Shown piece by piece: positions 1 to 64,000 of a DNA stretch of 64,000 nt. The DNA is from an uncultured SAR86 cluster bacterium. Its GTDB lineage: Bacteria; Pseudomonadota; Gammaproteobacteria; Magnimaribacterales; AG-339-G14. Position 1 is the first letter of the stretch, and the number at the start of each line of letters is the position of its first letter. A model generated the notes under the pieces. The model did no database searches and was not told the DNA's origin. It worked only from the letters and a program-made list of their open reading frames with translations. Both the position numbers and the translations under genes were made by a program. The stretch is taken from contig CACOBG010000001.1 in assembly GCA_902625415.1 (NCBI GenBank), forward strand, positions 62,001 through 126,000, read 5' to 3'.

Positions 1-39
1 TTAATTTATTTAGGTATTGAAACTTAGTAAGATTAATTC

Positions 40-864
40 ATGAGTTTATATGAAGATAAAAAAGTCCTAATCACAGGCGCATCAACTGGAATAGGCTATG
101 CCTTAGCTGAAGAATTAAATAAAAGAGGTGCAGAAGTTATCTTGACTGCAAGATCAGAGGATAAATTGCATGCACTTGCTGAAAAAATTAAAGCTTCTGG
201 TGGGAAAGCACATATCTTTGTAGAAGATCTTTCTATTCAAGGGTCAGCTGAAGCTTTATATAACAAAATAAAATCGCAAAATTTATCTGTCGATATCTTA
301 ATTAATAATGCCGGATATGGTAGATGGGGAGAATTGACTAGCTTTGAAAGAGATGATTATGCAGAGATGTTACAACTCAATGTTGTGACACTGACTGATC
401 TTTGCCATTTGTATTTGCCCGATATGGTTCGACAAGGTGGTGGTGGCATTATAAATGTTGGCTCTATGGCCTCTTTAGCACCAATACCATATGCAAGTAT
501 TTATTCTTCTTCAAAAGCATATGTTTTGATGTTTTCTGAAGCTATTAGGTTTGAATATCAAGACAAAAATATCAAAGTTATGGCCCTCCTTCCCGGAGGA
601 ACGGAATCAGAGTTTGCCCGAGTAGCTACAGAAAAATCGGAGGAACTTACAAAAAGATATCAAAATCGAGATAACTCAGCTTCTGGTATGTCTATGCAAA
701 CTTCGCATGATGTTGCCCTAGAATGTCTCGAGGGTTATGAAAAAGATAAGCAATTCGTTATATGTGGTACAGGCAACAGAATATTAAATTTTGTTACTGG
801 CTTTATGAGTAGAAAAACCGTTTTAAATTTTACTGGGAAAATGTTTAAACGTATTGCCGGCTAG
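40..864 (+). CDS. SDR family NAD(P)-dependent oxidoreductase
   Basis: ORF; N-terminal TGASTGIGYALA Rossmann motif, NNAGYG, YxxxK catalytic pair (YSSSKAY). Confidence 0.93.
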   Translation: MSLYEDKKVLITGASTGIGYALAEELNKRGAEVILTARSEDKLHALAEKIKASGGKAHIFVEDLSIQGSAEALYNKIKSQNLSVDILINNAGYGRWGELTSFERDDYAEMLQLNVVTLTDLCHLYLPDMVRQGGGGIINVGSMASLAPIPYASIYSSSKAYVLMFSEAIRFEYQDKNIKVMALLPGGTESEFARVATEKSEELTKRYQNRDNSASGMSMQTSHDVALECLEGYEKDKQFVICGTGNRILNFVTGFMSRKTVLNFTGKMFKRIAG

Positions 865-884
865 AAAAAAAATTTAAAATTTTT

Positions 885-1640
885 TTATAAGCTCAAATCA
901 GAAGCGATTTCATTCAAATGGCTAAAAGTCTCTAAATTGGCTTTCATGATAATTTCCATTTCGGGAACTGTTTCACTTATGTCTCCCATTTTAGTTAAAA
1001 CCATGTGAACGTCATCGTGATAGGGAAGCTTGCTCATATCCTCCAGCCAACGACTTAGATTTTCAAAGTCGCTATAGTCATAGAGATTGGTAAATTGCGT
1101 ATTCAGCTGAGCAATTTCAACATAGGCTGAAAAGTCGGCAATGGTGACATGTTCCCCTGCAATAAATTTATTTTTTTTAAGCCACTGAGTTTCTAATGCT
1201 TTGAGGGCGTTATTGAACATTTTTTGAGACATATTGATTAAGTCTTCTGAAAGTCCCAAGTCAGGTCTCAAAATTGGTGCAAAATAACCAGTAGATGCCT
1301 CTTTAATACTTCGGTGATGATAGTGAAGATAATGATCGACCTTTCCTCTCAGTTCAGGATCTGCTGGATATAAATCGTCCCATTTGTGTTTGTTACACAA
1401 GTAACACATGATTGCAATCGACTCCGATAATAAATATCCGGTATCGGGATCTTCCAAACCAGGAATAGTTGCATTGGGATATTTTTCTAAATAAGAAGGA
1501 TGACGAGTTCCATTTTCTTTTGGAGAACCTGGAGCGGTGATAATCAATTCAAAAGGCAATTTTTTATAAAGCATCATCCATAGAACCGTCCTTACAGCCT
1601 GAGACATGGGAACACCAAAAATTTTAAGTTTACTACTCAT
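885..1640 (-). CDS. glutathione S-transferase family protein
   Basis: ORF; thioredoxin-like N-terminus, SESIAIMCYL, C-terminal FIAGEHVTIADFSAY. Confidence 0.88.
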   Translation of the reverse strand: MSSKLKIFGVPMSQAVRTVLWMMLYKKLPFELIITAPGSPKENGTRHPSYLEKYPNATIPGLEDPDTGYLLSESIAIMCYLCNKHKWDDLYPADPELRGKVDHYLHYHHRSIKEASTGYFAPILRPDLGLSEDLINMSQKMFNNALKALETQWLKKNKFIAGEHVTIADFSAYVEIAQLNTQFTNLYDYSDFENLSRWLEDMSKLPYHDDVHMVLTKMGDISETVPEMEIIMKANLETFSHLNEIASDLSL

Positions 1641-1642
1641 GT

Positions 1643-2485
1643 TTAATCAAGATCGCTGGCATCGTGCCTTTCAGGAATTGCATTATCTTCTGGTCCACTA
1701 GGAGGTCGCCCTACTCTAGCTCCTCTTTTAAAGGCGGGTCTCTCAGAAATTTCCTCGGCCCAACGAACGACGTTTTTATAAGACTTCACGTCTAAAAATT
1801 CTGCTGCGTTGTATGCATTTTTTAGCACCAAATAACCATACCAAGGATGAATTGCCATATCGGCGATATTGTATTCATCACCACAAATGAATTTTCTATT
1901 TTCTAAATTTTTATCCAAGACATCCAATTGACGCTTAACTTCCATGGCAAAACGATTAATGGGATATTCAAATTTTTCTGGAGCATAGGCATAAAAGTGT
2001 CCAAAACCTCCACCCAAGTATGGAGCGCTACCCATTTGCCAGAAAAGCCAAGACATGCACTCTGCTCTTGCAGCAGGATCAGTTGGGATGAACTCACCAA
2101 ACTTCTCAGCGAGATAAATTAGAATTGCACCGGATTCAAAAACTCTCGTATGTGGCTCTGAACTTCTGTCTAAAAGAGCAGGAATTTTAGAATTTGGATT
2201 TATTTCAACAAAACCACTTCCGAATTGATCGCCATTTCCTATGTTAATCAGATAAGCATCATACTCAGCGCCTTCATGTCCCAAAGCTAAAAGTTCTTCA
2301 AGAAGGACAGTGACCTTAACTCCATTAGGTGTTCCAAGCGAATAGAGTTGCATAGGATGTTTTCCAACAGGCAGTTCTTTATCATGTGTTGCTCCAGAAA
2401 TTGGTCTATTTATATTTGCAAATCTGCCACCGCTTTCTTGATCCCAAGTCCATACTTTTGGGGGCGTGTACTTTTCATCTGTCAT
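1643..2485 (-). CDS. yghU: YghU-like glutathione S-transferase / disulfide-bond oxidoreductase
   Basis: ORF; YTPPKVWTWDQESGGRFANINRPISGATHDKELPVGKHPMQLYSLGTPNGVKVTVLLEE is characteristic of YghU. Confidence 0.88.
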   Translation of the reverse strand: MTDEKYTPPKVWTWDQESGGRFANINRPISGATHDKELPVGKHPMQLYSLGTPNGVKVTVLLEELLALGHEGAEYDAYLINIGNGDQFGSGFVEINPNSKIPALLDRSSEPHTRVFESGAILIYLAEKFGEFIPTDPAARAECMSWLFWQMGSAPYLGGGFGHFYAYAPEKFEYPINRFAMEVKRQLDVLDKNLENRKFICGDEYNIADMAIHPWYGYLVLKNAYNAAEFLDVKSYKNVVRWAEEISERPAFKRGARVGRPPSGPEDNAIPERHDASDLD

Positions 2486-2518
2486 TAAGTTTCTCCAAAT
2501 AATATTATTGTAACTTTA

Positions 2519-3148
2519 TTATTCAACTAACATGCTCGGTCTTGATGATACCTCTTTGTGCCATCGATATAAGTTCTTCAAATCTTTTTGTGGTTCCAAA
2601 TTTACCATATCAGAAGCAAAATCTATTGCTGATACTAAAGTTATGTCAGCAATGGTAAAACGATCTCCTGCTACATAGTTATTTTTTTCGAATTCATTAT
2701 CAAGTCTTTCGTAGAAAGATCTGACATTTTTGTCACTTGCTTCTTTTGCTTTTGGAATTTGATCGAAAATTCCTAAACTACCGACTATTGGCCCATTCAC
2801 CCAAGAAATGCCAATCTGCATCCATAATTCAAATTCAATGTGTCTGTTTCTACTTTCAATATATGCGATCTCATAAGCATCCATTCCAAACAGATTTGGC
2901 TCGGGTTTAATTAGTTCTAAATAACGACAAATGGCAACAGATTCAGAGATGCATTCACCATTTTCAAGCTCTAATACAGGAATCTTTCCACTAGGATTTT
3001 TGGTCAAAAACTCAGGAGTTTTGTGCTCTCTTTTTCCCATATCGCAATTTATAAGTTCCAATTCGATATCCTTCTCATTAGCAAATATTTTTACTCTTCG
3101 GGGATTTGGAGCTTTTGGAAAATCATACAGTTTCATTTTTTTTGTCAT
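2519..3148 (-). CDS. glutathione S-transferase family protein
   Basis: ORF; MKLYDFPKAPNPRRVKIFANEK, SGKIPVLELENGECISESVAICRYLE, AGDRFTIADITL. Confidence 0.92.
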   Translation of the reverse strand: MTKKMKLYDFPKAPNPRRVKIFANEKDIELELINCDMGKREHKTPEFLTKNPSGKIPVLELENGECISESVAICRYLELIKPEPNLFGMDAYEIAYIESRNRHIEFELWMQIGISWVNGPIVGSLGIFDQIPKAKEASDKNVRSFYERLDNEFEKNNYVAGDRFTIADITLVSAIDFASDMVNLEPQKDLKNLYRWHKEVSSRPSMLVE

Positions 3149-4254
3149 TCGTTCACTCCAAGCATCTTTCTATCTGCTCTAAAGGGTAAATCTTCTTCTT
3201 GATTATCCATTAGAGGAAGATTTTTATCTCTCCATAATGGTTCCCAGCATCCAAACTCTTTAAGAAGAATTTCTACTTGAGTTTTATCATCCTCAACAAG
3301 CTGAGTAAAACGATCTCTTAATTCTTTTAGACACCATACTCTGTATAGAGAGTATCTTGCGTTTTTTAGATAGACATTTTTAAATTTAAAATCGAATTTG
3401 GTTTTGTTTTGTTTTACTGCGTCTACATTTGCCGATAAATAAGGCAAATAGACTTTTCCAATTGCCCTGAACAATGGTTCCAGATCCTTAGGAATCCCCT
3501 CCTCAAAATCATCATTTATTTTTGATATTCTTGCATTCCATAAATTACTTACCCAGCTCAAAACGTTAGGAGCCTTTTGACGAATAATTTCTAATGGAAC
3601 AGGATCTAAAGCAAAATGCCTAAAGAAAGGGCCAGAAAAACCAATATCGGCTATTGAGGGACGATTACCGAAAAGAAATTTTCTCTTTTCAAAGATATTG
3701 CTGAGATTTTCCAAAAGTTTTAAAAAATCTTCTTCAACTGTTTTAGTATTTTCTTTTGTGATTCCATCTCCAGTTGTATATCCATTTCTTTGTCTTCTGG
3801 TTAAAAATATTTTTTTCATCCAAAAGGGTAAAGGTATAGAACTTAATAATTCTTCTGCTAGATGCCTTGAAGCAAAATGCGCTCCCTCAGAATAATGCCA
3901 ACGATAGTGCATAGCAGTTCTCCACCACCACTCATCTGCCCAATCCTCCAATAAAAAAGCAAAAAAGGCTTGGATAGGATCTTCAGGAATGATTTTATTC
4001 TCTGGAATTTTAGACTCAAACCATTGAATCATTTTAGTAGTATCAGTCATCCATCTACCGTCGGGTAATTCGACTGCCGGCATTTGATGAATGCCGACTT
4101 TTTTTTTCATGATTCTTTCGAATCTTGGATATTTCAGAACCTTTTGTTCATAGGGAATTTCTTTTACTCTAAAGTAGTTTTCCATCTTGCCAGTAAAATA
4201 AGAAATATTTGAGCCATAAAGCAAAATTGGCTTTGAAAGATCTAGTTCACACAT
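3145..4254 (-). CDS. GST-like protein with extended C-terminal region (369 aa)
   Basis: ORF; N-terminal YGSNISYFTGKMENYFR...MPAVELPDGRWMTDTTKMIQWFE, FGNRPSIADIGF in the GST-C region; extra ~100 aa tail. Confidence 0.78.
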   Translation of the reverse strand: MCELDLSKPILLYGSNISYFTGKMENYFRVKEIPYEQKVLKYPRFERIMKKKVGIHQMPAVELPDGRWMTDTTKMIQWFESKIPENKIIPEDPIQAFFAFLLEDWADEWWWRTAMHYRWHYSEGAHFASRHLAEELLSSIPLPFWMKKIFLTRRQRNGYTTGDGITKENTKTVEEDFLKLLENLSNIFEKRKFLFGNRPSIADIGFSGPFFRHFALDPVPLEIIRQKAPNVLSWVSNLWNARISKINDDFEEGIPKDLEPLFRAIGKVYLPYLSANVDAVKQNKTKFDFKFKNVYLKNARYSLYRVWCLKELRDRFTQLVEDDKTQVEILLKEFGCWEPLWRDKNLPLMDNQEEDLPFRADRKMLGVNE

Positions 4255-4263
4255 GTAGTTGCT

Positions 4264-5451
4264 CTATTCTGTAACGAAAAGTTTTTTTTCTGAAATAAGA
4301 GAAGAAATTTTTTCATCTGAGTAACCAAGGTTCAGAAGGATTTCCCTACTGTGTTCTCCTAGCTTTGGTGCCGGCCTTGATATTTCGCTGGGAGTTTTTT
4401 CAAATCTAGCTGCAGGTCTAGCTTGGCGAACTTCACCAAATTCTTCGAAGTTCAGCTTGAGCACAGATTGGTTAGAAATGATTTGTTCATTACCTAATAA
4501 TTCCATACGGTCCAACAATGGTGCACTCGGAACACCCTCAGCTTTAAAACGAGCAAGAATTTCCTCACTATCCCACTTAGAAATTTCTGCTCCTGTAATT
4601 TCTTTTCTTTCTTGGGCATTACTCACCCTTCCTGCTGGTGTAGCAAACCGCTCATCGTCAATCAAATCTTCCCTCTCCAAAGCTTTACACATCCCTTGCC
4701 ATTCTGCGTCAGATACCGCACCTGCGGTAATGAATCTATCTTTAGCTTCATAAATTAAATCTTGTGAACCTTGAAGCTTTCTAACATCAACTTCATTTTC
4801 AGCAAAAACAATTCCAGCCATTCCTTCAGGCCAAAAAAATGAAATCATCGAATCCAACATAGATAATTCGATGTGTTGGCTTATTCCCTGTTTTTCCCTT
4901 GCATAAAGGGCAGAAGAAATTGCTTGTGCAGCAGTTAGAGAAGTGACTTTATCCGCGATGATAATTCGAAACATTTTTGGTCGGCCCGTATCTCGATCTG
5001 CTTGTATATCAGTTGCCCCTGACAAAGCTTGTATGACTGGATCATAAACTCTTGAATTTGCATAAGGTCCTTCCTTGCCAAAACCGCTTATAGAAAGATA
5101 AATAATATCTTGGTTGACCTCTCTGATCGCTTTTTCGCCGAAGCCCATCCTATCGATTGCACCCGGTCGAAAATTTTGCATAAAAACATCTGCATCTTCT
5201 GTAAGCTTAAAAAGGATTTCTTTTCCTTCTTGAGACTTAAGATCCAATGCGATTGATTTTTTTCCCCTATTGCAGGAAAAAAATACCGGATTTACTCCAT
5301 TATGGGTTGCAGCCATATGCCTTACTAATTCTCCTGAGACAGGTTCAACTTTGATAACTTCAGCACCTTGATCTGCTAAAATCATCGCGCCGACCGGACC
5401 AGAAACCATGCTGGTTAGGTCCAAGACTTTTACTCCATTTAGGGGTCCCAT
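4264..5451 (-). CDS. CaiB/BaiF family CoA transferase
   Basis: ORF; MGPLNGVKVLDLTSMVSGPVGAMILADQGAEVIKVEPVSGE, NRGKKSIALDLKS, family III CoA-transferase motifs. Confidence 0.94.
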   Translation of the reverse strand: MGPLNGVKVLDLTSMVSGPVGAMILADQGAEVIKVEPVSGELVRHMAATHNGVNPVFFSCNRGKKSIALDLKSQEGKEILFKLTEDADVFMQNFRPGAIDRMGFGEKAIREVNQDIIYLSISGFGKEGPYANSRVYDPVIQALSGATDIQADRDTGRPKMFRIIIADKVTSLTAAQAISSALYAREKQGISQHIELSMLDSMISFFWPEGMAGIVFAENEVDVRKLQGSQDLIYEAKDRFITAGAVSDAEWQGMCKALEREDLIDDERFATPAGRVSNAQERKEITGAEISKWDSEEILARFKAEGVPSAPLLDRMELLGNEQIISNQSVLKLNFEEFGEVRQARPAARFEKTPSEISRPAPKLGEHSREILLNLGYSDEKISSLISEKKLFVTE

Positions 5452-5454
5452 TTT

Positions 5455-6141
5455 TTAGTTTGAATAGTTTATTTTCATCGCTTTTTGATAGGCACTTCTC
5501 AAGGCTATTCTAGCTCGATATTCTGCAACTTTATCAGGTAAAGAAAACTCATAAAAAATCGCCCAATCCAAACAAGTCATTAAAAAAATATCAGCTAATC
5601 CAAATCCATCTTTGAGAATGGTTTTTCTGGAATTTAAGTGATTCTCTATTACCTGAATTTGACGCATAAAGTATTCCCTGCAGGCATCTACTACAATTGG
5701 TGACTCACCATAAATATCTTTCAAATCATAATGCCTTCTCATAACATAAAGAGATGTTTCATCTAGTTCTCCATAGATAAAACTGCACCATTCATCTTCC
5801 TTGGAAATATCAATCTCATCTCTTGGGATATAAATTTTTTTAGAAGAAAAGTTTTTTTGTAGATATCTACATATTGCTAAGCTTTCTGAAAGCTTTAATT
5901 TCTTATGTTCCATGGCTGGTATTTTTTGCTTTGGGTTGATTTGAGAAAATTCTTCTGTTTGAGTTTCTCCTGTTCGAGGACCTATGGGAATTAGTTCATA
6001 ATTTATTTCCAATTCTTCAGCCATCCATATTGGTCTAAGGGTTCTTGCAGTCCCTGCCCCCCAAAGTTTGATGGAATCGTTCTTCTGTTTAGCTTGCAAG
6101 ATTAAATAATTTCCAAAATCTTGGAATAACCCAAGAGACAA
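5455..6141 (-). CDS. glutathione S-transferase family protein
   Basis: ORF; IKLWGAGTARTLRPIWMAEELEINYELIPIG, QKIPAMEHKKLKLSESLAICRYLQ. True start may lie inside the ORF because it overlaps the next gene by 53 nt. Confidence 0.85.
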   Translation of the reverse strand: MSLGLFQDFGNYLILQAKQKNDSIKLWGAGTARTLRPIWMAEELEINYELIPIGPRTGETQTEEFSQINPKQKIPAMEHKKLKLSESLAICRYLQKNFSSKKIYIPRDEIDISKEDEWCSFIYGELDETSLYVMRRHYDLKDIYGESPIVVDACREYFMRQIQVIENHLNSRKTILKDGFGLADIFLMTCLDWAIFYEFSLPDKVAEYRARIALRSAYQKAMKINYSN

Positions 6142-6946
6142 AAATTGAGAAGAATAGGCCTAAGGAATAACTGTATAAAATAGATGTCAATCCAGATAAC
6201 TCGACAAGCCCTTCAATCTGAAAGAGAAATATCATTATAAAAAAAACTGCCGCGCTACTAATTAATGATAATAAGAGTTTAATTAAATTATTTGATGCAA
6301 TAACTAAGTTTGATGCTCCTAAAAACCATCCAGTCATAGCTCCCAATAACCAATTGGATATCTCATGCTCTTCATGAGATGGATAGAGCAAATGAACAAA
6401 AAATTGAAAAGCAATAAGAATAAAAAACCAAGATAACTTGTCAAATTTTTCATAAAGCTTATTAACAACAGCAAAATGCCAAAGCAAAAGAATAAAACTA
6501 CCAATAAAAAGACCTGAAACAACATCTCCTAAATCATGCACCCCTAAATACATTCTGCTAAAGGCAACTAATAAGATAAAAGTTATAGCACCTATAGATA
6601 TGAATTTATTTTTTAGTTCGTAAGCCAAAAGTCCCCAAAGAGTTACAGCAATTTGAGCATGACCACTTGGCCAACCATAACTAGTTCCAATTCCTCCATC
6701 CAACATAAAGTCTTCTGGAGGTCTAGGATCCTGAAAGAAATCTTTTAAAAAACTATTTATTACTGCAGAAATAAATAGCAGCATAGCAACTCTAGAAAAC
6801 CTTTGAGGCGACCAAAAAAAATACCCAAAGGCTATAAATAAAAATAAAAAAATTGGGTATCCAGTTAAAGAAACATTGTAAAAAAAGAAATTAAAAAAAG
6901 GAGTTCTTATTCCTTCAACCCAAGATAAGTCATTCCAAATAGACAT
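6089..6946 (-). CDS. PAP2 family (phosphatidic acid phosphatase-like) membrane protein
   Basis: ORF; multiple TM segments; KDFFQDPRPPE, GWPSGHAQ, SRMYLGVHDLGDVVSG motifs. Confidence 0.9.
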   Translation of the reverse strand: MSIWNDLSWVEGIRTPFFNFFFYNVSLTGYPIFLFLFIAFGYFFWSPQRFSRVAMLLFISAVINSFLKDFFQDPRPPEDFMLDGGIGTSYGWPSGHAQIAVTLWGLLAYELKNKFISIGAITFILLVAFSRMYLGVHDLGDVVSGLFIGSFILLLWHFAVVNKLYEKFDKLSWFFILIAFQFFVHLLYPSHEEHEISNWLLGAMTGWFLGASNLVIASNNLIKLLLSLISSAAVFFIMIFLFQIEGLVELSGLTSILYSYSLGLFFSIFVSWVIPRFWKLFNLAS

Positions 6947-6956
6947 CTTTTATTTT

Positions 6957-7766
6957 TTAAACAGGATCTCCGCCAAGAACAGCAGGAGTTTCGCAATAAG
7001 TTTTTAGAATATAGTCTCGATGAGAAAGAATTCTATCAGTCAAGACCTCTTTGATTTCTGAAATCTTAGAATTTGCTTCAAAGAAATAAAGCATTCCTTC
7101 ATTTTGTTTGGTCTTAGGCATAATTTCTAAAGAAGCTGGAAGGATTGTCATACTGATTGTTGACCAGTAGATATCTACTGCGGAAATTTTATTGCCAATT
7201 AAATATTTTGATCCTTTTTCTTCCTGTTTTTTTAGCTGACGGTCAATCAGCCTGATGATTTCTGCCATTTTGCTTGGAGCTTTGGAACTCGCATCATCAC
7301 TATAACCATATTTTCTTGCAAGTGGACCATCCGACAAGATTCTCATATTCCAAACAAGCCCATCCTCGCCCAAAACTATGGCACATAACCCAAACATATC
7401 TGCTCTTTCTTGAAAATTATCTGGAATCAAATTGATGCTATCCGAAGAGCCAATCTCTTCTGCCAAAGCAAGTTGTTCTATCCAGACGTTTCTGGGACGC
7501 TCTTCATCATGAAACATCGTAGGCAAAGATGTCTGACTGGTAAGTTCGTAAAGCCTAGCTTGACGATCTTTTCCAGTTTTTTTGTCAACACCCATAAAGG
7601 GATGTAAAACTCTTGTGATTTTTATTTTTTTTACATAACAGATATTTTTTAATGCTTCCGCATAAATTGCCTGAATTCCTGGAACGAATGTAATTCTCGT
7701 TCCTTCTTTCATTTTTGCAGCTTCTTCAAGTGAAATGAATTCTGGTGATGAAGTTTTTTTAGTCAT
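6957..7766 (-). CDS. GST-fold protein
   Basis: ORF; SLEEAAKMKEGTRITFVPGIQAIYAEALKNICYVKKI, SLPTMFHDEERPRNVWIEQLALAEEIG, LIGNKISAVDIYWS. Confidence 0.65.
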   Translation of the reverse strand: MTKKTSSPEFISLEEAAKMKEGTRITFVPGIQAIYAEALKNICYVKKIKITRVLHPFMGVDKKTGKDRQARLYELTSQTSLPTMFHDEERPRNVWIEQLALAEEIGSSDSINLIPDNFQERADMFGLCAIVLGEDGLVWNMRILSDGPLARKYGYSDDASSKAPSKMAEIIRLIDRQLKKQEEKGSKYLIGNKISAVDIYWSTISMTILPASLEIMPKTKQNEGMLYFFEANSKISEIKEVLTDRILSHRDYILKTYCETPAVLGGDPV

Positions 7767-7893
7767 ATGCTCTCCCTGATATGTCTAAAGTTAAATTAAA
7801 CAATTTAAGTATTTTTTACAAGACAAAGGCTCTTAGTTTCTCATTATTTTTTTGTGTATAGTATTTTGTAAATTATCATTTTAGGAAAATATT

Positions 7894-8616
7894 GTGATTG
7901 AGCTAGAAAAAAAAGAATCTATTTATCATTTGTGTATGAACGCAGGTGAAAACCGATGGAATACTGCATTCGTGAGACAGTTTGCTGAGGCATTGGATGA
8001 AATAGAAAAAGATGAGGGTCCAGGAGCATTAGTAACATCTTCTAAAGATCCTAAATTCTTTTCAAACGGGTTAGATCTTGACTGGATGCAAAACCCTGAA
8101 GACTATCCTGAAAGTGGAGATAAAGAAGTTTTTGGTGAAGAATTCATGTACTTAATGGGAAGGATTATTACTTTACCAATCCCAAGTATTTGTGTGGTCA
8201 ATGGTCATGCTTTTGGCGCAGGTTTTATGTTGGCTCTCTCGCATGATATTAGATTGATGAGAGAAGATCGAGGTTTTCTCTGCGCAAATGAAATGCAACT
8301 TGGATTTAAAATTCCGAGACCAGAATTGGCTTTATTTAGACATAAAATTCCTGCGAATTCTTTTTTTGAGACCGTTCAATTGTCCAAACGTTGGACTGGG
8401 GAATCTGCTTTTGCAGCTGGGATTGTTCAAGGCAAAGGTTCATTTAAAGAATTACCCGAGATAGCAATAAAAAAAGCAGAAGAATTGGCACCTCTTGCTA
8501 AAGATAGAAAACATTATGCTGCACAAAAAGAAATGCTCTACGGAGAAAATGCAGCTATTAATTTAAACCACGGGCCAGCACATATGTTAAAGAATTCAAA
8601 AGAATTTGAACTTTAA
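7894..8616 (+). CDS. enoyl-CoA hydratase/isomerase family protein
   Basis: ORF; SKDPKFFSNGLDLDWM, NGHAFGAGFMLALSHDIRLM crotonase motifs. Confidence 0.92.
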   Translation: MIELEKKESIYHLCMNAGENRWNTAFVRQFAEALDEIEKDEGPGALVTSSKDPKFFSNGLDLDWMQNPEDYPESGDKEVFGEEFMYLMGRIITLPIPSICVVNGHAFGAGFMLALSHDIRLMREDRGFLCANEMQLGFKIPRPELALFRHKIPANSFFETVQLSKRWTGESAFAAGIVQGKGSFKELPEIAIKKAEELAPLAKDRKHYAAQKEMLYGENAAINLNHGPAHMLKNSKEFEL

Positions 8617-8653
8617 TTAAGACTGCGTCCTTTCAATCGACTTAATAATGATA

Positions 8654-9265
8654 TTAGTCTTCGGGATATTTACAAATTCTTTTAGCTCGAGTTTCTTCCC
8701 CATCAATGAAGGTAAAGATCATGTCCTCACCATCCATTCTACGAGAAACAGTGTCAAACAAGTTAAATAATCTAAAAGTCATAACTTCGTCTTTAAAGAG
8801 AATGGCTGAGTTAAAGTTTTCACAAGCTGGGCCAACATCTCTTGCCCCATTTCTCAATGTTCCATCTAGACGAAAATCATGAATTAAATTATGACCAGTC
8901 ACCACGACCCTATTGCCACATTGCTCGATTCTTTCTAAAAAACCACTACGTCCTGATATACCTTGCCACAAACCCCGCATGTCTATTACTTCTTCGGCTA
9001 AAGGCTCTGTGCATTCTTCTAAAATCGGCATCGGTATCTGAGAATAACCGCACCCGGGAGTATATGCCTTAGGAATATCATCTGCAGACTTAGCAGAACC
9101 ATCAAGCTTAGTTAAATTACAATAATTAACTGTTTTGCCATCTTTAAGGAAAATTGAAGGATCGGTCGTATCAAAAGGTCTTGGTACTAGAAAAGAGTAA
9201 ATTAACAATAAGATTGCTAAAAAGAGAAATAACCCAAAAAAAAGAAGAGATTTCCTTAACATCAT
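8654..9265 (-). CDS. hypothetical protein with N-terminal membrane anchor
   Basis: ORF; one N-terminal hydrophobic segment, Cys-containing soluble domain; no family recognised. Confidence 0.65.
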   Translation of the reverse strand: MMLRKSLLFFGLFLFLAILLLIYSFLVPRPFDTTDPSIFLKDGKTVNYCNLTKLDGSAKSADDIPKAYTPGCGYSQIPMPILEECTEPLAEEVIDMRGLWQGISGRSGFLERIEQCGNRVVVTGHNLIHDFRLDGTLRNGARDVGPACENFNSAILFKDEVMTFRLFNLFDTVSRRMDGEDMIFTFIDGEETRAKRICKYPED

Positions 9266-9369
9266 TACATCTAATTTTAATTAATTTAAATTTAAGTAAC
9301 TAATAATAACTCCAAAAAAAGAAGTGTGGATTCAATAGAATTATGTTTTCTTACTACACAAACATTCAG

Positions 9370-10281
9370 TCATTCTGAATGTATTAAATCTAGAAGCTCA
9401 GTGGTCCTTTTTTTTCTTCCAATCTGATTAGCATGTTGAAAACCGAAACATAATTCATCTGTATTTGAAAACAGCGATTGTTCTATATATCTAAACGATT
9501 GATCATTAGCTTGTGCTTGCAAATAATTAGATAGATTAGCTAAGTTGGCTTTATTTAGGCTATTTGCTAACTTCGAAGGCAGAACTAAATAAACTTCAGC
9601 GTTAGGGAATAAGTTTTTTATTCGCAAAAGATTTGATTTGATCCAATTTTTTAGTTCATCTTGTTTGGTTGTTAAAGACCAACTATTATTAATCCTTTCA
9701 GGATCACAACCATCATATAATTCAAAATTGAAATCACCTCTTTCATTTGGATTTGGATATAGAAGATAAGATGGTGAAAAAGGCTTTCCTTCAAGAAAAT
9801 TCTTCAAACGTAATGCCAAAGAACCTCCGAATAACCTAAAACTAGAATCTCCACTTATTCCAATTTTATTTGCGTTATTTTTAAGTCTTTCAGCAAATAC
9901 TTTATCATCAGCTAGCAAATATGCTGTGCTGTAAAAAACATGAGCGATTTCTATCTGCTTTATTGGCATGCTTTTAACATAGGCAAAGTAAGATTCATCA
10001 GAGTAACCCTCATTTATTAGACTTAGGTTGTAACAATTAAATTCATCATTTCTAGACATATGCTCAGCACTTAAACTAAAAAAAGAATTTGAACCCCCCA
10101 AAATAAGGCAGTTAATATCCTTGAGATTTCTTAAGTTTTCTAAATGCTGCTGAGCAATTTCTTTACGCCCACCATCTTTAAAAATTTGCCACTCAATAAT
10201 CCTAAAAGAGATAAATGAGAATAATATAAGAGGTATCAAAACCCAAAAGATTAATCTATTAACGTTGTCCGTATACAGCAA
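9370..10281 (-). CDS. SGNH/AlgJ-DltD-like membrane-anchored protein, partner of the adjacent MBOAT
   Basis: ORF; N-terminal TM then INCLILGGSNSFFSLSAEHM (SGNH-like block I); overlaps the MBOAT gene. Confidence 0.6.
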   Translation of the reverse strand: MLYTDNVNRLIFWVLIPLILFSFISFRIIEWQIFKDGGRKEIAQQHLENLRNLKDINCLILGGSNSFFSLSAEHMSRNDEFNCYNLSLINEGYSDESYFAYVKSMPIKQIEIAHVFYSTAYLLADDKVFAERLKNNANKIGISGDSSFRLFGGSLALRLKNFLEGKPFSPSYLLYPNPNERGDFNFELYDGCDPERINNSWSLTTKQDELKNWIKSNLLRIKNLFPNAEVYLVLPSKLANSLNKANLANLSNYLQAQANDQSFRYIEQSLFSNTDELCFGFQHANQIGRKKRTTELLDLIHSE

Positions 10282-11467
10282 ATTCTTCTCCCAAATTTGA
10301 AGTCAAAAGAACTCCCACTATAATTAAAAGCAGAAGTGAGAAAGGCGTTCTTAAGTATTTATAGTTTCGTTTATTCATTATCTTGGAATTTTTAAAAATA
10401 AATTCACTTATAATCAGGGCAATTCCTAATAATAGGGCTAATATGGAAAGAATAGGGACTTCAAATAACTCTTTAAAAACATCAAATCCGTAAAAAGAAA
10501 ATGTTAACTTTTCGAATAATCTTTCTGTATCACTTTCTGCAAATATCAACCTCCCTAAAATGATAATAAACGGCATCAATAAAATTGGTAATAAGGAATT
10601 ATTACCTTTTAAAAACTTGCTAGATAACCAAAAAAAGGATGCATGAAACAATCCCCACAAAAGAAAATTTAAAGTGACTCCGTGCCACATAGCCGATGCA
10701 ATATAAACTCCAATCAATGCGGTGAATAAAGAGCGTTTTTTACGGAGAGGTTTGTAAAATAGTACCTTAAGAACCTGTGATAGTGATGTATGCCAACCTC
10801 TCCAGAATTCAATGATGTTTCTGCTGGAAAAAGGTTGTTTAAAGTTTAGTGGAATACGATATCCAAATAATCCAAATAGGCCGTATAACAACAATGATAA
10901 TCCGCAAAAGTTTGCATAGATAAATATTTCAAATATAGCTGCAAAAATAATTGACGATATTACATCGGTACTTTCAATAAGGAAGAAAAATTCCGTTAAT
11001 GGGGTTCCTACTATTTGAAACATAAATGTTCCTACAATTATAAAAGGAAAAAAATACTCAATTCTTTTCCTTAAACTTTTGTGGGAAATATTTCTGAAAA
11101 ATAATGCAATGGGTCCTGTGCTGAGCAATAAGGGATTAGATACATACAAAACGCTTTGATAACCGAATCTGTTTTGAGATATAAGATAAGCCATTGAAGC
11201 AGAATAAAACGACAGTCCAAATAAAAGTGCATTCGTACTTTCTGCGTAAAAGCCTGTAAGGGTCTCGGTAAGTCCAAATAAGCCAGTAAATGATATTGTA
11301 AAAAATAATAGGTATTCAATATTTTTCAGACGGTATTTAGAACTTAGAAATGCAAAAAACGATACTATAAAAAGAGGAATGATTAAATGCTCGAAATTTA
11401 ATCTATCTAACAAAGCATAAGTGGCAATAGCAGCAAGAATCCACACAAAAAGTTGAGATTTGAACAT
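10259..11467 (-). CDS. MBOAT family O-acyltransferase (AlgI/DltB-like)
   Basis: ORF; polytopic; FWRGWHTSLSQVLKVLFYKPLRKKR and ASAMWHGVTLNFLLWGLFHA catalytic His region. Confidence 0.9.
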   Translation of the reverse strand: MFKSQLFVWILAAIATYALLDRLNFEHLIIPLFIVSFFAFLSSKYRLKNIEYLLFFTISFTGLFGLTETLTGFYAESTNALLFGLSFYSASMAYLISQNRFGYQSVLYVSNPLLLSTGPIALFFRNISHKSLRKRIEYFFPFIIVGTFMFQIVGTPLTEFFFLIESTDVISSIIFAAIFEIFIYANFCGLSLLLYGLFGLFGYRIPLNFKQPFSSRNIIEFWRGWHTSLSQVLKVLFYKPLRKKRSLFTALIGVYIASAMWHGVTLNFLLWGLFHASFFWLSSKFLKGNNSLLPILLMPFIIILGRLIFAESDTERLFEKLTFSFYGFDVFKELFEVPILSILALLLGIALIISEFIFKNSKIMNKRNYKYLRTPFSLLLLIIVGVLLTSNLGEEFAVYGQR

Positions 11468-11581
11468 GACTTTGATTTTTCAGGTAACTGTAAGAAAAAA
11501 GACCATGGAAATCAACGTGCATTGGTAGATATAAATTATCTAGAAAATTTTCAACGATTTTTCCAGACAAAATCCATTACT

Positions 11582-11821
11582 TTACGAATCTTTGAAATCT
11601 GGATATCTCTTTTCAATAAAGGATTGCATACCTTCTTTGGCATCCTCGGTGGCTAGACTAATTCTTCTCATATTATCAATTTCCGTAAAGGCGGATGCCT
11701 CTCCAAATTCTAAATAAACTTGATAGGCTCTTTTAATCTCCTGAATTACTATAGGAACACACTGACCTATCTCCCTTGCAATCTCTTTAGCTCTTTCTGA
11801 CTGTTCCAGTTGGATTTTTAT
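11582..11821 (-). pseudogene. C-terminal remnant of an enoyl-CoA hydratase gene
   Basis: Manual translation of the minus strand: IKIQLEQSERAKEIAREIGQCVPIVIQEIKRAYQVYLEFGEASAFTEIDNMRRISLATEDAKEGMQSFIEKRYPDFKDS*. The TEDAKEGMxSFxEKRxPxFK ending is typical of crotonase C-termini; no start codon or N-terminal part; upstream in-frame TGA. Confidence 0.72.
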
Positions 11822-12006
11822 TCATAAATTACCTTATTCATAATTCATTTTATTTTCACTAAATGGTACCACTTGCAGAAAATCCTTGTATATTAATACC
11901 TTTAGGATAATAAAATTTATCTATTTAAAAGTTAGTTAAGTAAGATCTTCATAACTTTTAGTAATAATCCCTTTAAAAAGATCCTAAATAAATATGTAAT
12001 TGGATT

Positions 12007-12435
12007 ATGAAAAGATTTGTAGTAGTCAGTAAGTTAAATACTCTCATTCATTCACTGAGTAGCTTTGGTTTATCCATTGTTTACACTGTAGGTCACGTTT
12101 TTATCTCTTGGGTATGTGCTTCTCTGATTTTCAACGTAGATTTCCTCCTGGCATCTGCAGATGCAATTATAGAGCCTATTATCAATGGCTTCTGGTTTTT
12201 CCTTCTTCATAAGCTTGCCCATGATAAATTGAGACCTACTATACTTGCAGTTGTATACACTTTAGGACACTTTAGTATTGCCTCTATGTGGAGTTATACT
12301 TTTTTAAATGTAGCTCTGAATCTTGCTGTCTTAGATGCAATTATCGAACCAATTCTAAATGGTTTCTGGTTTTTCGCTCTATTGTATTATTGGAATCTTC
12401 AAAATAGATCAGACAATCGACTTGTTAACGGCTGA
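12007..12435 (+). CDS. small membrane protein with internal tandem duplication (DUF2061-like)
   Basis: ORF; two copies of (I/V)VYT(V/L)GH...DAIIEPI(I/L)NGFWFF. Confidence 0.7.
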   Translation: MKRFVVVSKLNTLIHSLSSFGLSIVYTVGHVFISWVCASLIFNVDFLLASADAIIEPIINGFWFFLLHKLAHDKLRPTILAVVYTLGHFSIASMWSYTFLNVALNLAVLDAIIEPILNGFWFFALLYYWNLQNRSDNRLVNG

Positions 12436-12493
12436 TAGCAGGCTCTTAGCTTCAATTCTTGCTTAAAAATAACCATTTTTATAGATTTATGAA

Positions 12494-13339
12494 ATGGAAA
12501 AAAAGAAAAATGCTCTAATTGTAGAAGGGGGCGGCCAAAGAGGTGTGTTTTCTTTCGGGATAACTGACACATTTATTAAGAAAAACTATGATCCTTTTGA
12601 TATTTACATTGGCGTATCAAATGGCGTAGCTGTTCTTTACTGGTATTTAATAAGAGAACAAGACAATAATTTAGATAAAATGCTTTACGCTGCTTCAGGC
12701 GAATATTTTAGTTATAAAAATATTTTCAATGGTAAAGATATATTTAATGTTCATCAGATGTACAAAGATGGTGAAAAAATCTTTAAACCAAATTTGGAAA
12801 AAATAAAAGATAACTTAAATGAAAAAAAATACATTTCAGTAGTGACAGATGCGGCAGAAGCAAATGCTGAATATTACTCTTTTGGGGATAAAGAATGGAC
12901 ACAGAAAATGATCGCCTCCGGAACCTTGCCCATATTGGTAAGAACGCCAAGCTTAATTAATGGTCGTAGAAAATTTGATGGAGGCATCACTGACCCTTTA
13001 CCTGTGGAAAAAGCCTATGAAATGGGAGCGAAAAAAATAATTGTAATCAGGACATATGAAAAAGAATTCAGAAGAAAGCTGAAACTAGAAAACTACATCG
13101 GCGCTCTACTTTCTCGAAAATATCCTAAGTTGCGAAAAGCGTTATTAGAGCACGATAAAACTTATAATCGAGCACTAGATTTCATGAATAATCCTCCAAA
13201 AGATTGTGAAATTATTCAACTATGTCCTCCAAAAAAACTAAAATCAAAAAGAGATTCAAAAAATATTGAGACTTTAAGAGGAGACTACAGTTTAGGAAAA
13301 AGAGTTGCGGAAGAATATTTAGACTTTCTTAAGGTCTGA
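12494..13339 (+). CDS. patatin-like phospholipase family protein
   Basis: ORF; VEGGGQRGVFSFG oxyanion motif, IGVSNG (GxSxG), DGGITDPLPV catalytic Asp. Confidence 0.93.
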   Translation: MEKKKNALIVEGGGQRGVFSFGITDTFIKKNYDPFDIYIGVSNGVAVLYWYLIREQDNNLDKMLYAASGEYFSYKNIFNGKDIFNVHQMYKDGEKIFKPNLEKIKDNLNEKKYISVVTDAAEANAEYYSFGDKEWTQKMIASGTLPILVRTPSLINGRRKFDGGITDPLPVEKAYEMGAKKIIVIRTYEKEFRRKLKLENYIGALLSRKYPKLRKALLEHDKTYNRALDFMNNPPKDCEIIQLCPPKKLKSKRDSKNIETLRGDYSLGKRVAEEYLDFLKV

Positions 13340-13463
13340 CTTAACGAAGTCATTTATATGAATTTCTTGTATTTTAGAGCTATTCCTTTCGAGTAAAATT
13401 ATGTAACTTTTTGAAAGAAAATTCTTTTATTAATAATTAACCATAACTTGCTTCTTTCACTTT

Positions 13464-13925
13464 TTACAAAGACTGTCTCATTTCTTCTCCAATTTTGACA
13501 AAACCATATTTTTCGTAAAAAGTCTGATTGTGTTTGGTCGATTCAAGCAGATAAAGGCCAAATTCTTTGCAGCCCCTCTTTTTAGCTAATTTAAGAGTTT
13601 CTTCGATTAGCAATCCTCCAACATTCTTTCCTCTAGCATCTTGATCAACAACTAACTCCTCCAATTGGCAGTATTCTCCGTTGTATCTAAGTGCAAGATT
13701 GAAGGAAATGGATGCCATACCAAGAATTTTTCCATTTTCCTCAGCAATAATTAAACTACCTCTCTCGTTAGAAATTAATTTACTAAAAGTATCTGAATTA
13801 AAAACTTCATTTGGATCTGATGTAACTTCTGATGTAGCTATATACAAAACATTAAGAAGCTCTGAACATCTTCGTTGGTCTTCTGGTTTAGCAAGTCTTA
13901 TATTCACACTCATGCTCATTCCCAC
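13464..13925 (-). CDS. GNAT family N-acetyltransferase
   Basis: ORF; LEELVVDQDARGKNVGGLLIEETLKLAKKRGC acetyl-CoA binding motif. Confidence 0.9.
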   Translation of the reverse strand: MGMSMSVNIRLAKPEDQRRCSELLNVLYIATSEVTSDPNEVFNSDTFSKLISNERGSLIIAEENGKILGMASISFNLALRYNGEYCQLEELVVDQDARGKNVGGLLIEETLKLAKKRGCKEFGLYLLESTKHNQTFYEKYGFVKIGEEMRQSL

Positions 13926-15469
13926 TCAATAGTAGCTGGTGGTTTGCTAGAAATATCGTAAACAACTCTTGAAACCTTTGGAATCTCATTAATTATCCTG
14001 TCAGAGACTTTATTCAATATATTGTGGTTAAGTTGAGAAGCTTTTGCTGTCATGAAATCAATGGTCTCAGCAGCTCTTAGAGCAATCACATATTCATAAC
14101 GTCTGGCATCGCCAACTACTCCAACACTTTTGATTGGTAAAAATACTGCAAATGCTTGGCTTACTTTGTTGTAGAGATTTGCCGAAGACAGCTCTTCCAT
14201 AAAGATATGATCTGCTTCCCTTAAAATATCTAATTTTTCTTTCGTAATTTCTCCGATTGTTCTTACTGCTAAGCCAGGACCTGGAAAAGGATGCCTACCG
14301 ATCAAAGACTTTGGCAAGCCCAACGAAAGACCTATTTTTCTTACCTCGTCTTTGAATAAAGAATTTAAAGGCTCTACCAAAGGTAAATTTAAATAAGAAG
14401 GTAAGCCGCCAACATTGTGATGAGATTTAATCACATGCGCCTTTCCACCTTTGATGCCAGAAGATTCAATTACATCGGGATAGATAGTGCCTTGCGCAAG
14501 AAATGAGACATCCTTAATTTTTTTTGCTTCCTTCAAAAAGACATCAATAAAATTTTTTCCTATTACCTTTCTCTTTTCTTCGGGATCTTCTTTACCTTTT
14601 AAATTTTTAAGGAAAAATTTTTCAGAATCGGAAAAATGAATTTTTATTTTTAAAGCCTTTTTTAAATCTCTAAGAACTTGTTTGGCTTCGTCTTTTCTTA
14701 ACAAACCATTGTCAACAAAAATACATTCCAATTGCCTACCTATTGCCTTTGATAAAAGTGCAGCAACCACTGAAGAATCAACTCCGCCAGAAATACCCAA
14801 TAATACTTTTTTCTTACCTACTTGTTTTTTTATATCATTAACAAGTTTTTCAACTATATTTTTTGGTCTCCATTTAGTCTGACAGCCGCATATTTCTCTA
14901 ACAAAAGTTTTTAAAATTTGAGCACCCTTTTCAGTATGTGTTACCTCTGGATGAAACTGTAAGCCATATTTTTTAATTGAATTGTTTTCAAAAGCTGCAA
15001 TTGGACTATTTTTAGAGGAAGCAACTTTTTTAAAACCTTTTGGTAATTTAGTTACTTTATCGCCATGGCTCATCCAAACATTGAGCGTTGATAGTTTGAT
15101 ACCTTGAAATAACTTGCTTTTATTTAATTTAATTTCAGCATGACCAAATTCTCTTTTCTTTGTGGTATTTACTAACCCTCTAAAGTGTTTAGACATGAGT
15201 TGCATGCCATAACAAATTCCTAAAACAGGTATTTCACTTTCAATAATTTTAGGATCAACTTTAAGGGTATTTTTTGCATTCACTGACTCTGGGCCTCCAG
15301 AGATAATAATGCCTTTTGGATTAACTTTAAGAATGTTTCTATAAGAGGTATTGCAAGACAGAATTTCAGAATAAACTCCGAGTTCTCTGATACGCCTAGC
15401 AATCAATTGAGTATATTGCGAACCAAAATCCAGAATAATTATTTTTTCTGAATCAATAGCGCTATTCAC
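13916..15469 (-). CDS. guaA: GMP synthase (glutamine-hydrolysing)
   Basis: ORF; ILDFGSQYTQLIARRIRE, GICYGMQLM, LLGISGGVDSSVVAALL, C-terminal PPATIEWE. Confidence 0.98.
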   Translation of the reverse strand: MNSAIDSEKIIILDFGSQYTQLIARRIRELGVYSEILSCNTSYRNILKVNPKGIIISGGPESVNAKNTLKVDPKIIESEIPVLGICYGMQLMSKHFRGLVNTTKKREFGHAEIKLNKSKLFQGIKLSTLNVWMSHGDKVTKLPKGFKKVASSKNSPIAAFENNSIKKYGLQFHPEVTHTEKGAQILKTFVREICGCQTKWRPKNIVEKLVNDIKKQVGKKKVLLGISGGVDSSVVAALLSKAIGRQLECIFVDNGLLRKDEAKQVLRDLKKALKIKIHFSDSEKFFLKNLKGKEDPEEKRKVIGKNFIDVFLKEAKKIKDVSFLAQGTIYPDVIESSGIKGGKAHVIKSHHNVGGLPSYLNLPLVEPLNSLFKDEVRKIGLSLGLPKSLIGRHPFPGPGLAVRTIGEITKEKLDILREADHIFMEELSSANLYNKVSQAFAVFLPIKSVGVVGDARRYEYVIALRAAETIDFMTAKASQLNHNILNKVSDRIINEIPKVSRVVYDISSKPPATIEWE

Positions 15470-15471
15470 TT

Positions 15472-16941
15472 TTAACTTATTCTGTAATTTGGTGCTTCTT
15501 TTGTGACGCTCACGTCATGAACATGACTTTCATTGATTCCTGCCGATGTAATCTGCACAAATTTTGTTTTGGTTTTCATAGCTTTGATGTCTTTGCTTCC
15601 CGTATAACCCATGCTTTGTCTTAAACCACCGAGCATTTGATGGATAGTAGTTTCTACCCAACCTTTATAAGGGACTCTTCCTTCAATTCCTTCCGGTACC
15701 AGTTTGTCAGAACTTGAAACATCATCCTGAAAATATCGATCTCCAGAATTTGTCTCTCCAGACATAGCTCCAACCGAACCCATGCCTCTATAAGATTTAT
15801 AACTTCTCCCTTGAAAAAGTTCTACCTGTCCTGGGGCTTCTTCTGTTCCAGCAAGAATACTACCAAGCATAACAGTACTAGCTCCAGCAGCTATGGCTTT
15901 TGCAATATCGCCAGAGAATCTAATCCCGCCATCAGCAATAACTGGAATATTCTTCTTGCCAATGGCTTTGACTACATTTGCAATAGCAGAAATCTGAGGT
16001 ACACCAACGCCAGTTACTATTCTGGTCGTACAAATCGATCCAGGACCTATTCCGACTTTGATAGCATCGGCACCTGCCTTGATTAAGTCTAAAGCACCTT
16101 CTCCAGTTGCAACATTTCCTCCAATAACTTGAATACCTTTTTTCAGCTTTTTAATTCTTCGAACTCGATCAATGATGCCTTTGGAATGACCATGAGCACT
16201 ATCAACGACAAGTACGTCAACGCCTGCTTCAACGAGAGCGTCCACTCGCTCATCGGTTTCTTCTCCATTACCAACGGCAGCTCCCACGAGCAATCTGCCT
16301 TCAGTATCTTTAGAGGCCAAAGGAAAATCTTTATTTTTGTTTATGTCTTTTAAAGTTACTAGGCCTTTTAAAGCGAAGCTTTTATCAACCAATAAGATTT
16401 TTTCTATTCTATTTTTATAAAGAAGGTTTTTAATAATATCTAACTTTGCATCTTCCTCTGCAGTGACCAGACGTTTTTTTGGCGTCATGATGGATTCTAC
16501 TGGAGCAGATAAATTAGAGACATTACGAAAATCTCTGGAAGTAACAATGCCAACTAGAACGCCATCATTTACGACAGGCATGCCTGAAATATTTAAGTCT
16601 TGCGTGAGCTTGATTAATTCCCCAACACTTTTTTTAGAGGAAATGGTAATGGGGTCTCTTACCACTCCGCTTTCAAATTTTTTAACCAAAGAAACTTCTT
16701 TTGCCTGATCAGCAATAGAAATATTTTTATGAATTATTCCAATTCCGCCCAATTCTGCTAAAGCAATTGACATCCTACTTTCGGTTACCGTATCCATGGC
16801 TGCGGATACTATTGGAATTTTTAAATTAACCTGTTTGGTTAATTTTGTGCTTAAATCGGTTTCTTGAGGAAGGACGCTAGAATATTGCGGTACCAAAAGT
16901 ACATCGTCGAAGGTCAAAGCTTGCTCTTCAATACGCAACAT
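15472..16941 (-). CDS. guaB: IMP dehydrogenase
   Basis: ORF track gives 16974, but [21 protein letters not shown] starts at 16941; two CBS domains; [20 protein letters not shown] active site. Confidence 0.97.
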
Positions 16942-16988
16942 TTCCAAATTATACAGAAAGAAAACAAAAAACAAAGTTACCTAAAAAA

Positions 16989-18212
16989 ATGAAGTTCAAA
17001 GGCTGGCAAATGGTTTATACCGGGATGATGATGGAATTTTCTGTCGTGGGCTTCATTTTTTACTGCTTTCCTTTGATGTTTAATGTTCTAGAGAGGGACT
17101 TAGGCGCTACACAATCTCAACTTTCAGGTGCTTTATCTCTTTGGTTTATTAGTTCTGCCATAGCTTCAATTTTTTTAGGAAGATTACTAGATAAATTTTC
17201 TATAAAAAAAATAATGATGATTGGGGGAGTAATTTTCAGTCTCGGGTTATTTTCCATTTCCTTTATTCAAAGCAGCTTTAGTCTGCTATTAATTTATGCA
17301 ACGTTGCTTGCTATTGGTGGACCTGCTTTGGGAAATCTTTCCGTTACTAAATTAGTTGCTAATTGGTTTGAAAGTAATGCAGGCATGGCTCTCGGAATTG
17401 CTGCCATTGGTATATCCTTTTCTGGAGTGGTCCTGCCAATTTTAGTAGATCCGCTTATTGAGATGATAGGTTGGCGAAACGTTTACATGGTTTTTGGCTT
17501 GATAGTGATTTTTTTATTGATTCCAACTGTTAGATATTTTGTAATTGATACGCCTGAAGAGATTGGTCAGCATAAAGATAATCTTCATGATCAACCTACT
17601 TTAGATTCTTCTCAAGATTTGATGGAAATCAAAGACTTTTTCAAACATGGTATTTTTTGGATAATCTCTCTTGCTTTTGCTTTTCAGTTTTTAGCAATGG
17701 GAGGAGTTTTACTTCACTTACCTTTGCATTCAGAAAATCAAGGCTTTCTAGAGACCTGGACCATTATAGGTTTTCCTATCAAACAGACTGTCTTCGCATA
17801 CTCTTTTGCAGCCTTTGGCGGTGTGGTTGGTAAAGTTTTCTTTGGTTATCTCATGGATAGATTAAATCCAAATATTCCTGTGATGATCATGATGGCAATG
17901 CAATCAATCGGAATCTTTGGTTTGACTTTGATTGATAATTATCTTTTCTTCACAATTTTTTGTTTTGTTTTCGGTTTAGGATTCGGTGGCGCTATGGTTC
18001 TTATGAGCGCCTGTTTTCTAAAAGCTTTTGGTTCACAAAATCTAGGCTCTGTTAGAGGAGTGTCGGCACTATTAATCGTACCTGTCCAACCCATTGGTAT
18101 GGTTTTGGTGGGTACAGCTTTTGATCTGAACCTTTATCTTGAGTCCTTCTTGTTGATGGGAGCAATTACACTAATTGGGTTTGCGATTGGTACTAGAATA
18201 GTTATTCGCTAA
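16989..18212 (+). CDS. MFS transporter (monocarboxylate/OFA-like)
   Basis: ORF; ~12 TM; SGALSLWFISSAIASIFLGRLLDKFSIKKIM, FGYLMDRLNP. Confidence 0.88.
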   Translation: MKFKGWQMVYTGMMMEFSVVGFIFYCFPLMFNVLERDLGATQSQLSGALSLWFISSAIASIFLGRLLDKFSIKKIMMIGGVIFSLGLFSISFIQSSFSLLLIYATLLAIGGPALGNLSVTKLVANWFESNAGMALGIAAIGISFSGVVLPILVDPLIEMIGWRNVYMVFGLIVIFLLIPTVRYFVIDTPEEIGQHKDNLHDQPTLDSSQDLMEIKDFFKHGIFWIISLAFAFQFLAMGGVLLHLPLHSENQGFLETWTIIGFPIKQTVFAYSFAAFGGVVGKVFFGYLMDRLNPNIPVMIMMAMQSIGIFGLTLIDNYLFFTIFCFVFGLGFGGAMVLMSACFLKAFGSQNLGSVRGVSALLIVPVQPIGMVLVGTAFDLNLYLESFLLMGAITLIGFAIGTRIVIR

Positions 18213-18543
18213 ACAAAGCATCCGTTTTAGCGGCTGCTATAAAGTCATTTTTGTGCAATCCTTTAATTTTGTGGGACCACCAATTAACAGTGACTTTTCC
18301 CCATTCTAAAACTATTTCAGGATGATGATCTTCTTTTTCTGCAAGATCGGCTACTTTGTTAACGAAATCTAAACCCGACAAATAATCTTTAAAAGCAAAA
18401 GCACAAGTGAGTTGTTCTATGCCATCAACCTCTATTACATCCCAACCTGGAATTTGTGGCATCAATGTTTTTCTCTCATCAGGGGTCACTAGAGGCGCGT
18501 CAGCTTTACAAGCTTCACATTTTCCCTCAATAAGTTTTTCCAT
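18202..18543 (-). CDS. phhB: pterin-4-alpha-carbinolamine dehydratase
   Basis: ORF; FKDYLSGLDFVNKVADLAEKEDHHPEIVLEWGKVTVNWWSHKIKGL. Confidence 0.95.
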   Translation of the reverse strand: MEKLIEGKCEACKADAPLVTPDERKTLMPQIPGWDVIEVDGIEQLTCAFAFKDYLSGLDFVNKVADLAEKEDHHPEIVLEWGKVTVNWWSHKIKGLHKNDFIAAAKTDALFSE

Positions 18544-19952
18544 TAACTTATTCCGCCTTTGGTTAATTTTGCTGGATTTAGTAATTTTTGTAATTTAGCT
18601 TTTGGTAAGTTCGTTTCTTCTAGAGCAACATCGATTATGGCTCTGTCTTCCTTGTAAGCTTTTTTTGCTATAGCTGCTGCTTTTGCATAACCGATGATAG
18701 GATTTAAAGCTGTAACCAAGATAGGATTTTTATTCAAAGATGCTTGGATTGATTTTTGGTTTACTTTAAAAGTTTTTATGGCTTTAGACGCCAAAACATT
18801 CATGCCGCCACTTAAAATATTGATGCTCTTTAAAAGGTTATATGCAATCAAGGGTAACATTACATTAAGTTGAAAGTTTCCTGATTGTGCGCCAATACTT
18901 ATAGCAACATCATTTCCAATAACATCTGCAGCAACCATTGCAACTGCTTCTGGAATGACTGGGTTAACTTTCCCTGGCATGATGCTGCTTCCGGGTTGTA
19001 AAGCTTGTAGTTCAATTTCTGATAAGCCCGCCAAAGGACCGCTGTTCATCCAACGCAGATCGTTTGAGATTTTTAATAAAATAATTGCTAAGTTTTTGAG
19101 CTCTCCAGAAACTTGAACCGCGGTATCTTGAGCACTTAATTCGTGAAAAAAATTATCGCTTGGAACACTTTTACATTTTCCTCCACTTAACTTATTTAAT
19201 TCTTTAGCAAATAACCTTGCAAATCTAGGATGAGCATTAATACCTGTACCAACTGCTGTCCCGCCTAAGGGCATCTCCAGCATTCTGGTTTCTAAAAACA
19301 AAAGAGTTTTTTTTGAATTCTTTAATTGAGCTACCCATGCAGAAAGTTCTTGATGAAAATCAAGTGGCATTGCATCCATCAAATGAGTTCTTCCAGTCTT
19401 CACTATACTTTTGAGAGAACTTCCTTTTTTTTCAGTAACCTCAATAAGTTTATCCAATGCAGGAAGAAGTTTTTTAGTTAGATCCTTGTGAGCGCTTACC
19501 TTTATTGCAGTTGGAATAACATCGTTACTGCTTTGACTCATGTTTACATCATCATTTGGATCAATGTGTGTTTTAGCAAATTTGCTGGCTAAATTTGCTA
19601 TGACTTCATTGGCATTCATGTTTGAACTTGTTCCAGAACCCGTTTGAAAAACATCTATTGGAAATTGATCATTGTGTTTGCTCTGCCAAATCTCTTTTGC
19701 AGCTTTTGAGATAGCATTGGCTTTCTTAGTAGATAATAGACCTAAAGATTTATTTGCTTTGGCGGCAGCATCTTTAATGATGCCTAATGAATCGATAAAT
19801 GAATTGGTGAAAGGAAAATCCATTTTAATTCCGCTAATTGGGAAATTATCAATTGCTCTTTGGGTTTGTGCTCCATATAAAGCAGAATTAGGAACGTAAA
19901 CTTCCCCCAAGCTATCTTTTTCTATTCTGAAACCTTTTCTTTTCTTGGGCAT
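18543..19952 (-). CDS. fumC: class II fumarate hydratase
   Basis: ORF; EKDSLGEVYVPNSALYGAQTQRAIDNFPISG, GSSIMPGKVNPVIPEA signature. Confidence 0.96.
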   Translation of the reverse strand: MPKKRKGFRIEKDSLGEVYVPNSALYGAQTQRAIDNFPISGIKMDFPFTNSFIDSLGIIKDAAAKANKSLGLLSTKKANAISKAAKEIWQSKHNDQFPIDVFQTGSGTSSNMNANEVIANLASKFAKTHIDPNDDVNMSQSSNDVIPTAIKVSAHKDLTKKLLPALDKLIEVTEKKGSSLKSIVKTGRTHLMDAMPLDFHQELSAWVAQLKNSKKTLLFLETRMLEMPLGGTAVGTGINAHPRFARLFAKELNKLSGGKCKSVPSDNFFHELSAQDTAVQVSGELKNLAIILLKISNDLRWMNSGPLAGLSEIELQALQPGSSIMPGKVNPVIPEAVAMVAADVIGNDVAISIGAQSGNFQLNVMLPLIAYNLLKSINILSGGMNVLASKAIKTFKVNQKSIQASLNKNPILVTALNPIIGYAKAAAIAKKAYKEDRAIIDVALEETNLPKAKLQKLLNPAKLTKGGIS

Positions 19953-20030
19953 AATTTTTTTTATAAAATGAGATATAAATTGTACAAAATATTAAGTTAG
20001 AATATCGAAGAATTTTAAGGAGTAGATGAA

Positions 20031-20852
20031 ATGTCAGATGAAAAAGTAATAAAACTACCTATCGACACTTCTTTGGGGAAACTTCCTCAAAAAACCAAAG
20101 GTTCCATTGTTCCAGTTGAATGTAAAACAATGGAAGAAATTAGAAGACATCAATTAGAAAGACTGGCTGCAGGCTTTAGGATGTTTTCTCATTTTGGTTA
20201 TGACGAAGGTATTGCAGGACACATAACTTTAAGAGATCCAGAATATCCTCACTATTTTTGGGTAAATCCTTTTGGAATGCATTTTGGTCAAATCTGTATA
20301 TCTGATTTGATTTTAGTGGATAGAGAGGGAAACATTGTACAAGGCGAAGATAAGATGCTAAACACTGCGGCTTTTGCTATTCATTCCAGACTTCATGAAG
20401 CAAGATCAGACGTAAATGCTGCTGCTCATTCTCATTCAATGTATGGAAAATCATTTTCAACACTAGGTAGACTTCTGGAGCCCATTACTCAAGATTCTTG
20501 CGCCTTTTATGATGATCATGTTTTATTCGATGACTATACTGGAGTTGTTTTAGAAACTGACGAAGGCGACAGAATTGCAGAAGCTCTTGGTGATAAAAGA
20601 GCTGCTATTTTAAAAAATCATGGCTTACTTACAACTGGCGAATCAGTAGATGCTGCTTTATGGGCATTTTTATCAATGGATAGATGTTGTCAATCTCAGC
20701 TTTTGGCTGAAGCCGCAGGACAGATGGAGAGAATTTCCGATGATGTTGCAAAGCTAACAAAAACACAAGTTGGTACAGAAATGGCAATGTGGGCTAGTTT
20801 TCAGCCGCTATACGACTTGATGCTTGAGAAAGACGACAGTTTTTTAAATTAA
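20031..20852 (+). CDS. class II aldolase/adducin family protein
   Basis: ORF; EGIAGHITLRDPE, AAAHSHSMYGKSFSTLG, ILKNHGLLTTGESVDAALW; AAGGAG upstream. Confidence 0.92.
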   Translation: MSDEKVIKLPIDTSLGKLPQKTKGSIVPVECKTMEEIRRHQLERLAAGFRMFSHFGYDEGIAGHITLRDPEYPHYFWVNPFGMHFGQICISDLILVDREGNIVQGEDKMLNTAAFAIHSRLHEARSDVNAAAHSHSMYGKSFSTLGRLLEPITQDSCAFYDDHVLFDDYTGVVLETDEGDRIAEALGDKRAAILKNHGLLTTGESVDAALWAFLSMDRCCQSQLLAEAAGQMERISDDVAKLTKTQVGTEMAMWASFQPLYDLMLEKDDSFLN

Positions 20853-20873
20853 TTTCTTTAAGATCTTTAAAAA

Positions 20874-21977
20874 ATGCCAGAAATTTTTCAGCCATTATAT
20901 CTGGCAACATTTTCTTTTCTATTTTTCATCAGCCTGATTATTCATTTTTTATTCAGAATAATTTTAAGAAGATTGAAAATAGTAGATATCCCTGATGGCG
21001 AAAAGAAGAAACATAGAATGTTGGTTCCCCTTTCAGGTGGTATTTCATTCATGTTTTCTCTAGTAATCATTTTAAGTCTTTATTTAATATTAAGTTACTC
21101 GCAATTTTTAGAAATTTTTTTTGAAACGCAAGCTTTAAAGTTTTCGACGTGGAATCTGGATATTCAGACAGGATTGTTATTTGGAATAACCGGATTAATT
21201 GTTGCTGCAGTTTCATTTTTTGATGACGTGTTGGAGCTTCCTGTTTGGTTTAGATTCATGACTTTGATTTTATGTTCTGGAATAGTAATAGGAGTTTCTG
21301 ATTTAAGTATTACTTCAGTTGGAAATCTTTTTGGCTTTGGAGAAATAAAGCTTAATAAATTTATAAGTCCAATTTTTACAATCTTCTGTGTTGTAGGAGT
21401 TGCAAATGCTTTCAATTGGATTGATGGCTTAGATGGCCTTTTTTCAACTCAAGTTTTAATTTCAGCCTCTGCCATATTTTATTTCAGTGGAGGTAATGGT
21501 ATTTTCTTTGCAATATTTTTATTAGCTTTCCTGCCGTATCTAATGATGAATTTAAGTTTTTTTGGGAAGAAAAATAGAGTTTTCATGGGGGATCATGGTT
21601 CTATGGCTATTGGTTATACAGCTGCATGGTTTTTAATAAGTGCAGCTGAGTTTGAAGTAATTAGTCCCATCACAGCTCCTTGGCTCATAGCTTTAGTTCT
21701 TTTGAATGCCTTTAGAGTTATGTTCAAAAGAGCACTTCTCGGGGTGTCTTTGTACAGATCAGATAGAGAACATGTACACCATTTCTTTTTGGATAACGGC
21801 TATTCAAAAGGTCAAAGCCTTGTGATAGTGACCATGATAAGTATCTTTCTAACTTTGGTTGGAATAATATTTGAATCAAATCAAATACCAGAGTATTTAT
21901 CTTTTTATTTTTTCATATCAGCTTTTATCATTTGGAGTTTTTTGAGTTCCAATTTGAAAAAAAGATTAGGAAATTAA
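20874..21977 (+). CDS. WecA-like undecaprenyl-phosphate N-acetylhexosamine-1-phosphate transferase
   Basis: ORF; polytopic; VAAVSFFDDVLELP, NAFNWIDGLDGL, FMGDHGSM, DREHVHHFFLDNGYS. Confidence 0.88.
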   Translation: MPEIFQPLYLATFSFLFFISLIIHFLFRIILRRLKIVDIPDGEKKKHRMLVPLSGGISFMFSLVIILSLYLILSYSQFLEIFFETQALKFSTWNLDIQTGLLFGITGLIVAAVSFFDDVLELPVWFRFMTLILCSGIVIGVSDLSITSVGNLFGFGEIKLNKFISPIFTIFCVVGVANAFNWIDGLDGLFSTQVLISASAIFYFSGGNGIFFAIFLLAFLPYLMMNLSFFGKKNRVFMGDHGSMAIGYTAAWFLISAAEFEVISPITAPWLIALVLLNAFRVMFKRALLGVSLYRSDREHVHHFFLDNGYSKGQSLVIVTMISIFLTLVGIIFESNQIPEYLSFYFFISAFIIWSFLSSNLKKRLGN

Positions 21978-21981
21978 AGAA

Positions 21982-22581
21982 TTATTTTGAAAGAAGCTCT
22001 TCAATTTGCCAGAGAGTGTCTTTACCAAAAAATATTTCATCATCAACAAAAAATGTAGGAATACCAAATACTCCTCTTTCCACAGCTGCTTCGGTATTCG
22101 AAATTAGTTTGGCTTTTACTTCAGGATCTTGCATTTGAGCCATCAGCTTTTCTCCATCAAAACCCGATTCATCATAGGCCGCTTTTATAACATCAGGATC
22201 ATCCATTTTTTTTGGCTCTTCCCACATGTGTACCAAAACTTTATCAATATAGTCTTCCAAATAACCATCCATTTCAGCTGCAATAGCTCCACGAATAATT
22301 TGAAGGCTTATTACTGGAAAATGAGGATTCATTTTAAAATCATTTAGTTTATGTCTTTCAATAAATCTTTGCATTTCTAAGTTTTGATACTCGTTCTTGT
22401 TTTTTACGCCAAAAAATTGCTCCATTGGGGGTTTATTGTTGGTTGCTTTAAAAATTCCTCCAAGCAAAACAGGAATGTAGTTAACTTCTGCTCCAGAACT
22501 TTTTTTTATTTTTTGAATTACTTTGTGGCTCAAATAAGCATTTGGACTAGCAAAATCAAAATAAAAATCTATTTTTTTCAT
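21982..22581 (-). CDS. 2-hydroxychromene-2-carboxylate isomerase / DsbA-like (GST-kappa) family
   Basis: ORF; IDFYFDFASPNAYLSHKVIQKI, AVERGVFGIPTFFVDDEIFFGKD. Confidence 0.9.
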   Translation of the reverse strand: MKKIDFYFDFASPNAYLSHKVIQKIKKSSGAEVNYIPVLLGGIFKATNNKPPMEQFFGVKNKNEYQNLEMQRFIERHKLNDFKMNPHFPVISLQIIRGAIAAEMDGYLEDYIDKVLVHMWEEPKKMDDPDVIKAAYDESGFDGEKLMAQMQDPEVKAKLISNTEAAVERGVFGIPTFFVDDEIFFGKDTLWQIEELLSK

Positions 22582-22584
22582 TTT

Positions 22585-24369
22585 TTACTCTCCTAGTAAA
22601 CATTTATCATTATAAAAAGAAATAGCGTCTTTTTCATAGGCATTTTGAACCAAATTTTTTAGAAATTTACATTTGGTTTTATCCTTTTTGATTCTTGAGT
22701 CTGCATATAGCCTTTTAAATTCATCAATTCTTCTTAATTCAAAATCGCTCATAACAATACCCTGGTCGTTTTGAGAGTCTAAAATCAAAAATTTCTCTCC
22801 TGAGCTAGACCAAGCATTCCATTTTGGCAGATTATTGTCTCTGCCTTTTCCAGGATCTCCAGTGTAGGCAAATTCAGCCCAATAAGATTGCATGGCAATG
22901 GATAATCTAATGGCCTCGGGGAGATTTTCATCATTAAACATAAATCTCTCTATTCCTAGAAGTTTCATAGTTCCAGTAACAAAAGGTATTTCCATGGCAT
23001 GAGCTGCTCCAAAGATTTTTGAAAAATCCATCCATAACAACTTTCCTTGTTCATCCCAATCAAATCTGTAGGCAAATACATCTTTTTTACCTGAAACGAT
23101 CATATCCCTTGCGGGGTTATCGACAGCCGATATTTTCCAGTTATTTGACGCATATTCAGCCGTTAAGTCATACATCTCTTGATTACGAACAATGATCAAT
23201 CTGTTGAAAAGACTTGTTGAGTAATCGGACTCCATAGCATTAAAAAGTTTTGTTTCGTCTCGATTGGAACCAAAGATTACTGGTACATCATTGTAAAAAC
23301 TTTTTCTAGAAAATTGCATGCCCCGCTTAGGAATAACATGGCCATCGCTTAAGACTCTAGGAATCATTTTTTTTCCGTCTTGTTTCGATTTGTCTATTTC
23401 TTTGTAAGCTTTAAAAATCTGACCTAAGTCCAATTCTTGCATTTGCTCTAAAAGTTTAAATTCATTCATTGAATCTTGTGCAATATTTGCTTCAAACGAA
23501 TCTTTAGAATTTTCAGAGGAGACTAATAATTTGCTTACTACTTCTTTTGAAGAAGTTAATAAAGAAGATTCTTTATTATCAAAAAATTTAGATGCTTCTT
23601 GTAAATCAAATGTATTTGTTGCTCCACTTTGAGAAATTGCCTTATGAAAAAGATCTTTGGCAAGAGGAGAGCTCAATAAAGCAAAAACATTATGTCCACC
23701 AGCTGACTCACCAAATATAGTTACGTTATTTTTGTCTCCTCCAAAATCATCAATATTTTGCCTTACCCATTTCAAAGCCATAATTTGGTCAAGAGTTCCA
23801 AAATTTCCTGATTTATCTTCCAGGTTGTTAGATGTTGCAGCAAATGATGGATGATAAAACCAACCTAAGAAACCCAGTCTGTAATTTATAGAAACAATTA
23901 CTAGATCATGAGCAGATGCTAATTTACTAAAGTCATATGAGGCTGCCTCACCTGAAGTATTGCCACCTCCATGAATCCAAAACATTACTGGAAGTTTTTT
24001 ATCTGAACTTATTTTTTTTGGAGTAAAAACATTAAGATAAAGACAATCTTCCGATCCAGTATATTCTCCCTTACCACCTCTATCTAAAGAAATAGAAGGA
24101 ACCTGAGGACATGAATCACTAAATTTAAGAGCCTTTACTACTTCTTTTTGATTACTTAACGCTCTAGGGGCTTTCCAACGCAAACTGCCTTGAGGAGGTT
24201 CTGCATAGGGGATGCCTAGCCATTTATAGCTGTTATTAAGTTCAATACCAATATATTTGTCTGAGATTGAAGAAATCAGTCTGGTTTCTTCAAAATTCTC
24301 CTTTTTTGTCGCATCTATTGCACAAGCCGAGAGAAGAATTGTAAAAAATAAAAAAGAAATTTTTTTCAT
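22585..24369 (-). CDS. type-B carboxylesterase family lipoprotein
   Basis: ORF; lipobox LLSAC; EDCLYLNVFTP, FGESAGG nucleophile elbow. Confidence 0.93.
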   Translation of the reverse strand: MKKISFLFFTILLSACAIDATKKENFEETRLISSISDKYIGIELNNSYKWLGIPYAEPPQGSLRWKAPRALSNQKEVVKALKFSDSCPQVPSISLDRGGKGEYTGSEDCLYLNVFTPKKISSDKKLPVMFWIHGGGNTSGEAASYDFSKLASAHDLVIVSINYRLGFLGWFYHPSFAATSNNLEDKSGNFGTLDQIMALKWVRQNIDDFGGDKNNVTIFGESAGGHNVFALLSSPLAKDLFHKAISQSGATNTFDLQEASKFFDNKESSLLTSSKEVVSKLLVSSENSKDSFEANIAQDSMNEFKLLEQMQELDLGQIFKAYKEIDKSKQDGKKMIPRVLSDGHVIPKRGMQFSRKSFYNDVPVIFGSNRDETKLFNAMESDYSTSLFNRLIIVRNQEMYDLTAEYASNNWKISAVDNPARDMIVSGKKDVFAYRFDWDEQGKLLWMDFSKIFGAAHAMEIPFVTGTMKLLGIERFMFNDENLPEAIRLSIAMQSYWAEFAYTGDPGKGRDNNLPKWNAWSSSGEKFLILDSQNDQGIVMSDFELRRIDEFKRLYADSRIKKDKTKCKFLKNLVQNAYEKDAISFYNDKCLLGE

Positions 24370-24456
24370 AAGAACTATTAGGGATTTTTGAATATTGAAT
24401 TAAAGTATATAGTAAAACTTAATTAGTTAACTAAATAAAAAAAAATAGAGAAAAAA

Positions 24457-25674
24457 ATGCAAATTTCACCAATACCTACTTTATCTGATGATATTAATGA
24501 CATAAGAACAAGGACAGCAAATATAGTTGCTGAAAAAATTATTCCAAATGAAAGAGAAATCTATTCGAAAAGCGAAAATTCTGCTTCAGTTAGAAAAGAA
24601 ATAAGAGAAGTAGTAAAGAAAGAAAAGTTGTGGGCACCTCATCTTCCAGAAGAATACGGTGGTATGGGTATCGGTTTCATGGCTCATGCTTACATGAATG
24701 AAATCCTTGCATGGTCACCACTTTCTAACAGACTTTTTGGAGTAATTGCTCCGAACTCAGGTAATCAAAAGGTTTTGCTTAAATATGGCTCTGAAGAACA
24801 AAAAAAGAAATGGCTTGAACCCTTGATTGCAGGAGAAATGGAATCAGCATTTTCTATGACTGAGCCTGATAATGCCGGATCCGACCCAAGGTCTATTCAA
24901 ACTACAGCTAAAAAGGAAGGTGATGAGTGGGTCATTAACGGGCACAAAGTTATGACTTCAAACGGAATTAAGGCAGATTTCGCAATCGTAATGTGTAGAA
25001 CAGAAGAAGAAGGTGAAGATGGCGAAGTCAATTCGCGTATGACTCAGATAATTGTCCCTACTGATACACCTGGATTTAATATCGTTCGTTCCGTTCCTAT
25101 TTGGGGACATACAGGAGGAGATCATGTTGAAATTAAATATGAAAATGTGAGAGTGCCAGTAGAGAATCAATTGGGTGCGAGAGGAACTGGACATGCTGCA
25201 GCTCAGGATAGATTAGGTGCTGGAAGAGTCTTCCACTGCATGAATAGTATTGGTCAAATGTGGAGAGCTTTTGATCTAATGCTGCAAAGAACCATTACAC
25301 GAGAGGTCCATGGTGGCAAGCTCGAGACAAAACAATTGATTCAGGGCTTTATTGCTGATTCATACATTGACATTCAAACGGCAAGATTGATGACCATTCA
25401 TTGTGCTGAAGTAATGGATAGTGAAAATGACCCAAGAGTTGATATTTCAGCTATCAAAATCTATGTTCCTGAGGCCATGCATAGAGTTGTGGATCGAGCT
25501 ATTCAAGTTTATGGCTGGAAAGGAGTCTCTGCTGACCTACCTTTATTTGGAATGTATCAAGGAGCTAGAACTCTTAGACTGGCCGATGGTCCAGATGAGG
25601 TCCATAGAATTTTAATAGCCAAACAAGTCCTAAAAAAATATCACCAAGGTTTATCTTGGGATTTTGGAATTTAA
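24457..25674 (+). CDS. acyl-CoA dehydrogenase family protein
   Basis: ORF; AFSMTEPDNAGSDPRSIQTTA, YGWKGVSADLPLFGMYQGARTLRLADGPDEVH. Confidence 0.95.
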   Translation: MQISPIPTLSDDINDIRTRTANIVAEKIIPNEREIYSKSENSASVRKEIREVVKKEKLWAPHLPEEYGGMGIGFMAHAYMNEILAWSPLSNRLFGVIAPNSGNQKVLLKYGSEEQKKKWLEPLIAGEMESAFSMTEPDNAGSDPRSIQTTAKKEGDEWVINGHKVMTSNGIKADFAIVMCRTEEEGEDGEVNSRMTQIIVPTDTPGFNIVRSVPIWGHTGGDHVEIKYENVRVPVENQLGARGTGHAAAQDRLGAGRVFHCMNSIGQMWRAFDLMLQRTITREVHGGKLETKQLIQGFIADSYIDIQTARLMTIHCAEVMDSENDPRVDISAIKIYVPEAMHRVVDRAIQVYGWKGVSADLPLFGMYQGARTLRLADGPDEVHRILIAKQVLKKYHQGLSWDFGI

Positions 25675-26123
25675 GCTTTAATTATTTTCGCGTCTTTAGC
25701 GATATTGTCTTTTAGAAAATCCTTCTGAGAACCTTCGATTTTTACCAGTTTTAAACTGGAAGATGCGGTGGCAATTATTTCACCTTCTTGATGAAGCTCT
25801 GCCCTAGCAAAACCAATCGATTTTCCTAGTTTGATAATTTTAGATTTACAATCTAATTGTCCTGGCCTTCCTGCAGCCAAAAAAGAGACATTTATATCTA
25901 TAGACATTGGTGTATAGACGAAATCGGTCAATTCCATTACTAAAAAAGCCATACATGAATCCATCATAACCGTAGTGAAACCACCCTGAATAATCGTCCC
26001 ATTTGAATGGCAAATATCCTTTGTAGCCAGAAATGACATTTTTAAGGACTGAGATTTGAAATTAATCTCCAGAACCTTCCCAGACAACTGTTTCATATAT
26101 TCAGGAGTGTTATCTTTTTTCAT
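25671..26123 (-). CDS. PaaI/hotdog-fold thioesterase family protein
   Basis: ORF; IQGGFTTVMMDSCMAFLVMEL, IDINVSFLAAGRPGQLDCKSKIIKLGKSIGFARAEL. Confidence 0.87.
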   Translation of the reverse strand: MKKDNTPEYMKQLSGKVLEINFKSQSLKMSFLATKDICHSNGTIIQGGFTTVMMDSCMAFLVMELTDFVYTPMSIDINVSFLAAGRPGQLDCKSKIIKLGKSIGFARAELHQEGEIIATASSSLKLVKIEGSQKDFLKDNIAKDAKIIKA

Positions 26124-26129
26124 TCTTCT

Positions 26130-27521
26130 TTATTTTGAAAAGTTAGAAAATGCTTCAATAGCTTTTTTTCTAGACTCTTTTAAGTCTACTAAATGATTAC
26201 TATACCCCAGGTCATTTCTTTCATCAGTTGAGGGGTTGTGGATATTTTTAACAGATGAGATTTCAGGAACCCATTTTTTTATAAAATCTCCTCTTTTATC
26301 AAATTTCTCAGATTGAGTAATGGGATTAAAGATCCTGAAGTATGGCGCAGCATCTACTCCGGTCGATGCGCTCCACTGCCAACCTCCATTATTTGAAGCA
26401 AAATCACCATCAATTAAATTTTGCATAAAATATTTTTCTCCCTTTCGCCAATCTATAAGTAAATTTTTTGAAAGGTACATTGCAACTATCATTCTAAGTC
26501 TGTTGTGCATCCAACCGGTTGAATTTAGCTGCCTCATAGCAGCATCGATAATCGGTACTCCGGTCTTTCCTTTTGACCAAGCAGTAAAATGATCTTGATT
26601 GTCTGACCATGGAAACTCATCATATTTTTCTGTAAAGGATAAATTTTTACTTACTCTTGGATTATGGAAAAGAATGTATTTATAAAATTCTCGCCAAATG
26701 ATTTCATTTACCCAAGTCTTGATTCCTTCTTCCTCTTCTGAGAGTTTTTCAAAAACCCTAAAAAGACATTGCCTTGAAGACAAAACTCCTGAGGAAAGAT
26801 AAGGGGAAAGAGAACTTGTTCCATCGATTGCAGGGTAATCTCTTTTCTCTTTGTAAGAATGTATTTTGTGATCAATAAATTTATCTAATTTATCTAGCGC
26901 ATATTCTTCCCCTACTCTGTAAAGCTCTAAAGTTTTTTTTCTTTCTGCATTTAAAGAAATGTTTTCAATTTCATCGCTTTCTTGAGTCTTATTCTTTTGT
27001 TTTTTTGGCAAGTCTAATACTTCAATTTTTTTTGTAAAAAGCTTAGATCTAAAAGCTCTTGAAAATGGGGTGAAAACTTTAAAAAATGTATCGCTTTGAG
27101 TCTTAATACTATCTGGAAGAAATACAGAAGAATCAAATGAATTAAGTTTCTTATTTAAATTTTCTAATTCTTTTTCTAGATTTAGGTCTCTATTTATTTC
27201 ATTGATTCCATATTCTTTATTAATGAAAACTTCGTTTATATTGTTATTTTTTACGTACTCAATAATTTTTTTATTTTCTTCTCCTATTCCCTTGGCATGA
27301 ATGACTTTAAAAGATATGTTTAGCTCGGCTAATCTTTTGGAAATATTTCTCAGATTATCAATTTGAAAAGCTATTTTTAAATCACTTTCGTTATGACTTT
27401 CCCATTTTTTTGGATTGTAAATGAACATTGCTACTAGAGACTTACCATTTTCAGCAGCATAAAAAAGAGCAGGATTATCTCTTAACCTTAGGTCTGTATT
27501 AAAAATAAATAAATTAGTCAT
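26130..27521 (-). CDS. phrB: deoxyribodipyrimidine photo-lyase
   Basis: ORF; N-terminal alpha/beta antenna domain, MHNRLRMIVAMYLSKNLLIDWRKGEKYFMQNLIDGDFASNNGGWQWSASTGVDAAPYFRIFNP. Confidence 0.95.
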   Translation of the reverse strand: MTNLFIFNTDLRLRDNPALFYAAENGKSLVAMFIYNPKKWESHNESDLKIAFQIDNLRNISKRLAELNISFKVIHAKGIGEENKKIIEYVKNNNINEVFINKEYGINEINRDLNLEKELENLNKKLNSFDSSVFLPDSIKTQSDTFFKVFTPFSRAFRSKLFTKKIEVLDLPKKQKNKTQESDEIENISLNAERKKTLELYRVGEEYALDKLDKFIDHKIHSYKEKRDYPAIDGTSSLSPYLSSGVLSSRQCLFRVFEKLSEEEEGIKTWVNEIIWREFYKYILFHNPRVSKNLSFTEKYDEFPWSDNQDHFTAWSKGKTGVPIIDAAMRQLNSTGWMHNRLRMIVAMYLSKNLLIDWRKGEKYFMQNLIDGDFASNNGGWQWSASTGVDAAPYFRIFNPITQSEKFDKRGDFIKKWVPEISSVKNIHNPSTDERNDLGYSNHLVDLKESRKKAIEAFSNFSK

Positions 27522-27534
27522 ATTATGGTGACAA

Positions 27535-27581
27535 GACGATGTGTGAAGTTGCGCCCAACATAAAATTTAACACACATCATC
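27535..27581 (-). promoter_or_regulatory. inverted-repeat leader directly upstream of the photolyase ORF
   Basis: Arms gacgatgtgtg (27535-27545) and cacacatcatc (27571-27581): 11-bp RNA stem with one G-U wobble; nested GTTG-GGCG-CAAC; ends 14 nt from the ATG. Confidence 0.5.
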
Positions 27582-27586
27582 TCGCC

Positions 27587-27621
27587 AAAAAAAGCGAGCC
27601 TTTTATGGGGAAAAGACTCGC
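27587..27621 (-). terminator. Rho-independent terminator
   Basis: Minus strand GCGAGTCTTTTCCCCATAAAAGGCTCGC followed by TTTTTTT. Confidence 0.8.
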
Positions 27622-27673
27622 TAGATTCAGATTTAGGAGAGTTTCTTTGGGAGAAAATGAAAATCTGAATAGC
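27587..27673 (-). ncRNA. candidate small structured RNA or structured 3' UTR
   Basis: Minus strand: hairpin ATTCAGATTT (27625-27634) / AAATCTGAAT (27661-27670) with CU-rich loop, then intrinsic terminator; AT-rich, -10-like sequence just upstream. Confidence 0.35.
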
Positions 27674-27730
27674 ATTATGATATATAAATAAAATTTATAT
27701 TGGGTTATAAATTACTTAAATTTAGTTATA

Positions 27731-28909
27731 TCAAGTGAGCTCTTCGAAAGTAATTCCTGCTTTCATTAACCTACTTATTAAAGGATTGCCCAGTCCGACA
27801 GCTGAAGTTAAAACTCCCCCAAATTCATCACCAAACGGCAAGTCATCTGAAAAAGCTAAAGTTAGGGCTGATTCACAAACCATCTTTGAAGTAGATTTAT
27901 AACCTGGATCTCCAGAACCAAAAATTTCAAAGCGTTTTTCGTCACCATTCTGAAGCTTTGCAACAAATAATCCTCTAAACCAGCCATTGTCTCTAGTTTC
28001 TTTATCTGGGCCTTCTCCAGGCTTTAATAAAAAAGGTCTTACTAAACGTCTCAATGGAGTAGCTATCACCAAAAAAGCTGACATCAGTACGAAGGAAGTT
28101 ATTCGAGCTGCAGCCTTAGACGGGTATCTTCCTAGCTCTTTGAAAGTAAAATCTTTACCATAAGATTTTTGATTTAAATCAAACAAAGCTGCACTTCTTC
28201 TGACAACTCTTGTATTAGCAAATGCCATTAATCCCATTCCTGAAAACTCACTAGTACCTGGAATAGGTTTGATTGTAAATCCATCAGAACTATTATTTTT
28301 TTGTATCTCAGAAACACTATCTTGAGGATTCAATAAAAAAGGATCTCTCATTTCTTTTGGCAAAGGGCCTATAGTGAACATGGTTTCGGTAGTTCCTCCA
28401 CTGGCTCCCCCTTTTGCTGAATGATAAACAGTTACATGAGAAACTGGTTTTTCTGATCTTGTAACTGAAAAATAAACACCCATATCAGAAGGAATCGAAT
28501 CGTAGCCACAAGATGGAATGATTCTTGTTCCATCTAAGGCTGCCTTTTCATGAAATCTATCGATCAAACCTCTAACCCAATGATTTTCTCCTGTGATGTC
28601 CGTGTAATGAGTTTTGTTCTCAACACAAGCTTCTACAACTTTTGTGCTATATCTTGCAAAAGGTCCCGCAGCAGAAAGTACAACTTTTGTTTGTTTTACA
28701 AAATTTTGAATTGCCTCGTAATCATCAGAGTCAGCAACGAAAATATCGCAATCCAAACTGAGTTCCTTTTTTAAATCTTCTAACTTTTCTTTATTTCTTC
28801 CTGATATAGCCCAACTTAAATCTGGATAATTTGATTGAAAATATTCGGCACATAATCTTCCTGTAAAGCCTGTAGCACCATATAAAATTATTTGATATTG
28901 CCTTTCCAT
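27731..28909 (-). CDS. saccharopine dehydrogenase-like / trans-acting enoyl reductase family protein
   Basis: ORF; ILYGATGFTGRLCAEYF, VLSAAGPFARYSTKVVEACVENKTHYTDITGE. Confidence 0.92.
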   Translation of the reverse strand: MERQYQIILYGATGFTGRLCAEYFQSNYPDLSWAISGRNKEKLEDLKKELSLDCDIFVADSDDYEAIQNFVKQTKVVLSAAGPFARYSTKVVEACVENKTHYTDITGENHWVRGLIDRFHEKAALDGTRIIPSCGYDSIPSDMGVYFSVTRSEKPVSHVTVYHSAKGGASGGTTETMFTIGPLPKEMRDPFLLNPQDSVSEIQKNNSSDGFTIKPIPGTSEFSGMGLMAFANTRVVRRSAALFDLNQKSYGKDFTFKELGRYPSKAAARITSFVLMSAFLVIATPLRRLVRPFLLKPGEGPDKETRDNGWFRGLFVAKLQNGDEKRFEIFGSGDPGYKSTSKMVCESALTLAFSDDLPFGDEFGGVLTSAVGLGNPLISRLMKAGITFEELT

Positions 28910-28936
28910 AACTAATCTCTCCTATTTAAATGTATT

Positions 28937-28965
28937 AAAAAAGGGAATCGCAAGACTCCCTTTTT
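28937..28965 (-). terminator. Rho-independent terminator of the 28967-29677 gene
   Basis: Minus strand AAAAAGGGAGTCTTGCGATTCCCTTTTTT immediately after the stop codon. Confidence 0.8.
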
Positions 28966-28966
28966 A

Positions 28967-29677
28967 TCAATTCGCAGAATAAGTTTGCTCACATTCCTCA
29001 AAGTTATCAGAGATCACTTCATATCCAACAGCTTGAAGAGCTGCCCATTCAGATGCCCATGGCGCTTTTCCGTCAAAATAGTCATCAAAGATTTTTCCAT
29101 GTGATGAAGCATCCGGAGTAATTGCCCTTACCATCAATGTTTTAGCTTCATGAGTTCCTCCGCCTAGCGGAACGAAAATACCCACGAAAAAATCGTTTCC
29201 TGCATCGATGACTGCTTCTTCAAAAGCAGTCATAGCAGCTACAAAATCTTGAAGTTTGCTAGTTTGTACGATCACACGCTGAACTCTTTCATATCCAGGA
29301 TCAAGCCTGAAGGGTTTAAGAGGCTTCCAAGTAACTCCATACTTTGCATCCCTTAATCTTGCAAATGCTGGAGAAGCTTGCTGTGGATCATATTTTAAGG
29401 ATCCCTCTAAAGCCGCTTTAACACTTGGAAATGCACTCCAAACCATCATTTGGCCATCATATTCATTACCCGATCTAGTTATGCAAATACCCGCATCTGT
29501 AGCTCCAGTTGCTTTGAATGCAGTCGTATTAGACTTTAAAGTTTCTACATATCTTTCTACATTTTTAGCTGAAAGCATTAATGTAGTGAATGCTCCATCA
29601 GTTGTTCCGCCATTTTTAGCCTGAGCACCGATAGCGCAAGAAATAACAATTAATAGTGTTAAAAACGTCTTTTTCAT
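28967..29677 (-). CDS. secreted hypothetical protein, apparently two ABM-like repeats
   Basis: ORF; signal peptide [20 protein letters not shown]; two similar halves. Confidence 0.72.
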
Positions 29678-29742
29678 TTTCTCTCCTTAAATTTATTGAC
29701 ACTGTAATCAAACCACAAATAAAGATTAAAATCACTAGAAAT

Positions 29743-29819
29743 TGGTCGGGGTGGCGGGATTTGAACCCACGACCACTTGACCCCCAGTCAAGTGCGCTAC
29801 CAGGCTGCGCTACACCCCG
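29743..29819 (-). tRNA. tRNA-Pro (anticodon GGG), CCA encoded
   Basis: Minus strand CGGGGTGTAGCGCAGCCTGGTAGCGCACTTGACTGGGGGTCAAGTGGTCGTGGGTTCAAATCCCGCCACCCCGACCA; 7-bp acceptor, CTTGA/TCAAG anticodon stem, loop CTGGGGG. Confidence 0.96.
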
Positions 29820-30140
29820 TTAAGTTTTTAATATTTTTAAAACTTCTTTTAGAGATTCTATTATTTCTAATTCAAGCTCCAAAGAAAAATCTCCATCTTC
29901 CAAGACTTTTCTAATTGCCTTTACATTTAAGCCTCTCTCAGAGAGTTCTTTTATTTTTAAGAAAATAATCAAGTCCGATTTTTGGAACATTCTTCTATTA
30001 GAAATTCTTTTAATAGCAAAATATTTTTTAAATGCCTTTTCCCAATATCTCAAAATATGATCTTTTACACCTAATAAGCTACTTGCCTCTCCCATGGAAA
30101 AGTATTTTTGATCAGGTAAGCTGGCTAGGTTGATTTCCAA
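29820..30140 (-). CDS. MerR family transcriptional regulator
   Basis: [27 protein letters not shown]; conserved position downstream of ihfA. Confidence 0.9.
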
Positions 30141-30142
30141 TT

Positions 30143-30418
30143 TTACAAAGACTCTCTAAGTTTTTTTGATGCTTTAAAAGAAACAACATTTCTATCGGAA
30201 ATTTCATATGGTTCACCTGTTTTTGGATTTCTTCCAGGTCTACTCTTTTTATGTTTAATAACAAAATTTCCAAGCTTTGGAATTTTTATTTCTTCTCCTC
30301 TTTCTAAGCCTTTACTAATTTCTTCAAAATAAGCATTAACTATTTTCAAACAATCTTTTTTTGGAAGGCCTAGTTGCTCCCTTAATAAATTAACAATGTT
30401 TGCTTTGGTTAGAGTCAT
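30143..30418 (-). CDS. ihfA: integration host factor subunit alpha
   Basis: ORF; HU/IHF family; IKIPKLGNFVIKHKKSRPGRNPKTGEPYEI; directly follows pheT. Confidence 0.95.
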   Translation of the reverse strand: MTLTKANIVNLLREQLGLPKKDCLKIVNAYFEEISKGLERGEEIKIPKLGNFVIKHKKSRPGRNPKTGEPYEISDRNVVSFKASKKLRESL

Positions 30419-32437
30419 TTATCTTAAAATTGCTCCAAGTTTTTTCTGCATGCCAGAAATAATAAGATTAGCTTCTTTATTAATATCTTCATCAGATAAA
30501 GTTTTTTTATTTGAGCCCCACGAAACTCTGAAGGCGATACTTTTTTTACCATCGGAGATATTTTTACCATCGTAAACATCAAAAATTTTTGTGCTTATCA
30601 AAAAATTTTTTGATGAAATGTAAATGCAATTTTCTATTTGTTCATAAGAAACTTTATTATCAATTTCAAAAGAAAAGTCTCTTTGAGATATAGGATAAAT
30701 TGAAGGCGCTATTAATTTTCCAAGATCATTTCTTGGTAAAGATTCAACCTTTATTTCAAAATATAAGAATGCTTTATTAAGGCCAAGTAATTTTATAAAC
30801 CTTGGATTGATGCTCCCAACAGAGCCGATGAGCTCATTTTTAAGGTAAATGTCTGCAGACGCGTAAGGATGTAATAAATCATTTTGAGATTTTTTCCAAA
30901 AAATTTTCTCTATTCTGAATTCTGCGAAGAGATTTTCTAAGATTCCTTTCAAATAGTAAAAATCATAATTTTGATTTGTATTCCAATTTTTAAACTTTTC
31001 ATCATCGTAAATTAACCCGGCAAGATTTAATTCTTCCATGTGAGAATCGTTTGAGAAGGATTTACCCATTTCAAAAATACTTAAGAAATTTTGCCCTCTG
31101 TTAATATTAAATTCTAAATTTTCTGCTAGGCTGGGTAACAAAGAAGTTCTCAAGGTATTCAAGGAATTATTTAGAGGATTTTTTAAAGAAATACTTTTGT
31201 TCTCTATATCTAAATTTTCTAGAGCCTGTCTATCAAGAAAAGAATAGTTTATGACTTCATTGAATCCTTTGTTTGTCATAAAAGTTTTGATTTGATTAAT
31301 AAAATCGTAATCTGATTTTTCATAATGCTGAGTTATTGGATCGTTTTTAATTTGAGGTAAATTATCATAGCCGACAATTCTTGCTACCTCTTCAATTAAG
31401 TCCTCTTTAATCGATAAATCGAAACGATGACTGGGTACTTCAAAAGTTAAGTTGTTTTTATTTTTTTTGATCAATTTAATTTCTAGTCTTTTCAAAATAG
31501 ATTTGATTTTATTTTCTCCTAAATCGGTACCGAGTTTAAGATTTACATCTTCTGTAGAAATGTTGATGAGTTTTTTCTTAGGAAAATACTTATTTTTTAT
31601 TGTCTCGATATTAGAAATGTCTACCCAATAAATTTCTTGAATAATTGAGAGAGCCTCCTTTAAGGCATCCTCGTGAAGATTGAAATCAACACCTCTTTCA
31701 AATCTTTGCGACGCATCAGTCTGAAACCCATATCTCCGTGCTTTGCCTTTGATAATGTTGGGACGAAAAAAAGCAGATTCGATCAGAAAATTTTGTGTTT
31801 TTTTAGAAACTGAATGGTTTAAACCTCCTGAAATTCCCGCAAAAGCTATAGGTTGTTTTTCGTCAGCAATAACAAGGCAGTCTTTAGTAAGTTTAAGATT
31901 CTTTTCGCCTAAAATTTTTATCTGTTCTTTTGTTTTCGCAAACCTAACTTCAATATCTCCTTCAATTTTGTCTTGATCAAAAACATGCATTGGCTGACCG
32001 CTTTCTAACATAACAAAATTCACAATATCCACTAAGGGGTGGATGGATTGAATCCCGGCTGCTTTTAAAGTCTTTTTTATATAATACGGAAACTTCTTTT
32101 TTAATTTTAAATTTGAAATAGAAACGGCTGAGTAAGCTGGACATGCCTCTTTTGCTAACAATTTTATTTTTTTATTAAATTTGGTTTCGCCTTTGAAAAA
32201 GCTTTTTGTTACAGAAGAAAATTTCTTATCTTTGAATGCACAATAATCTCTCGCTAAACCTTTTACAGAAAAGCAATCTCCCCTATTAGGAGTTAAATCA
32301 AAATCAATTATCTTATCTCGTTGAAGAGACTTTATCTCATCAACTTCTATGCCGATTAATGTAAGATCTTCGCAAAGACTTTCGATTTTAGGTTTAGCCT
32401 TAATAGCATTAGTAATTCTTGAATATAAAACTTTCAT
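30419..32437 (-). CDS. pheT: phenylalanyl-tRNA synthetase beta subunit, apparently lacking the OB-fold tRNA-binding domain
   Basis: ORF; DFDLTPNRGDCFSVKGLARD, HPLVDIVNFVMLESGQPMHVFD, C-terminal FDX-ACB; GIEVDEIKSLQRDKIIDFDLTPNR shows no OB-domain insert. Confidence 0.95.
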   Translation of the reverse strand: MKVLYSRITNAIKAKPKIESLCEDLTLIGIEVDEIKSLQRDKIIDFDLTPNRGDCFSVKGLARDYCAFKDKKFSSVTKSFFKGETKFNKKIKLLAKEACPAYSAVSISNLKLKKKFPYYIKKTLKAAGIQSIHPLVDIVNFVMLESGQPMHVFDQDKIEGDIEVRFAKTKEQIKILGEKNLKLTKDCLVIADEKQPIAFAGISGGLNHSVSKKTQNFLIESAFFRPNIIKGKARRYGFQTDASQRFERGVDFNLHEDALKEALSIIQEIYWVDISNIETIKNKYFPKKKLINISTEDVNLKLGTDLGENKIKSILKRLEIKLIKKNKNNLTFEVPSHRFDLSIKEDLIEEVARIVGYDNLPQIKNDPITQHYEKSDYDFINQIKTFMTNKGFNEVINYSFLDRQALENLDIENKSISLKNPLNNSLNTLRTSLLPSLAENLEFNINRGQNFLSIFEMGKSFSNDSHMEELNLAGLIYDDEKFKNWNTNQNYDFYYLKGILENLFAEFRIEKIFWKKSQNDLLHPYASADIYLKNELIGSVGSINPRFIKLLGLNKAFLYFEIKVESLPRNDLGKLIAPSIYPISQRDFSFEIDNKVSYEQIENCIYISSKNFLISTKIFDVYDGKNISDGKKSIAFRVSWGSNKKTLSDEDINKEANLIISGMQKKLGAILR

Positions 32438-32439
32438 TG

Positions 32440-33417
32440 CTATTGAGATAGAAATTTTATGTCATTTGAAAACAGAGAACGCATGTCTTCTATTTCATAG
32501 GAAAGCTTGGCCATTCTTTCGATTCCCATTCCAAAAGCAAAACCAGAAAATTTCTTTGGATTCAATCCAGCCATATCAATTACGTTTGGATGCACCAAAC
32601 CACAGCCCATGATTTCTAGCCAATTTTTAGACTTTTTATCCAGAATATCCACTTCTGCAGATGGTTCTGTAAAGGGAAAATAAGAAGGTCTAAACCTGAC
32701 TTTGGTATCTAGCCCAAAAAAGAAATCTATAAAGGTCATAATTTCATTTTTAAGATGTCCAAAATTAATATTTTCATCAATAACTAGACCTTCTATCTGA
32801 TGAAACATGGGCGTATGTGTTTTGTCTGCATCACTTCGATACACTTTTCCAGGACAAATAATTTTTAAGGGTGCGCCTCTTTTTTCAATGGATCTAATTT
32901 GCACAGGTGAAGTATGTGTTCTTAAAAGATTTCCATTATCTAAATAAAAGGTATCGTGCATATCGCGAGCAGGATGATCCTTAGGAATATTCAAAGCATC
33001 AAAATTATAATAATCGCTTTCAATCTCAGGACCATCTTCAATCAAGTATCCCTTGGAAGAAAAGAAATCTGTTATCTTTTTGGTGGTTATAGTCAAAGGA
33101 TGAAGCTTCCCTTGAGATTTAAAAGAACCTGGAAGGGTTACATCGATTCGATCTTTTTCAAGGGATTCGTTGATAATTTGTAATTCAATCTTTTCTTGAA
33201 CGGAATTTAAAAGGTCTTCATAAAGACTTCTCAATTCACCAATTTTTTTTCCAAAAATTGGTCTTTCTTCTGAGGGTAAGTTTTTAATGTTTTTTGAGAG
33301 CTCAGTAATTCGCCCTTTTTTTCCAAGATACTTGACTTTGAGTTGATTCAACTCATCTTGCGAGACTATTTCTTGAAAATCTTTTTTAAGATTTGCTTTT
33401 AAAGCATCTAAATCCAT
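32440..33417 (-). CDS. pheS: phenylalanyl-tRNA synthetase alpha subunit
   Basis: ORF; HPARDMHDTFYL, THTPMFHQIEGLVID, FAFGMGIERMAKL. Confidence 0.97.
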   Translation of the reverse strand: MDLDALKANLKKDFQEIVSQDELNQLKVKYLGKKGRITELSKNIKNLPSEERPIFGKKIGELRSLYEDLLNSVQEKIELQIINESLEKDRIDVTLPGSFKSQGKLHPLTITTKKITDFFSSKGYLIEDGPEIESDYYNFDALNIPKDHPARDMHDTFYLDNGNLLRTHTSPVQIRSIEKRGAPLKIICPGKVYRSDADKTHTPMFHQIEGLVIDENINFGHLKNEIMTFIDFFFGLDTKVRFRPSYFPFTEPSAEVDILDKKSKNWLEIMGCGLVHPNVIDMAGLNPKKFSGFAFGMGIERMAKLSYEIEDMRSLFSNDIKFLSQ

Positions 33418-33423
33418 GCTTCA

Positions 33424-33780
33424 TTATGCTGCATTTTCCTTGGCAAGAGATACTAAATTAGAAAAAGCTTCACTATCTTCAGCAGCTAATTCAGCGAGCA
33501 CACGTCTATCTAACTCTATGTTCATTTTCTTTAAAGCTGACATGAACTTACTATAAGTTAATCCGTTTTCTCTAACTGCAGCATTGATTCTTATAATCCA
33601 TAAAGACCTGAAGTCTCTTTTTTTAACTCTTCTGTCTCTGTAAGCATACTGACCAGCTCTGGTGACTGCTTGCTTTGCAACCTTAAAAGTCCTGCTTCTA
33701 GCTCCTCTGTATCCTTTAGCTAGTTTTAAAACTTTTTTATGTTTTCTGCGAGATTCAACTCCTCTTTTAACTCTAGCCAT
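33424..33780 (-). CDS. rplT: 50S ribosomal protein L20
   Basis: [42 protein letters not shown]. Confidence 0.98.
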
Positions 33781-33977
33781 TATGATCTCTCCCTAAACAT
33801 TCTCTTTACCAGTTTTTCATCTCCATCAGCAAGTGATGTTGTTCCCCTTAGTTGTCTTTTGGACTTGGTGGACATTTTAGTAAGAATATGTCTTTTATTA
33901 GCTTGTTTTCTTTTCAAGCCAGAGCCAGTTTTTTTAAACCGTTTCGCGGCACCGCTATGTACTTTTACCTTAGGCAT
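33780..33977 (-). CDS. rpmI: 50S ribosomal protein L35
   Basis: [48 protein letters not shown]. Confidence 0.98.
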
Positions 33978-33982
33978 GATTT

Positions 33983-34525
33983 TTACTTAGTTTTGGATGG
34001 GGATAATAGCATAACTAACTGTCTACCTTCAGATAAAGGTGCTTGCTCTACTGAACCTCTACCATCAAGATCTTCTTCTACCCTTTTTAGAAGATCAAAG
34101 CCGATGTTTTGGTGAGCCATTTCTCTTCCTCTGAATCTCATGGTTATTTTTGCTTTATCTCCTTCATCTAAAAATTTAATAATTTTTTTGAGTTTAATTT
34201 GATAATCATTTTCTTCGGTTCCTGGTCTAAATTTGACTTCTTTTATTTGCGTTTTCTTTTGTTTCTTCTTAGAAGCAGATTTTTGTTTTTTCTTGTCGAA
34301 TAAATGTTTTCCATAATTCATAAGTTTGCATACTGGAGTATCTTTGTCATCGTTGAGTTGAACTAAATCCAAATTCTCTTTGGAAGCGATCCTTAGAGCA
34401 TCATCTATACTCTTAATTCCCAATTGTTCTCCAGAACTTGAAATTAACCTAACTTTAGTTGCTTTAATGAACTTATTTATAGGTTGCTTATTTTCTTTTT
34501 TATAATTTCTCTTTGCTAAAGCCAT
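33983..34525 (-). CDS. infC: translation initiation factor IF-3
   Basis: [55 protein letters not shown]. Confidence 0.97.
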
Positions 34526-34566
34526 ATCTATTTAGCTAAAAAAGAAAAAAATCTTTTATGTACCAA

Positions 34567-36495
34567 TCAAACCTCCTTAGATTCAATTTTGTTAATTAAA
34601 ATTTTACTAAATGCATCTATCGACATTGAGCCTAAATCAGATCCTTTTCTGTCTCTAATTGCCAACGTAGATGATTCTATTTCCTTATCTCCCAAAACTA
34701 TGATGAAAGGAATTTTTTGCATAGAGTGGTGGCGGATTTTATAAGCGATTTTCTCATTCCTCAAGTCTGAATTTACTCTAAATCCTTTATTTTTGAGAAT
34801 ATCAGTGATTTCTTTAGTTTTTTCAGCATGTTTTTCCGATATATTTATTGCTACAGCCTGAATTGGTGCTAACCATAAGGGAAAGTCTCCGGCATATTGC
34901 TCAATGAGAATTCCTATGAATCTTTCAAAAGAACCCAAAAAAGCTCGATGCAACATTACCGGAACATGTCTCTCACCATCTGTTCCTACATAAGATGCAT
35001 CCAATCTCTCAGGCATATTAAAATCTGCCTGCAATGTTCCGCACTGCCACTCTCTATTTAAAGAATCGGTAAGAACAAAATCTATTTTTGGACCATAAAA
35101 AGCACCATCTCCTTCTGCAATTTCAAAAGATATGCCTTGCTTATTTATAGCAGCCTCTAACGCTTTTTCTGCTTTATCCCAAATTTCATCTGTTCCTACA
35201 CGCTGTAGAGGTCTAGTTGATAGCTTTATATCCAACTTATCAAAACCTAATTCCTTGTATATTTCTGAAAGAATGTTAATGAAAGATCCAGCCTCTTCTT
35301 CAATTTGATCTTCAGAGCAAAAGATGTGGCCATCATCTTGAGTCATCTGTCTTACTCTCATCAAGCCATGAAGAGTTCCTGACGGTTCGTACCTATGACA
35401 AGAACCAAATTCTGAATATCTTATAGGTAAGTCTCTATAGGATTTTAAACCTTGATTGTAAACTTGAACGTGACAAGGACAGCTCATTGGCTTCAAAGCA
35501 TTCATTCTTTTTTCGTTGGCATGCTCCTCATCGATTTCAGTTATGTACATATTTTCTCGGTATTTATCCCAATGGCCAGATTTTTCCCAGAGTTTTCGAT
35601 CTACAACCTCTGGGGTTTTTATTTCTTCGTATCCTGATATTCTTAGCTTCTCTCTTATATAGTCTTCTAATATCATAAAAATAGTCCAGCCTTTTGGATG
35701 CCAAAAAACCATTCCAGGAGCTTCTTCTTGAAAATGAAATAAATCATATTTTTGACCTAATTTTCTGTGATCTCTTTTTGAGGCTTCTTCTAAATTAGAG
35801 ATATATTGCTTTAATTCTTTATCTGTATTCCAAGCAGTGCCATATATTCTTTGAAGCATTTTTCCCTTTGAATCTCCACGCCAATATGCTCCAGATACGT
35901 TTAACAATTTAAAACTTTTTAAATGTCTCATTGAAGTGACATGAGGACCTTTGCACATGTCGATGTATTCTTCATGGTAGTAAAGAGCGATAATTTCGTC
36001 CTTAGGAATATCATCAATTATTTTAAGCTTGTATTCTTCTTTTCTGTCTTTAAAAACTTTTTGTGCTTCTTTTCTAGATACTATTTTTTTTATAACTTTG
36101 TACTTTTTTGAGGCAAGCTCTTTCATTCTTTCTTCTATCTTTAGCAAATCCTCTTCTGTTAATTTCTTTTCAAAATCAATATCGTAATAGAAACCATCAT
36201 CAATAACTGGACCTATTGCCATCTTTGCTTCTGGATATATTTGTTTAAGAGCGTGGCCAAATAAATGAGCACAAGAATGCCTGATGATTTCTAAACCTTC
36301 TTGATCAGAATTTCTTATGATTTCTAAAGAACAATCTTTTTCCAAGAGATCAGAACCATCTTTCAGTACACCATCTACTTTTCCAGCAACAGTAGCTTTG
36401 AAAAGCCCTTTACCTATGACAGCAGCAACGTCCTCAATTGAAACTGGTGAATTAAAAGATTTTTTTGTGTTATCTGGGAGTGTAATTGTGATCAT
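34567..36495 (-). CDS. thrS: threonyl-tRNA synthetase
   Basis: ORF; TGS domain, editing-domain [41 protein letters not shown]. Confidence 0.98.
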
Positions 36496-36543
36496 AAATT
36501 TTGACCTATACGAGGGGCCTAAAACCTTATTATATCCAAAATG

Positions 36544-37143
36544 TCAGGGTGATAAAAGATAACTGCTCCACTTTTGATCATCTGAAAGAATATACTTTAG
36601 TCTTTCATGAGTTCTGTTATCACGTTCTTCCCAAAATTCTACTGCATTTGGAATCACAATGTATAACCCACAATGATCCGGTCTTTTTATTGAAGATTCG
36701 TCATTTTGTTCAAGGTAATTATCTATTTGATTTGTTAAATCTTCGTAAGAAGAAATTTTTGAGCTTTGATTTGAAATGATTGCGGATACTCTTGATTTCA
36801 GAGGTCTTGAATAAAAGTAATCATCAGAATCTTCTTCAGATGCTTTTTCGATAAATCCTTCTACTCTGATTTGTTTTTTTAATTCTCTCCACCAAAAATT
36901 CACTGCAACTTTTGGATTCAGCTCAATCTCTTTTCCTTTTCTGCTGTTGTAATTTGTATAAAACATCAAACCGTCATCGGATATTTTTTTTAAAAGAACC
37001 ATTCTTGAGCTAGGTTGGCTCATTTGATCTACAGAAGCAATATTCATAGCATTCCAATCAATAAGATTTGCAGATTCAGCTTCTTCAAGAGTTTTTAAGA
37101 TCTCAATGAATGGTTCTTGAGAAATTTTACCTTTCTCAATCAC
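36544..37143 (-). CDS. pdxH: pyridoxamine 5'-phosphate oxidase
   Basis: ORF; SQPSSRMVLLKKISDDGLMFYTNYNSRKGKEIELNPKVAVNFWW, terminal RLKYILSDDQKWSSYLLSP. Confidence 0.95.
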   Translation of the reverse strand: MIEKGKISQEPFIEILKTLEEAESANLIDWNAMNIASVDQMSQPSSRMVLLKKISDDGLMFYTNYNSRKGKEIELNPKVAVNFWWRELKKQIRVEGFIEKASEEDSDDYFYSRPLKSRVSAIISNQSSKISSYEDLTNQIDNYLEQNDESSIKRPDHCGLYIVIPNAVEFWEERDNRTHERLKYILSDDQKWSSYLLSP

Positions 37144-37632
37144 TTATTTTCTTCTTACCCAATAATCCAAAGAAAGATAATTACCTCCTCCATAAATTAG
37201 AGGTACGGCAAGAATCACGATATAAGTAGCTGCCATTTCATATCCGCCTGCGTCTGCATTCCATCCGTTTGGAAAATGAAAATAAGCTGCAACAAACATT
37301 GCGAAAATAATAGGAACGCTAGCCCATCTGGTAAACAGACCTAACAATAAAAGTATTGCACCTCCAGCTTCTGCTAGTATTACAAGCCAAGCAAAGAAAG
37401 TTGGTAAGATAAAGTTTAAATTGTCAGACCCTCCAGGACCTAAGAATTCAGCAAATCTTGGGTTAACACTTGGTATACCATCAGTCCAAGTAAGTTTGTT
37501 TGATGAAGTACCTGCTCCCCAAAAAATAAAAAAAAGATAAATCCTTATAATGAATAAAATTACAAAATCTAAAAAGCCAAGACTTTTAAGAAAGTCGTCA
37601 ATCTTAAAGAGAAAGGTTTTAATTAGGTTCAT
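37144..37632 (-). CDS. DoxX family membrane protein
   Basis: ORF; multiple TM; LAEAGGAILLLLGLFTRWASVPIIFAMFVAAYFHF. Confidence 0.88.
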   Translation of the reverse strand: MNLIKTFLFKIDDFLKSLGFLDFVILFIIRIYLFFIFWGAGTSSNKLTWTDGIPSVNPRFAEFLGPGGSDNLNFILPTFFAWLVILAEAGGAILLLLGLFTRWASVPIIFAMFVAAYFHFPNGWNADAGGYEMAATYIVILAVPLIYGGGNYLSLDYWVRRK

Positions 37633-37644
37633 AAGGCTAAATTA

Positions 37645-38382
37645 TCACTTTTGATGTCTTTTTTCTAACTCTTCATAAGCCTCTTGGATTTCAATAAATT
37701 TTTCTTTGGCTTTTTCAATAAACTCTTCTGGAAGTCCCTTGCCAATAAGGGTATCTGGATGAAACTCTTTTCTTTTTTTTAAGTAAGCTTTTTTTATTTC
37801 GTTAAAAGTAGCTTTTTCATTTACTCCTAAAGTTTTGAAGTAATCATTTGTTTTATCAACAAATTTTTCATATAGAGACTTGTAAACCTTTTCATCAAAC
37901 CTAAAAATCCCTGGAATTTTTCTTAAAAGATCATCTTCGCTAGGATGAAGGACGCCATCAGCAAGGGCCAGTTCAAAAAGCATTTCATAAAAAATCAATA
38001 ATGAATTTGGGCTAGAAGAGAGAACCTGATAAAGATTAGAAGCATAAGCTTCAAAACTAACGTTATCATCTTTTGCTTTTTGAAAAATATTAATTGCAAA
38101 ATGTCTATGTTCTCTGTTGAGATTTAATTTTCTAGATATTATTTCTTCAATTTTTTTTATTTCAGCTTCATCAACTCGTCCATCAGCTTTGGCTACTTTT
38201 GCAAGACAAGCAAATAAAGCTGCAAAAAAAGCTACTTGTTGATCAAAATTATTAGGTCTTCTTCTTTTTGATCTTGATGATATATTTGAGCCAATTACAC
38301 TGCCTACTAAAGCTCCAATTGGTCCTAAAACTACAAAACCTAAAAGGCCGCCAGTTATTCCGCCCCAAATACTCATAATCAA
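37645..38382 (-). CDS. DjlA-like protein: glycine-rich membrane segment, TerB-like domain, C-terminal J domain
   Basis: ORF; KVAKADGRVDEAEIKKIEEI, YFKTLGVNEKATFNEIKKAYLKKRKEFHPDTL with HPD. Confidence 0.9.
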   Translation of the reverse strand: MIMSIWGGITGGLLGFVVLGPIGALVGSVIGSNISSRSKRRRPNNFDQQVAFFAALFACLAKVAKADGRVDEAEIKKIEEIISRKLNLNREHRHFAINIFQKAKDDNVSFEAYASNLYQVLSSSPNSLLIFYEMLFELALADGVLHPSEDDLLRKIPGIFRFDEKVYKSLYEKFVDKTNDYFKTLGVNEKATFNEIKKAYLKKRKEFHPDTLIGKGLPEEFIEKAKEKFIEIQEAYEELEKRHQK

Positions 38383-38441
38383 GTGTTTATATTTACTATT
38401 TTTTTTGATTCAATGTACTTTAAATAGAGGGAGGTTAACAA

Positions 38442-38855
38442 GTGTCAGAAAAAAGTTTACCAGCAGTTAGTTATTTAAAAATTCCAGATGATGGAGATCC
38501 TTATCTTGAGGGTCACAAATGCGGAGATTGTGGAGCAGTTTTTCTCGGTGAAAGATCGGTGTGTTCTAAATGTTTTGCTAGAGAAAAAATGTCTGCAATT
38601 AAGCTTGAAGAGACAGGCGTTTTACATTCTTTTTCGGTAGTTTATAGGTCTTTTCCAGGCATTGATGTTCCTTATGTTTCCGCAATTGTTGATTTAGATG
38701 GCGGCGGAACTGTAAAGGGAAATCTTATAAATATTGAACCTGACCCAGAAAAAATAGATTTTGGTATGAAAGTAAAATTAACGTATCAAGATGCTTTAGG
38801 GAGAAAAGACAAAGAAGGAAACTCCTACTTGAGTTATTTCTTCGAACCAGCATAA
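38442..38855 (+). CDS. DUF35-type Zn-ribbon/OB-fold protein
   Basis: ORF; HKCGDCGAVFLGERSVCSKC zinc ribbon followed by OB-like domain; adjacent thiolase. Confidence 0.9.
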   Translation: MSEKSLPAVSYLKIPDDGDPYLEGHKCGDCGAVFLGERSVCSKCFAREKMSAIKLEETGVLHSFSVVYRSFPGIDVPYVSAIVDLDGGGTVKGNLINIEPDPEKIDFGMKVKLTYQDALGRKDKEGNSYLSYFFEPA

Positions 38856-38878
38856 AATAGACAAAAAGAGGGAAAATT

Positions 38879-40018
38879 ATGAGTGATGTTTTTGTATTAG
38901 GGGTCGATATGATCAAGTTCGGACGGTTTCCAGATAGGACTGTTCCAAATATTGGTGCTGAAGCAGCATTGATGGCCTTAGATGATGCTGGTTTGACTAT
39001 TAAAGACATGCAAGCTTTGTATTGCGGAAACCTTGGTCAAGCTAATGCCATGGTTGGTCAAAGAATTCTTCAAGAGATAGGCCAAACAGGTATTCCAGTA
39101 GTAAATTGCGCAAATGCATGTGCGACTGGTGCTACAGCTTTTAGAGAAGCTTGGATGTCTATCAAAGCTGGAATTTATGATGTTGTACTTGCTGTAGGAG
39201 TCGAGCAAATGGGTAAAGGTCTTTTAGGTGGTGCAGGTGGCGGAGACGGTATCCCAAAAGAAGGTCTTTTAGGCTCAGGAACAATGCCATGTGTTTTTGC
39301 GGAAGCTGGAATGGAACATTCGAAGGATCATGGAACAACCTTTGAACAATTTGCGAAGATTTCTGTAAAAAATCATCATCATTCAACGATGAATCCTAAG
39401 GCTATGTATCAAATAGAAACTCCTTTGGATGTTGTGATGAATGCAGAAATGATTTCTTACCCGAATACTAAACTTATGTGTTCTGTGAATGTTGATGGAT
39501 CTGCTGCTGCAGTCCTTGTTTCTGAAAAGAAAGCAAAAGAATTAGGTATGGGACGTGCTGTAAGAGTCAAAGCTTCTGCACTTGCAAGTGATCCATATAC
39601 AGATAGAGATTTGGTCATGCCTGATGTGAATGCATGTACTAGGTTGGCTGCCGAGCAAGCTTATGAAATGGCAGGTGTTGGTCCGGAGGACATAAATCTT
39701 GTTGAATTACATGATTGTTTTGCGACAGCAGAAATGCTTCATTACGAAAATCTTGGTCTATGTAAAGATGGTGATGCAGGAAGGATGATTGATGAAGGTC
39801 ATGTTGAGCTTGGAGGAAAAGTTCCAGTAAACGTTTCAGGAGGACTTCTTTCAAAAGGTCATCCTCTTGGTGCAACTGGTATTGCAAATATATATGAGGT
39901 TTGTACCCATCTAAGAGGAGAAGCTGGAGAACGTCAAGTTGAAGGTGCAAGACTTGGAATGACTCATGTTATTGGTCTTGGAACTGCTTGTGGTATTCAT
40001 ATTTTAGAAAAAGTATAG
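38879..40018 (+). CDS. thiolase family protein (SCPx/Ltp-type acetyl-CoA acetyltransferase)
   Basis: ORF; NCANACATGATAFREAW, GHPLGATGIANIYEV. Confidence 0.93.
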   Translation: MSDVFVLGVDMIKFGRFPDRTVPNIGAEAALMALDDAGLTIKDMQALYCGNLGQANAMVGQRILQEIGQTGIPVVNCANACATGATAFREAWMSIKAGIYDVVLAVGVEQMGKGLLGGAGGGDGIPKEGLLGSGTMPCVFAEAGMEHSKDHGTTFEQFAKISVKNHHHSTMNPKAMYQIETPLDVVMNAEMISYPNTKLMCSVNVDGSAAAVLVSEKKAKELGMGRAVRVKASALASDPYTDRDLVMPDVNACTRLAAEQAYEMAGVGPEDINLVELHDCFATAEMLHYENLGLCKDGDAGRMIDEGHVELGGKVPVNVSGGLLSKGHPLGATGIANIYEVCTHLRGEAGERQVEGARLGMTHVIGLGTACGIHILEKV

Positions 40019-40021
40019 TTT

Positions 40022-40510
40022 GTGATTTTAGGCGTAACAGGAGATACGCATAATAATCTCAAAAATATTGACGAGATCTGTTCTATTTTCAATAAAAATA
40101 GAACGGATCTTGTTTTTCATACCGGTGATATTTCTTTACCTAAATCTCTTCTTTGTTTTAAAAAATTAAATTGTCCTTTAATTGCTGTATTTGGCAATAA
40201 CGATATTGAGGAGAAAAATGATCTTCTCTTAGCCTCAAAATCATTTGATTGTAGAATTGTGGAAGAGCCCTTCTCATTAAGTTTAGAAAATAAAAAAATA
40301 ATAGTTCTCCACCATCCAGAATTGATAACGGAAAAAATGATTATTTCAAGTGATTTTATTTTTCACGGACACACTCATAGATTTAGACATGAGGTGATAA
40401 AGGAAACTTTGATTTTTAATCCAGGAGAATGTGCAGGATTTATGAAAGGAAAGAATAAGATTGGAGTTGTAGACTTAAAGACTAAAGAAGCAAAGACTAT
40501 TTCTTTCTAA
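40022..40510 (+). CDS. YfcE/MJ0936-type metallophosphoesterase
   Basis: ORF with GTG start; GVTGDTHNNL, HTGDI, FGNND, FHGHTHRFR. Confidence 0.9.
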   Translation: MILGVTGDTHNNLKNIDEICSIFNKNRTDLVFHTGDISLPKSLLCFKKLNCPLIAVFGNNDIEEKNDLLLASKSFDCRIVEEPFSLSLENKKIIVLHHPELITEKMIISSDFIFHGHTHRFRHEVIKETLIFNPGECAGFMKGKNKIGVVDLKTKEAKTISF

Positions 40511-40799
40511 ATAAAAAATTGTAAAAAATTATAAAAGTTATACAAAGAACAAAGATTGTAATTATTGGTCTAAATAACCTTAAAAATCCATGTTCTTCAA
40601 CTATAAATAGTTCCATAAGAAAAATTGATGTTACAGGAGCAATTTCTGCCGATCCAGGCTTGATAAACCAGACAGAGAAACTAAGACTGAATACTAAAGA
40701 AAACACTAAAATTTTTGAAAATTTACTTTTAAAAAATAAACTAATTAAATAGCTTATTGCAAAGGATATAAATGAATACAAAAACCAAAAAAATATCAT
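40497..40799 (-). CDS. small hypothetical membrane protein
   Basis: ORF of 100 aa, largely hydrophobic, overlaps rnd by 4 nt. Confidence 0.55.
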   Translation of the reverse strand: MIFFWFLYSFISFAISYLISLFFKSKFSKILVFSLVFSLSFSVWFIKPGSAEIAPVTSIFLMELFIVEEHGFLRLFRPIITIFVLCITFIIFYNFLFRKK

Positions 40800-41656
40800 T
40801 TTATTTCTTTAATAAGACGTTTGGCCAGATGATTATCACCCAAAATTTTAGTAAGTATTTTTAAGTTTCTTGATTTTAAAGAAAGCGACAAATCTTTTAA
40901 TTTCCTATCTTTGAATACATAAGAAATAGGAGTATTTTGCTCTTCTGCTATTTTTTCTCTCCACAGAAATAATTTTTTTTCAAAAGAACTCATTTTTTTT
41001 CTTTTTAGTCGGGCCTTATAAAGTTTTTCATTTCCTTTTTCCGCTTGGATTTCAGATTCTTTAAGAACTTCAGAATATTGATTCATTTTTTTATTCAAGA
41101 TTTTTTTTTGTATAAAATAAATAGGAATTAAATATCGAACATCATTTGCAGCATAATTTATTTGGTTTTCAGATAAAGGTCTTCTTAGCCAATTTGATTG
41201 CGTTTCTTCTTTATCTATTTTTATATGACAATATTTTTTTACAATTTCTCCATATGCCTGAATATCTTTTTTTGAAATTTGCTTTTCTGCTATCTGAATA
41301 TCATAAACATTTTTTACATAGACATTGAGAGCTGAAGATAAAACAGTGGCGTCGCTTCTCACGCTGTGAAAGATCAATAATTTTGTTGGATCACTAATAA
41401 GTTTTTGCGTTAAAAATTTAAGGTTAATATTTAAACAATCAATAATATAAATTGAATTTTTTGAAGCAATTTGGATCAAGCTTATTTTAGGATGATAAGT
41501 TGTTTTCCAGTCAAATTCAGTATCAATTGCTAAAATATTTTCTGATTCTAGTTCAGAAACCATTAACTCCATATTTTCTTTGTTATCAACAAAAATTGGG
41601 GTTGTAAAAGATAAATTTGAAGAAAATATACTTTTTAGAAATCTTTTAAGGAACAT
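40796..41656 (-). CDS. rnd: ribonuclease D-like 3'-5' exonuclease
   Basis: ORF; ILAIDTEFDWKTTYHPKISLIQIA, NYAANDVRYL (DEDDy). ORF-track start 41722 overlaps the upstream gene by 77 nt; internal Met at 41656 is more plausible. Confidence 0.88.
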   Translation of the reverse strand: MFLKRFLKSIFSSNLSFTTPIFVDNKENMELMVSELESENILAIDTEFDWKTTYHPKISLIQIASKNSIYIIDCLNINLKFLTQKLISDPTKLLIFHSVRSDATVLSSALNVYVKNVYDIQIAEKQISKKDIQAYGEIVKKYCHIKIDKEETQSNWLRRPLSENQINYAANDVRYLIPIYFIQKKILNKKMNQYSEVLKESEIQAEKGNEKLYKARLKRKKMSSFEKKLFLWREKIAEEQNTPISYVFKDRKLKDLSLSLKSRNLKILTKILGDNHLAKRLIKEIK

Positions 41657-42227
41657 TTTTTGTATACACGATAGAGTTTTCAGATTTATGTATCTGAATA
41701 TTAGATTGAGGTATTGCGCCAAGTTTTTTATAAAATGAATGAGCGGATTCTAAATCTTCTCCAACTTTTATATGAAAAATATCTATTTTTTTTGACTTAA
41801 AAAACTTAACCAATTGAAGAAATAAATAATTTGCATGTCCTGCTCTTCTAAAGTTTTTGTGGACTGCAATAGATAAAAGCTCAGAGTCAGGAAGCTTCTG
41901 TTTATTTTTTTTTGACAATTGTGTTTTTAAAATTTCAAAAATTTTATAAAGAACCTTAAAGCTGAAAATTTTTGGAAAAATAGCGAAGATTACCCAAGGC
42001 AATTTAAGCAAAAGTCTTTTGTAGATTTTATTGAATTTTATTGTTCCAGAAACAAATGCAATAACACGATTGTCTTCTTTAACAGAAATAATAACACTGT
42101 CTTTGTCTCTATCAATCTCTTTATAGAGAAGTCTTAAAAAACTGATTCCTAAGCTGCTTAAAAAACCTTGCTCTAAATTTTCTTTATGAAGCACTGCTAA
42201 CTGATAGTAATAATCTTTATTATTCAA
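41646..42227 (-). CDS. GNAT family N-acetyltransferase
   Basis: ORF; LLSIAVHKNFRRAGHANYLFLQLVKFFKSKKI. Confidence 0.87.
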   Translation of the reverse strand: MNNKDYYYQLAVLHKENLEQGFLSSLGISFLRLLYKEIDRDKDSVIISVKEDNRVIAFVSGTIKFNKIYKRLLLKLPWVIFAIFPKIFSFKVLYKIFEILKTQLSKKNKQKLPDSELLSIAVHKNFRRAGHANYLFLQLVKFFKSKKIDIFHIKVGEDLESAHSFYKKLGAIPQSNIQIHKSENSIVYTKNVP

Positions 42228-42891
42228 ACCATTTCTCCAGCTCTTTAGGGGGCAAAGGTAGATCCTTATAGATTGTCCAAATAAACTTTATTTTAGGAAA
42301 TAGAAGCACCTTTAAGGTCATAAAAATTAATACAAAGTAATTAAGAAGACTATTATTTGAAACGTACCATTCTTCTAGTCTTCCTTTAAAAACCATTATT
42401 TTTTGACTATAAAAATCATCATAATCACAATTTTCTGGATACATAGATTCTTCATTTCTAAAGAAAATTGATCCTATTCCAGAAAGCCCTGGTTTTACTT
42501 TTTTTATAGCTTCTTTGGAAACTTCAGGAAATGCATTAAAACATCTTTTTGTTTGAGGTCTTGGTCCAATGACGCTCATATCTCCTAGCAAAACATTTAG
42601 TAATTGTGGCAATTCATTTAATTTTGTTTTTCTTAAAATGTGCCCTAAAGGCAAAATTCTAGGATCATTTTCTATAGTTATGGTTCCAGTTCCCACATTT
42701 GAGCTATTCTCAATCATAGTTACAAATTTAAATAACTTAAAATAGTTGCCACTCTTTCCAACTCTTTCTTGTAAAAAAAATATTTTTCCCTCTCCAGTAA
42801 ATTTAAGGACTATTATCAGAACTAAAAATATTGGACTCAATATTAATAGAGCTATGCCAGAAAAAAAAATATCAAATAACCTTATAGTCAC
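42220..42891 (-). CDS. PglC/WcaJ-type sugar-1-phosphate transferase (monotopic phosphoglycosyl transferase)
   Basis: ORF; single N-terminal TM; FFLQERVGKSGNYFKLFKFVTM, LRKTKLNELPQLLNVLLGDMSVIGPRP. Confidence 0.94.
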   Translation of the reverse strand: MTIRLFDIFFSGIALLILSPIFLVLIIVLKFTGEGKIFFLQERVGKSGNYFKLFKFVTMIENSSNVGTGTITIENDPRILPLGHILRKTKLNELPQLLNVLLGDMSVIGPRPQTKRCFNAFPEVSKEAIKKVKPGLSGIGSIFFRNEESMYPENCDYDDFYSQKIMVFKGRLEEWYVSNNSLLNYFVLIFMTLKVLLFPKIKFIWTIYKDLPLPPKELEKWFE

Positions 42892-44069
42892 ATTTTGTCA
42901 TCTAAATTTTTATTTTTTTCTTCATGATTAAAGCCTGGTAGAACTATCTTGAATAAATCAACTAAATCTTGTTTGGTAATTTTGTTTGAATTTGCTATTG
43001 AGTTAAATTCATTCAAGAAAACCTTCAAATTAGGATTCTTCTCATATTTATTTAAAACAATACCTATATTTGGAAATCTTTTTAAATCAAGATCTTCTTT
43101 ATCAGAATAAAACTCTTCATATGGTTTCTCTCCCGTAGTATCACTTGAAAAAAAATAACATGGCCACTTAGATTTTTTTATCAATTCTTTGCTTCGTTTT
43201 CGTGCTTCCTCTTCAGTTTCACATAAAAAAGGTTCATACCCCTTCTCCTCTAGAAAATTAACTGCAATTTCAGTAAATTTTATTGCATGATTTTCCAGAT
43301 TCATTTTAGGAAAGAAAATTTCTCTATTTTTACCAAAGACAGACGAAAGAAGACATAATTCTCCAGATTCCTGACTATTTATAAAAAATCTTTTTACATC
43401 ATTTGGCGCAGATATTGGTTGGTTTTTGTTCAATCGTTGAGTAAAGCCATAAAGCAAAGAACCATCAGAAAATGCGACATTGGCAAATCGCGCGCTAGAA
43501 AGAGGACATTCTTTACTTTTATCCATCATAAATAACTCCATAATCTTTTTTGAGGCACCCATCATGTTTACTGGATTTGAAGCCTTATCAGTAGATACGC
43601 TAAAAAATTTCTTTACTCTATCTTGAAGTAAATCCATCAAGTGAATTGAATTCAAAATGTTTACTCTAATCATTCTTAAGAGTGTAAAGGGGTCCTTCTC
43701 ACTTCTAACATGCTTTAAAGCAGATAAATTAAAGACATAATCATAATTATGAATTGAAAGAAGCATTTCAAACTCTACAGAGCCAAGATCGAGCACATAG
43801 GTTTTAAATTCTCCAGGAATGTAACCTATGCTACTTCTTAAGTCTCTAACGAGCTCGACTAAGTTATTTTCACTTATATCGACTACGTGAAGAATCTTAG
43901 GCGATCTTTTGAAGATTTCTTTCACAACCGATTGACCGATAGACCCTGCTCCTCCAACTATTAAAAAAGAACTTTCCTTGATAATTTCTTTAAGCTCTTT
44001 ATCAAACTCTGAAACTTCTTTTTCAAAAAAAAGCTTTTTTCTTCCTATTAAATTTAATTTCATTATCAA
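42888..44069 (-). CDS. CapD/PglF/LegB-type nucleotide-sugar 4,6-dehydratase
   Basis: ORF; FLIVGGAGSIGQSVVKEIF, ALKHVRSEKDPFTLLRMIRVNILNSIHLMDL, VSTDKASNPVNMMGASKKIMEL. Confidence 0.9.
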   Translation of the reverse strand: MIMKLNLIGRKKLFFEKEVSEFDKELKEIIKESSFLIVGGAGSIGQSVVKEIFKRSPKILHVVDISENNLVELVRDLRSSIGYIPGEFKTYVLDLGSVEFEMLLSIHNYDYVFNLSALKHVRSEKDPFTLLRMIRVNILNSIHLMDLLQDRVKKFFSVSTDKASNPVNMMGASKKIMELFMMDKSKECPLSSARFANVAFSDGSLLYGFTQRLNKNQPISAPNDVKRFFINSQESGELCLLSSVFGKNREIFFPKMNLENHAIKFTEIAVNFLEEKGYEPFLCETEEEARKRSKELIKKSKWPCYFFSSDTTGEKPYEEFYSDKEDLDLKRFPNIGIVLNKYEKNPNLKVFLNEFNSIANSNKITKQDLVDLFKIVLPGFNHEEKNKNLDDKM

Positions 44070-45247
44070 ATAGATGTTGAACTAAGCATTATGTTAGGAA
44101 CGCTTGAGGGTAGATTAACTACTCTGTCTCTCAAAAACCTTGAATTAGATAAACTATCTCTTAGACAATTTTTATACATTGGTAAATCTGACATTAACTC
44201 CCAAGTTGGACGAGTCATAACGCCTTTTTTGTTTGTTAAATTCAAGAATTTATCTCTATCTTTTCTTGAAGTTAATACAATCGTATTCAGCCAATTATTA
44301 CTTGTAGAGTTTTCAAGAGCTTCAAGAAAATCTAAATTAAACTCCTCCAAAGCTTTCTTCCATTTATTATTTAAAATCCTTTTTTGGCTCAAAAAAAACT
44401 CAATTTTTTCTATTTGAGCACATCCCAAAGCAGCATTTATGTTAGGAAGTCTGTAGTTATATCCAATTTCATTGTGAATATAATTATAAGGATGAGGAAC
44501 TTTAGCAGTGGTAGTCATATGCTTTGCAGCGCTAGCCAATTTCTTATTATTAGTAATTATCATTCCCCCTCCACCCGTTGTAATTAATTTATTTCCATTA
44601 AAACTTAGAGCTCCTGCAACACCAAAGTTGCCAGAGTGTTTTTTGTCAACAAAACTTCCTAAAGACTCTGCACAGTCTTCTAGTAAAGGAATATTCCAGT
44701 CTTTACATATCTTTTTTATCTCTCTTATTCTGCAAGGATATCCATATGTGTGCATTGGTAAGCAAGCTGAAATTTTTCTATCTGATTTTTTATTAAAGAG
44801 AACACCTTTTCTGAATGTTGCATTTTCTTTTAAAAAAAGTTCTAAAGCACTTGGGCTCATGCCCATGGTATCTCTATCAACATCTACAAATATTGGAACC
44901 GCATTTAAATAACTTATTGAATTACATGTAGCTACAAAAGTTAGAGATTGAGTAATAACTTCTGTTTTTTCTTTGACACCCAGAAGCTTAAGGGCTATGT
45001 GTAAAGCAGATGTACCATTTACAGTAGCAATTGCATATTTTGAGCCTGTAAAAGATGCAATTTTTTCTTCAAATTCATCTACTCTTTTTCCCACCGAAGA
45101 AACAAAATTTGTATCAATACATTCGGACAGAAAATTTTTTTCGTTTCCTTCAAAGATTGGCCTATGCAAAGGTATTGGATTTTCTTTATAAACTTGTTGA
45201 GAAAAAGAAATTACTTTTTTTACAAGATTATCGATTTCTTTAGTCAT
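44066..45247 (-). CDS. LegC-family DegT/DnrJ/EryC1 aminotransferase
   Basis: ORF; IPLHRPIFEGNEKNFLSECIDTNFVSSVGKRVDEFEEKIA, PLLEDCAESLGS, SFNGNKLITTGGGGMI with PLP Lys. Confidence 0.92.
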   Translation of the reverse strand: MTKEIDNLVKKVISFSQQVYKENPIPLHRPIFEGNEKNFLSECIDTNFVSSVGKRVDEFEEKIASFTGSKYAIATVNGTSALHIALKLLGVKEKTEVITQSLTFVATCNSISYLNAVPIFVDVDRDTMGMSPSALELFLKENATFRKGVLFNKKSDRKISACLPMHTYGYPCRIREIKKICKDWNIPLLEDCAESLGSFVDKKHSGNFGVAGALSFNGNKLITTGGGGMIITNNKKLASAAKHMTTTAKVPHPYNYIHNEIGYNYRLPNINAALGCAQIEKIEFFLSQKRILNNKWKKALEEFNLDFLEALENSTSNNWLNTIVLTSRKDRDKFLNLTNKKGVMTRPTWELMSDLPMYKNCLRDSLSNSRFLRDRVVNLPSSVPNIMLSSTSI

Positions 45248-46460
45248 GCTGAGCTACGTCTATAATTATTTTTTCTAATTTATCAGTAAGTTTACCTCTA
45301 TCAAATTCTTTAAAAGCTAGTCTTTTAGCATTTGTTCCAAATTCAACTACTTTGCTTCTATTTTTTTCTAATTGAGAAACTATTTCTGCTGCATCGTCAA
45401 TATTTTGAGGGAGTCTCATTCCTGAATTATTGCTTAGAAGAATATCCTCTTGCCAACCTCCATAATTTATGAGGATCATATTACCTGAAGCTAAACCATC
45501 GAAAAATTTATTTGCTGAATTGGATTCCATTTCTTTTAGAGGGAGAAAAATACTTAAACTTATATCCGAGGCAGATAATACTTGGGGCATATTCTTTTTT
45601 GGTAATGTTTTTATAATCTTAAAGTTCTTTTGAATTTTTTTTTCATTAACTAATCTTTTTACTTTTTCAAAATCTACTCCATCACCAACCGCCAAAAAAG
45701 ATATTAAAGGGTTATTTTTCAGTTTCATGGCGAGATACACCATATAGAAAATATTGTTGATCTTTCCAAAAGTACCTGCATATGTAATTAATAAATTTTT
45801 TTCAGGTATATTGTGTTTTTTTCTAAATTTAATTTTTTCGATAGAATGATTCTTGATTGTGAAATTTTCAATGTCACAGCTATTAGGAATTACGATTACT
45901 TTTTCATCAGAAATTCCTTGATCAATAATGCCTTGTTTGATGCCGGGAGATAACGCTATTATTTTTTTTGAAAATTTATATGCAAATTTTTCTAGGAGTT
46001 TTGTTAAAAAAATATTAATAGGACTTTTTAGAGCTCCAATAGCTATGGGAAGAGTTGGCCAAAGATCTCTTACTTCTAATACTAGAGGTTTATTTTTCAA
46101 AAAAGAAAGTAAAAATCCTGGGATAATTACTGTTAAAGGAGTGCTAGTTGCGTAAATCAAATCTCCTCTAAGAGAAAGCCCTTTTTTAAAGGAATGAAAT
46201 GCAAATTTAAAAAAAGCTATAACTCTTAAGTAAAAGTTTAATTTATTCGAATACTCTACAGGAAACCAATACACATTAATTCCACTTTCATTTGTCATTG
46301 TCCATTTTTTTTTGTTATTCGAATTTTTTATGTTTTGAAGAGTTGTTATCAAATTAACTTCATGGCCTTTTTCAACAAGTCTTTTAGCTATTTCAAAAGA
46401 CCGCGTACTACCGCCCATTTCAGGGGTATGAAAATATTGATGGATATAAATAATTTTCAT
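45240..46460 (-). CDS. family 4 glycosyltransferase (WbuB-like)
   Basis: ORF; IHQYFHTPEMGGSTRSFEIAKRLVEKGHEV, LVLEVRDLWPTLPIAIGAL, VIVIPNSCDIENF. Confidence 0.92.
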   Translation of the reverse strand: MKIIYIHQYFHTPEMGGSTRSFEIAKRLVEKGHEVNLITTLQNIKNSNNKKKWTMTNESGINVYWFPVEYSNKLNFYLRVIAFFKFAFHSFKKGLSLRGDLIYATSTPLTVIIPGFLLSFLKNKPLVLEVRDLWPTLPIAIGALKSPINIFLTKLLEKFAYKFSKKIIALSPGIKQGIIDQGISDEKVIVIPNSCDIENFTIKNHSIEKIKFRKKHNIPEKNLLITYAGTFGKINNIFYMVYLAMKLKNNPLISFLAVGDGVDFEKVKRLVNEKKIQKNFKIIKTLPKKNMPQVLSASDISLSIFLPLKEMESNSANKFFDGLASGNMILINYGGWQEDILLSNNSGMRLPQNIDDAAEIVSQLEKNRSKVVEFGTNAKRLAFKEFDRGKLTDKLEKIIIDVAQHD

Positions 46461-46484
46461 TTACTTTGCTAAAAATCGTTTTAT

Positions 46485-47783
46485 CTATGAAAATTTTAAA
46501 GTCTTAAGGGAATTTTGATACCTAAGCAGAATGAGTATAGACGATGATATATGTGACAAACAATAAGCAATAGTCAATGTAAGGATGGTCCTATTATCTA
46601 TAAAAAGATAAATTCCAATTATGCTTATTGTAAGCATCAGAGATTGAATTAAATATGCATAGAATGAGGTATTTCCGTCTCCTTGGGTTATAAGAAAATA
46701 ACTTCTCGATGTAAAAAAACAATTAAATAAAAGCGTCATAAGAAGCATGAAAAATACAGCTAAGATTAATGTTTCGAAATTCTGTTTGAAAAAAAACTCC
46801 AAAACATTTTCGATAAATATAATAGATATAAAACCACAAAATAGCGTATAAATAAGAGTATAGAAATCAAGACTTTTAAACAAAGTTTTAACTTTTATAA
46901 AAGAGCTTTTCATTTCCAAATGTTCTTTAAATAAAGGAACTTTTCCGGAAAAAACGAGTGTTGGAATTTGAGAAAGTGTGGCAGTTATTTTTAAGCAAAT
47001 TTCGAAGAATGCTACTGATTGAAGACCAACTAAAGCTCCTAATGAAAACTTTATAAATGGGTCTCCAAATAAGCCAAAGATCCTTGCGCTTATAAGTTTT
47101 GTTCCAATAGTCCATAGTTCAGCTGATATATTTTTATTGGTCAAAGTATCTGGAATTTCAAAATCCCTTAAAGTTACAATCAAACAAAATAAGAATGTCA
47201 GAAAGTAATAACTTAAGAGTGAGAGAACCAAGGCCCAAAAAGAGAAATTTAATTTAAATAACGTTAGTAAGACCAAAAGCTGGATTAATCTAGAAAAAGA
47301 TTTTATGTAATTAGTTAAATAGAGTTTTTTAAAACCAATTAAAAAAGAAGAGAGTATGGTAGCGATGAGAGCAATAAAAAGACTAAATGATAAAAAAGGT
47401 AAGATTAAAAAATCATTTTTTGTACCTGGAATTATATTTTCAACCCTATCCAAAAAAAATGAATTAGCTACTAAGGAAGAAACAAAAACTAAAAGAGAAA
47501 AAAGGATTATTGGTAATGAAGAAGAGGATAAAATATGAAAGTTGTTGGTCTTATTTCCAATTTTGACCATCCTAATTATGGGAAGACCTACTGCTTGTTC
47601 TGCAATTAAAGCAAAACTAAAAAGCGTAACCACTAAAGCCCATAATCCAAAAACTTCAGTACCTAAAGTGTTTAAAGAAAAGTAGGCAATGATCAATCCA
47701 ACTAGTGAAGAGGAACTTACATTTATAAAACTTGAAAATGAATCTGATCTCAGAACTGATGAGATTTTTTTAAAGGACTTCAT
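46485..47783 (-). CDS. polysaccharide flippase (Wzx-like)
   Basis: ORF; ~12 predicted TM; MATE/PST-like N-terminus; position in glycan locus. Confidence 0.8.
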   Translation of the reverse strand: MKSFKKISSVLRSDSFSSFINVSSSSLVGLIIAYFSLNTLGTEVFGLWALVVTLFSFALIAEQAVGLPIIRMVKIGNKTNNFHILSSSSLPIILFSLLVFVSSLVANSFFLDRVENIIPGTKNDFLILPFLSFSLFIALIATILSSFLIGFKKLYLTNYIKSFSRLIQLLVLLTLFKLNFSFWALVLSLLSYYFLTFLFCLIVTLRDFEIPDTLTNKNISAELWTIGTKLISARIFGLFGDPFIKFSLGALVGLQSVAFFEICLKITATLSQIPTLVFSGKVPLFKEHLEMKSSFIKVKTLFKSLDFYTLIYTLFCGFISIIFIENVLEFFFKQNFETLILAVFFMLLMTLLFNCFFTSRSYFLITQGDGNTSFYAYLIQSLMLTISIIGIYLFIDNRTILTLTIAYCLSHISSSILILLRYQNSLKTLKFS

Positions 47784-47876
47784 CTTAAAAAATTTTTTTA
47801 GATTTGACCAAATTTTCTTTGATAGAGCAGGCTAAATTTCTTCAAGTTAGATATTTATAATTTTATGAAGACCTTT

Positions 47877-48806
47877 TTATCTATAAGAATCTCTTCTCAT
47901 ATCCATATCAATTTTATTTTTCTTAAAAAGACTCTGATTAATTATTTTGATTATCAATTTAATTTTTTCTTTAAAATTTTGATATTCTGAAGGATAGCCC
48001 ATTATAGGTACATTTAGATTTTTTGGAAAAGATATATTAGGTCTTGTTTTAAATCCCTTTAAATCTTTATCAGCGGGATAATAGTGAGCGGTTAAAGATT
48101 TTCTGCTTAGTTTAGGATCCTTGGGGTTTAAAGCGCCATGAAACAAAAAAGAATTCCATATCAAAATTTCGCCTTTTTTTAGAAGTTGGGGCACTACACT
48201 TTTAAAGTTTTTATCTTCGAAATCTTTAAGAGTTGATGCTTGTAAGTCATGGTTGTCAAATCTTTCGTCTACATCAATTTTTCTTTCTTTGTAAATGGGT
48301 CCTAAAACATGACTCTTGGGTATGACGTAAAATGGCCCTGATTCTTTTTTAAAATCTTCTAGAGCAAATAAAACTGCATTTACCTCTCCACCATCTACTG
48401 TATCTAAATAGTATGTATCTTGATGGCCAAGAGTACCTGTTGATTTGTCAAAATACATTGATTGCCAAATAGCTCTTTTCTTATTTTCGCCCGACAAAAA
48501 ATTAATTAATTCAATAATTTTTGTATCACAAATTATCTTAGCTACAGCATATCTTAATTCTTTTGACCAAACGTAAGCATGAGGATTTTGTAATGATTCT
48601 TCTAATAAATTTTCTTTGTTAAATCTTAACTTTTCATACCTATGGGTATGTTGAGTAAAAGAATGATTTAAGAACCTATTCTTTATATTTTTTTTTATTT
48701 CTTTTTGAAGAAGATCAATATCGTTTAAATCAATAAAATTAGGAATTCTTACATAGCCCAGATCATTCCATGACTTTTTAAGATCTTCACTTAAATAAGT
48801 ATTCAT
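47877..48806 (-). CDS. phytanoyl-CoA dioxygenase (PhyH) family protein
   Basis: ORF; LGHQDTYYLDTVDGGEVNAVLFALEDFKKESGPFYVIPKSH, HGALNPKDPKLSRKSLTAHYYP. Confidence 0.92.
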   Translation of the reverse strand: MNTYLSEDLKKSWNDLGYVRIPNFIDLNDIDLLQKEIKKNIKNRFLNHSFTQHTHRYEKLRFNKENLLEESLQNPHAYVWSKELRYAVAKIICDTKIIELINFLSGENKKRAIWQSMYFDKSTGTLGHQDTYYLDTVDGGEVNAVLFALEDFKKESGPFYVIPKSHVLGPIYKERKIDVDERFDNHDLQASTLKDFEDKNFKSVVPQLLKKGEILIWNSFLFHGALNPKDPKLSRKSLTAHYYPADKDLKGFKTRPNISFPKNLNVPIMGYPSEYQNFKEKIKLIIKIINQSLFKKNKIDMDMRRDSYR

Positions 48807-48869
48807 AAATAATTTAAAAAATGAATTTTATCATTTTTTTATTCTATTTAATCAGGCTTTCTAGAGATT

Positions 48870-50693
48870 TCAGCTCAAAAAATCCTTATTTTGTCTTAGC
48901 CAAATTTCCATTGAGACAACAGATAAAATTTCCCTATGCCAAATATTTTTACCCTTGCAAAAGTCTTTATACCTTTCAAGAATATTTTTCTTGTTAATTA
49001 ATCCTTTCGAGTAAATTAAAGAGTCACTTGAAAGTAAATCTAATATTTCTTTTTTCCAATCTTTTTTTAGCCAAATTGACTGTGGGTTAAGAAAACCTTG
49101 CTTATCTTTTCTCCAAGTTATTTCTTTTGGAAGATAATCTTTCATAGCTTGTCTAAGTACTAATTTTGTCCAGCCTTTATCAATTTTATAAGAATCTGGA
49201 ATTCGTAATGCAAAATCAACTAATCTATGGTCCAAAAAAGGTAGTCTTATTTCGATTCCATGGGACATTGACATTCTATCTTCATAGTGAGTAAGTGCAG
49301 GAACGCTAGTTTTTAATAAATCTAGCTTCTGTCTATCTTTTAAATTCATGCCCTTTTGGAGGCCGATTTTTATGGGCAAAAAGTTAGTAAGTTCTTCGCC
49401 ATAAATAGATTTTCTTCTTGAGAATGGAAGATATCTTTTTGCCTCTGAAAAATTAAATTGATTAACTATTGACTTATTATTCAAGAAATCAAGCATCAAC
49501 TTAGCGGCGTCAATAAATTTATTATTTTGAATTAACATTTGAAGATAAAAAAATAAATATTTTCTATATCCGCAGAAAGATTCATCTGCTCCTTGTCCTG
49601 ATAAGACAACCTTGAGGCCAATTTCCTTTGCATGTTTCATTAGCTGAAAGTGCATTACATTTGAAAAATCGTTTATGGGAAAATCATTATAATAAATTGA
49701 CTTTTCTAATAGACTAAATGCCTCTTTTGAATCTGGTCTAATGACTACAGTATTTTCTTGAGCATTTAAATGTTTGTTTACTTTATTGATAAAAAGACTT
49801 TCATCATAATTTGGTATATCACTAATGGCGGATAATGTATGTAAAGGAGTATTTTTTAAATTTGCCAGAGCAGCGATCGAAGAAGAATCTATGCCACCCG
49901 AAAGAAGAACTCCTACGGGTACATCGCTTCTTAATCTTATTTCAATTGAATTTTTAAGAATTCTGTTTACTTCCTGAGAAGCATCTTGAAATGAAATATT
50001 ATCAATATGATGAGAATTAGGATCCCAAAATCTAACTTTATCCATCTCAATAAAAGATTTATTCAGTTTGAAAATATAATTGTATCCAGGTTTAACCTGT
50101 TTTATATTTTTTAAAATTGAATTCGAAGAATAGTTTGTTAAACCTTGACATAAAAACTGGCCAACAACTTCAAAGTCTAGGTCAAACTTGTTTGGCAAAA
50201 TTTTAAGTAGAGTTTTTAATTCAGAAGAAAAGTAGAGGCATTCTTTCTCTAAATAGTAATACAGAGGCTTTTCTCCAAATCTGTCTCTAGAAAGAATCAT
50301 AGAGTTTTTTGTGAAATCAAGATAACTAAATGCCCACATTCCATTTAACTTTTCTGTAGATTTAAGACCATATTTATCCAACATCTCTAAAAGAACCCTA
50401 GTATCTCCTAAATCTGAAGATAAATTTTCTTCTGAAATCAATTCTTTGTAATTGTAAATTTCTCCATTAAACGAGAGAGTATTTTTTGTTGCTAGAGAGG
50501 ATATAGGTTGGTCGGAAAAGGAAGATAAATCTATTATTGACAATCTTTGATGTGCGAATCCTATATTCCAATTTCCTTCTTTGCCTATAAAAATTCCATC
50601 TCCATCTGGCCCTCTATGGCGTTGAATGTCATTAGCTTTATGAAGGAATTCTTGGTCTTCTCCTTTTTTAACATATCCAAAAATTCCGCACAT
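48870..50693 (-). CDS. AsnB-type glutamine-hydrolysing amidotransferase (copy 1)
   Basis: ORF; MCGIFGYV Cys2 nucleophile, RHRGPDGDG, VGVLLSGGIDSSSIAAL PP-loop, GQGADESFCGY. Confidence 0.95.
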   Translation of the reverse strand: MCGIFGYVKKGEDQEFLHKANDIQRHRGPDGDGIFIGKEGNWNIGFAHQRLSIIDLSSFSDQPISSLATKNTLSFNGEIYNYKELISEENLSSDLGDTRVLLEMLDKYGLKSTEKLNGMWAFSYLDFTKNSMILSRDRFGEKPLYYYLEKECLYFSSELKTLLKILPNKFDLDFEVVGQFLCQGLTNYSSNSILKNIKQVKPGYNYIFKLNKSFIEMDKVRFWDPNSHHIDNISFQDASQEVNRILKNSIEIRLRSDVPVGVLLSGGIDSSSIAALANLKNTPLHTLSAISDIPNYDESLFINKVNKHLNAQENTVVIRPDSKEAFSLLEKSIYYNDFPINDFSNVMHFQLMKHAKEIGLKVVLSGQGADESFCGYRKYLFFYLQMLIQNNKFIDAAKLMLDFLNNKSIVNQFNFSEAKRYLPFSRRKSIYGEELTNFLPIKIGLQKGMNLKDRQKLDLLKTSVPALTHYEDRMSMSHGIEIRLPFLDHRLVDFALRIPDSYKIDKGWTKLVLRQAMKDYLPKEITWRKDKQGFLNPQSIWLKKDWKKEILDLLSSDSLIYSKGLINKKNILERYKDFCKGKNIWHREILSVVSMEIWLRQNKDFLS

Positions 50694-50697
50694 AAAA

Positions 50698-51795
50698 TTA
50701 AATTTTTAGATATAGATTTTCAAGTTTTTTGTATTCCTCGTCCCAACTAAAATTTTCAGAAACAAATTTCCTAATGTTTTCTCGATCATTATCTTTAATC
50801 TTTGGAATTATCTCTACAAAGCACTCATAGATTGAATCGCTATCATTGGGTTTAACGATTGATCCATTTAGCCCTTCTCGGATATATTCATGGGTTATTG
50901 GTAAATCGCTTGCTATAGAGTATAAACCTGCAGAACCATATTCTAAAATCTTTGTAGGCAAGCTGTATCTATAATTTTCTTTGTCATGTAGGGCAGAAAA
51001 ACCAACATCGTAATTAGTTAAATTCGAAAGAATCTCTGAATATTTTTTTTTACCTAGCCAAGAGATTTCACCATTTGATGAATCAACTCTAGAAAGAATA
51101 TAATTTTTAAAATCTTCATCATTTATGGGGCCAATTAAATCTAAATAAAGGCAATTTTCTGAATAATTGTTGAATTTAATTACAGCATTTATGAGCTCCT
51201 TAATACCCCGGTCAGCTGAAATTACTCCCACATAAACCACTAAATTCTTTTTTTTTCCTGTTTTATTTTTAAACTTAAATTTAGAGGAAACAGGAAAGTT
51301 TTTAATGACTTCAATTTTATTAAACAAATTAATGAACTTTTTTTTGTAACTTTCCTCAGCAAGAATTATTCTATCGAACATTATCAAAGAAACTATTTTT
51401 AAGGGTTTATATAAGAATTTGATTATTTGAGCTTTGGTTTTAGTTAAATAAGGTTTATCGAATAGCTCTGCTTCAAAATCTTCATGAAAATCCATAATAA
51501 TTTTTTTCCCGAAAAGCTTTAATAAAATTCCTATTAGTATGAGAGGGACCTCATGGAGGTGATAAATATCTGCATTTATTTTTAAAGAGCTTACAAAGAC
51601 TTTGTAGAAATTTAAAAGAGAGTTATTTTTTTTTGTTCCTATATTTATTACTCTTAAGCCACCTTTTTTAGAAGATTTTTCTCCAGAAGTAATAATTGTT
51701 ACTTTATTTCTTGATAGTGATGAATTTGCCATCCTTTCAACTATCCTAGAATCAGAGTAGATATTGTGCTTAATTGCAATGTGACAAATTTTCAT
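50698..51795 (-). CDS. family 4-like glycosyltransferase
   Basis: ORF; NLVVYVGVISADRGIKELINAV, PTKILEYGSAGLYSIASDLP. Confidence 0.9.
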   Translation of the reverse strand: MKICHIAIKHNIYSDSRIVERMANSSLSRNKVTIITSGEKSSKKGGLRVINIGTKKNNSLLNFYKVFVSSLKINADIYHLHEVPLILIGILLKLFGKKIIMDFHEDFEAELFDKPYLTKTKAQIIKFLYKPLKIVSLIMFDRIILAEESYKKKFINLFNKIEVIKNFPVSSKFKFKNKTGKKKNLVVYVGVISADRGIKELINAVIKFNNYSENCLYLDLIGPINDEDFKNYILSRVDSSNGEISWLGKKKYSEILSNLTNYDVGFSALHDKENYRYSLPTKILEYGSAGLYSIASDLPITHEYIREGLNGSIVKPNDSDSIYECFVEIIPKIKDNDRENIRKFVSENFSWDEEYKKLENLYLKI

Positions 51796-52011
51796 TGGTT
51801 TAAAAATGACATCGAAACGCTAAGCAATAGTTAAAATAAATCGTTTTATAGTATTCAACATACTTTTTATCTTAAATATTTATCTATAAAACTTTTGTTG
51901 ATCGGTGAGTTCATTTTATTTGAAATAACTGAAGAAATTCTAAGATGTAAAACAAGACTATACGATCTTTATCCCTCCTATGGTGAATAATAGCTGTTGA
52001 TAAAAAGTTAT

Positions 52012-52983
52012 TCATTTGAGTTTATAAATTCTTTTATATTTAATTATGTTCGCAAGTATTTTTATAAAGAAAGAAAGAAAGCGGTAAAAATAGTTTCTAC
52101 TATATTTTGCCATTTTTTTAGAAAATTTTATAAGTTTCTCATTATCGGTTAAGCGTCCTAAGGCATATGAAAGGGATACGTGTAAATCGTGGTAATGAAT
52201 ACTTGCGATATTCGTATATGATGATGGCAGATTATAAAGAGACCAAAATCCAAAGTCATATAGGGGTAATTTTTCTGTTAAGCTTTTTAGACTTTTATTA
52301 AAGATTTCTATAATTTCATCATCTCCAAACCCAGAATTTATTGCATCATAAAGCCCAATTAGCGCTGACAGCCAGCCATTAAGAACATCTGGGTTAACGT
52401 GATACAAATGAGGGTATTCTTGAATAACCAGAGAATCTTTAGACGACACAAAGCCATTTTCATGATGAAAATCTAATTTAAATGATTCTAAAACTTTTAC
52501 AATTTGGGGGGATAAATTTACGTTGTACTCTTGTAAATTTGCTCTAACCAACAAAGAGAGTAATTGTCCCTGTCCCATTCCATGAACAAAATAATTTTGA
52601 CTTTCTTCGTCCATGTATGTCTTCCAAAACATATATTTTTTATTAGTTTTGGAATTTTTCCCTTCTGAAAGATTATCTAAAATAAATTCAACAATTTGAG
52701 ATTGTTTATGGTTTTTACCTAATTCATCTAGTGCAAAGAAATACTCACATAACGCACAAATATGAGTTCTTTTATGAAGACCTCCCTTCCATGATTTATT
52801 ATACAGTCCAAGGGGTATTCCATTTTCAATTTGCCATTTTTTATTTGTAATATTTGAAGAATATCCGGTTAACCAATAATGCTTATTTGGTGATTCTTGT
52901 TTAGATAAAGAAATGCAATTATAGGCTTTTGAAAATTTAAAATATAGAAAAGCATAATGTTTTATTTTGAAAAAAAAATTCAC
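52012..52983 (-). CDS. D-glucuronyl C5-epimerase-like protein
   Basis: ORF; YFVHGMGQGQLLSLLVRAN, VIQEYPHLYHVNPDVLNGWLSALIGLYDA, LYDFGFWSLYNL, IHYHDLHVSLSYAL resemble the C5-epimerase C-terminal domain. Confidence 0.8.
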   Translation of the reverse strand: MNFFFKIKHYAFLYFKFSKAYNCISLSKQESPNKHYWLTGYSSNITNKKWQIENGIPLGLYNKSWKGGLHKRTHICALCEYFFALDELGKNHKQSQIVEFILDNLSEGKNSKTNKKYMFWKTYMDEESQNYFVHGMGQGQLLSLLVRANLQEYNVNLSPQIVKVLESFKLDFHHENGFVSSKDSLVIQEYPHLYHVNPDVLNGWLSALIGLYDAINSGFGDDEIIEIFNKSLKSLTEKLPLYDFGFWSLYNLPSSYTNIASIHYHDLHVSLSYALGRLTDNEKLIKFSKKMAKYSRNYFYRFLSFFIKILANIIKYKRIYKLK

Positions 52984-52986
52984 TAA

Positions 52987-53871
52987 CTACCTACTCAAAA
53001 GAGTTTTAATTATAAATAGTCTTTGAACAAGGTTTACTGAAAAGGCTAAGAAAATTAACTTTAAGTTGTTAAAAAAATTAATTTTTTCTTTTTGATTAAT
53101 TCTTAGATAAACTCTAATGCTATTTAAAGGAATAAAAATTGATAATAAATTTTTAGAAAAATATTTCAAAAAATTATAGAAGTTTTTATAAGATTCATTA
53201 AAAATTTCTCCATGTCCTATTCCCAGTCTTTTAGCTTTTGAGATATGGTCAAAAAAAGTTCCTCGAGCAGGATGTAAAATCATTAAATTATTTTCAAAAT
53301 GAATTTTAAAGCCCATATCAATACACTTTTTGCAAAATTTGTTATCTCCACCAGAAGTAAACTCTGGAAAACCCCCTACCAAGTTAAAAACTTCTCTTGT
53401 GATAACGAGATTTGCTGTAGCTGCATAGTTATTTTTTACATAATATTCTTGTAAAAGATAAGTATTCTTATCAAATATTTCATATATATTTTTCTTTTTG
53501 TAAAAAACGTTTATTGGCCCTGTCATGAGGTCAAAATTTCCATTAAAAGATGACAAAAAATTTAAATATGATTTTGTTGGAATACAATCTATATCAGTAA
53601 ATGCAATAATATTATTTCTTGAAAATTTAACGCCATAATTTCTTGCTGCGTAAGAACTTTTCTTTTTTGAATAACTAACCAACTTAAAATTATTATTTTT
53701 TTTGCAATAATCTTCTATGATTCTATGAGAATTATCTGTTGAACAGTTATCAACAAATATGACTTGTCCTTTAAAAAAATTGGAATTTAGAGGATCTATA
53801 AACTGTTTAATATATTTTGTTCCATTAAATATAGGAACAATCAAAGAGATTTCTTTAGGCATATTCGTCAT
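52987..53871 (-). CDS. family 2 glycosyltransferase
   Basis: ORF; ISLIVPIFNGTKYIKQFIDPL, VIFVDNCSTDNS, AFTDIDCIP. Confidence 0.93.
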   Translation of the reverse strand: MTNMPKEISLIVPIFNGTKYIKQFIDPLNSNFFKGQVIFVDNCSTDNSHRIIEDYCKKNNNFKLVSYSKKKSSYAARNYGVKFSRNNIIAFTDIDCIPTKSYLNFLSSFNGNFDLMTGPINVFYKKKNIYEIFDKNTYLLQEYYVKNNYAATANLVITREVFNLVGGFPEFTSGGDNKFCKKCIDMGFKIHFENNLMILHPARGTFFDHISKAKRLGIGHGEIFNESYKNFYNFLKYFSKNLLSIFIPLNSIRVYLRINQKEKINFFNNLKLIFLAFSVNLVQRLFIIKTLLSR

Positions 53872-55144
53872 GAAGAGACTCTTTTTTTTTGCTTAATGTG
53901 ATGCACAAAGCATAACCCCAAAAGATCCATAAAAATTGTATGTAAGGTAGCTCATAAGCCAAATGCGCAACTATTAATGCCAGAATCAATGAGATAACAT
54001 ATTTACCCTTCTCAATTTCCTTTCTTTCTAAACTTCCTAACAACTGAAAAGCCTTTTTTAATGGGTAACATAATGCAAGAAGAATTAAAGCAAAACCGAA
54101 TACGCCCAATTCTATCAAAGCCGTTAATAATGACGAATGAAAATGTAAAACCTCATAATTAAGGTAGCCAATACCAAAAAGTTTCTCAAAGAAACTCATA
54201 TCAAAGAAATATTCAATTCCCATAAGCCTTATATTCAAATGGCTGTAAGGATTTAGAGCAGAAAAGTCATCGCTAGAGGAAAATCGTGAGGTAATAACAT
54301 TTGCAATTAAGTTATCCGAAAAGAAGTTTAAGGTTAAGACGCCTAATCCAAATAAGGTTAAAGCATAAAAAGATGTTGTTAATAAACTACTTACCTTTAA
54401 TCTTAGGTTTAATGAAAAAAGATAATAAAAAAAAAGTCCGGCAGCAATAACTGCTAGGCCTGTCCTTGATATTGTTGCAATAACAATTCCCATGGATGTG
54501 ATCATCCCCATTAAAGAATAAGGAATTGCTAAAGATTTATATTCGATATTTCTCATTTGAAACTGATAAAAGAAAAATAAAAAAAATAACCCAGCAACAG
54601 CAGATAGTTGAGGTGGAGAGGCATAAGGAAAAGATATTCTTGGAAAAATTGAATATGAAGCCGATATAAGTTCTGCATGTTCTAGCTTTGTCTCCATAAA
54701 ACCTGGTAAAAAATTAGCAAAAGGAACTTCTATTAAAGCCTGTCCAGTAGAGAAGAAAAAAATTATTGAATAAGCTGTCCAAACAGTTAAACCTATAAAA
54801 GAAAAAGCTAAAGCTTTGGAGTAACTTTCTTCCTTAAGAATATCGCTAGATAAAAAAAATAATAAAAGAGCAACATAAATGGACATCAATTGCAGGTTCC
54901 CTATTAAAAAGTTGTTCAAAAGGACAATTAAGAGATATGCGAAAAGAATCAGTTGAATTTTTTTGACAGAATTTTTTCCTTGAATAAAGATTAAAAAAGT
55001 CACTGCCAACGCAATGATTATAATAAATCTGTCCATATTCATATCCAGGCCGAATATGTTTATCCTGTATGGGCTTGGAATAAAGCCTAGACACAAAATA
55101 AATGCTGAAAGTAAAAAATTATATATTTTTGAACTGCTAATCAT
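53855..55144 (-). CDS. O-antigen polymerase/ligase-like membrane protein (Wzy candidate)
   Basis: ORF; >10 TM; FFEKLFGIGYLNYEVLHFHSSLLTALIELGVFGFALILL. Confidence 0.85.
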   Translation of the reverse strand: MISSSKIYNFLLSAFILCLGFIPSPYRINIFGLDMNMDRFIIIIALAVTFLIFIQGKNSVKKIQLILFAYLLIVLLNNFLIGNLQLMSIYVALLLFFLSSDILKEESYSKALAFSFIGLTVWTAYSIIFFFSTGQALIEVPFANFLPGFMETKLEHAELISASYSIFPRISFPYASPPQLSAVAGLFFLFFFYQFQMRNIEYKSLAIPYSLMGMITSMGIVIATISRTGLAVIAAGLFFYYLFSLNLRLKVSSLLTTSFYALTLFGLGVLTLNFFSDNLIANVITSRFSSSDDFSALNPYSHLNIRLMGIEYFFDMSFFEKLFGIGYLNYEVLHFHSSLLTALIELGVFGFALILLALCYPLKKAFQLLGSLERKEIEKGKYVISLILALIVAHLAYELPYIQFLWIFWGYALCITLSKKKESLHDEYA

Positions 55145-55147
55145 TTT

Positions 55148-56200
55148 TTAAAGACAAAGTATAGCTTCATATGCTCGTGCCATATTAGTATTTTTATCAA
55201 AAGATCCTTCTGATAATAATCCACTTTCTCTATTAAGGGATACTTCTATTTGGTGGTTCCAAAGATCATCCACAAAATCTAAGTCAAACTCAAATACTTC
55301 TTCAAAGATTTTTGATGTAGCTAATACCTCAATTCCAGGAGGGTTATAAGAAAAACCATATTTTGTTTTTTTTATATTTTTAGAAAATTCCGTTGATGAA
55401 AAGTAATTTAAAATTTTTTTGAATAAATCAGAAATCCAAAAATCATGATTTGGATAGGATTGAAACAGAAGTGCAAAAGCATAAGTATTAAATCCATGAT
55501 AGCCGATTTCTTTCATTTGGTTATAAAAGTGTCTGTCTCTTTTTAAAAATCTTTTCAGAAAGGGCTTAATTTGCGATTCTAAAAAATTTATTTTTATGGA
55601 TTGGAGAATTCTGCCAGAATTATCAATCTGTATGTTTTTATATAAATTGTTTAAAAAATCTAAACAATTCAAATCGATTTCATCATCAAATTTTGAAAAT
55701 TTAGATGCTATAGCTGTGAACCAAAGCTGATGATTGAATGTAAAGTCCAAGCCATCTTCTTGTCCTTTAAGGTTAGATTTAAACCATAAGGAAATATTTT
55801 TATCATATTTGTGCTGTTTAATTAGTTTTGTAGCTATTTGAAGAGCTTCTGCATCAGATTCGTACTTTTGAATGTATCCAAGTGGCTCAATAGCCCATGC
55901 CTGGCCGATCAATCCGTTTACCTTGTCTTTGCCCTCTTTCATTCTGCACTCAAATATATAATTTTCATTGACGGAATTTTTAAGAAAAGAGATACATTTC
56001 CTTGCCGCTATAAAATAATCTTTATTTCCCGACATAGAAAATGCTTTGAGAAATAACATAGCCCAATGAGCGTTATTTCTTACAGGTGTTTCCTCATCAA
56101 AATAAGGACCATTATGTCCTGAGGGCATTTGCTCATTCTCGTTAAGTATTTCTAAGCCTTTTTGAGCCGATAAAAAAATAAGTTCTTTAGGAGAAATCAT
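55148..56200 (-). CDS. alpha/alpha-toroid protein resembling archaeal agl-cluster AglQ
   Basis: ORF; MPSGHNGPYFDEETPVRNNAHWAMLFLKAF, VNGLIGQAWAIEPLGYI, DFTFNHQLWFTAIAS. ORF-track start 56221; Met at 56200 gives an ATGA coupling with upstream asnB. Confidence 0.65.
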   Translation of the reverse strand: MISPKELIFLSAQKGLEILNENEQMPSGHNGPYFDEETPVRNNAHWAMLFLKAFSMSGNKDYFIAARKCISFLKNSVNENYIFECRMKEGKDKVNGLIGQAWAIEPLGYIQKYESDAEALQIATKLIKQHKYDKNISLWFKSNLKGQEDGLDFTFNHQLWFTAIASKFSKFDDEIDLNCLDFLNNLYKNIQIDNSGRILQSIKINFLESQIKPFLKRFLKRDRHFYNQMKEIGYHGFNTYAFALLFQSYPNHDFWISDLFKKILNYFSSTEFSKNIKKTKYGFSYNPPGIEVLATSKIFEEVFEFDLDFVDDLWNHQIEVSLNRESGLLSEGSFDKNTNMARAYEAILCL

Positions 56201-58101
56201 AATTGCTGTAGATTCAACCAAGCACAGAAATTGTAATATCTCCAGAATTCATCTTGAGTTAATTTATTCGAATCTGACTTAAGACGATTTAAATCAAAAA
56301 ATTCTTCAAGATTTTTATTCTCTAACATTTCTAAAAAAGAATTTCTTAATCCAGAATGCCAATTTTTTTTAGGAATACTAAAACCTGTCTTTTTTTTGTT
56401 CCAAATAATTGTATCTGGTAACTTTCCAATCATTGAGTGCCTAAGAAGAAACTTTGTAAAACCATTTTTTAAAAAATACTTGGTAGGTATAGATGTCAAA
56501 AATTCAATAAGTTTATGATCTAGATATGGCATCCTGACTTCAATAGGTATGCTCATCATATTTTTATCCATAAGATTACACCAGTAAGGAACTCTTAAAT
56601 AAAGAAGATCTGCCTTCATCCTGTCTTTGGATGATAAATTTAAGTTATCAATTTTATTTATGAATTTTTGATATCTTTTTTGATTTGAATTTTTGAGCTC
56701 TTTAGACAAGAAATTTTCATTTACTTGAGTTTTATGATTTTCTCGAAACATAATCCACTTTATTAATTTTAAAACTAAAAGTTTTTCATGAATTAAGTCC
56801 CGTGAGATGGAATTAATATCTAGATTTCTGAGTCTACTGAGTAACTCAATTTTTTTTAAATAATCATATCCCAACATCAATTCGTCATTCGCCGAACCAT
56901 GCAAGATAACTTTATAACCCTCTTCAGAAATCTTTTCCCATGCAAATTTTTGTACAAATGATGCTAAGGAATGAACGGGTTCTTCCGATTCATAAATTAA
57001 ATTATTAACAGATTCAAAAACTTCTTTTTTGTCTAAAACAATCTCATTGAAATCACTTCCACAAAAATTTGAGATTTCTCTTGCTGCTTTTGATTCATCA
57101 AGAGATAAGTCATCCTTGAATTTAAAATTATGAACAACTAGTTTTTTATTTTTTTTTCTAAGACTTTTGGTTGCAAGAGATACGATAGCAGAGGAATCAA
57201 GTCCTCCGCTCAGATTTACAGAAATGGGGACATCTGCTCTTAATCTTAGATCGATGGAATTATTTAATAAACTAAGAAATTGTTCTTTTGCAGATAACAA
57301 GTCTATTTGATTATTGATGCCGATGTTTGAAAGATCCCAAAACTTTTCTTTTTTTTCTGCTTCTACATGATTTAATGAAAAAATCACAAAAGATGCAGGT
57401 TCGACCTGTTTTATTTCTTTGAAAAAGCTATCTGTGAAGGCATTTCTTCTATCTAAATGAAGGTAATCATATGTTGCTTTTTCAGAGATGCTATTTTTGA
57501 AACCATATCTTTTTCTTAGAGACAAAATAGGTCTAATTTCAGACGAAAAAATTAAAAGATCATTATCGTTGGAAAAATAGAGAGGTTTTTTACCAATCCT
57601 ATCTCTTGAAAGAATTAAATTATTTCCATGAATTATTGCTAAGCTCCAAAAACCATTAAATTTTTTAAAACAATCTAGGCCCCAATATTTATAGGCTTCA
57701 AGAATGACCTCAGTGTCTGAATTTGTCTTGAATTCAATGCCTAAACTTTTAGAAAGTTCTTTTTTTAATTCAATATAATTATAAATTTCTCCATTAAAAG
57801 ATATTGCAATCTGGTCCGCTTTTGATACAAAAGGTTGATGTCCTGCGCTTGTAGTATCAATAATTGAAAAACGTCTATGAGCTATTCCTAAATTGAATTT
57901 TCTTTCTAAAGAAGAATTTATATGCCTCAAATCTATTTCTTCTGAAGTTGAATCGCCTTTAAACAGTTCGAAAGTATTGGAAGAAGCTATACAGAATCCC
58001 TCATCATCTGGACCTCTGTGGGAAATATTATCGGTAAGAATTTTTAGATCTCTTAGTGGAATTTGCCTATTTGGACTTAAAATTCCTGTAATACCGCACA
58101 T
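56197..58101 (-). CDS. AsnB-type glutamine-hydrolysing amidotransferase (copy 2)
   Basis: ORF; MCGITGIL, SHRGPDDEGFC, ISVNLSGGLDSSAIVSLA. Confidence 0.95.
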   Translation of the reverse strand: MCGITGILSPNRQIPLRDLKILTDNISHRGPDDEGFCIASSNTFELFKGDSTSEEIDLRHINSSLERKFNLGIAHRRFSIIDTTSAGHQPFVSKADQIAISFNGEIYNYIELKKELSKSLGIEFKTNSDTEVILEAYKYWGLDCFKKFNGFWSLAIIHGNNLILSRDRIGKKPLYFSNDNDLLIFSSEIRPILSLRKRYGFKNSISEKATYDYLHLDRRNAFTDSFFKEIKQVEPASFVIFSLNHVEAEKKEKFWDLSNIGINNQIDLLSAKEQFLSLLNNSIDLRLRADVPISVNLSGGLDSSAIVSLATKSLRKKNKKLVVHNFKFKDDLSLDESKAAREISNFCGSDFNEIVLDKKEVFESVNNLIYESEEPVHSLASFVQKFAWEKISEEGYKVILHGSANDELMLGYDYLKKIELLSRLRNLDINSISRDLIHEKLLVLKLIKWIMFRENHKTQVNENFLSKELKNSNQKRYQKFINKIDNLNLSSKDRMKADLLYLRVPYWCNLMDKNMMSIPIEVRMPYLDHKLIEFLTSIPTKYFLKNGFTKFLLRHSMIGKLPDTIIWNKKKTGFSIPKKNWHSGLRNSFLEMLENKNLEEFFDLNRLKSDSNKLTQDEFWRYYNFCAWLNLQQL

Positions 58102-58112
58102 AACAAATAAAA

Positions 58113-59387
58113 TTAAAGTTGGTCATCTACTTCAAATTTCTTAAAAATAGATTTGATATCAAAAAAATAATGTCTTTTCTTCCCATATGACTTAAGTTTA
58201 TTTAGCCCAAGTTTTTTTAACTCCATGTGTGGAACACAAAACAAAATAACATCGTAAAAGTTTGATTTAGGATTAGAGAGAAATGTCAAATTCTGAAAAC
58301 TAATATCTTGCTCAGGAATTAAAGGATCATAAATATGTACTTTATGATGATTTCTTGCAAATAATTTGGCTATATCTAATACCTTTGTGTTTCTTGTATC
58401 TATACAGTCTTCTTTAAAGGCATATCCTAAGATAAGAACTTTAAGAGACTTATATTTTATGTCCTTTTTCTCAACACCTTTTAAGGTTCTATCAAAAATG
58501 TGCTTTGACATTTTTTCATTTAAATTCCTTGCAGTTAAAATCAAATCAGGAATATGTCCTCGTCTCATTGATTCAAAAGTAAGATAGTATGGATCAATTC
58601 CAATACAGTGTCCGCCGACAATGCCAGGAGAAAATTTTGAGAAATTCCACTTTGTTGAGGCTGCGGCTATGACTTCTGAAGTATTAATATCAAGAGAGTT
58701 AAAAATAATGGAAATCTCATTCATCAAAGCTATATTTAAATCTCTCTGAATATTTTCAATTACTTTTGCAGCTTCAGCTACTTTTATTGAAGGCGCAAGA
58801 TAGGTTCCAGCTGGAATGATGCTTTTATAAAAAGAATTAATTTTTTTTGCTGTTTTATTATCTGAACCAGAAACAACTTTTACAATATCTGCAATATTTT
58901 TACCTTGCGAGCCTGGATTCACTCTTTCGGGCGAATAACCCACAAAAAATCCTTTATTTAATTTTAAATTACTTTGTTTTTCAATTAGTGGAACACAAAT
59001 ATCTTCTGAGACACCCGGATAAACTGTAGACTCAAAAACTACAATATCGTTTTTCGAAATTACCTTACCTATAAGTTTACTAGCTTTTTTTAGATGCCTA
59101 AGATCAGGTTCATTATTTTTTTTTACTGGTGTTGGTACTGTAACTATATATAAATTACTATTTTTTATGTCTTTTTCTTTATTAGTAAATAAAATGTTTG
59201 ATGAAGATATCTCCTTCTTTGAAATTTCATTCAAATCGTCAAGCCCATTTTTAAGCTTTTCGATTTTTAATGCATCCTGATCAAACCCAACAACTTCATA
59301 TTTCTTTGATATTAAAATTGCTAAAGGCATTCCAACATAGCCTAACCCGATAATGCATACTTTATGTTTTTTAGTTTTGTCTGACAT
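58113..59387 (-). CDS. nucleotide sugar dehydrogenase (WbpO/TviB-like UDP-HexNAc 6-dehydrogenase)
   Basis: ORF; VCIIGLGYVGMPLAILISKKYEVVGFD, VPTPVKKNNEPDL, KFSPGIVGGHCIGIDPYYLTF. Confidence 0.93.
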   Translation of the reverse strand: MSDKTKKHKVCIIGLGYVGMPLAILISKKYEVVGFDQDALKIEKLKNGLDDLNEISKKEISSSNILFTNKEKDIKNSNLYIVTVPTPVKKNNEPDLRHLKKASKLIGKVISKNDIVVFESTVYPGVSEDICVPLIEKQSNLKLNKGFFVGYSPERVNPGSQGKNIADIVKVVSGSDNKTAKKINSFYKSIIPAGTYLAPSIKVAEAAKVIENIQRDLNIALMNEISIIFNSLDINTSEVIAAASTKWNFSKFSPGIVGGHCIGIDPYYLTFESMRRGHIPDLILTARNLNEKMSKHIFDRTLKGVEKKDIKYKSLKVLILGYAFKEDCIDTRNTKVLDIAKLFARNHHKVHIYDPLIPEQDISFQNLTFLSNPKSNFYDVILFCVPHMELKKLGLNKLKSYGKKRHYFFDIKSIFKKFEVDDQL

Positions 59388-60145
59388 TACTTTCTACGTG
59401 GTAAAGAACTTTTATAAGTTATCCACAATGGTATCAAAATAAAATCCATAAAAATTCTTTTAGGGAAATAGAAAAAAAAACTTAACAATCCAACATGTCT
59501 GTATTTAATTATGGAATGGTCCATTATTTTTCTTAAATATTTTTTATTAGAAACTCCATACTCTTCCATATGGCAAATAATCTCATCAGTGTATTTGGTT
59601 TTTGCTCCAGCTTTAATCATTTTTATTACGCAATCAACATCAGCTGAAACTGTTAAGGCTTCATCAAATAAATTTACCTTTTCATAAAATGAGGACTTAA
59701 TAATTAAAGATGAATGCAAAATACTAGTAGAAGACACAGAAATTTTAGGTCTTTTCGATCTTAAATAAATATTTTCTTTATCATTAACATTTTGTTTACA
59801 ACTTGCTGCGATGATTTCAAAATTACTATTTCTTTTTATCAAATTTATAACCTTCTCTATTTTAAGAATATCTCCACAATATAAAAAAATCACATACTCT
59901 CCGTTTCCTTGTCTTAAAGCTTCATTGAATGCCCCATAAATTGTTTGAGATTTTTGAGTAAGGACTTTTGCAAGCCCTTTTGATTCAAGATTTTTGGCAA
60001 AACCAAATGATCCATCTTTTGAATTACCATCAATAATAATGTGCTCGGTTAATTCATTTCCTGCTTGGATTGTTTTAAATGTTTTTTTTAAATTTTCTAG
60101 ATCGTTGAAAACTGGAGTGATTATAGTTAACAACTTTCTTTTCAT
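59387..60145 (-). CDS. family 2 glycosyltransferase (WcaA-like)
   Basis: ORF; LTIITPVFNDLENLKKTFKTIQ, EHIIIDGNSKDGS, VSADVDCVIKMIKAG. Confidence 0.92.
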   Translation of the reverse strand: MKRKLLTIITPVFNDLENLKKTFKTIQAGNELTEHIIIDGNSKDGSFGFAKNLESKGLAKVLTQKSQTIYGAFNEALRQGNGEYVIFLYCGDILKIEKVINLIKRNSNFEIIAASCKQNVNDKENIYLRSKRPKISVSSTSILHSSLIIKSSFYEKVNLFDEALTVSADVDCVIKMIKAGAKTKYTDEIICHMEEYGVSNKKYLRKIMDHSIIKYRHVGLLSFFFYFPKRIFMDFILIPLWITYKSSLPRRK

Positions 60146-60160
60146 GATGAGAGCAAAATA

Positions 60161-61342
60161 TTAAGCCTTGAAAGATTCAAAGAGATTTTTCAAATTAGAT
60201 ATATTTTTCTCAATGCTAAAGTGATGATTCCCTACAAAAAAACCCTTCTTATCTATATAGTCAGAGTTTTTTAATTCTCCGGAAATTCTATAGTCGAAAT
60301 ATTTTAAAACTTTTTTAAACTTCGTAAAATTTCCCGAAACAATAGGTCTGCACTCAACACCATTTCTTTCCAAGAAAGAGACTAATTTATTCCTGCTGAT
60401 ATTTTTATTTTGAAGAATTATGGAAAATCCAAACCAACTGCTCTTTTCTAATTCCTTTTGAATTGATAGGTTCTTTTCTTGTCCAAATAACTTTTCGAAG
60501 TGCTTTGCGTTTTTTCTTCTTGCTTTGAGAAAATATGGAAATTTTTTTAATTGCTCTTTTCCAATTGCAGCACTTATTTCAAGTGGTCTTAAATTGTAAC
60601 CGGGAAGGACAAAGTTAAAGCTTTCTAAAAAATCTTTGTTGCTTTTTCTTCCAGTTACTCTATTTTTATTTGGTAAGTTTCTTGTCCAGCCGTGAGCTCT
60701 TAATGATAATAAAATGTGGTAAATTTCTTCATCATCGGTAACAATGTAACCCCCTTCCATGGTGGATATATGGTGACTAAAGAAAGAGCTAAATGTACCC
60801 ATTAGACCAAAAGAACCTGTATATTTATCTTCATATTTAGCGCCCATTGACTCACAATTGTCTTCAAGAAGAGTAAGTCCATTTTCCTTACAAATTTTAT
60901 TTAAGGATTTGAAATCATTTGGGTTTCCCAAAAGATTTACAGCCAGTATAGCTTTAGTTTTTTTAGAAATAGCCTTTTCAAGTTGAGGTATATCAAAATT
61001 TAATGTCTCTTTGTCAATATCCACAAAAACTAATTTGATTCCATACTGCTGAAGAGGAAAGTATGTTGTAGACCAAGAAACTGCAGGAACGATTACTTCA
61101 TCTCCCTTTTTTAATTTTCTATTTTTTATTTTTGTAAAAAAAAGAGAGGCAATCATCAAGAGGTTTGCTGAGGAGCCTGAGTTAACCATTACACAAAATT
61201 TGGAGCCAAAGAAATTTGCAAATTTACTTTCAAATGACGAGACTTCTTTACCCATGGTGAATAGGTTTGAATCAATGACCCTTTGTATAGCCATGTATTC
61301 TTTTGAATCCCAAGTATTTGATGAAAGACTATATTTTTTCAT
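60161..61342 (-). CDS. colD: GDP-4-keto-6-deoxy-D-mannose 3-dehydratase (ColD-like)
   Basis: ORF; SLSSNTWDSKEYMAIQRVIDSNLFTMGKEV, VNLLGNPNDFKSLNKICKENGLTLLEDNCESMGAKY, GTFSSFFSHHISTMEGGYIVTDDEEIYHILLSLRAHGWTRNLP; His at the PLP-Lys position. Confidence 0.88.
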   Translation of the reverse strand: MKKYSLSSNTWDSKEYMAIQRVIDSNLFTMGKEVSSFESKFANFFGSKFCVMVNSGSSANLLMIASLFFTKIKNRKLKKGDEVIVPAVSWSTTYFPLQQYGIKLVFVDIDKETLNFDIPQLEKAISKKTKAILAVNLLGNPNDFKSLNKICKENGLTLLEDNCESMGAKYEDKYTGSFGLMGTFSSFFSHHISTMEGGYIVTDDEEIYHILLSLRAHGWTRNLPNKNRVTGRKSNKDFLESFNFVLPGYNLRPLEISAAIGKEQLKKFPYFLKARRKNAKHFEKLFGQEKNLSIQKELEKSSWFGFSIILQNKNISRNKLVSFLERNGVECRPIVSGNFTKFKKVLKYFDYRISGELKNSDYIDKKGFFVGNHHFSIEKNISNLKNLFESFKA

Positions 61343-62261
61343 TTATCTCTTTCAAATAAAAATTATAAGTTTCCTTTATTCCCTGCTCTAAAGAAATTTT
61401 ACTTTTCCAGCCAAATTCTGTTAGCAATGTTGTATCTACTTTCTTTCGTAGCATCCCGATGGGTTGAGCAGTGTTTTTAACAATATTTCCTTTAAATCCA
61501 ATTACTTTCATAATAATTTTGTAATATTGCTTAATAGAGTGGTCAGTTTGAGTTCCAACATTAATATATTGAGGGAGCCTTTCAAAATTTTTAATTGAAA
61601 AATATAAAAAATCTATAAAGTCCTCTATATACATGAATTCCCTTTTGACTGAACCATCTCCCCACATTTCAATATTCAATTCATCATTTAATTTAGCTTT
61701 ATGAACTTTAGATATGACTGAAGGAATCATATGCGAGGTAATAGGATCAAAATTATCGAATTTTCCAAATAGATTACAAGGAATTATAGTTTTATAATTT
61801 AAGTCTGGCTCTTTAATAGATATGTATTCAGCCAATTTCGAAACAGCAAGTTTTGCTAATGCATAGCCTTCATTTGTTTTTTCTAATTCACCTTTCATTA
61901 AATCCGTTTCTTTTAATTTCTTGTTTATATTTGAAGGATACATACATGAACTTCCGAGATTTAAAACATTCTTTACTTTTGATTTTCTTGCGCCTAAAAG
62001 AATATTCGTTCCTATAGATAAATTATCTAAATAAAAATCTAAATCATTGCAAATGTTTGCTTTTATTCCTCCTACTTTTCCTGCGGCATTAATTATTAAA
62101 TCTGGATGAGAATCCTGAATAAATTCTTTAGTCTTGCGTTCATCTAATAAATTTACTTCTTGTTTAGATGGAGAATTGATTTCATATCGATCTGCATATT
62201 TACATTGTAAGAAATTTTTACCAACTAAACCTGTTCCTCCAAAAAGCAATATCTTTTTCAT
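61329..62261 (-). CDS. GDP-L-fucose synthase / GDP-L-colitose synthase-like epimerase-reductase
   Basis: ORF; FGGTGLVGKNFLQ, AAGKVGGIKANICNDLDFYLDNL, GSSCMYPSNINKKLKETDLMKGELEKTNEGYALAK. Confidence 0.92.
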   Translation of the reverse strand: MKKILLFGGTGLVGKNFLQCKYADRYEINSPSKQEVNLLDERKTKEFIQDSHPDLIINAAGKVGGIKANICNDLDFYLDNLSIGTNILLGARKSKVKNVLNLGSSCMYPSNINKKLKETDLMKGELEKTNEGYALAKLAVSKLAEYISIKEPDLNYKTIIPCNLFGKFDNFDPITSHMIPSVISKVHKAKLNDELNIEMWGDGSVKREFMYIEDFIDFLYFSIKNFERLPQYINVGTQTDHSIKQYYKIIMKVIGFKGNIVKNTAQPIGMLRKKVDTTLLTEFGWKSKISLEQGIKETYNFYLKEINEKI

Positions 62262-62269
62262 TTAAAAAA

Positions 62270-63358
62270 TTAGCTTTTATTCTTTGACTCTAACAAAGCA
62301 TTAGCAAAATCTTCCTTAATCATTTCTGAGCAAAGATCTCTTGTTGATATTGAAGGTTTCCAACCAAGCTTTTCTGAAGCTTTTTTTGCATCGCCTAATA
62401 AATTATCTACTTCACTAGGTCTAAAATACTTAGGGTCAATTTTTATAATTGTCTCTCCTTTTTTAACCTTATATTTTTTAGAAGGATGTATTTCTGAAAC
62501 AACTCCAACTTCCTTTGAACCCTTACCTTTAAAAGTTATTTTGATCCCTAAGTCTTCACAAGCCCACAACACAAAATCTCTTACTGAAAATTGTGTTCCT
62601 GTTGCTATTACAAAATCTTCTGGTTTTTCTTGTTGAAGCATCAACCATTGCATCTCAACATAATCTTTTGCGTGTCCCCAGTCTCTTTTTGCGTCTAAAT
62701 TTCCTAAATAAAGGAAGTCATCCAAACCAAGCATCACTCTTGATAACCCTCTAGAAATTTTTCTAGAAACGAATGTTTCCCCTCTTCTTGGAGACTCATG
62801 ATTAAATAAAATTCCATTACATGCATAGATGTCATAAGCCTCTCTATAATTTACACAAATCCAATATGCAAAGAGTTTTGATACAGCGTAAGGGCTTCTT
62901 GGATAAAATTGCGTGTCTTCATTTTGAGGAGTATTTTTGACTAATCCATAGAGTTCAGAACTAGATGCTTGGTAGAATTTACATGTTTTTTCCATTTTTA
63001 AAATTCTAATTGCTTCTAATACTCTTAATGCACCCAATGCAACAACGTCTGCGGTATATTCTGGTTCCTCAAAAGATACTGCAACATGAGATTGAGCTCC
63101 TAAATTATAAATTTCTGAAGGCCTTATCTCGCTTATAAGTCTTATAATGTTTGATGAATCTGTTAAATCTCCATAATGAAGAAATAAATTCTTATTTTCT
63201 TTGTGAGGGTCTTCAAAAATGTGATCTATCCTGCCTGTGTTAAAAGAGGAAGACCTCCTTTTCACTCCATGGACTTCATATCCTTTTTCTAAAAGAAATT
63301 CTGCCAAGTAAGAACCATCCTGGCCTGTGATTCCTGTTATTAAAGCGATTTTCTTCAA
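62270..63358 (-). CDS. gmd: GDP-mannose 4,6-dehydratase
   Basis: [64 protein letters not shown]. Confidence 0.97.
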
Positions 63359-63364
63359 AAGTTT

Positions 63365-64000
63365 TTACTCCAAAACCAAATCATTTTTTTTATTAGAAAA
63401 TAATACGTAATATAAACAGCTTAGAAAGAAAGAAAATAAGGTAACAAGGGTAACGATAACGAACCTTTGCGGTGAATCTTTTTCCTCTGGCGCATAGGGA
63501 AAAGAAAGGACACTAAAAAGATAATCTTTGCTAGATTTGGCTACCATAACTTTTTTTACCTGTTCTTGAACCAATGAGCTTAAAGCAATCCTTACTTCTG
63601 AAAGATTTGTTTTTATCATTTGCTCTTCTAAAAATTTAATCGATTGTTCTGCATTAGCAATATCTTTTTCTCTTTCAAGCTCATTCATTTCAAAAATGAT
63701 TGTCTCTATAGATTCTTTTGCTACTTGAGGAGAAAAATGTTCAATCGAGAGAAGTACATGTCCTGTTAAAGAATCTTTGAGTATTTGGAAATTATCTTCG
63801 TGAAAATCTTTATAAACTTCCTGAAGGGACGGTTTTCCGTCAATTGAAAATGGTTCGTTGCTTACCCATTTGTTTTGCGCGCTATCATAAATATCACCGT
63901 CTAAGATCAGATTACCTGAAGATTTATCCCACCCCGTAGAAGCTGAAAAAGCTAAATAAAAATCTTTTTTATTTATAAACCTTTCAAAAAAAGTTAAAGA
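63365..64000 (-). CDS. Wzz-type chain-length determinant protein, truncated at the window edge
   Basis: Minus frame stays open from the stop at 63365 to 64000 (SLTFFERFINKKDFYLAFSASTGWDKSSGNLIL...); C-terminal SVLSFPYAPEEKDSPQRFVIVTLVTLFSFFLSCLYYVLF is the Wzz Pro-rich plus TM2 pattern. The ORF track lists only 63365-63688. Confidence 0.8.
   Translation of the reverse strand, partial: SLTFFERFINKKDFYLAFSASTGWDKSSGNLILDGDIYDSAQNKWVSNEPFSIDGKPSLQEVYKDFHEDNFQILKDSLTGHVLLSIEHFSPQVAKESIETIIFEMNELEREKDIANAEQSIKFLEEQMIKTNLSEVRIALSSLVQEQVKKVMVAKSSKDYLFSVLSFPYAPEEKDSPQRFVIVTLVTLFSFFLSCLYYVLFSNKKNDLVLE

Follow-up and report, generated by a model that had tools for sequence, protein, structure and literature searches.

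The window, a stretch of 64,000 nucleotides from an uncultured SAR86 cluster bacterium, carries pheT, the gene for the beta subunit of phenylalanyl-tRNA synthetase (PheRS), at 30419–32437 on the minus strand. It is one open frame of 672 aa, the length given in the sequence-only reading, which begins with ATG and is uninterrupted. The gene pheS (32440–33417, minus strand), which by its ORF and by domain and family models encodes a complete catalytic alpha subunit of 325 aa, ends 2 bp upstream of the pheT ATG, and directly downstream of pheT lies an ihfA-like gene (Bac_DNA_binding; 30143–30418, minus strand). A MerR-like ORF and a tRNA-Pro(GGG) gene directly follow ihfA (29746–30140 of the window, minus strand). 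The tRNA-Phe gene was normal by eye, with a GAA anticodon, A73 and CCA.

The B5, CLM and FDX-ACB domains of a bacterial-type PheT are all present by Pfam. In the order of the protein, on the minus strand, are the B3/B4 editing domain (residues 98–269, 31631–32146; PF03483 B3_4 match and alignment), B5 (residues 291–357, 31367–31567), the catalytic-like module CLM (residues 367–563, 30749–31339) and, at the end said to be retained, FDX-ACB (residues 579–672, 30422–30703). The motifs SGQPMHVFD and TDASQRFERG were also found. Against TIGR00472 (pheT_bact) the protein scored 586.1 bits, above the cut-off of 402.65, with only positions 158–798 of the profile covered. Acquisition of an archaeal-type PheT by transfer was ruled out, as the score against pheT_arch (TIGR00471) was 108.2 bits, below the cut-off of 282.65.

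What is missing is B2, the N-terminal OB-fold tRNA-binding domain (tRNA_bind, PF01588), which is usual, not universal, in the pheT_bact class. Pfam gave no PF01588 match in the window PheT even at E<=5, while E. coli PheT, the positive control of this search, was matched at residues 45–145. In the multiple alignment, E. coli residues 39–152 (114 aa, ~342 bp) have no counterpart, and the two halves of B1, LTLIGIEVDEIKSLQ and RDKIIDFDLTPNRGDC, are directly joined. The join, GIEVDEIKSLQ/RDKIIDFDLTPNRGDC, is at ~32315–32332 on the minus strand (residues 36–41, KSLQRD), where full-length PheT has B2 and inside the range of 32,310–32,340 given beforehand. Likewise, when phmmer was run against solved PheRS structures, the window PheT from about residue 17–40 on corresponded to residues 130–160 of the full-length chains. 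The joined B1 of short PheT also matched, weakly, PF18262, the model of the uninterrupted archaeal/eukaryotic B1, as would be expected if B1 closes up without B2. An AlphaFold model of PheT, made with a 12-row alignment, was of too poor a quality for use (pLDDT 55.7, pTM 0.34). With the frame, the flanking domains, the operon neighbours and the editing residues all intact, the description of this gene as a clean domain loss and not a frameshift holds, and the window PheT is confirmed as a complete bacterial-type PheRS beta minus B2.

The nearest named relatives of this protein (82–93% identity) are from SAR86 single-cell genomes and MAGs, and a survey of close relatives, in which the full domain would have spoken against a genuine loss, returned only short forms, independent single-cell assemblies among them. 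Within the window's family, each of the four genera has short PheT. Across the order, matches were obtained in 152 of the 203 SAR86 genomes, and among the matches listed no open frame exceeded 700 aa; where PheT was complete, in four SAR86 families and again with independent single-cell genomes included, it was always short, in frames of 632–700 aa. Because the short form extends across the order, the loss of B2 is older than its families, and the B2-less form is the ancestral one, fixed in each of the four SAR86 families sampled.

We regard it as quite probable that the protein belongs, as beta subunit, to an ordinary bacterial (alpha-beta)2 PheRS, and that its B2, an OB fold of the EMAPII/Trbp type set into B1, disappeared in an ancestor of the SAR86 order, with the charging and editing cores kept. 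As to what B2 did, a K-x4-R-x3-S-x-GM signature is found in B2 of 25 of 27 full-length gammaproteobacterial PheTs, whereas the N-terminal region lacks it in all 80 short ones. Residues equivalent to its Lys, Arg and Ser make contact with the CCA end in Trbp111, Arc1p and T. brucei MCP1, and in the last of these they are required for deacylation (PMC12021450). Given that the signature equals the CCA-binding residues of Trbp111 and Arc1p, B2 is plausibly an appendage that grips the CCA end, which is consistent with the title of Roy and Ibba 2006 (Biochemistry 45:9156), where the domain is described as dispensable and as contributing to editing. The SAR86 enzyme would then charge tRNA-Phe as usual through the PheS core and FDX-ACB, and would clear Tyr-tRNA-Phe at B3/B4 without the extra OB barrel. 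Since the barrel bears a CCA-gripping signature, its loss should mainly weaken the rebinding of charged or mischarged tRNA and its delivery to the editing site, with some cost in the efficiency of handling mischarged tRNA and not in charging itself. Such a loss was probably tolerated, and then fixed amid shrinking proteins and genomes.

The state of the editing site bears directly on whether more than B2 has been given up. By alignment, N140, H151, G201, G204 and E220 of the window PheT are N254, H265, G315, G318 and E334 of E. coli, which we take to be the key PheRS editing-site residues. All five are identical in the 58 SAR86 sequences aligned (58/58) and in the 7 other short forms aligned (7/7), and within SAR86 this is true even of families ~30% identical to the window protein, so the SAR86 editing centre is under selection. 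A decay of PheRS editing as a whole under relaxed quality control, as in Mycoplasma, for which decayed PheRS editing has been reported (review PMC7373986), is therefore an unlikely account of the missing domain, and no degenerate B3/B4 residues of the defunct Mycoplasma type were seen at the five checked positions of the window PheT. In its favour are the contribution of B2 to editing stated in the title of Roy and Ibba and two other B2-less lineages, one of which has A, Q and T at positions 254, 265 and 334 (N254A, H265Q and E334T; locus L199, family f172), and the other H265Q (L200, f81).

Another way in which B2 might have been dispensed with is compensation in trans, by a free OB protein split off the methionyl-tRNA synthetase (MetRS) that gives a grip on the CCA end to several synthetases, PheRS included, in the manner of Arc1p with two synthetases in yeast. 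PF01588 matches the window genome once, on contig C4, and 121 SAR86 genomes mostly once each. This match is the C-terminal domain of MetRS (metG_C_term, TIGR00399, above the cut-off), and a relocation of B2 to another gene is thus ruled out for the window genome, where the sole match is of this type. At the loci read in families f1, f3 and f4, the domain is a separate ORF of ~105–110 aa directly after metG (window genome, L001:1489–1821, minus strand, and C4:35262–35543; other loci, L176–L183 and L184–L188). Its start is conserved across genera, as ATG or GTG in ATGGATGA/GTGGATGA, where the ORF often shares 8 nt with the end of metG, and two f3 genomes have a metG frame that closes upstream of the OB start codon. 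The ORF is accordingly a gene of its own, and its origin from a frameshifted metG was ruled out on the same grounds. In the window genome, the frame of the metG core is interrupted close to a run of A (L001:2505–2560, minus strand). This is probably a sequencing error, since L183, a close relative, has an intact frame at that place. This detachment may be the more unusual fact in SAR86; split MetRS is known elsewhere, for example in Aquifex.

Compensation in trans gains from this arrangement, in which the sole PF01588 match of the window genome and of f1, f3 and f4 is the ORF after metG, and from the K/R/S signature, retained by the majority of the free SAR86 OB proteins that were read, with Lys in place of Arg in one of them. 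In f2, however, the domain is still fused to MetG (frame of 650–700 aa) and PheT is short nevertheless, so that the order-wide loss cannot be accounted for in this way; moreover, the free OB protein had no detectable pairwise match to B2 of E. coli PheT. We therefore hold this explanation to be very unlikely. A broader proposal, that f1, f3 and f4 reorganised their OB folds, PheRS losing its own and MetRS releasing its own, and that the one free protein now works in trans for several synthetases, as a general CCA-end chaperone or deacylase that would be the bacterial equivalent of Arc1p, is a long shot. In the f2 genus g8 there is a second PF01588 protein, which is CsaA-like (L191:536–874). 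Finally, a ~340 bp assembly or sequencing deletion in the window genome only, conceivable in a genome of 25 contigs whose metG core has a frame break at an A run not found in relatives, is refuted by the identical junction in SAR86 genomes that were assembled independently, from single cells and from metagenomes, at 82–93% protein identity and in four families, which leaves it with practically no probability.

The loss of B2 in the SAR86 ancestor, the reading we prefer, has parallels elsewhere in the class. Among 369 evenly sampled Gammaproteobacteria, the frames of the best matches were typically ~790–800 aa, and this sample and a follow-up by family gave short PheT in the families coded f40, f76, f108 and f138. 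As the class protein search showed best matches only, it missed diverged short forms, which were recovered by running a profile of the joined N-terminus over the same 369 genomes. This added f42, f81, f145, f166 and f172, all confirmed by alignment; in f166, the short-type N-terminus is within a longer open frame. In total, B2-less PheT was found in nine sampled gammaproteobacterial families besides SAR86, and the loss recurs in ~10 of the roughly 180 families sampled. In a sample of the phylum, the same profile gave no short form but that of the window among the matches listed. Within f108, PheT was short in 12 of the 13 genomes with PheT. One f108 genome, G956, has a PheT frame of 757 aa (L173) with a B2 region that has ceased to match PF01588 and may be a B2 in decay, among relatives without the domain.

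Fifteen of the 16 non-SAR86 genomes with short PheT are of 2.0 Mb or less, compared with some 92 of the 365 genomes sampled, a count that ignores kinship. Nevertheless, B2 is kept in the small genomes G481 (0.9 Mb) and G374 (1.0 Mb) and is absent in the larger G520, G947 and G948 (3.0–3.6 Mb), so genome reduction alone is an insufficient cause. The full-length PheT of G374 (L106) shows the opposite of the SAR86 pattern: B2 is kept, but H265 of the editing site has become Y and the K/R/S signature is damaged, with C for R. On trees built from the PheT core outside B2, whose backbone is weak, parsimony required 5 state changes in the first (3–5 in bootstraps) and 6 with larger sampling (5–6 in bootstraps). 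For the first tree, one clade of all short forms was compatible with the AU test (p 0.15, not rejected); recurrent loss of B2 is likely, not proven.

In the literature searched, no paper joining SAR86 and aminoacyl-tRNA synthetases was found under the terms tried, and the SAR86 isolate paper (PMC11582366) mentions neither pheT nor tRNA synthetases. The order offers a natural, order-wide B2-less PheRS with a constrained editing site in abundant ocean bacteria, which permits a direct test of the purpose of B2. With its recurrence mostly in genomes of 2 Mb or less, the loss of B2 is also a convenient case for asking which synthetase appendages get shed.

Compared with E. coli, the gene order and tight packing of the pheS-pheT-ihfA operon are the same, and B1, B3/4, B5, CLM, FDX-ACB and the editing residues are common to both PheTs, but the E. 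coli protein (795 aa) has B2 (PF01588, residues 39–152) and that of the window does not. A B2-less bacterial kind was already known, as many PheRS-beta of CPR bacteria are on record as missing the B2 OB domain (PMC5370408; for example, OGE14653.1); the window PheT resembles these, which belong to a different phylum, in missing B2 with the rest intact, a likeness drawn from their published description. The beta subunits of archaeal and eukaryotic cytosolic PheRS also have an uninterrupted B1 and no B2, and the joined B1 of the window recalls them in its weak PF18262 match, but, unlike them, the window protein is bacterial overall (586 bits for pheT_bact vs. 108 for pheT_arch). Lastly, the work on B2 that Roy and Ibba announce in their title is a laboratory experiment, whereas the B2-less PheT of SAR86 is a natural, fixed state.
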